Below, in pieces: positions 1 through 26,677 of a stretch of 26,677 nt of DNA. Position 1 is the first letter of the stretch. Every line of letters begins with the position of its first letter. Under the pieces are notes generated by a model. It saw only the letters and a list, made by a program, of their open reading frames with translations, was not told the origin of the DNA and ran no database searches. The stretch is taken from IMG/VR virus record IMGVR_UViG_3300048121_000720, positions 1 through 26,677 of that record. One strand, 5' to 3'. The DNA comes from a virus. The translations under genes were made by a program, and so were the position numbers.

Positions 1-97
1 ACGATTCACGCTCTAGGCGTGTGATGCGCTCTAGGTCGGACAGGTGAACCCTGCCAATGATCGTATGTAGCAGGTCTGCAAGTTGGTAGTTGGTCAT
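1..97 (-). CDS. Hypothetical protein, C-terminus beyond window edge
   Basis: An open frame of 32 codons starts with ATG at 97 and runs leftward off the window. The protein begins MTNYQLADLLHTIIGRVHL and continues with Leu/Glu/Arg-rich, probably helical sequence. Its ATG overlaps the TGA of the upstream gene in an ATGA junction. The upstream pair in this operon has the same junction, so translational coupling is likely. No strong Shine-Dalgarno site precedes it. No family is recognised and the function is unknown. Confidence 0.6.
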   Translation of the reverse strand, partial: MTNYQLADLLHTIIGRVHLSDLERITRLERES

Positions 98-369
98 ACG
101 ACACCATCCATTGAAATGATCTTAAAGTCTCCATTGTGCGCCAAGGGACGCTCGCCAGCCTCGAACACGTAGAACACGCGCTCGTCGTCCATCAGTTGAT
201 CGAATTCCTCTACAGTCAGCCTACGATCAGCGACCGCGATCCGTCCATGGTAAACCATAGAGGGCATGTCACGCCACACGTAGGACACGTCGATGATGCT
301 TGCTAGTTTTGTCATGGTTTCACCCCTCAAGTGACGCTGGAGCGCCACGGTTCGTTGTAACTGGTTCAT
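94..369 (-). CDS. Small acidic phage protein of unknown function
   Basis: A 91-residue soluble protein with no membrane segment or recognised motif; the C-terminal half is acidic around the stretch EEFDQLMDDERVFYVFEAGE. Two starts are plausible. The ATG at 369 overlaps the previous stop (ATGA) and follows a good GGAGG site. The in-frame ATG at 315 (Met19) follows its own GAGGGGT site about 6 bases upstream and would give a 73-residue protein. Both could be used. It ends in an ATGA overlap with the next leftward gene. Members of this operon look like early accessory genes, but I cannot assign a role. Confidence 0.7.
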   Translation of the reverse strand: MNQLQRTVALQRHLRGETMTKLASIIDVSYVWRDMPSMVYHGRIAVADRRLTVEEFDQLMDDERVFYVFEAGERPLAHNGDFKIISMDGVV

Positions 370-566
370 TGGTCAACCTCCACCTCGTCAGCGGTCGCCA
401 GACCTGCGTCGAGCGCCTGCTGTGCCAGCCTAGGGCACAGGTACAACAACAGTACCTCACGTGGTATCAGGTCGAGCATATCCCACAGCCCTCCTGTTGA
501 ACCCGTGTTTATGTCGATCTCAATTTGATCAGTTATCAGTTCGAGTAGTTTATCGCTGTGCATCAT
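366..566 (-). CDS. Small hypothetical phage protein
   Basis: A 66-residue Leu/Asp-rich, probably helical protein beginning MMHSDKLLELITDQIEIDI. The first ATG (566) directly abuts the TAA stop of the ASCH gene. A GGAGA site sits 5 bases before the first ATG and 8 bases before the second (563), so the second Met is an equally likely start. It ends in an ATGA overlap with the next gene. No domain is recognised; the protein is one member of a compact leftward operon of small genes. Confidence 0.7.
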   Translation of the reverse strand: MMHSDKLLELITDQIEIDINTGSTGGLWDMLDLIPREVLLLYLCPRLAQQALDAGLATADEVEVDQ

Positions 567-914
567 TTAATTCTCCAGTCTAAATTGTGATTTAAAGGGT
601 TCCGCTCGCTTCGGGGTTTTAAACGCTTCTGCCTCGGAAACAACCCAAGCAAAACAGCGCCTGCGGTTTTCATAATGGAAAACGCTGTCAGGTTCGACTC
701 TATGCGCCGCGCTGTCGCTGTCAAATTCTTGGGCTGATGCGTATCGCTTCGACCCCTTAAATTTAACCCTGCCGATAATTTGGCGGTCTTCGGTTTGAAC
801 CTGCAACCATTCATCTATGAAACGCTGGGGTAGGTTAAACGTAGCAGTCTCAATTGTTTTTCGACCTTCAACCACTAATTGCGCCCATGGTTGCCTAATA
901 TAGATTTTCGCCAT
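567..914 (-). CDS. ASCH-domain protein
   Basis: A 115-residue protein, the usual size of a stand-alone ASCH (ASC-1 homology) domain. It shows the N-terminal signature YIRQPWAQLVVEGRKTIE (residues 5-22), including the G-x-K-x-x-E motif (G17, K19, E22). A later strand, around IIGRVKFKG, and the C-terminal FAWVVSEAEAF stretch match the beta-barrel core seen in this family. ASCH proteins bind RNA or nucleotides, and E. coli YqfB hydrolyses N4-acetylcytidine. In this protein the Arg that often follows the conserved Glu is replaced by Ala, so activity on a modified nucleoside is only an inference. AAGAGGG lies just upstream of the start, and the stop abuts the next gene. A role in handling modified nucleotides or host RNA during early infection is possible but unproven. 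Confidence 0.75.
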   Translation of the reverse strand: MAKIYIRQPWAQLVVEGRKTIETATFNLPQRFIDEWLQVQTEDRQIIGRVKFKGSKRYASAQEFDSDSAAHRVEPDSVFHYENRRRCFAWVVSEAEAFKTPKRAEPFKSQFRLEN

Positions 915-951
915 TGTTTACCCTCTTACTTGTGTTCATAAATCTTATACA

Positions 952-1158
952 TCATTTCACCCCTTTAATCAGCCCGTCCTGCATTGTGACCTGCGCGAAG
1001 AACTCGCGCCCGATGCCTGTGATGTGCGGTCGATTTGCACCCACCAGCACGCCGTCGCGCAAGTACTCTGCACCGAAAACCGATGTTTCGATGTACTGCA
1101 AAGGTTTACCAATATTTTCTTTTAGTTCCTTTTTTGATTTGTAAACGAATACTAACAT
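952..1158 (-). CDS. Small hypothetical phage protein
   Basis: A 68-residue protein starting MLVFVYKSKKELKENIGKP. The ATG at 1158 is preceded by GAAGGG at good spacing. The sequence is mixed alpha/beta with no Cys, signal peptide or membrane span. Its second half (VGANRPHITGIGREFFAQVT) looks like a small globular fold. It lies between the 174-residue gene and the ASCH gene in the leftward operon. No function can be given. Confidence 0.7.
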   Translation of the reverse strand: MLVFVYKSKKELKENIGKPLQYIETSVFGAEYLRDGVLVGANRPHITGIGREFFAQVTMQDGLIKGVK

Positions 1159-1168
1159 GTTAAACCCT

Positions 1169-1693
1169 TCAAAAATTGTAATCGTAAAACTTCACTGCGC
1201 GATCGTTGACCTTGTGGCGCCCGTGCGCGCTGTGAAAATATCCATCGATGCGTTTCCGTGCCCTTATTATAGGCGCTTCTGGGTCGCTGGTGATGAACCA
1301 CCGCTGATCGTGCTGGTTCGCTACATGACGGGAAAACCCGCCTACCTGTACCTCAGGTTTCCAATCAGGATCCACCTCGGCGCGCATGGCGCGGACCTCG
1401 ATCGTCTTGTCGGACACCCATCGAACTATTTCGTACGGGTTAACGTCACTGTACCCTTGCTGATTTGCATAGCGCATGCGCTCTCTGAATGGCGTGTGAT
1501 CGTCGTTGTAGGCGCGTAGTAGTTCCACGGCTTCGCGCTTGGTCCTATAGGTGCCACCGAAAGTGGGTCCATGCCCATAGACTCGCATGATCAGCCACGA
1601 TCCGCGATCGTTGACGATGGAATATTGGCTGAGCATGTCACGCATGTAGCCCGTCGCATGATAGATGCCCTTGGCAGTCTTGGTGATTTTCAT
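1169..1693 (-). CDS. Conserved phage protein with NPYEIVRWVSDKTIEVR motif
   Basis: A 174-residue soluble protein. The central segment (about residues 86-112) contains the motif NPYEIVRWVSDKTIEVRAM followed by DPDWKPE, and the chain ends in VKFYDYNF. These blocks resemble an uncharacterised protein family recurrent in phages. That comparison is from memory and not from a search. The N-terminal third, with GSWLIMRVYG and a GPTFGGTYRTKREAVELLRAYN stretch, looks like a separate small module that could bind nucleic acid or another ligand. An AGAAGGA site lies 8 bases before the ATG. It is the second gene of the leftward operon. No enzymatic residues are recognisable. Confidence 0.75.
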   Translation of the reverse strand: MKITKTAKGIYHATGYMRDMLSQYSIVNDRGSWLIMRVYGHGPTFGGTYRTKREAVELLRAYNDDHTPFRERMRYANQQGYSDVNPYEIVRWVSDKTIEVRAMRAEVDPDWKPEVQVGGFSRHVANQHDQRWFITSDPEAPIIRARKRIDGYFHSAHGRHKVNDRAVKFYDYNF

Positions 1694-1711
1694 GATGATG
1701 GTCCTTCTGGT

Positions 1712-2401
1712 TTAGTGCATGGGGTAGACGATGACCTGAACCGCTGGATCGGCACAGGCGGTACATGAGCCACACTTGGCGTTGCCTGCGACCGCAGGGC
1801 ATACCTTGGCGCTGATACCTTGATCATGCAAGGATCGCACGAAGGTGATCGCCTGCGAGCTATGGGCGCGCTTGTTTTTGCCACGTGCCAGCTTGTCACC
1901 CTTGATCGCGCATGAAGCCACGTGACCCGCGTTGAGAACCTTTGGCAGGTTTTGCACATTGGATGCGACCGAAACCCGTGGCATGAACCCTGCATCCTTG
2001 AGGGTATCGGCTTTGCCCAAGGTTTCCGTAGGGAAATGGACCCTTGAATGATCCAAGGATCCCGCGATTGTCTTCAGCGCTGAGCGCTCATGGTCATCTA
2101 GAACCGCAGGGATCGAACCGAAGGCGGCAAAGCGCACCCATGGTGCACCCGCGAGCTTTGCGAGCGCCTTGGGCTTCGTGAGCGCGCTCAGGTAGGCGCC
2201 TATGCTTGATTCCTTGCGCTCAAGGTTGATCGTGATCGATGGCTTCATGGCTTCGGTGGTGATGGCATAGCATCCATTGCCCTTGAGTGGACACGAGTCA
2301 TCGCAGTGCTTGCCACCCGATGTGGTGAAATTGACGGTTACTGATCCGCTGATCCCTTTGCCATAGGATCCGATTAGAGTGCCAAAGGTCTTGTCTTGCA
2401 T
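1712..2401 (-). CDS. GP88-like cysteine-rich phage protein, function unknown
   Basis: A 229-residue protein. The start at 2401 is chosen because AAGGGG precedes it at 8 bases; an upstream in-frame Met at 2452 has no such support and would extend into the control region. The N-terminal part has SYGKGISGSVTVNF followed by C33, C37 and C44 (C-x3-C-x6-C, ending CYA). The C-terminus has C201, C210, C213 and C216 (C-x8-C-x2-C-x2-C) before a final VYPMH. This layout is like phage GP88-type proteins, whose function is not established. The Cys spacing suggests a bound metal or iron-sulfur centre, perhaps a distant radical-SAM relative, but the canonical CxxxCxxC motif is absent. It is the first gene of the leftward operon, so it is probably expressed early. 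Confidence 0.75.
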   Translation of the reverse strand: MQDKTFGTLIGSYGKGISGSVTVNFTTSGGKHCDDSCPLKGNGCYAITTEAMKPSITINLERKESSIGAYLSALTKPKALAKLAGAPWVRFAAFGSIPAVLDDHERSALKTIAGSLDHSRVHFPTETLGKADTLKDAGFMPRVSVASNVQNLPKVLNAGHVASCAIKGDKLARGKNKRAHSSQAITFVRSLHDQGISAKVCPAVAGNAKCGSCTACADPAVQVIVYPMH

Positions 2402-2515
2402 GTGTATAACCCCTTGTGGTTGAGGGCACCACCGTGGCACCCATGCCCACACTATGCAGGATCCGTGCCAAGTGCCAAAAGCATCACTTTTGAAGACAAA
2501 GGTATTCAGTTTTAC

Positions 2516-2543
2516 CTTATATCAGCAGGTGCTTATGTTTCAC
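2516..2543 (-). promoter_or_regulatory. Candidate leftward promoter (weak)
   Basis: On the minus strand, GTGAAA and TATAAG are separated by 16 bases and a TG lies one base before the -10, as in an extended -10 element. It would transcribe the GP88-like gene with a leader of roughly 110 bases. The match is much poorer than the three rightward promoters. The -35 lies against the CACCATGGTG palindrome at 2541-2550, which could act as an operator. Confidence 0.3.
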
Positions 2544-2593
2544 CATGGTGCACAATGGCACCACATGGGTGCAAGAATCACCACAATGGTGCA
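2541..2593. repeat. Phased ATGG/GGTGC repeats and a 10-bp palindrome
   Basis: CACCATGGTG at 2541-2550 is a perfect palindrome. ATGG-centred units (ATGGTGCA, ATGGCACC, ATGGGTGC, ATGGTGCA) recur at about 2545, 2555, 2565 and 2586, that is, at about 10, 10 and 21 bases. Further GTGGCACC/GGCACC units lie at about 2427-2441. The one-turn spacing puts them on the same DNA face, as expected of protein-binding sites (operators or iterons). Confidence 0.55.
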
Positions 2594-2596
2594 GCC

Positions 2597-2750
2597 TGTG
2601 GATAACTCAAGGGTTCTGTGGATAACTATTCAGGCTGTGGATAACTTGGGATAACGTAGGTGGTCCAATGGGGACCTACACTGACCCTCACATGTTATCC
2701 CCACGTTATCCACAACCCCTTGAGTGTACCTGTGTGTAACCTGTGGATAA
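2597..2750. repeat. DnaA-box cluster (five perfect 9-mers)
   Basis: TGTGGATAA, the complement of the consensus DnaA box TTATCCACA, occurs at 2597-2605, 2617-2625, 2636-2644 and 2742-2750. TTATCCACA itself occurs at 2706-2714. A one-mismatch copy (TTATCCCCA) lies at 2695-2703 and a two-mismatch copy at 2646-2654. Four copies share the longer 12-mer CTGTGGATAACT. Start-to-start spacings of 20, 19, 10 and 11 bases are near multiples of the helical turn. By simple counting, about 0.2 perfect boxes would be expected by chance in the whole window on both strands. The cluster is therefore functional sequence, most likely a DnaA- or iteron-dependent origin. Confidence 0.85.
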
Positions 2751-2781
2751 CTCGATAGTGTTGTTTTTTGGAGACACTTAA

Positions 2782-2829
2782 GGGTACACGGGGGGGTGGG
2801 AAGCCTGGAGTGTATTCTCATGTGTACCC
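2782..2829. repeat. Inverted repeat GGGTACAC / GTGTACCC
   Basis: Perfect 8-base arms at 2782-2789 and 2822-2829 flank a 32-base spacer that contains a run of seven G. A related TGTACC half-site occurs near 2725. It sits between the DnaA boxes and the 10-bp tandem repeats. It could be an operator pair or a structural element of the origin; it is not followed by a T-tract, so it is not a terminator. Confidence 0.5.
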
Positions 2830-2880
2830 GCCCAGATACAAAAAAGTAGGATTTTAGAACCCTTAGGTCCCCTAAGAAAA

Positions 2881-2920
2881 CTCAAGTAATTCTCAAGCCT
2901 TCTCAAGCCCTCTCAAGCAC
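2881..2920. repeat. Four tandem 10-bp repeats (TCTCAAGC type)
   Basis: Units CTCAAGTAAT, TCTCAAGCCT, TCTCAAGCCC and TCTCAAGCAC follow each other at exactly 10-base steps, sharing CTCAAG. They lie between the DnaA boxes and the AT-rich stretch, where origin-specific recognition or unwinding repeats are found in bacterial and plasmid origins. A short CTTAGG/CCTAAG hairpin at 2862-2876 precedes them. Confidence 0.7.
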
Positions 2921-3029
2921 CATTAAGTTATTGATTTCTTTGATTAAACTTATGTATTCGATAGATTTTATCAATAGGTTAATTAGGGACAGATTAGTGT
3001 TGTAAAAAAGTAACAACTAAAGAAAACTC
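2921..3029. other. AT-rich segment, candidate unwinding element of an origin
   Basis: GC content is 16/60 in 2941-3000 and 16/60 in 3001-3060, against roughly half in neighbouring DNA. With the adjacent phased repeats and DnaA boxes, the order box cluster - tandem repeats - AT-rich stretch matches the architecture of DnaA-dependent origins. No gene of plausible length and ribosome site is present anywhere in 2402-3204. Confidence 0.55.
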
Positions 3030-3058
3030 TTGACAACTCAGGATTTTTGTGCTATAAT
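3030..3058 (+). promoter_or_regulatory. Consensus sigma70 promoter for the terminase/portal operon
   Basis: TTGACA (3030-3035), a 17-base spacer and TATAAT (3053-3058), with TG one base before the -10 (extended -10). This is a perfect match to the E. coli-type consensus. Transcription should start near 3065 and run into terS and downstream genes. Its edge position in the candidate origin makes coupling of replication and late transcription possible. Confidence 0.9.
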
Positions 3059-3064
3059 TATAAG

Positions 3065-3204
3065 TATATAAAGACACAAACACGAGAAACCATATAACAC
3101 CTAGTGAGATAATTCTTTGGTTAGTAATCTTTATGAACACTAACCTAAATATACAAACTCGTGTATAGCCTTAAGTTGCCCCTTAAGAGAACTAAGAGAG
3201 ATTT
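3065..3204 (+). promoter_or_regulatory. Structured 5' leader of terS
   Basis: The expected leader is about 140 bases, much longer than the other two promoters' leaders. It holds nested inverted repeats: outer ACACGAG (3080-3086) with CTCGTGT (3158-3164), and inner GGTTAGT (3119-3125) with ACTAACC (3139-3145). An 11-codon ATG frame starts in the inner loop at 3133 and ends at the outer arm. CCTTAAG is repeated at 3169 and 3181. A translational or antitermination control element is possible. Confidence 0.45.
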
Positions 3205-3585
3205 ATGTCTGAAGAAAAAAGAAAAATTGGAAGACCTCCTAAGAATGAGTTGTCTGCCAATACTAAACGAAATGCTGTAGGTCGCCCTAAAGGTGATGCT
3301 GCAATCATTAATGAATATAAAGCTAGGATGTTGTCTAGCCCTAAGTCAAGGAAGGTCTTAGATGCCATCTTTGATGCAGCTCTAGATAACGAACATAAGA
3401 ACCAAGCTGCTGCTTGGAAATTGGTTGTCGATCGTATTCTTCCCGTGTCTGCCTTTGAGCAGGACATAGTTAAGCAAGGTGGTAGGTCTGCTATACAGAT
3501 CAACATTACTGGTTTAGGAGCGAGCGTTACCGAGGAGCCTGAGATCGTTGAGGATGTGACTGACGTGGAGATCAAAGATGAGTGA
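3205..3585 (+). CDS. terS: Terminase small subunit
   Basis: A 126-residue protein directly before, and overlapping by 8 bases, the large terminase gene, which is the standard position and size for the DNA-recognition subunit of the packaging motor. It starts MSEEKRKIGRPPKNE and carries two GRP-type basic motifs (GRPPK at about 9-13 and GRPKGD at about 27-32) resembling AT-hook cores. The middle is helical (KARMLSSPKSRKVLDAIFDAAL) and the tail is acidic. It would bind the packaging start site and feed DNA to the large subunit. The ATG is preceded only by a weak AAGAGAG site. Assignment rests on context plus remembered resemblance to small terminases of T7-like and marine podoviruses. Confidence 0.8.
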   Translation: MSEEKRKIGRPPKNELSANTKRNAVGRPKGDAAIINEYKARMLSSPKSRKVLDAIFDAALDNEHKNQAAAWKLVVDRILPVSAFEQDIVKQGGRSAIQINITGLGASVTEEPEIVEDVTDVEIKDE

Positions 3586-4831
3586 CCTTAACATCCAACT
3601 GCTCCCTTGGCAACAAGAGGTCTGGAACGACAAGCACCGATTTAAGGTCGTTGCTGCAGGTCGTCGTACAGGCAAGTCTCGCTTAGCAGCCTATTTGTTG
3701 ATCCTTAATGCTCTACAGACAGACAAAGGCCACGTATTTTACGTAGCGCCTACACAAGGGCAGGCACGGGACATTATGTGGCAAACGCTACTTGAGGTTG
3801 GTCATTCGGTCATCTCAGGTTCACACATAAACAACTTACAAGTTAAACTTGTGAACGGAGCCAAAATTAGTCTTAAGGGTGCTGATAGACCTGAGACCAT
3901 GCGCGGTGTGTCGTTGAAGTTTTTGGTAATGGACGAATATGCGGACATGAAGCCTGAGGTCTGGGAACAGATCTTACGTCCTGCATTGGCTGACCAAAAG
4001 GGTTCTGCGTTATTCATTGGTACACCTATGGGTAGGAATCATTTTTATGATCTCTACCAGCACGGTCTAAAAAATGAAGATCCAACCTTTGCGTCATTCC
4101 ATTTTACTTCATTTGACAATCCATTGTTGGACCCTAATGAGATCGAAGCTGCCAAGAAGAGTATGTCTTCCTTTAGTTTCCGTCAGGAATTCATGGCATC
4201 CTTTGAAGCTCAGGGTGGTGAACTGTTTAAAGAAGAATGGATTAAATTCGATGAAGATGAACCTGACGATGGTGATTATTATATTGCTATCGACTTGGCC
4301 GGTTTTGAAGATGAGGGAGCTACAGGCGTTAAGAATAAACGACTGGACAGTACAGCAATCTCTGTCGTTAAGGTGAATGACAAAGGCTGGTACGTTAAAG
4401 AGATTATCTACGGTCGTTGGGACGTTAAGAAAACAGCACAGAAGATCTTCAATGCCGTCAAAGACTATGAACCAAATGCTGTCGGTATCGAGAAAGGCAT
4501 TGCTCGTCAAGCTGTTATGCCTTACCTTTCTGACATCATGCGCCGTACACAAACCTTCTTTAGAGTCGATGAGCTGTCTCATGGAAACAAAAAGAAAACA
4601 GACAGGGTTGTCTGGGCACTGCAGGGTAGATTTGAGAATGGATACGTTACGTTGAACAAGGGCGAGTGGAACAACGAGTTTTTGGACCAGTTGTTTCAGT
4701 TTCCCAACAAGCTGGTGCATGATGACTTAATTGACTCGTTATCGTACATCGAACAATTAGCCAAGGTTTCTTATGTTGCTGACTTTGAGGAAGACGACTG
4801 GGAACCTATGGATACTGTAGCAGGATGGTAA
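3578..4831 (+). CDS. terL: Terminase large subunit (packaging ATPase/nuclease)
   Basis: A 417-residue motor protein that pumps DNA into the procapsid and cuts concatemers. Walker A is AGRRTGKS (27-34), Walker B FLVMDE (115-120) and the coupling motif GTP (148-150). The RNase H-like nuclease half shows Asp in YYIAIDLAG (D239), Glu in AVGIEKG (E305) and Asp residues in HDDLIDSLSY (D382, D383, D386), so both active sites are intact. It is short for a large terminase but contains both domains. The ATG follows GGAG at 7 bases inside terS. Confidence 0.95.
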   Translation: MSDLNIQLLPWQQEVWNDKHRFKVVAAGRRTGKSRLAAYLLILNALQTDKGHVFYVAPTQGQARDIMWQTLLEVGHSVISGSHINNLQVKLVNGAKISLKGADRPETMRGVSLKFLVMDEYADMKPEVWEQILRPALADQKGSALFIGTPMGRNHFYDLYQHGLKNEDPTFASFHFTSFDNPLLDPNEIEAAKKSMSSFSFRQEFMASFEAQGGELFKEEWIKFDEDEPDDGDYYIAIDLAGFEDEGATGVKNKRLDSTAISVVKVNDKGWYVKEIIYGRWDVKKTAQKIFNAVKDYEPNAVGIEKGIARQAVMPYLSDIMRRTQTFFRVDELSHGNKKKTDRVVWALQGRFENGYVTLNKGEWNNEFLDQLFQFPNKLVHDDLIDSLSYIEQLAKVSYVADFEEDDWEPMDTVAGW

Positions 4832-4832
4832 T

Positions 4833-4979
4833 ATGAAAAAAGGTCTGTACGCTAACATACACGCCAAACGTAAACGCATTGCTGAAGGCAGTGGTGAGAA
4901 AATGCGTAAACCCGGAACCAAAGGTGCTCCTACGGCTAAGGCGTTTAAACAAGCAGCTAAGAAACCAAAGAAAGGTTAA
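4833..4979 (+). CDS. Small Lys-rich conserved phage protein (48 aa)
   Basis: A 48-residue, strongly basic protein starting MKKGLYANIHAKRKRIAEG, followed by a segment rich in Lys, Pro, Gly and Ala. The start is one base after the terL stop, with AGGA upstream. This short basic protein is, to my recollection, common next to the portal or terminase in phages. Its charge suggests binding to nucleic acid or the acidic portal, but the role is unknown. It belongs to a set of three tiny genes placed between the packaging motor and the portal. Confidence 0.75.
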   Translation: MKKGLYANIHAKRKRIAEGSGEKMRKPGTKGAPTAKAFKQAAKKPKKG

Positions 4980-4981
4980 CC

Positions 4982-5086
4982 ATGGCAACTAAGAAAATTA
5001 TGTTCAAACCTTGTGCTGGATGTCCTACACCCGCTAAGTGCAAGAAAGCAGGTAAGTGTCTCATGAAGGCTAAGAAAAATGGCTAA
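4982..5086 (+). CDS. Tiny Cys/Lys-rich protein (34 aa), possible zinc knuckle
   Basis: A 34-residue protein with four Cys at positions 11, 14, 20 and 26 (C-x2-C-x5-C-x5-C) among ten Lys. It begins MATKKIMFKPCAGCPTPAKC. AAAGG precedes the ATG by about 7 bases, and the gene overlaps the next by 8 bases, so the reading frame is embedded in a coupled series. The Cys spacing fits a small metal-binding knuckle. It may bind DNA or fold onto a virion component. I recognise no named family. Confidence 0.7.
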   Translation: MATKKIMFKPCAGCPTPAKCKKAGKCLMKAKKNG

Positions 5087-5339
5087 AGATTCAAGACTAG
5101 AACGCGCTGGTGTTTCTGGCTACAACAAGCCAAAAGCAACACCTAACCACCCAACTAAAAGCCACGTGGTTGTTGCCAAAGAAGGTGACCAAGTAAAGAC
5201 CATTCGTTTTGGTCAACAAGGCGTCAAAGGCAGTCCTGACGGTTCTGCACGAAACAAGTCTTTCAAAGCACGTCACGCAAAGAACATCTCTAAGGGCAAG
5301 ATGAGCGCAGCTTATTGGGCTGATAAAGTTAAGTGGTAA
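5079..5339 (+). CDS. Conserved phage protein, DUF6321-like
   Basis: An 86-residue basic protein. It contains the block NKPKATPNHPTKSHVVVAK followed by KTIRFGQQGVKGSPDGSARN and a Lys-rich C-terminus ending AAYWADKVKW. These blocks are very conserved in a phage family of unknown function that I recall as DUF6321. It is located between terL and the portal gene, and the high positive charge suggests contact with DNA or the packaging machinery. The start overlaps the preceding Cys-rich gene by 8 bases. Confidence 0.8.
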   Translation: MAKDSRLERAGVSGYNKPKATPNHPTKSHVVVAKEGDQVKTIRFGQQGVKGSPDGSARNKSFKARHAKNISKGKMSAAYWADKVKW

Positions 5340-5348
5340 AGGAATAAA

Positions 5349-7325
5349 ATGGAAGACTACGAAAACAATTTCCCAGATCAAAAGTTAGAAAACTGGGTGA
5401 TGGACAAAGCCGAAAGGTGGCGTGATCACTACACAATTAACTACAAAGAAAAGTTTGACGAGTACTACCGACTTTGGCGTGGCGTATGGGCTGCTGAGGA
5501 TAAGACCCGAGAGTCCGAGCGTAGTCGTTTGATCTCCCCTGCCCTTCAGCAAGCTGTGGAATCTGCAGTTGCTGAGGTAGAAGAGGCTACCTTTGGTCGT
5601 GGTAAATGGTTTGATATTGACGATGACCGCAAAGATGAAGAAAAAGGTGACGTTGAGTTTCTTAAGAACCAACTAGACGAGGACTTTAAGTTCACCAAAA
5701 CTCGTCGGGCTGTCGCTGAGTGCTTGATTAACTCTGCTGTCTTTGGTACTGGTTGTGCAGAACTTGTACTTGAGGAAGTCAAAGAAATGAAACCTGCTAC
5801 TCAGCCCGTTATGGACGGAGCTATGCAGGCTGTGGGTGTCAACATTAGCGATCGTTTTGTCGTTAAGTTGCGTCCTATCCTTCCTCAGAATTTCTTGATT
5901 GACCCTGTTGCTTGCAATATCGAAGAAGCCATGGGTGTTATCATTGATGAATTTGTTCCTAAACATCAAGTGCTGCAAGGTATCGAGAATGGTATCTACA
6001 AAGATGTAAAAATTGAAGATGCTGACACAGATACAGACCTTGAAGCAGACAAAGAAATTACCGCCTATGACGACGATAAGGTTCGTCTGACTCGTTACTA
6101 CGGTCTGGTGCCAAAACACTTGTTTGTTGACGCTACCGAAGAGTCCGAAGACGATGAAATGTCTGATTTGGAAGAGAAAGAAGACAAAGAAGACGAAGAA
6201 GGCTACGTAGAAGCAATTATTGTCGTTGCAAATGGCGGTCAGTTGCTTAAAGTAGAAGAAAACCCTTACATGATGCAGGATCGCCCTGTTATTGCATTCC
6301 CTTGGGATGTGGTTCCCGGTAAATTCTGGGGTCGTGGTATTTGTGAGAAGGGTTATAACAGCCAGAAAGCGCTTGATGCTGAGCTTCGTGCCCGTATTGA
6401 CGCTTTGGCACTTACGGTTCATCCTATGTTGGCTATGGATGCCACACGAATGCCACGTGGGGCTAAGTTGGAAGTCCGTCCCGGTAAGACGATCCTTACC
6501 AACGGCAACCCAGCTGAGATCCTTCAGCCCTTTAAGTTTGGTAACCTCGATCAAGTCACCTTTAACCAAGCTGCAGAACTCCAAAAGATGGTGCAGATGG
6601 CTACGGGTGCTGTTGATGCCGCTGGTATCCCCGGTTCAATCAACGGTGAGGCTGCTGCAGGAGCTGTTTCGATGTCATTGGGTGCGATTATCAAGCGCCA
6701 CAAGCGCACACTAATCAACTTCCAAGAATGTTTCCTAATCCCAATGATCGAAAAGACCGCTTGGCGCTACATGCAGTTTGATCCTGACAATTATCCTGTC
6801 AAAGACTACAAGTTTGTGCCTTCTAGTTCGTTGGGTGTGATTGCTCGTGAGTATGAAGTTACTCAGCTGGTCCAGTTGCTACAAACTGTGGGTCAAGAGA
6901 GCCCAATGTATCCTTTGTTGATCTCTGCGGTTGTTGATAACATGGGCTTGAGTAATCGTGAAGAGCTTATGGCACAACTTAAAGAAGCTGCTCAGCCAAA
7001 CCCAGAAGCAGAACAGATGCAACAACAGCAAATGCAGGCTCAGATGGCTCAAATGCAAGCTCAGTTGTCTTTGGTACAATCACAGGCTCAAAAGTACGCT
7101 GCAGAGGCTCAGAAGGCTACTGTGGAGGCACAGTTGGAGCCACAGGTGGTTCAGGCTAAACTAGCGGCTGCTTTGTCAAATAATCTCCAGAAAGGAGACG
7201 CAGACGAAGCTGAGTTTGCCAAGCGAGCACGGATTGCTGAGTTGATGTTGAAAGAAGAAGACATTAAGAGTAACGAAAGAATTGCTCAAATGCAAATGGC
7301 AACAAAGAACTTGACAAAAATGTAA
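5349..7325 (+). CDS. Portal protein
   Basis: A 658-residue protein in the position and size range of podovirus portals, which form the dodecameric ring at one capsid vertex through which DNA enters and leaves. The N-terminal region is helical and charged. Residues 262-286 are extremely acidic (EESEDDEMSDLEEKEDKEDEE), probably a flexible loop. A conserved core includes AFPWDVVPGKFWGRG and the GAVDAAGIPGS/GEAAAGAVSM region. The C-terminus (about 550-607) is a Gln/Ala/Met-rich coiled coil, as in portal barrel domains. A TAAAGGA site precedes the ATG. Another promoter overlaps its 3' end. Confidence 0.9.
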   Translation: MEDYENNFPDQKLENWVMDKAERWRDHYTINYKEKFDEYYRLWRGVWAAEDKTRESERSRLISPALQQAVESAVAEVEEATFGRGKWFDIDDDRKDEEKGDVEFLKNQLDEDFKFTKTRRAVAECLINSAVFGTGCAELVLEEVKEMKPATQPVMDGAMQAVGVNISDRFVVKLRPILPQNFLIDPVACNIEEAMGVIIDEFVPKHQVLQGIENGIYKDVKIEDADTDTDLEADKEITAYDDDKVRLTRYYGLVPKHLFVDATEESEDDEMSDLEEKEDKEDEEGYVEAIIVVANGGQLLKVEENPYMMQDRPVIAFPWDVVPGKFWGRGICEKGYNSQKALDAELRARIDALALTVHPMLAMDATRMPRGAKLEVRPGKTILTNGNPAEILQPFKFGNLDQVTFNQAAELQKMVQMATGAVDAAGIPGSINGEAAAGAVSMSLGAIIKRHKRTLINFQECFLIPMIEKTAWRYMQFDPDNYPVKDYKFVPSSSLGVIAREYEVTQLVQLLQTVGQESPMYPLLISAVVDNMGLSNREELMAQLKEAAQPNPEAEQMQQQQMQAQMAQMQAQLSLVQSQAQKYAAEAQKATVEAQLEPQVVQAKLAAALSNNLQKGDADEAEFAKRARIAELMLKEEDIKSNERIAQMQMATKNLTKM

Positions 7326-7339
7326 AAGTATGATATAAT
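7311..7339 (+). promoter_or_regulatory. Consensus sigma70 promoter for scaffold/capsid genes
   Basis: TTGACA (7311-7316), a 17-base spacer and TATAAT (7334-7339), with TG one base before the -10. The -35 lies inside the last codons of the portal gene. The leader to the next ATG (7381) is about 35 bases. It should boost the scaffold and major capsid genes, which are needed in high copy. Confidence 0.9.
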
Positions 7340-7380
7340 AGTAATTATATGTATCTCTCCGTATACGAAAGGAAAAAGAG

Positions 7381-7623
7381 ATGGATAAAGAATTACAAGA
7401 GTATTACGAAAACCTATTAGACCTGTTCACCCATAAAGGCTGGAGTCAGTTCATCGAAGACATTGAAGGTAATGCCGAGATGCTACGGGATATCATGACC
7501 ATTAAGGATGAACAGGGCTTTTGGTACAGACGAGGACAAGTAGAAGCTGTTCAGCGGATCCTTTCTTATGAGTCTACTATTAAAGATAGTTATGAGGACT
7601 TTGAGAGGCAAGCAGATGAGTAA
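7381..7623 (+). CDS. Small acidic phage protein downstream of portal
   Basis: An 80-residue acidic, helical protein (MDKELQEYYENLLDLF near the start, a conserved-looking block FWYRRGQVEAVQRIL near residues 47-61). AAAGGAAAAAGAG precedes the ATG. It is the first gene after the 7311 promoter and overlaps the zinc-ribbon gene by 8 bases. Similar short acidic proteins occur beside the portal in podophages, but the role is unknown; helping capsid assembly would fit the location only. Confidence 0.75.
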   Translation: MDKELQEYYENLLDLFTHKGWSQFIEDIEGNAEMLRDIMTIKDEQGFWYRRGQVEAVQRILSYESTIKDSYEDFERQADE

Positions 7624-7852
7624 GCGGATATTTGAATTTGTTTGTACAGATGGCCACCTCTTTGATCGTTTAGTCGATTCGGAAAGCCGAACAACCGACT
7701 GCAAAGAGTGTGGCAAAGTCGCAACTAGAATCATAAGCACGCCGATGGTAAAACTGGAGGGCGTTACCGGAGACTTTCCCGGAGCAGCAATGCAATGGGA
7801 ACGAAAACGTGCTGAGAAACTAGCTGCTGATTCTAAACGGAGTGCCGACTAA
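7616..7852 (+). CDS. Zinc-ribbon protein, FmdB-like
   Basis: A 78-residue protein. The start at 7616 is chosen because GAGAGG lies 7 bases upstream; the longer frame from 7568 lacks a ribosome site and overlaps the previous gene more. The sequence FEFVCTDGHLFDRLV with C-x2-C in DCKECGKVATRIIS resembles the FmdB-type zinc ribbon (first half-site C..GH, second CxxCG followed by A-x-R). It probably binds one zinc ion. FmdB-like proteins are thought regulatory, but in phages they turn up in morphogenesis operons without known function. Confidence 0.75.
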   Translation: MSKRIFEFVCTDGHLFDRLVDSESRTTDCKECGKVATRIISTPMVKLEGVTGDFPGAAMQWERKRAEKLAADSKRSAD

Positions 7853-7908
7853 CGTCATAAGCACTTATAATTTATTTCCACAATGCTTTACATAGCACGG
7901 AGTACAAT

Positions 7909-8709
7909 ATGGCAACATTTATTGATGAAGACGAGAATAATTCACAAGAGACCGAACAATTCGATACCCTCGATAGTGAACAGACTGAACAGGTAGAAGA
8001 GACTCAAGAAGAGCAACCTCAGGATACCGAAGAAGAAGAAGACGACATTCCTGATAAGTATAAGGGCAAATCTGTTAAAGACATTGTCCGTATGCACCAA
8101 GAAGCCGAAAGGGCAATTGGTAAACAAGGAAGTGAAGTTGGTGAGCTTCGGAAGTTAGTTGACGATTATATTCGCGCCCAATCCATCACACAACAAGCCC
8201 CTGAAGTCGACGAAGAGATTGATTTCTTTGATAACCCTAACGAAGCCGTTGCAAAGGCTATTGAGAAGCATCCTAAGATTCGTGAAGCAGAAATGCTTTC
8301 GGAACAGATGAAACGTGCTCAGGCTTTGAGTACACTTAAGTCAGAACATCCTGATTTTGAAGAAATTGTTCAAGATCCTGCTTTTGCAGAATGGGTTACT
8401 GGCAGTAAGGTACGCCAAGAACTGTATGTACGTGCTGATCAAAAGTTTGACTTTGATGCAGCTAGTGAGCTGTTATCTACGTGGAAAGAACGTAAGAACG
8501 TAGTGCAACAAACAGCAGCTGTTGAACAGGCTTCTCGTAAACAAGCTATTAAGGCGGCTAGTACGGGAAGTAGCAAAGGCACCGGAGAGTCTTCAAAGAA
8601 AACATATCGAAGAGCCGACATTATTGAACTCATGAGAACGAACCCAGACCGCTACGAGCAACTTGCACCAGAAATTATGCAAGCGTATGCGGAGGGTCGT
8701 GTTAAGTAA
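7909..8709 (+). CDS. Capsid assembly scaffolding protein
   Basis: A 266-residue protein directly before the major capsid gene. The N-terminal 45 residues are highly acidic (long Glu/Asp/Gln runs ending EEEEDDIPDKYKGK). This is followed by a block resembling T7-like scaffold proteins (SVKDIVRMHQEAERAIGKQG), then helical coils and a basic, Ser/Lys-rich segment near the C-terminus. Scaffolds guide procapsid assembly and are then released. The start has GGAG at 7 bases. No protease motif is visible, so exit of intact scaffold is likely. Confidence 0.88.
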   Translation: MATFIDEDENNSQETEQFDTLDSEQTEQVEETQEEQPQDTEEEEDDIPDKYKGKSVKDIVRMHQEAERAIGKQGSEVGELRKLVDDYIRAQSITQQAPEVDEEIDFFDNPNEAVAKAIEKHPKIREAEMLSEQMKRAQALSTLKSEHPDFEEIVQDPAFAEWVTGSKVRQELYVRADQKFDFDAASELLSTWKERKNVVQQTAAVEQASRKQAIKAASTGSSKGTGESSKKTYRRADIIELMRTNPDRYEQLAPEIMQAYAEGRVK

Positions 8710-8731
8710 ATCATTCTGAAAGGAAATTATA

Positions 8732-9637
8732 ATGGCACTCGGAACTAATCACGTCACCAACACTACTGGTGCAACCTTTATCCCCGAACTGTGGTCTGAC
8801 GAAATCATCGCAGCCTACAAACAAAACCTCGTCATGGCAAACCTCGTCTCTAAGATGTCCTTCAAGGGCAAAAAAGGCGACACCTTGCACATCCCTAAGC
8901 CTACTCGTGGCTCTGCATCTGCTAAGGCTGCTTCTACGCAAGTGACTCTGCAAGCTGCTACTGAGTCTGAAGTTCAGGTGTTGGTGAACAAGCACTATGA
9001 ATATAGCCGCTTGATCGAAGACATCACCGAAGTTCAAGCTCTGGCTTCTCTGCGTAAGTTCTACACTGGCGACGCTGGTTATGCACTGGCTAAGCAGGTT
9101 GATAGCGACTTGGTTGCTTTGGGTCGCGATGCTGCTGCTGACATTACCTATGACGGCGGTACTGCTGTTGTTGGTGATGACGGTGAGACTGCTTATAACG
9201 GCTCTAACGCTGCAGCTCTGGCTGACGCAGGTATCCGTCGTATGATCCAGACTCTGGACGATGCTGACGTTCCCATGGACGGTCGTGTGTTGGTTGTTCC
9301 TCCTTCTGCTCGCAACACCCTGATGGGTCTGGCTCGTTTCACCGAGCAAGCCTTTACTGGTGAAGTTGGCGGTGCGAACACCATCCGTAACGGTCAGATT
9401 GGTGACATCTACGGCGTTAAAGTCTATGTGACCACCAACGCTGACACCACCACTGGTGGCGATCGTGTGGGTCTGATGTTCCACAAGGACGCTTTCGTGT
9501 TGGCTGAGCAAATGGGCGTTCGCTCACAGACTCAGTACAAGCAAGAGTACTTGGGTACGTTGTTCACCTCTGACATGTTGTACGGTGTCAAGTCACTGCG
9601 CGACGAGGCATTTGTCCCTGTCGTTATGCCTGCTTAA
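8732..9637 (+). CDS. Major capsid protein
   Basis: A 301-residue protein starting MALGTNHVTNTTGATFIPELW, then SDEIIAAYKQNLVMANLV. These features, with the size and the position after the scaffold, fit a podovirus coat protein; an HK97-type fold is inferred. It has no N-terminal delta domain, consistent with a separate scaffold. Codons in this gene are more uniform and GC-richer than those of its neighbours, as in highly expressed genes. AAGGA precedes the start. A hairpin terminator follows within about 12-40 bases, so its mRNA may have a defined 3' end. Confidence 0.92.
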   Translation: MALGTNHVTNTTGATFIPELWSDEIIAAYKQNLVMANLVSKMSFKGKKGDTLHIPKPTRGSASAKAASTQVTLQAATESEVQVLVNKHYEYSRLIEDITEVQALASLRKFYTGDAGYALAKQVDSDLVALGRDAAADITYDGGTAVVGDDGETAYNGSNAAALADAGIRRMIQTLDDADVPMDGRVLVVPPSARNTLMGLARFTEQAFTGEVGGANTIRNGQIGDIYGVKVYVTTNADTTTGGDRVGLMFHKDAFVLAEQMGVRSQTQYKQEYLGTLFTSDMLYGVKSLRDEAFVPVVMPA

Positions 9638-9648
9638 TAGCTAGGTTG

Positions 9649-9679
9649 AATGGGGTTGTTATGAGCAGCCCCGTTCTTT
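9649..9679 (+). terminator. Rho-independent terminator after capsid gene
   Basis: GGGGTTG (9652-9658), loop TTATGAG, CAGCCCC (9666-9672), extended to about 10 pairs by flanking AAT/GTT including G-T pairs, then CTTTT. It would limit readthrough from the capsid mRNA into the fibre genes and help keep capsid protein levels high. Confidence 0.75.
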
Positions 9680-9734
9680 TAGTTTCTTCATGTGAGGGGG
9701 CTAAACGAACTAAAAATTAACCTAAGGAAAACCT

Positions 9735-11075
9735 ATGGCTATTTATCGTGGTATCGGTGGTGCAGGGGATAGCACTACAGACGCAACAGTTACCGCAGTC
9801 ACTGAGCAGGCTACCAACGCCGCCACTAGTGCAACAAACGCCGCCTCTTCAGCTTCTTCAGCTGCCTCTAGTGCCACAGCTGCATCTACCTCAGCCTCTA
9901 ATGCCGCTACAAGCGCCTCAGCTGCCTCTACAGACGCTGATGATGCCGCTGCTCGTGCTGCTGCTGCTTTAGCCTCTGAGACAGCCGCCGCTACTTCTGA
10001 GACTAACGCGGCAACAAGTGAAACTAATGCTGCAACCTCAGAGACTAATGCAGCAACGAGTGAGACTAACGCAGCTACTAGCGAAACCAATGCTGCCACA
10101 AGTGCTGGTGTTGCTGCTCTAAACGCTACCTCAGCTGCTGATAGCGCTTCATCTGCCGCTACCTCAGCCTCTAATGCGGCTACCAGTGAAACTAATGCCT
10201 CTAACAGTGCTACTGCTGCTCAGACTGCACAAACAGCCGCTGAGACCGCACAAGCTGCCGCAGAAGCTGCACAAGAAGCTATTGATGGTTTGTATCTTGG
10301 GGCACAAACATCTGATCCCTCTGTTGATTTGAATGGTGACCCTGTTACTGCTGGTGACTGGTATTACAACACTACAACAGCTGTTACTCGTATTTATGAT
10401 GGCTCTGCTTGGAACAACGGAGCTGTTAGCACAAATGACTTTTTGTTAGCTGTAAACAATCTGTCTGATATTGACAGTGCAACTACTGCTCGTACAAACC
10501 TTGGGTTAGGCACAGCTGCTACAACGGACGCTACTGATTATGCTACTGCGGCTCAGGGGTCAAACGCTGACACTGCTTATGGCTGGGGTGACCACTCTCT
10601 AGCTGGTTACTTGTCTAGCTACACAGAGTCAGACCCTGTTTATACAGCTTCATCATGGTTTGGGACAACAAACAATGCCAGTCAATGGGACACTGCTTAT
10701 GGGTGGGGAGATCATGCCTCTGCTGGTTATTACAGCGCAAGCGGTGGTACTGTTAGCGGCGATGTAGACGTAACAGGCTCTGTAACCGCTACAAGTTTCT
10801 CTGGTGACGGTAGCGCACTGACAGGTATTGATACTTTACCAGATCAAACAGGTAACAGTGGTAAATACCTAACAACAGATGGTACAGACCCATCATGGGC
10901 TGAGTTGGACACGGATGCAAACAGTACAACTAAGGGGTTGTATGAGCATAGTAATACCATTTCGACTAACTACACAATCGGTACAGGGAATAATGCAATG
11001 AGTACAGGACCTATGACGATTGCTTCTGGTGTTTCTGTTACTGTCCCAAGCGGTAGTCGCTGGGTTATTGTTTAA
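9735..11075 (+). CDS. Tail fibre / virion attachment protein with Ala-Ser-Thr repeats
   Basis: A 446-residue protein. The N-terminus IYRGIGGAGDSTTD matches the start of many podophage tail fibres and probably attaches to the tail. Residues about 25-180 are Ala/Ser/Thr/Asn-rich heptad-like sequence, likely trimeric coiled coil, including five SETNAAT copies plus one variant. Two AYGWGDH-x-x-AGY fibre repeats begin near residues 279 and 319. The C-terminus (ISTNYTIGTGNNAMSTGP then SVTVPSGSRWVIV) is the knob-like end common in phage fibres. AAGGA precedes the ATG. It starts the adhesin cassette. Confidence 0.85.
   Translation: MAIYRGIGGAGDSTTDATVTAVTEQATNAATSATNAASSASSAASSATAASTSASNAATSASAASTDADDAAARAAAALASETAAATSETNAATSETNAATSETNAATSETNAATSETNAATSAGVAALNATSAADSASSAATSASNAATSETNASNSATAAQTAQTAAETAQAAAEAAQEAIDGLYLGAQTSDPSVDLNGDPVTAGDWYYNTTTAVTRIYDGSAWNNGAVSTNDFLLAVNNLSDIDSATTARTNLGLGTAATTDATDYATAAQGSNADTAYGWGDHSLAGYLSSYTESDPVYTASSWFGTTNNASQWDTAYGWGDHASAGYYSASGGTVSGDVDVTGSVTATSFSGDGSALTGIDTLPDQTGNSGKYLTTDGTDPSWAELDTDANSTTKGLYEHSNTISTNYTIGTGNNAMSTGPMTIASGVSVTVPSGSRWVIV
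9975..10100 (+). repeat. Six tandem 21-bp repeats coding SET(N/A)AAT
   Basis: Residues 81-122 consist of one SETAAAT and five SETNAAT units. The protein copies are identical, yet the DNA copies differ at many third positions, and the Ser codon switches between TCN and AGY types (TCT, TCT, AGT, TCA, AGT, AGC). The repeat is therefore kept at the protein level. Confidence 0.85.
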
Positions 11076-11084
11076 GGAAAAGAT

Positions 11085-12122
11085 ATGAGTATTGTTTTAA
11101 ATGGAACGACAGGGGTAACAACGCCTGATGTAACCAGTGATGGTTTGACGGTTGACTCCACTACGCTGGTTGTTGATGAGACAAATAATCGGGTAGGTGT
11201 TGGGACGAGTTCGCCGGCTGCGAAGTTGGATGTCTATGACACCGCCGTGGCAACATATCCCGTGCAAGCTGCGCAATTTGGGAACAGTGGAGGCGCTCAA
11301 GGTGCGTTTCAGATAATTGGTTATAGCAACCTCGAATGGGGTTTTAACGCACTGAATTCACGAAATCTAGTTTTCAATACAAATCAGACAGAACGCATGC
11401 GCATCAACTCCTCAGGCAACGTAGGTATTGGTACGAGTTCACCGGGGGCAAAACTGCATTTATTTGCGGCTACCGCCGGTGCTTTTGCAGGACTTCGAGT
11501 AGGGCAAAATGATGGCTATGCTCAAATAGGCACTGATAATGGTGGGCTGTTGATGTATACAGGAACCACCGAACGCGCCCGCATTGACTCCAGTGGTAAC
11601 TTGCTGGTGGGGACGACGAGTGCTTTGTATAGTAATAGAGTTGTATCGTCTGGAGGTTTTGCCTCGCTTAATCACCCACAATTCAACATCACTAGCACAA
11701 ACTCGTCCACTCCTTTTGAGTGGGTGTTGCGTAGCGGTTCGTCAATGCAGTTCTATGTAAACAATGCAACTGTATTGGCTACGCTAAGTTCATCTGGAGT
11801 TTGGACTAATGCATCAGACGCACGCTACAAAGAAAACATCCGTCCAGCAAGCTATGGGCTTTCTGAAGTTATGCAATTGCAGCCTCGTGCATACAACATC
11901 ATTGGCTCTGAAAAACAAGAGATTGGTTTTGTTGCACAAGAGGTAGAGCAGCTAATCCCTGAATTGGTCGAAAGCACAGAAAACTCTGTGACTGGAGAAG
12001 ACCGTTTAACGCTTTCTTACGGACAGCTTTCTGCTGTTATTGTCAAAGCCATCCAAGAACAACAAGCAATTATCGAATCATTAACCGCACGAGTGAGTGC
12101 ATTGGAGGCATCTAATGTCTAA
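11085..12122 (+). CDS. Tail spike/fibre with C-terminal S74 chaperone (autoprotease) domain
   Basis: A 345-residue protein. The body contains repeated VGVGTSSPAAKLDV / VGIGTSSPGAKLHL and TERxRI(D/N)SSGN units, typical of beta-rich fibre shafts. The C-terminus has the Peptidase_S74 intramolecular chaperone signature SDARYKENI at residue 244, with the Ser244/Lys249 dyad spaced as in known self-cleaving members, followed by IGFVAQEVEQLIPELV and a C-terminal coiled coil. This domain trimerises the fibre and then cuts itself off. AAGGA precedes the start. The gene overlaps the next by 8 bases. Confidence 0.88.
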   Translation: MSIVLNGTTGVTTPDVTSDGLTVDSTTLVVDETNNRVGVGTSSPAAKLDVYDTAVATYPVQAAQFGNSGGAQGAFQIIGYSNLEWGFNALNSRNLVFNTNQTERMRINSSGNVGIGTSSPGAKLHLFAATAGAFAGLRVGQNDGYAQIGTDNGGLLMYTGTTERARIDSSGNLLVGTTSALYSNRVVSSGGFASLNHPQFNITSTNSSTPFEWVLRSGSSMQFYVNNATVLATLSSSGVWTNASDARYKENIRPASYGLSEVMQLQPRAYNIIGSEKQEIGFVAQEVEQLIPELVESTENSVTGEDRLTLSYGQLSAVIVKAIQEQQAIIESLTARVSALEASNV

Positions 12123-12750
12123 AATTTCAATCAAGGGCGCTGACACAGGCACAGGAGTTTTTACTCTTGAGTCACCAGCGACCAATACAGATAGAACGCT
12201 AACAATCCCAGACGTTGATGGGTCTATTGTTACAGCAGATAATTTGGGTGCAGTTGACGTTGCGTCTTACAAAAAAAATGGAGTTGCTGGTAAGCTGTTG
12301 GTTAAGTCTGCCCTTGTCACGGACGGTACAAACTATACTAACACCAGTTCTACCAATACATTCATGAGCGACACCCTTACTTTTACGCCAGCTTCAGCTG
12401 ATTCAGAAGTGTGGGTGTCAATTCAAGCATGGGTCACTATAAACCAAACAGGTAGTGATAATGATGCTGTTGGAAATTTATATGCCTACACAGTTCAATC
12501 AAATGGCACAACCCTTATTTCCGCTGTTTCAATACCCACTACCGCAACTGATAATTACATTGGCGGTGTTGATATAGCAAACGGCGGTGAAGTGCGTGAT
12601 TGTGTATCTATCGAAGGTTTAGCAACTAGGTCTTCAGATGGCGTTGTTCGTGTCAGACTTTATGGTTCGTTGGGAAACGATACAACATCTGGTTATGCAG
12701 CAACCATGACTATGTATGTGTGTAGTGCTACCTTTAAGGAGTACCTGTAA
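12115..12750 (+). CDS. Tail fibre-like protein with beta-rich C-terminus
   Basis: A 211-residue protein from the ATG at 12115, chosen over the upstream Met at 12097 because GGAGG lies 7 bases before it. The N-terminal ISIKGADTGTGVFTLESP followed by TDRTLTIPDVDGSIV is a recurrent module of phage virion proteins. The rest is Thr/Ser/Gly-rich beta sequence ending in TMYVCSATFKEYL, compatible with a receptor-binding or shaft domain. It overlaps both neighbours, so it is co-translated with the S74 fibre. The exact target cannot be read from the sequence. Confidence 0.75.
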   Translation: MSKISIKGADTGTGVFTLESPATNTDRTLTIPDVDGSIVTADNLGAVDVASYKKNGVAGKLLVKSALVTDGTNYTNTSSTNTFMSDTLTFTPASADSEVWVSIQAWVTINQTGSDNDAVGNLYAYTVQSNGTTLISAVSIPTTATDNYIGGVDIANGGEVRDCVSIEGLATRSSDGVVRVRLYGSLGNDTTSGYAATMTMYVCSATFKEYL

Positions 12751-13067
12751 TGGATAAACATATACTAACCATTGCGCTGGCAAAACACCTTGACCGTGGT
12801 GATTTCTCTTTAGCTGGCAAAAGTCTTGAAGAATATGTACTTCACTTTGCAGATGGCACAACTGCTCAGGGTACTGACTACGATTTGGAAGCCATTTACG
12901 CTGTTGAAGAAGCTATCCGAAATAAAAGCAAGCGCATTGCTGAACTTAAGAAGTTATTGCTAGACAGCGATTACAAGGTTTTACCTGACTACGACAAGGA
13001 CAGCGAAGCCATCAAAACGCAACGTCAGGCTTGGCGTGAAGAAATACGCACATTGGAGGCACAATGA
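12750..13067 (+). CDS. Probable tail fibre assembly chaperone
   Basis: A 105-residue charged, helical protein. The C-terminus DYKVLPDYDKDSEAIKTQRQ followed by AWREEIR resembles the conserved end of phage tail-fibre assembly proteins (AWR-x-x-[IL]R motif). These small proteins help fibres trimerise and are not always in the virion. The ATG overlaps the previous stop (TAATG) and the gene ends in ATGA with the next. AAGGAG lies upstream. Chaperone function is inferred from the motif and position among fibre genes. Confidence 0.65.
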   Translation: MDKHILTIALAKHLDRGDFSLAGKSLEEYVLHFADGTTAQGTDYDLEAIYAVEEAIRNKSKRIAELKKLLLDSDYKVLPDYDKDSEAIKTQRQAWREEIRTLEAQ

Positions 13068-14107
13068 GTTCTTTAGCAACAAACGTCATCACCGATGCTA
13101 GTGGTGGCAACACAACCACCATCAACGGGTACACCCCAACCGTGTCTAACATGGCTGGCAGGAATCTTATCATCAACGGAGATATGCGGATTGCACAGCG
13201 TGGAACGAGTGCGACATTTAGCAACGGCACTAATAATTATTTGGTTTCCGACAGGTGGCTTTTCAGCGAAGGGGGCACAGAGCCTTTTGTGTTTGCAGTA
13301 AGCCAAAGCACGGACGCCCCCTCTGGTTTTTCAAATTCTCTTAAGTTAGATTGCACTACGACAGCGGCATCGCCAGCGTCTTCGTCTTCTGCTTCTTTTG
13401 AGCAAAAAATTGAAGCACAAGACTTACAGCAGCTATCCTTTGGAACAAGTGGCGCGAAGTCTTTGACGCTTTCATTTTGGGTTAAGTCAAGTAAAACAGG
13501 GACTTATATCGTTTGGTTTTATCAAGACGATGCCACACGGTCTGTGTCGGCTGCCTACACAATATCTTCTGCAAACACTTGGGAGCATAAAACCATTGTA
13601 ATTGATGGTGATGCTTCTGGGCAAATAGACCTAGACAATGGCTCTGGGTTTAGGGTTCGATTTGTCCTTCTTGCTGGAACAACTTTTACCTCTGGAACAC
13701 TACAAACTTCTTGGGGTTCTTCAAATAATCTTGCAGACCGCTATGTTGGTCAGGTAAACTTGGCTGATAGCACAGACAACGATTGGTATCTCACAGGCGT
13801 ACAACTCGAAGTCGGCAGTGTAGCCACTCCTTTTGAGCATCGTCCGTATGGGCAGGAGTTGGCGTTGTGTCAGCGGTATTATGAAGTTGGGAGCATCTAT
13901 TCGTCAATAAATGGTGCAGGCGTGTATAGAGAATTTTTTAAGTATAGCGTAGTAAAGAGAGCATTGGCGACAATCACAACAAGTACAACGCCTTCTGTAA
14001 CTAACGGTGGTTTAACTGATTATACATACGGATTTGACATATATCAAAACGGCTTAACGGCAAATGGTGCTGTTGTTGGTACGGTGATAGCTAACGCGGA
14101 GTTGTAA
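13064..14107 (+). CDS. Tail fibre / receptor-binding protein
   Basis: A 347-residue protein. It carries NLIINGDMRIAQRGTS near residues 34-49, a widely shared start of a phage beta-sandwich domain thought to bind carbohydrate. It later has YLTGVQLEVGSVATPFEHRP and the motif ELALCQRYYEVG that closes this module. The C-terminal 70 residues are variable-looking and may form the receptor contact. It overlaps the chaperone-like gene by ATGA with GGAGG upstream. In related phages such ends exchange often. The host receptor is unknown. Confidence 0.78.
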   Translation: MSSLATNVITDASGGNTTTINGYTPTVSNMAGRNLIINGDMRIAQRGTSATFSNGTNNYLVSDRWLFSEGGTEPFVFAVSQSTDAPSGFSNSLKLDCTTTAASPASSSSASFEQKIEAQDLQQLSFGTSGAKSLTLSFWVKSSKTGTYIVWFYQDDATRSVSAAYTISSANTWEHKTIVIDGDASGQIDLDNGSGFRVRFVLLAGTTFTSGTLQTSWGSSNNLADRYVGQVNLADSTDNDWYLTGVQLEVGSVATPFEHRPYGQELALCQRYYEVGSIYSSINGAGVYREFFKYSVVKRALATITTSTTPSVTNGGLTDYTYGFDIYQNGLTANGAVVGTVIANAEL

Positions 14108-14109
14108 TT

Positions 14110-14274
14110 ATGTATATACAGTTTTTAACAGAAAACGGAACTTTAGCTAACGGTGTTATACGTGAAAAGGACAACGCCTTCATCCCATTCGACCATGCCA
14201 ACACAGATTACCAAGAGTACCTGAAGTGGCTGGAAGAGGGTAACACACCAGAACCTGCTGACCCTGTGGAGTAA
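14110..14274 (+). CDS. Small tail fibre-associated protein (54 aa)
   Basis: A 54-residue frame beginning MYIQFLTENGTLANGV and ending with DYQEYLKWLEEGNTPEPADP. The C-terminal block is common in small proteins or domains next to phage fibres and assembly chaperones. The start lies 2 bases after the fibre stop, with GGAG about 9 bases upstream, and the stop is 3 bases before the next ATG. It may be a stand-alone fibre-assembly domain. Its short length makes it easy to overlook. Confidence 0.7.
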   Translation: MYIQFLTENGTLANGVIREKDNAFIPFDHANTDYQEYLKWLEEGNTPEPADPVE

Positions 14275-14277
14275 CAG

Positions 14278-14481
14278 ATGGAAAACCTAGACCCTATAGA
14301 GTACGGTAGGTTACTCGCTAAAGTGGAAGGACTAGAGGATAAAGTGTCAAGCATGGACAAAGACATTAAGACCCTTCTAGCTCTCGCTAATCAGTCTAAA
14401 GGTGGCTTCTGGATGGGTATGACCATTGCCTCTCTTGTTGGTGGTGTTTTAACATGGTTTGTACAACATTGGAGTAAATAA
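14278..14481 (+). CDS. Single-span membrane protein, XhlA/holin-accessory-like
   Basis: A 67-residue protein with an N-terminal coiled coil (about residues 10-38: VEGLEDKVSSMDKDIKTLLA) and one transmembrane segment (about 42-62: GFWMGMTIASLVGGVLTWFV), with a short polar tail. The arrangement is like XhlA-type lysis accessory proteins or small class III holins. GGAG lies 6 bases upstream, and the stop overlaps the next ATG (TAATG). With the holin and endolysin downstream, a lysis role is likely; accessory holin or antiholin cannot be told apart. Confidence 0.7.
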   Translation: MENLDPIEYGRLLAKVEGLEDKVSSMDKDIKTLLALANQSKGGFWMGMTIASLVGGVLTWFVQHWSK

Positions 14482-14921
14482 TGCTTGCTGAACTCGCGGC
14501 AGCTAATGCAGCGTTCGCGGTTATTAAAGAAAGTATATCCAATGGCGGTGAGTTGCACCAGATGGGGCAAAAGCTCATTGGATACTTTAATGCCACATCA
14601 GAGATCGAAAAGAAAGCACAAGAAGGCGGTAAGGGAGATCTTGACGCTTTCATGGCTAAAGAACAAGTAAGAGCACAAGAAGAAGAACTAAAAGAGATGA
14701 TGATCTACCAAGGTCGTCCGGGTATGTGGACGGATTGGTTGACGTTTAAGAGAGACGCTAAGCTCGCCAGAGACGCTGAAGCTAGGGAGCTAAGGGCTAA
14801 GGCAGCTAAACGCAGACAGCTGCTGTATAACTGGTTTATGGGGTCTTTGATAGTTGTTGGTTCACTAACTGGATTGGTAGCTATTGGGATGATAATTTAC
14901 TTGGTGAAATACGGACGATAA
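14481..14921 (+). CDS. Membrane-anchored phage protein of lysis region
   Basis: A 146-residue protein. It has an Ala-rich, possibly amphipathic N-terminus (MLAELAAANAAFAVIKES), a long charged helical middle (Lys/Glu/Ala/Arg) with the block EMMIYQGRPGMWTDW near 72-86, and one C-terminal transmembrane segment (about 118-142). Similar proteins are, from memory, frequent in marine and freshwater phages and lack a function. It has no lipobox, so it is not an o-spanin; an i-spanin-like role would need the opposite membrane topology. It overlaps the upstream gene by one base. Confidence 0.65.
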   Translation: MLAELAAANAAFAVIKESISNGGELHQMGQKLIGYFNATSEIEKKAQEGGKGDLDAFMAKEQVRAQEEELKEMMIYQGRPGMWTDWLTFKRDAKLARDAEARELRAKAAKRRQLLYNWFMGSLIVVGSLTGLVAIGMIIYLVKYGR

Positions 14922-14922
14922 C

Positions 14923-15351
14923 ATGATTCCAATCTTAAGTAGTTTACTAGACCTTGGAGGCACCTACCTCAAAGGTAAACAAGAGGAAGCCAAGGCTAAG
15001 GCTGAGGCTGCTATTGTAGGTATCCAAGCCGAGGCTGACATTAAGAAAGCCAAAGCTATTTCTGCAACCAAACGGGCTGAAGCTGGTCAAGAGCAAAACT
15101 ATGATCTTGATAGGATGGCTATGGAGCAGATGAATAAGAGTTGGAAGGATGAACTGATTCTGGTTATCTTTCTGGCTCCAATGGTCCTTGCGTTTATTCC
15201 CGGCATGGACAAGTACGCATTGGCTGGCTTTGAAGTCATCCAGAAGATGCCTGACTGGTATCAGTACATTATTATTGGCATGGTTGTAGTAATCTATGGC
15301 ATGCGTGGGATGCTTGAGAAAATTATAGACAAGAAGGTAAGTTTGAAATGA
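14923..15351 (+). CDS. Holin, GTA 3TM-type family
   Basis: A 142-residue protein. It has a hydrophobic start (MIPILSSLLDLGG), an Ala/Lys/Glu-rich helix (17-55), then two clear transmembrane segments (about 77-94, ELILVIFLAPMVLAFIPG, and 113-130, YQYIIIGMVVVIYGMRGM). The WKDE-LIL entry and the DWYQ turn match the holin family named from gene transfer agent release. It should form inner-membrane lesions that let the endolysin reach the cell wall. It overlaps the endolysin start in an ATGA junction. Its own ribosome site is weak, so coupling or a low rate is likely. Confidence 0.82.
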   Translation: MIPILSSLLDLGGTYLKGKQEEAKAKAEAAIVGIQAEADIKKAKAISATKRAEAGQEQNYDLDRMAMEQMNKSWKDELILVIFLAPMVLAFIPGMDKYALAGFEVIQKMPDWYQYIIIGMVVVIYGMRGMLEKIIDKKVSLK

Positions 15352-15800
15352 ATCTAGATAAAGCTGCAGAGCTATGTAAGAAGTTTGAGGGTTTCTCGGC
15401 TAAGCCGTACCTGTGTCCTGCTAACGTGCCTACAATCGGCTATGGCAGTACTTATTACGCTGACGGCACCAAGGTATCCCTAGACGACCCTGAGATCACT
15501 GAGGAGCGTGCTACGGCTCTCTTGATCCATGAACTTGAAGAGACATTCCTACCAGCTGTTCGCAAGTACTGCCCTGAGGTGGCAGACGATGAGAACAAAA
15601 GCAATGCTCTGGTATCCTTCACCTACAACTTGGGGGCTGGTAATCTTGCCAGTTCTACGCTCCGCAAGAAGGTAAATGCTTGTGACTGGCAGGGAGCTGC
15701 TGATGAGTTCCCTAAGTGGCGTAAGGCTGGCGGTAAAGTCCTTAGGGGTCTTGAGCTGCGGCGAGCTGCCGAAAGAGCGTTGTTTTTAAGCGACAATTAA
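15348..15800 (+). CDS. Endolysin, GH24 lysozyme
   Basis: A 150-residue muramidase that cleaves the beta-1,4 bond of peptidoglycan. The GH24 triad is visible as E14 (KKFEGFSAKPY), C23 and T29 (VPTIGYGST), with the classic spacings of 8 and 5 residues; Cys replaces the Asp used in T4 lysozyme, as in several P22/P21-type relatives. SFTYNLG and a C-terminal LRGLELRRAAERALFL block are typical. There is no signal-anchor sequence, so it should need the holin to cross the membrane. An AAGG site lies upstream. Confidence 0.93.
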   Translation: MNLDKAAELCKKFEGFSAKPYLCPANVPTIGYGSTYYADGTKVSLDDPEITEERATALLIHELEETFLPAVRKYCPEVADDENKSNALVSFTYNLGAGNLASSTLRKKVNACDWQGAADEFPKWRKAGGKVLRGLELRRAAERALFLSDN

Positions 15801-15808
15801 AAAAGTAC

Positions 15809-15837
15809 TTGACAAGTTAGCTAATTTATGGTATACT
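15809..15837 (+). promoter_or_regulatory. Strong sigma70 promoter for the tail/ejection operon
   Basis: TTGACA (15809-15814), a 17-base spacer and TATACT (15832-15837), one mismatch in the -10. Downstream TATACTA repeats follow directly. The leader to the ATG at 15909 is about 65 bases and contains AAGGA. No terminator is visible between the endolysin and this promoter. Confidence 0.85.
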
Positions 15838-15908
15838 ATATACTATAGTTTACTAGGTAATTAACTGAATAACAAACCAAAGAAACTAAACATAAGGATA
15901 CTTAAGAC

Positions 15909-16253
15909 ATGAGGCACTCTATCGGACGTACTCTCCCTGCCTCTACGGAGACAGAAATTCTTGTGGTTCCTAATGGCTACATTGCTGATCTGTCAATGTT
16001 GTTTATTAGCAACACAAGTGGTTCTACTGGGTCGGTTACGGTGTATTGGCAGCATGCACATGATGCTACTCATAAGGTTTATATCCTGAATGGAAAATCA
16101 CTTGGGTCTAAAGATTACATTCAGTTTTCAAACGGCAATGTAATCATGAAGAGTGGAGATTCTTTGAAGCTAGAGCCAACACAAGAGATGAACGTGATCG
16201 TGACATTTGATCTACTTCAGGCTCCACCGTTGTACGCCTTTGATGGCGAGTAA
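15909..16253 (+). CDS. Small virion-like structural protein
   Basis: A 114-residue beta-rich protein, with a MRHSIGRTLPASTETEILVV start, SGSTGSVTVYW, SKDYIQFSNGNVIMKSGDS and IVTFDLLQAPP. The repeated short strands suggest a jelly-roll or Ig-like fold, as in capsid decoration or head-tail proteins. The first gene behind the 15809 promoter and upstream of the tail-tube gene, it is probably part of the virion. It has no Cys, membrane span or catalytic motif. The family is not named with certainty. Confidence 0.68.
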   Translation: MRHSIGRTLPASTETEILVVPNGYIADLSMLFISNTSGSTGSVTVYWQHAHDATHKVYILNGKSLGSKDYIQFSNGNVIMKSGDSLKLEPTQEMNVIVTFDLLQAPPLYAFDGE

Positions 16254-16267
16254 AATTAGGAACAATA

Positions 16268-16933
16268 ATGGAATATCGTGATTTAGTTAACAAAGTCATG
16301 CTGCGTCTTCGGGAAAAGCCTGTGTCAGGCGGTATTCTCCAAGGATCAGAGAACTCAGGTACCTATGCTCGCTTGATTGGTGAGTTTGTTAATGAAGCTA
16401 AATCTCAAGTGGAAGCTGCTTGGGACTGGAGCGCTCTCCGTAACACACTGACGCTTACCACATCTGCTGACGTGTTTAACTATGAGTTGAACGGCACACG
16501 GAACAATTTTAAAGTGTTGGACGTGTTAAATGATACGAGTAATTTTAACATGGAGTATCGAGACGGTGAATGGTTTAACCAACAGTTCTTGACAACAACA
16601 CCACAGGTAGGCGCTCCATACTACTACAACTTCAACGGTGTGTCAGCCGATGGAGATACTCAGGTAGACATTTACCCTATCCCTGATGGCGTCTACTCCT
16701 TACGTTTCAATGTGACACTTCGGAACCTGCCTTTGTTTAATGACACAGACGAGCTGGTAATTCCTTCTCGTCCTGTTATTCTTCTGGCTACGGCTATGGC
16801 AATTGAAGAGCGTGGTGAGGATGGGGGCCAGCAGAGCATCAACGCATATGCAGCTGCTCAGTCTGCACTGGCTGATGAGATTGCTCTTGATGCTGCTCGC
16901 CACCCTGAAAATACTATTTGGTATACCGTATGA
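16268..16933 (+). CDS. Head-tail adaptor / tail tubular protein A-like
   Basis: A 221-residue protein. Its start MEYRDLVNKVMLRLRE is typical of podophage adaptors that sit under the portal (P22 gp4 / T7 gp11 type). The sequence includes EAAWDWSALRNTLTL, DTQVDIYPIPDGVYSL and AIEERGEDGG, blocks seen in these adaptors. It should dock to the portal and extend the channel. AGGA lies upstream; its stop overlaps the next start in ATGA. The assignment depends on family resemblance plus order. Confidence 0.8.
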   Translation: MEYRDLVNKVMLRLREKPVSGGILQGSENSGTYARLIGEFVNEAKSQVEAAWDWSALRNTLTLTTSADVFNYELNGTRNNFKVLDVLNDTSNFNMEYRDGEWFNQQFLTTTPQVGAPYYYNFNGVSADGDTQVDIYPIPDGVYSLRFNVTLRNLPLFNDTDELVIPSRPVILLATAMAIEERGEDGGQQSINAYAAAQSALADEIALDAARHPENTIWYTV

Positions 16934-18636
16934 AACAACTAGAGACTGTATCTATTGTCGCCCCCGGCTTCTTTGGTCTTAACACCCAAGAAAGTGGCGT
17001 CACGCTGTCTCCTAATTATGCCCAACTTACCGACAATGTAGTTATTGACAAATATGGTCGACTAGGTTCTCGTAAAGGGTGGCTCATGAAGACCACCGAT
17101 GGTGTTGATGAGCTGGGAGGAAACCCCATTCGTTTCATGCTTGAGAACATTGAGGTGGGAGGTGCTACCACGTTGTTGTCTGCTGGAAACAATAAAGTGT
17201 TTACTGGTGGTAATAACAGTGCCCTGACAGATGTAACACCTTCTTTCTATACAATCACAGCTGACAATTGGGACGGCGCCTCATTACTAGAGACAGCTAT
17301 TCTAGTACAAGAAGATCATGAACCGCTAGTTTTTAACCCTGTGGCTTCTCCTGTTGTTCAACCTCTTGTTTATTATACAGCAGGAGCTGATGGTTCAGTG
17401 GCTGATTTTGCTAGCTTACCCGGTTCACCAACAACAGGTGACCGTTATCATACACAAGATACCAATACTGTTTATGAGTGGGACGGTTCGACATGGGATA
17501 ATGTCACCATTGTGCAGAACTACGGGGTGGACTACCCTAAACAGATTATTGGCGCTTATGGTCGTTTCTGGGCGCACAATGGAAAGACCATCTACTGGTC
17601 AACAGATATTGCAGATAGCTCTGGCTTCCCTAACTTCTCAGGTGGTACAAGCGGAACCCTGAACATTGCTTCTGTTCTTCCACGAAACATAGACGAGATT
17701 GTTGCTCTGGCTGTACATAATGATTTGCTGATTATTTTCTGTAAGAGCAACATTGTGATGTACAGTGGTGCCAAAAATCCCATTGGTGTAGATTTTAAAC
17801 TCTACGACATCATTGCTGGTGTTGGCTGTGTTGCCCCTCGTTCTGTGCAGCCCACAGGTAGTGATCTGATCTTCTTGAGCGACACAGGTATCCGTAGTTT
17901 AGGGCGCTTAATCTCTGAGAAGAGCTTGCCTATGCGCGACTTGACTAAGAACATCCGTGATGATTTCTTAGCTGACATGCGCTATGAAATAGATAACGGT
18001 TCTCTGGATAACGTGTGTTCTGTCTACAGTGAACAAAACGCATTCTATCTGATTTCATTCCCATCTTCTCAAACAGTCTATGTGCTGGACATGCGATCTC
18101 CTTTGGAAGACGGAAGTGCTCGCTGTACTGTCTGGTTTGAGTATCCAGCTTATGCTTTCTTACGTCTCGTTGATAGGTCTTTGTTGATCGGAAAAACTGA
18201 TGGCATCGGTGAGTACTCTGGTTATACAGACAACGGCTCTTCCTATGTTATTCGGTTTGCTTCTCATTATTTAGATTTAGGAAGCAATGTTCAAAACAAG
18301 ATTTTAAAACAAGTCAAAGTTCTTGTACTAGGTGGAAGCAATCAAGAGTTTAAACTTAAAGTAGATACAGACTACCTTTCTTCTGAAGATGTATATACTT
18401 TCAAGATTAACGAAAGTACTGTATATGAGTATGGGACGGCTCTTTACGGGTACGATCCTGATAACGACGATGCACCTTTGTCATTTTTTACAGGCAGTGT
18501 TGTCATTGATACGATCAAAAGCAGCATTGGTGGTTCTGGAAATGTAATTCAAATTGGTTTTGAAGCTAATGTAAGTGGCTCAGAACTTTCTGTGCAGTCT
18601 TTAGATTGCTTTGTTAAAACTGGAAGGATTAGTTAA
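16930..18636 (+). CDS. Tail tubular protein B / P22 gp10-like nozzle protein
   Basis: A 568-residue protein. The ATG at 16930, in an ATGA junction with the adaptor, is preferred over the TTG at 16918, so translation is probably coupled. The N-terminus VAPGFFGLNTQESGVTLSP followed by YAQLTDNVVIDKYGRLGSRKGW is a well-known start of this family. The large beta-rich body (GRFWAHNGKTIYWS, FLSDTGIRSLGRL) fits a propeller-like hub or nozzle. It would close the tail tube below the adaptor and bind the fibres. Confidence 0.82.
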   Translation: MKQLETVSIVAPGFFGLNTQESGVTLSPNYAQLTDNVVIDKYGRLGSRKGWLMKTTDGVDELGGNPIRFMLENIEVGGATTLLSAGNNKVFTGGNNSALTDVTPSFYTITADNWDGASLLETAILVQEDHEPLVFNPVASPVVQPLVYYTAGADGSVADFASLPGSPTTGDRYHTQDTNTVYEWDGSTWDNVTIVQNYGVDYPKQIIGAYGRFWAHNGKTIYWSTDIADSSGFPNFSGGTSGTLNIASVLPRNIDEIVALAVHNDLLIIFCKSNIVMYSGAKNPIGVDFKLYDIIAGVGCVAPRSVQPTGSDLIFLSDTGIRSLGRLISEKSLPMRDLTKNIRDDFLADMRYEIDNGSLDNVCSVYSEQNAFYLISFPSSQTVYVLDMRSPLEDGSARCTVWFEYPAYAFLRLVDRSLLIGKTDGIGEYSGYTDNGSSYVIRFASHYLDLGSNVQNKILKQVKVLVLGGSNQEFKLKVDTDYLSSEDVYTFKINESTVYEYGTALYGYDPDNDDAPLSFFTGSVVIDTIKSSIGGSGNVIQIGFEANVSGSELSVQSLDCFVKTGRIS

Positions 18637-19401
18637 ATGTCTAATTACACTAAGGCAGCTGACTTTGCTCTTAAAGACGCTCTGCCAACAACGGACTCCC
18701 TTAAGATTGTTAAGGGTGCTGAAATTGATAACGAGTTCAACCTCATTCAAACAGCAATAACGAGTAAAGCGGATATACTTTCTCCTGCTTTAGAAGGAAC
18801 ACCAACGGCACCTACTGCTGCTCCCGGTACTGACACAGTACAGATAGCAACTACTGCTTTTGTTATTGATGAACGATCTACAGCGGCTACGATCTCAAAT
18901 AAGACACTTTCGAGTTGTGTTTTAGATAGTGTTACTGTGCCTGATGAAGCCACCGCTACTACACTTAGAGAAGAGCTAGGTACCCAAGATGCAGCCAACT
19001 TAACAGAAGGTATTGTTGATCCTGCCAGACTTGGATCAGGAACGGCAGATGCTTCTGTTGTTCTGAACGGTGCTAATCAATGGGTTTCTATTCCATTGCT
19101 TGGCGCTGATCAAACATGGCAAAACGTAATTGGTTCCCGTGCTTTTGGAAATTCGTATCAGAACACCACAGGACGTACTATTTTTGTTAACGCTTGGCAG
19201 ACACCAACTAGCGGTTCAACTGGTTTGACACTAGCTGTCAGTAGTAACAATAGCACATGGATTACTATTGACTACCAATACTCAATTTATAACGACGACC
19301 AAAACGGTGCAAACGTAGGAGGACCAATTCCTCCGGGTATGTACTATCGTGTAACAAGTAACACTACATCTGGCTCTAAGGGCTGGGCTGAGTTAAGATA
19401 A
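18637..19401 (+). CDS. Tail fibre / tail attachment protein
   Basis: A 254-residue protein. It begins NYTKAADFALKDALPTTDS with KIVKGAEIDNEFNLI, a motif found at the N-terminus of podophage tail fibres. It then has LEGTPTAPTAAPGTDTVQIA, a fibre repeat seen in many phages. The C-terminal half is Thr/Ser/Gly-rich beta sequence and may be the distal knob. It abuts the nozzle gene with GGAAGGA upstream. It may be an additional fibre encoded apart from the main cassette at 9735-14274. Confidence 0.75.
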   Translation: MSNYTKAADFALKDALPTTDSLKIVKGAEIDNEFNLIQTAITSKADILSPALEGTPTAPTAAPGTDTVQIATTAFVIDERSTAATISNKTLSSCVLDSVTVPDEATATTLREELGTQDAANLTEGIVDPARLGSGTADASVVLNGANQWVSIPLLGADQTWQNVIGSRAFGNSYQNTTGRTIFVNAWQTPTSGSTGLTLAVSSNNSTWITIDYQYSIYNDDQNGANVGGPIPPGMYYRVTSNTTSGSKGWAELR

Positions 19402-19411
19402 GGAAAGAATA

Positions 19412-20281
19412 ATGTCATTTGACCCTGTATCAGCTGGATTTCAACTTTTTGGCGGGCTTTTCGGAGCAGGAGCAAGCCGCCGAGCAGCTAAAGAAAAACG
19501 AGAGAACCAACGTAGAGCAATAGAAGCCACTGAGTTTAAACCTTATGCGGTAACCTCTGGTTTTGGAAGTAGTTACTTTGATCCAGAAAGCCAAACGGCT
19601 GGCTTCGAGCTAGACGATAGGCTGGCTAACTTTAGAGATCAAAACTATGACTATGCCAACCAAATCTTTGGCAACATAAACACAGATCCTACCGCTGAAA
19701 TGCAAAAGACCATGGGCTTTTACAAGGAAGCTGTGGATCCTATGCGTCAAGCACAGGCTTTAAAACTGGGCGCGAACATGCTTAGCGGTGGAAGGGTTGG
19801 AGTAGGTGTTTCTCCTGCAGCTTTGGGAGCCACTATTCCAGAAGGAATGACTGGATCAGGCTTAACGATGTCTCCTGAACTGCTTGCTATGTATTCAGCC
19901 AACGCAGCTCAAGATAAGTTAGCGGCTATGGATGCTTACTCACAAGCTCGAGAAAACATAGCTAATGATTTCAAGCTGGGTCAGGATTTGTTTGGTTTTG
20001 GAACCGACATTGAAAAACTTGCGACGGTACCAATGGATTATTCTTTGAAGCTCCAGCAGGTTCAAACACCACTACAACAAGCACAGGCAAATGTTTGGAT
20101 GGGAGATGGCGGTACAAACGATCGACTAAACGCTGACATGGGCATCGCTAATATGTTAGGTGGTGCAGGTAGTGCCTTGAGTAGCATGGTCACCCCACAA
20201 AGCTCTACCCCCTCTAGCATGTGGGCTGTAGGAAGTGGCGGCGGAAACAAATTAAAAGGTTATGTACGAGGAGGATGGTAA
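19412..20281 (+). CDS. Internal virion / DNA ejection protein (T7 gp14-like position)
   Basis: A 289-residue protein. It has a Gly/Phe-rich hydrophobic N-terminus (about residues 8-22: AGFQLFGGLFGAGAS) followed by a basic helix (RRAAKEKRENQRRA), the usual look of ejection proteins inserted into the outer membrane early in infection. The middle is rich in Ala, Gln and Asp helices (LKLGANMLSGG; QDKLAAMDAYSQARENIAND). The C-terminus is Gly/Ser-rich. It is the first of four late internal-protein genes. AAGGA precedes the ATG. Confidence 0.72.
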   Translation: MSFDPVSAGFQLFGGLFGAGASRRAAKEKRENQRRAIEATEFKPYAVTSGFGSSYFDPESQTAGFELDDRLANFRDQNYDYANQIFGNINTDPTAEMQKTMGFYKEAVDPMRQAQALKLGANMLSGGRVGVGVSPAALGATIPEGMTGSGLTMSPELLAMYSANAAQDKLAAMDAYSQARENIANDFKLGQDLFGFGTDIEKLATVPMDYSLKLQQVQTPLQQAQANVWMGDGGTNDRLNADMGIANMLGGAGSALSSMVTPQSSTPSSMWAVGSGGGNKLKGYVRGGW

Positions 20282-21585
20282 TGGCTACAGCAATTGAAGG
20301 ATTATTTAACGTCCCTACAGACGAAGCCATTCGTCAAGCCTATCTGAAACAACAGCAGGTTTCTCCTGATGTTCTAGCTCAGCTCGATGCAGGCAGGCAG
20401 GGCATGGCTCTTGGACGCATGGGCGGCGCCGCGCTAGGTAGTGCAGTAGGTGGTCTGCTGGGTCGTCAGTATCCAGAAGAAATCCGTGCCGAACAGATGC
20501 GTAAGGCTATGTCAGGAGTCACTGGAAACACCCAGAGTGAGCGTATGCTCTCGTTGGCTCAACAGTTGCAGAACATTCCGGGAATGGAAGGTCAAGCAGC
20601 CATGGCAGCACAGAAGGCTGCTGAGTTCAAAGCTGAGGAAGACAAGGCTCGCGTGGATGCTATGAAGGCTAATGCTGAGATCTCTAAGAAGTATGAACCT
20701 ACAAAAGTTGGTGTCAATAGTCAAGGGCAGGTGGTTTACTCTGTTCCAAACCAGCGTGGTGGCTACAGTGAGATGATTCAGAATGTTGATGAAACAGGTA
20801 TGCCCGGTTATGTGGCAAACACGCTGCCCATTGTTGGCGAGTCGTCTTTAGGTGGTACCCCAACGATGACTAAGGTTGGCTTGACACCTACGGGTCAGGT
20901 TGTCTACAGCCAACGTCTTTCTGACAACACTCAACGACAAGTGATTGCAAGGACAGACGCAAACGGTAATCAGGTGTTTGTACCTTACAACGGGAAGGTT
21001 ACTTCTGAGAAAGGGGTTAGCATCAACTTGAATGACAATCAACAAGATGAGTTTGCTAAAGGACGAGGTACAAACCAAGCTCAATGGCTGGCTGACACTC
21101 AAAAAGAAAAACAAAAAGCTACGACAGCTATAAATACACTTCTGGCAATGCAGGAAAAGAATGACCAAGGTATCTATAGCGGTCCTCAAGCGCAGGTTTT
21201 GCTGGTCGCATCTAACTTTTTGGAAAGTCTTGGTTTGTTATCTAACGCTCAGACCGAGAAACTCACAAGGTCTGGTTCGTATGACAAGTTCGCTAAAGAT
21301 CTGGTTATGCAGGACTTGGATGGTAAACTTGGTGCTCAGGTTTCTGATGCAGACCGTAAGTATGTCGAGGCTCGTATTCCACAGTTGATTAACAACCCAC
21401 AGGCCCGTGTAGAGCTGATCGCAAAGATGATTGAGATCAACAAGAAAAAGATAGCGTATGCTGATCAAATGAGAGAGCACGCAAATCGGTACAACAACCT
21501 CAATACTTTTGAGTTTCAATACATTCCACAATCAAACGGAACTACAACGACTTCAGGAAACGCTAAAGTTGTAAACTGGAACTAA
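20281..21585 (+). CDS. Internal virion protein, putative ejection component
   Basis: A 434-residue protein from the ATG at 20281, chosen because GAGGAGG lies 7 bases upstream and the stop of the preceding gene overlaps it (TAATG). The longer frame from 20221 would overlap the previous gene. It has a Gly/Ala hydrophobic stretch (about residues 40-62: GMALGRMGGAALGSAVGGLLG), then long charged coils with Ala/Lys/Glu, VVYSVPN and VVYSQR repeats, and a C-terminal coil. Its position matches T7 gp15-like core proteins. No transglycosylase motif is seen. Confidence 0.68.
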   Translation: MATAIEGLFNVPTDEAIRQAYLKQQQVSPDVLAQLDAGRQGMALGRMGGAALGSAVGGLLGRQYPEEIRAEQMRKAMSGVTGNTQSERMLSLAQQLQNIPGMEGQAAMAAQKAAEFKAEEDKARVDAMKANAEISKKYEPTKVGVNSQGQVVYSVPNQRGGYSEMIQNVDETGMPGYVANTLPIVGESSLGGTPTMTKVGLTPTGQVVYSQRLSDNTQRQVIARTDANGNQVFVPYNGKVTSEKGVSINLNDNQQDEFAKGRGTNQAQWLADTQKEKQKATTAINTLLAMQEKNDQGIYSGPQAQVLLVASNFLESLGLLSNAQTEKLTRSGSYDKFAKDLVMQDLDGKLGAQVSDADRKYVEARIPQLINNPQARVELIAKMIEINKKKIAYADQMREHANRYNNLNTFEFQYIPQSNGTTTTSGNAKVVNWN

Positions 21586-21593
21586 GGAAGACT

Positions 21594-23435
21594 ATGTCTA
21601 GAAATGTCACGGTAACTTTTACTGACGGGAGTCTGGTACAATATAATAACGTACCTAATTCTGTCACTCCAGACCAGATTGAGCAGCGAGCTATGTCTGA
21701 TGAAGGCAAGGAAGTCGCAACGATTGATGGTGGTGGCGGTGGTGGACAACCAGAACCAATGGCTCCTCAGGTCACAGGTATGCCTATGGGCACCGTCCAA
21801 ACTGGAGACATCGAAAGTGGCTTCCTGATGGGTCTTAAGGACCCTATTAACGCAGGCGCCCAAATGCTTCCTCGTGGTCTTGAGTTTCTCTCCTCTGCTG
21901 GTGGTGCTTATCCTAATGTTGTAAGTCAGTTCTTTGGCGATGAAGCTAAACGAGTCGACAACTTGGTTCAGAGCGAAGAAAACATTTATAGGAACGCTAG
22001 AGCAGACGCAGGTGATAGCGGTATTGACTTTTCTCGTATCGCTGGCAACGTAATCAACCCTGCAAACCTCGCTGTGGGCTATCGTGCCGCCAGCATGTTG
22101 CCCGCTGCCTCTAAAACAGCTCAAGCAGTTGGCACAGGCGTTGCAACAAGCGTGATGCAGCCCGTTGTTGATACAGAAGACTTTGCAGGCACAAAAGAAC
22201 AACAGGCGGCAATTGGTGCTATTGCTGGACCAGCAGGCGCTATCGCTACAAAAGTGGCTGGTCGGGTCTTAAGTCCTCTTGAGTCTGCCGCAGAGAAGAC
22301 AATGCGTGAACTTGGCGTCGTGTTGACGCCGGGACAAATGTTGGGCAAGCAGGCAAAGTCATTAGAAGAGTTTGCACAGAACATCCCACTGATTGGTCAG
22401 TTCATTAGTAATGCCCGAGAACGACAGTTGTTTGACTTCAATCGTGGCGTCATCAACAAAGCGCTTAGTAAGGTGAACGAGAAACTGCCTGAGAAGGTCA
22501 TCGGTCGTGATGCTATTTCTTATGTACAACAAGTGATTAATCAGAAGTACGACGATGTTCTTAAGAATGTTTCAATGACCTATGACCAAGGTGTGGCTGG
22601 TAAACTAGGTAATGTTATCTCTACATCAAAGGTTGCGTCTGCTGCTAAAAAACAAGAGCTTAACGATCTTATCGACAAACTTGTTTACTCTCAGATTCCT
22701 GTGAAAAACTTGGCTAACAAGCGTGGCTTTGTTGGAACAGTTGATGGGGACATGTTCAAGAACATTGAGGCTGACATAAACCGAACTATCGCTCGTTATG
22801 GTAAGTCTTTAGACCCTAACGACCAAGAGATTGCCGAATCCTTGAAGACAATGTTGAAGTACTGGCGCTCTGAGCTTTCAAGTCAAAACCCCAAGCAAGC
22901 CAGTCAGCTCCGTAGGATTAATTCTGCTTATGGTGATGTGTCTGTGATGGAGACAGCGGCAGCTCAGGCTCAAGCACAAAATGGTGTATTCACACCTAAG
23001 GCTTATCAGTCTGCTGTGCGCTCTCAGGACAAGACTCGACGTAAGCGTTCTTTTGCTGCTGGTCAAGCCCGTGGTCAAGACGTTGGTGATGCTGCAGTTG
23101 ACCTTCTGGCTCCTGAAGCAGGCGCCATCACCGAAGGTCGTGTTGCTCTAAACGTGGCTGGTGGCTACGCTGCATTGCAAAACCCAATTCTTGCTTCAGT
23201 CCTCACAGCTGCTTCTCTAGGAATGTATTCTAAGGGTGGACTCAAGGCTCTCGAGGTTCTCGCCACGAAGAGACCAGACCTTGCTCGCAAGATTGGTGAT
23301 GAGCTGGCCAAGAGAGCAACAAAAGAAGGAAGCATCACAGGTGCAATGGTTGCCGCAGAGATCCAAAGGGAGAACACAGAGCAACCACTACCTGAGGCTA
23401 TGATTAACATCTTTGGTACAAGGGACTCACAATAA
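21594..23435 (+). CDS. Large internal virion / DNA transfer protein
   Basis: A 613-residue protein. It has a Gly6 linker near residue 50, hydrophobic Ala/Gly stretches (about 142-225, including IGAIAGPAGAIATKVAG), and the motif VVLTPGQMLGKQAKSLEEF with PLIGQFISNARERQLFDFNRG. This motif is shared with other phage injection proteins. A second hydrophobic stretch lies near 519-553 (LASVLTAASLGMYSKGG). These features suit a protein that leaves the virion and inserts into the host envelope. AAGGA lies upstream, and the stop overlaps the next start. Confidence 0.72.
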   Translation: MSRNVTVTFTDGSLVQYNNVPNSVTPDQIEQRAMSDEGKEVATIDGGGGGGQPEPMAPQVTGMPMGTVQTGDIESGFLMGLKDPINAGAQMLPRGLEFLSSAGGAYPNVVSQFFGDEAKRVDNLVQSEENIYRNARADAGDSGIDFSRIAGNVINPANLAVGYRAASMLPAASKTAQAVGTGVATSVMQPVVDTEDFAGTKEQQAAIGAIAGPAGAIATKVAGRVLSPLESAAEKTMRELGVVLTPGQMLGKQAKSLEEFAQNIPLIGQFISNARERQLFDFNRGVINKALSKVNEKLPEKVIGRDAISYVQQVINQKYDDVLKNVSMTYDQGVAGKLGNVISTSKVASAAKKQELNDLIDKLVYSQIPVKNLANKRGFVGTVDGDMFKNIEADINRTIARYGKSLDPNDQEIAESLKTMLKYWRSELSSQNPKQASQLRRINSAYGDVSVMETAAAQAQAQNGVFTPKAYQSAVRSQDKTRRKRSFAAGQARGQDVGDAAVDLLAPEAGAITEGRVALNVAGGYAALQNPILASVLTAASLGMYSKGGLKALEVLATKRPDLARKIGDELAKRATKEGSITGAMVAAEIQRENTEQPLPEAMINIFGTRDSQ

Positions 23436-25297
23436 TGGCTGATATGTTGTCAAACCCTCTTTTACAAGAAGAAGACACAGGTCTTCGTAATCGTATTGAG
23501 AACCGTTTGTTAAAAGAGCTTCCAGAAACTTTTGAAGAGTACGGACAAGATAAAATCAACTTAGCTGAAGTAATCTTAAGGTCTGTAGGGGCTATCGGGG
23601 GGTCTATTTCTGATGTTGTAAACGAACCATTAGACAGGCTAATGAACGCTCTTGGAATAAACGAAGCGATAGCAAATCAAGTTAAAGAGCTAGCTCAAAC
23701 AGAAAAAGGCAAAGAACTTGTAAAATGGTCTAGTGAAAACCCAAGGGCTACTAAAAACATACTGGCTGCTTTAGATTCAGCATCTGTTTTACCGTCTCTT
23801 CAAACGGCTAAAAACACATTAAACAGTGCCGCTAGAGGTTCTAGAACTATGGTTCAAGGTGGAACTGTTGGTGATGTTGTTCAGAAGGTGAGGGAAAAGA
23901 TAGCAGAAAAGAAAGGTCTACCTGCTCCTGATAAAATGAACTACTACAACACAGGTCCAGTGTTGTTTGTTGGTGATATGCTAGACGGTCTCGCTGGCGC
24001 TGTTCAAGATGCCGTTATCCCTTCTAAAGCTGCCGCTGCTAGACAAAGCGGTATTCTTTCCAACGCTAGAAAAGAAATCAAAGCAGACGTGGAAAGCGGT
24101 AGAAAGACTAGGGCGGAGCAAGCTGCCTTGGCAAAACGCATGTTGGCATTACAAAACACAGGTAAAGAACCCGGAATGTTGTCCCCCGGTTCTCCTCTGT
24201 ATGATTATTATATTAAAGAAGGTAACATAAATGTTGCTGGTCCACGTAGTAGGCTTAGCTCTCCTAATAATGTTCCTTGGAACCAAGAAGGTCTCGATAG
24301 GGTTAAAGCAAATCTAATGGAAGGTGGCTTGGATGAACAAGCTGCTGAGCGTGTTATAAACGATTTTAAAATGAATGTCTTCTCATCTAAAGGTGGATCA
24401 ACAAGAGACAAGATATTTGAGTTTTTAAACCCAAGTAAACAAGGGATGTTCACAGACGTTTGGAACCCTTCTGCTGGTGGCGCTTTCCGTGAGACAGGGG
24501 GAATGACCCCCTTTGCACAAGCAGGCAGCACGGTTATAAACCGAGTATATGATCCAAAAGTTTGGGGGACTTTGCCCAAGGAACTACAGGAAGATTTGTT
24601 TACGTTGTCTAGAATGGCTAAAGTGGCAGATGACGATAGTTTTAGAGCTGGACGTTCTCAGATGGAGTCTTTCAAAGAGCTTAAGAAGGCTTATGAAAAA
24701 CGCCTTGAGAACAAAGAACTAACAGCTAGGGAAAAACAAGTGCTTTCATTGGTTGATAATGAGAAAACCGTAAAACCACCATCAGCAGAAGACCCAAGGC
24801 AATATGTTAACGGTTCTTATGTTAGCAAACTTCTTTCCGCTTTAGGTGGCACACACACTGTTTCTATGTTAGACGATGCTGTTGAGTTAAAGACGGGCGC
24901 GATAAACCCTAGAATCACAACAACGGCTGGAGATAAGCACGATATTCTTGGTGCAGACTTTTTGTTCCCAAAGCAAAATAGAAGTGTTGTTATTTCACCA
25001 CAGAGAAGAACACTGAATAGAGAAACAAACTCTACAGACTTAAGAAGGGATTCATTCCTTAATAAAAGTGAAGTTCCTGTGAATATGGAAGAAATACAAA
25101 AACTTGAACAGCTCTCAGGTGTGCCTTACATTCCCGGTGAAAATCCTGTAGATTATCAATTGAGAGCGATTGGTGATTTTAAAGGGAACCCTGAATTAAC
25201 AGACTACATGAATGTGTCTGGTAATATAGGAAGAGGTTTATACCTTGGATCTGACTGGAGACAACAGTTAGAAAACGAATACTTAAACAACAAATAA
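23435..25297 (+). CDS. Large unknown late protein, likely virion or ejection
   Basis: A 620-residue protein starting ADMLSNPLLQEEDTGLRNRI. An N-terminal glycine-containing hydrophobic stretch (ILRSVGAIGGSISDVV, about 48-63) and a second at about 180-192 (VLFVGDMLDGLAG) could be membrane-active. The rest is long, charged and without recognised motif. The C-terminal 110 residues are Arg/Asn/Thr-rich. Its base composition (23/60 GC at 23641-23700) is lower than that of the capsid gene, and it lies last in the operon, before the terminator. It could be an ejection protein, an assembly factor or a cargo effector; function unknown. Confidence 0.6.
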   Translation: MADMLSNPLLQEEDTGLRNRIENRLLKELPETFEEYGQDKINLAEVILRSVGAIGGSISDVVNEPLDRLMNALGINEAIANQVKELAQTEKGKELVKWSSENPRATKNILAALDSASVLPSLQTAKNTLNSAARGSRTMVQGGTVGDVVQKVREKIAEKKGLPAPDKMNYYNTGPVLFVGDMLDGLAGAVQDAVIPSKAAAARQSGILSNARKEIKADVESGRKTRAEQAALAKRMLALQNTGKEPGMLSPGSPLYDYYIKEGNINVAGPRSRLSSPNNVPWNQEGLDRVKANLMEGGLDEQAAERVINDFKMNVFSSKGGSTRDKIFEFLNPSKQGMFTDVWNPSAGGAFRETGGMTPFAQAGSTVINRVYDPKVWGTLPKELQEDLFTLSRMAKVADDDSFRAGRSQMESFKELKKAYEKRLENKELTAREKQVLSLVDNEKTVKPPSAEDPRQYVNGSYVSKLLSALGGTHTVSMLDDAVELKTGAINPRITTTAGDKHDILGADFLFPKQNRSVVISPQRRTLNRETNSTDLRRDSFLNKSEVPVNMEEIQKLEQLSGVPYIPGENPVDYQLRAIGDFKGNPELTDYMNVSGNIGRGLYLGSDWRQQLENEYLNNK

Positions 25298-25301
25298 ACA
25301 A

Positions 25302-25321
25302 AAGGGACCTTAGGGTCCCTT
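25302..25321. terminator. Bidirectional terminator between convergent operons
   Basis: A perfect 8-bp stem (AAGGGACC at 25302-25309, GGTCCCTT at 25314-25321) with a 4-base TTAG loop. The + side is followed by AGTTTATT and the minus side by TTTTGTTTA. It lies only 5 bases past the rightward operon's last stop and 4 bases from the stop of the leftward gene. Confidence 0.85.
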
Positions 25322-25324
25322 AGT

Positions 25325-25504
25325 TTATTCTAGATCTATTTCATAGAAGTCTCCTATGTATACCGAGATGAACGGTATCTTGATGATAAGACCCATGAAA
25401 GCCACTGGTTTGAAGCTCTCGTCTTCTGTGTCGACCAAATGAATTGTGTTCTCATTGTGCTCGATGTCGAAGCCGATACCTAGTCGTGTGTTGATATTGA
25501 TCAT
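25325..25504 (-). CDS. Small hypothetical protein, leftward operon
   Basis: A 59-residue acidic protein. The ATG at 25504 is preferred over an upstream in-frame TTG at 25519 because GGAGA lies 8 bases before it. It begins MININTRLGIGFDIEHNEN and ends FMGLIIKIPFISVYIGDFYE. The C-terminal third is hydrophobic (about 37-53), possibly one membrane span or a beta hairpin. It follows glutaredoxin by about 70 bases and ends 4 bases before the terminator. No family is recognised. Confidence 0.6.
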   Translation of the reverse strand: MININTRLGIGFDIEHNENTIHLVDTEDESFKPVAFMGLIIKIPFISVYIGDFYEIDLE

Positions 25505-25573
25505 TACCAATGTCTCCAAGTGTTGAATATGATATGAAAGCAGGTGATCATTTCAATCGCCCGCATGATTACG

Positions 25574-25759
25574 TTAAGCGCCTTTGTCGACATCTACTAC
25601 ATAGGGAACAGTACGAACCGATGGATACTTACTCATGAATTCTTCACGGGTAATGTCTCGTCCAATCTTAACCTCTTCAAAGACCACCCCGTTTTTAGCG
25701 TAAGTGGTCTTCAAAGCGGTACACGCTGGACAATTGTCTTTTGTGTACACGATCATCAT
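25574..25759 (-). CDS. Glutaredoxin-like protein
   Basis: A 61-residue thioredoxin-fold protein, short for the family. The redox active site is CPAC (C10, C13) in VYTKDNCPAC, and the cis-Pro motif is TVPYV (T50-P52). The last helix is reduced or absent, as in NrdH and phage glutaredoxins. It overlaps the RNR gene by one base (TAATG), which is good evidence that it is the electron donor for the reductase. It probably acts in the cytoplasm to keep dNTP synthesis running for phage DNA. Confidence 0.88.
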   Translation of the reverse strand: MMIVYTKDNCPACTALKTTYAKNGVVFEEVKIGRDITREEFMSKYPSVRTVPYVVDVDKGA

Positions 25760-26677
25760 TAGATTTCACAGCCTCCTGCAGTACAAGCCAAAGTCTGAGC
25801 ACCTTCTACGTTGTCGGTGTTCTCGATGAACAAGTCCCAGTTGATGGGCGGTGGTTGCATCTTGAGCATCTCAGCGTACTGCTCCTCGGTGATCTCCTCG
25901 TACGGTGCCTGACGGTACGTACCACCATCGTAGGGCAAGAACGATACTCCGGTGATGTCATCGAAGTGGTTCCACACCCAAGCGCCAACCTCTGGCCATT
26001 CCTTCTCTTCTACGCTGATAGTCACAGAAGGCTTGTGCTCACAGTAGTGTAACTGATAGAGGCGCCAGAGCTTCAGGTGGCTGATGGCGTCCAGCTCTTC
26101 ACGCAACACAGCTTCGTCAGCGACCTTCACAGGGAAACTAAAGACAGTGGTGCTATCTGGCTTCATGACACAAGGTTCAGCTTGGAAACCCTGAGAGATC
26201 AGAAAAGAAGTGATAGGATCTTTATTGTCGGACCGAACACGACGAACATAAAACCGGCTATGATTTGGATGAATACCACTAGCAGTGCCAGCCAATTGAC
26301 TGACTGTTCCTTCAGGCTTAATTGCAGTGATAGCTGCGCTACGGGATATACCCAGAGAATCAGCAAACTCAGCATTAACAGAAACTGCAACATTTTTCAA
26401 CTCCTCAAGTAAACTGGGCAACGCAGGGTCGTCCGGATTGTTCAGCAACTTGTTGTCCAAGATGCCAGTCATTGACACACCAAGCAAACGCTCTTCTTCG
26501 GTGTTCTTCTCCCAGATCTTACGAAGATACGGGAAGTGTGTCATCGTCGCTTGGAAGGTCCCCAGAATCGTTGCCATGCGTATCTTACGCCGTAGTACGT
26601 CAGCTGTATCGGTGCTACGAACAATAACACTGCTAAGATTACAGAACTGATAAGGACGGAGAATGATTTCTGAACAG
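25759..26677 (-). CDS. nrdJ: Class II (B12-dependent) ribonucleotide reductase, C-terminal part
   Basis: About 305 residues are visible; the 5' end lies beyond the window, because the frame stays open upstream of the Met at 26577 to the edge. The first visible residues, CSEIILRPYQFCNL, contain the radical Cys and Glu (C-x-E) and, 11 residues after the first Cys, a second Cys. This matches the C408/E410/C419 spacing of the monomeric Lactobacillus RTPR. The C-terminus ends CTAGGCEI, with two Cys five apart like C731/C736, the shuttle thiols. It reduces ribonucleoside triphosphates using adenosylcobalamin and needs no oxygen or NrdB. The adjacent glutaredoxin is the likely reductant. Confidence 0.9.
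   Translation of the reverse strand, partial: CSEIILRPYQFCNLSSVIVRSTDTADVLRRKIRMATILGTFQATMTHFPYLRKIWEKNTEEERLLGVSMTGILDNKLLNNPDDPALPSLLEELKNVAVSVNAEFADSLGISRSAAITAIKPEGTVSQLAGTASGIHPNHSRFYVRRVRSDNKDPITSFLISQGFQAEPCVMKPDSTTVFSFPVKVADEAVLREELDAISHLKLWRLYQLHYCEHKPSVTISVEEKEWPEVGAWVWNHFDDITGVSFLPYDGGTYRQAPYEEITEEQYAEMLKMQPPPINWDLFIENTDNVEGAQTLACTAGGCEI

Follow-up and report, generated by a model that had tools for sequence, protein, structure and literature searches.

Replication in T7-type phages is the textbook example of replication that is independent of the host initiator. The classic case of a phage that does use host DnaA for replication is bacteriophage P1, whose oriR combines DnaA boxes with RepA iterons; P1 uses oriR in its plasmid prophage state and together with its own RepA.

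In phages of Alphaproteobacteria, clusters of sites for the host regulator CtrA are found in terminal repeats and gap regions, where they evolved independently in several groups; DnaA sites were not clustered in the phages of that study (PMC9437464). Our search of the openly accessible literature turned up no account of DnaA-box arrays beside terminases or inside phage terminal repeats. Within it, a lytic phage was mentioned in a single case, an Ori-Finder prediction for Pseudomonas phage PseuGes_254 (PMC11512268).

The DNA analysed here (the window, a stretch of 26,677 bp) comes from an uncultured podovirus-type phage and is a fragment without genome ends. Its large terminase subunit (TerL), portal and capsid proteins share less than 60% identity with those of cultured phages, its close relatives are all uncultured, and a near-identity search of the window among cultured phages gave nothing. 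A search with TerL in bacterial and archaeal genomes hit only viral-looking contigs, which sat in MAG bins of unrelated phyla. No sign of lysogeny was seen in the family members examined.

The box array and its surroundings

Eight DnaA boxes, five perfect and three variant, lie within 154 bp of the window. The perfect box reads TTATCCACA or TGTGGATAA, depending on the strand.

2597-2605, minus strand: perfect DnaA box in the context CTGTGGATAACTC
2617-2625, minus strand: perfect DnaA box in the context CTGTGGATAACTA
2636-2644, minus strand: perfect DnaA box in the context CTGTGGATAACTT
2646-2654, minus strand: weak box TTGGGATAA, 7/9 (2 mismatches), 10 bp from the 2636 box
2695-2703, plus strand: near-perfect box TTATCCCCA with 1 mismatch, left-hand member of a double box (gap of 2 bp)
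2706-2714, plus strand: perfect DnaA box, right-hand partner of 2695 in that double box
2731-2739, minus strand: variant box TGTGTGTAA, 7/9, paired with 2742 across a gap of 2 bp
2742-2750, minus strand: perfect DnaA box in the context CTGTGGATAACTC

The first-pass annotation had placed perfect boxes at 2597, 2617, 2636, 2706 and 2742 and had noticed no other perfect copy in the window; a pattern search over the whole 26,677-bp IMG/VR record returned exactly these five copies of TTATCCACA. Its estimate of about 0.2 boxes expected by chance agrees with the 0.21 per window computed from composition, and the 12-mer that it described as common to four copies was recovered in four (CTGTGGATAACT). 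The probability of five perfect boxes in a given 154 bp is about 1.6e-17, and the reversed control motif has no match in the window. Of the two variants it had listed, the one at 2695 stands as a one-mismatch half of a double box, while the one at 2646 is present but weak, with two mismatches. The 7/9 box at 2731-2739 and a lone one-mismatch site at 2401 had been overlooked. The offset from 2731-2739 to the box at 2742 is exactly 11 bp in the same orientation, and the two double boxes with a 2-bp gap (2695/2706 and 2731/2742) take in two of the five perfect boxes; a partner matching at least 7/9 at a distance of 11-12 bp is found at 0.55% of random positions. The boxes are thus arranged as phased singles and doubles, a layout that would permit cooperative binding of DnaA.

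To the left of the array the genes are on the minus strand, and the array sits between divergent units. The surrounding features are the following.

1712-2452, minus strand: DUF7227-type gene, start codon uncertain, reading away from the array on its other side
2790-2801, plus strand: G tract
2922-3199: AT-rich, least stable stretch near the array, candidate unwinding and/or promoter region
3030-3058, plus strand: sigma-70 promoter TTGACA-17-TATAAT, 12/12, kept in relatives
3205-3585, plus strand: presumed small terminase gene, named by its position before TerL, with a weak AT-hook
3578-4831, plus strand: large terminase subunit

Rightward on the plus strand, the small terminase (presumed, since the 3205-3585 product had no family match) and the large terminase are followed by genes for portal, capsid and tail, and the far end of the window holds a gene for ribonucleotide reductase. 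The AT-rich stretch begins about 170 bp beyond the last box and contains the promoter, and the 50-mer from 2922 is the third least stable of the window. The family as a whole has a mean AT content of 0.63-0.67 at 50-400 bp to the right of the array, and in relatives, with or without boxes, the array position is likewise followed by a G-rich tract. In one relative, the homologue of the DUF7227-type gene matches GP88/phrog_1392. Genes of this GP88/phrog_1392/DUF7227 type adjoin the array in the window's family, and phrog_1392 was also matched by 5 of the 100 proteins near arrays in other lineages.

Recurrence, exchange and genome ends

Relatives of TerL were gathered without regard to boxes, and 66 of them had enough upstream DNA. 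At least two clustered perfect boxes were found upstream of TerL in 17/66 of these loci and a significant cluster of perfect or one-mismatch boxes in 19/66; most of the others had zero or one site. In the combined sets, 57 of 106 distinct related loci had at least two perfect boxes, and up to 11, upstream of the terminase, a number that, unlike the unselected TerL scan of 66 loci, includes loci picked by their box pattern. Among 2.9 million viral contigs, two copies of CTGTGGATAAC within 2-30 bp were found at no fewer than 117 loci, and 44 of the 117 listed belong to the window's family; by the match table, the array adjoins TerS/TerL in those 44.

Within the family the array comes and goes. 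At least 12 gains or losses were counted on the TerL tree. One locus with seven perfect boxes (L064) has a TerL identical to that of two loci with none (L066 and L070). A further locus, L008 at 91% identity, is also without the array. In L066 and L070 its place is taken by a different short repeat, ATGCCAACT/GTGCCAACT, at spacings of 66, 77 and 103 or 77, 103 and 138 bp. This is an exchange of the whole array. Other short repeats occupy this position in box-less sisters, some of them at helical spacing. Such exchangeability speaks for an assisting or regulatory role more than for an indispensable origin, except if phages without boxes rely on another factor or another host. Conservation of the boxes, which the first-pass annotation had named as a check, was found in part: the intergenic place is the same in the 57 loci, but the boxes themselves have been gained and lost repeatedly.

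Further repeats and clusters were observed at individual loci. The ATGCCAACT/GTGCCAACT repeat lies about 1450-1300 bp upstream of TerL in L066 and L070, occurs in L062 as well, and is followed by the same G-rich tract. In one subgroup (L041, L044, L088 and L057), CTTAAGTAT/ATACTTAAG motifs are repeated between the promoter and TerS. The box-less locus L042 has dense GTGCGTGTG repeats from about 1946 bp upstream of TerL, with 11 further copies within 120 bp. A second cluster with three perfect boxes is present in relative G014 (34103-34207; 14103-14207 of locus L212), about 2 kb from its main seven-box array on the early-gene side.

Arrays were also found in phages outside the family. Among 100 near-array proteins from such phages, phrog_2 was matched by 18, phrog_38 by 11, phrog_9 by 6 and small-subunit families by 6, and no terminase family was among those listed for 73 proteins farther from arrays. 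In a second set, collected by a triple-box pattern, terminases again came first (phrog_2 in 15/80), and RecE-like and replication-initiation proteins were found as well; many loci in both sets are mutually related, and their counts are not independent. Several microviruses, which are single-stranded DNA phages, also matched the array (H81, H88, H94, H98, H101 and H106).

Three cultured T7-like phages carry the array inside their direct terminal repeats: phiEap-1 (repeat of 195 bp, 5 perfect boxes), Shigella phage A7, or VB_Ship_A7 (177 bp, 4 perfect boxes plus variants at 11-12 bp), and Kp7 (238 bp, 5 perfect boxes and 2 variants). The corresponding intervals are KT321314 71-174, MK685668 22-147 and ON148527 63-222 (loci L241, L242 and L243). 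Escherichia phage P483 carries an array too. The terminal repeats of T7, T3, SP6, KP34, phiKMV and K1F have no boxes. In the window's own family, the contig end repeats of two relatives (146 bp in G013 and 221 bp in G014) contain the array, which hints that it is located at a terminus here as well. Overall, the distance of arrays to contig ends showed no significant bias.

The pattern is far more widespread than the first-pass annotation implied. It had called direct use or titration of host DnaA by a tailed phage unusual, which is too strong for an array that recurs in many phages. The recurrence beside the packaging genes of many unrelated phages suggests, as far as site patterns can tell, that phages often borrow or intercept host DnaA.

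Host DnaA and the possible roles of the array

In the family, spacings between boxes of the same orientation peak at 11, 22 and 33 bp and have shoulders 1 bp further on, at 12, 23 and 34 bp; with near-copies collapsed to 36 groups, the best period was 10.75 bp (Rayleigh statistic 54). The box pairs to which E. coli DnaA chiefly binds have a gap of 2 or 3 bp, and binding drops when a base pair is added (PMC11317965). In the collection of 2.9 million viral contigs, triple boxes at steps of 11-12 bp occurred in at least 120 contigs and those at steps of 16-17 bp in 2; the reversed motif occurred in none. A chance origin of the array was rejected on these collection-wide controls together with the composition statistics.

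Host DnaA is very probably the protein that binds the array. That the boxes are genuine sites for it, as first supposed, is borne out by spacing and flanks that match those of E. coli, by the same location in relatives and by a cumulative GC-skew minimum at or near the array in most complete relatives. The shared 12-mer had been taken to leave room for a phage initiator that mimics DnaA sites. Such a phage-encoded initiator or regulator, merely resembling DnaA in specificity, could be thought of because the 12-mer exceeds the 9-bp box and iteron-like direct repeats are often bound by a replicon's own Rep protein. Yet one box of E. coli oriC has the context CTGTGGATAACTC and datA is written gagTTATCCACAg; the 12-mer context is thus present at E. 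coli's own DnaA sites and is no argument for a mimic. Moreover, the motif is common to unrelated phages, the spacing is that of DnaA, and no protein cluster confined to box-bearing genomes was found. This reading is largely disfavoured, and we consider it very improbable.

The replication genes of the relatives bear on what bound DnaA might do. Relative G013 has a replication module with a T7-type primase-helicase, a PolA-type polymerase, an exonuclease and an endonuclease; for G014 the identified proteins are a primase-helicase, PolA and ThyX. The G013 primase-helicase is split over two overlapping frames (L209 4474-5301 and 5093-6136), possibly by a frameshift or an assembly error; at the corresponding place G010 has a single frame of 556 aa. 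Sixteen records, namely the window, 14 relatives and the T7-like Shigella phage A7 (G022), which is outside the window's family, were searched for RNA polymerase and DnaA. A single-subunit RNA polymerase was found in A7 but in neither the window nor the 14 relatives, and a DnaA domain in none of the 16 records. The relatives also have no recognisable initiator.

The most likely single role of the array, with chances that we would call nearly even, is that of a DnaA-dependent or DnaA-assisted replication start. Host DnaA would assemble on the boxes and strain or open the AT-rich stretch to the right, at about 2920-3200. A self-loading phage helicase, or host DnaB, would then enter, and the forks would exit through the divergent early and late modules. 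Occupancy by DnaA, opening, helicase entry and origin activity are all inferred. In favour of such an origin are the strongly AT-rich stretch beside the array and a family that has a T7-type replisome but no RNA polymerase, dnaA gene or recognisable initiator. The first-pass view of a bacterial-style origin also gains from the detrended cumulative GC skew: its minimum lies 10-160 bp from the array in G010, G013, G014 and G003, at 0.2-0.5 kb in G005 and G012, and at 2 kb in G011. Six of these seven box-bearing complete or near-complete relatives have it at the array or close by. However, this signal is confounded with the divergent gene orientation, and the box-less G001 and G002 have their minimum in the same intergenic region. 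Against an origin, the AT-rich stretch is on the side opposite to that predicted by box orientation, the array has been gained and lost repeatedly on the TerL tree, and T7-like phages with their own RNA polymerase carry it too. DnaA-trio motifs showed no excess over shuffles beside 89 outermost boxes, a weak test because even the R1 box of E. coli reaches no more than 2 on this scale.

A different possibility, unlikely but to be taken seriously, is that the array intercepts DnaA, binding it or switching its ATP and ADP forms and thereby restraining host initiation or sensing the growth state, and is not an origin. The E. coli datA locus lowers active DnaA with five boxes (PMC4585315), the same number as in the window. 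The location in the terminal repeat gives T7-like phages two copies per genome, and patchy gain and loss suits an accessory role. Five boxes per genome are, however, few compared with the DnaA pool of the cell until the phage has replicated, and titration leaves the fixed place at the terminase or terminus, the same throughout the family, unexplained. Alternatively, bound DnaA could be a roadblock or architectural factor for end duplication, end processing or the choice of the packaging site, which we regard as rather unlikely. The array would then be one version of the short-repeat arrays at phage genome ends, in line with its position inside the terminal repeats of phiEap-1, A7 and Kp7 and the contig end repeats of G013 and G014, with the terminases that neighbour arrays in other lineages (phrog_2 for 18/100 near proteins, none listed among the 73 far ones) and with the other short repeats that box-less sisters hold at the same place. 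But unrelated terminase families would not have one recognition sequence, and TTATCCACA points to a host protein; the box-free terminal repeats of T7, T3, SP6, KP34, phiKMV and K1F and the missing overall bias toward contig ends also argue against it. Finally, host DnaA could act as a transcription factor that times the early (leftward) or late (rightward) units. The array does separate divergent units, a perfect sigma-70 promoter lies about 280 bp to its right, and phages place host CtrA sites in terminal repeats and gap regions (PMC9437464). Yet the boxes do not overlap this strong rightward promoter, a search beside the array showed no good leftward one, and arrays of up to 10-11 boxes exceed the norm for promoters. 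We therefore consider this role improbable.

Taken together, phased arrays for host DnaA at the terminase or terminus could be a widespread convergent device of lytic podophages that ties replication start or end processing to the host initiator, exchanged in sister lineages for other short-repeat arrays that maybe serve a different host factor. We propose this tentatively, as somewhat doubtful. How T7-type replisomes of this sort start would be answered by an uncultured podophage family that has oriC-grade DnaA arrays but not the T7 RNA polymerase. The question is testable now, since cultured phages of Escherichia, Shigella, Enterobacter and Klebsiella have the same arrays in their terminal repeats. 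Use or interception of DnaA would couple phage growth to the cell cycle of the host, a link that has been proposed for CtrA in phages of Alphaproteobacteria.

Comparison with known systems

To judge from its letters, the array resembles an oriC or datA cluster in site sequence and spacing. With E. coli oriC and chromosomal clusters it shares the extended flank CTGTGGATAAC, often CTGTGGATAACTC, double boxes with 2-3 bp gaps, mixed box orientations and an AT-rich stretch in the vicinity. In contrast to the five perfect boxes of the phage array, the 801 bp around oriC contain two. Unlike oriC, the array has no detected trio, a displaced AT-rich stretch and no dnaA/dnaN/mioC context, and a phage helicase would replace the host loading pathway. 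The datA locus, which like DARS is a further point of comparison in E. coli, also has five boxes and influences the activity of DnaA from a place outside oriC (PMC4585315). The phage array differs from datA in being phage-borne, helically phased in the family and tied in its position to the terminase.

Compared with P1 oriR, the array comes without a Rep protein and, in the members examined, without any sign of lysogeny. The terminal repeats of phiEap-1, VB_Ship_A7 and Kp7 contain the same 11-mer in phased arrays of 4-7 boxes; these phages have their own RNA polymerase, and in them the array is proven to lie inside the terminal repeat, whereas the window is a fragment without ends. By analogy, the placement of CtrA sites appears to be the nearest conceptual relative of the array: there, sites for a different host cell-cycle regulator are concentrated at phage ends or gap regions.
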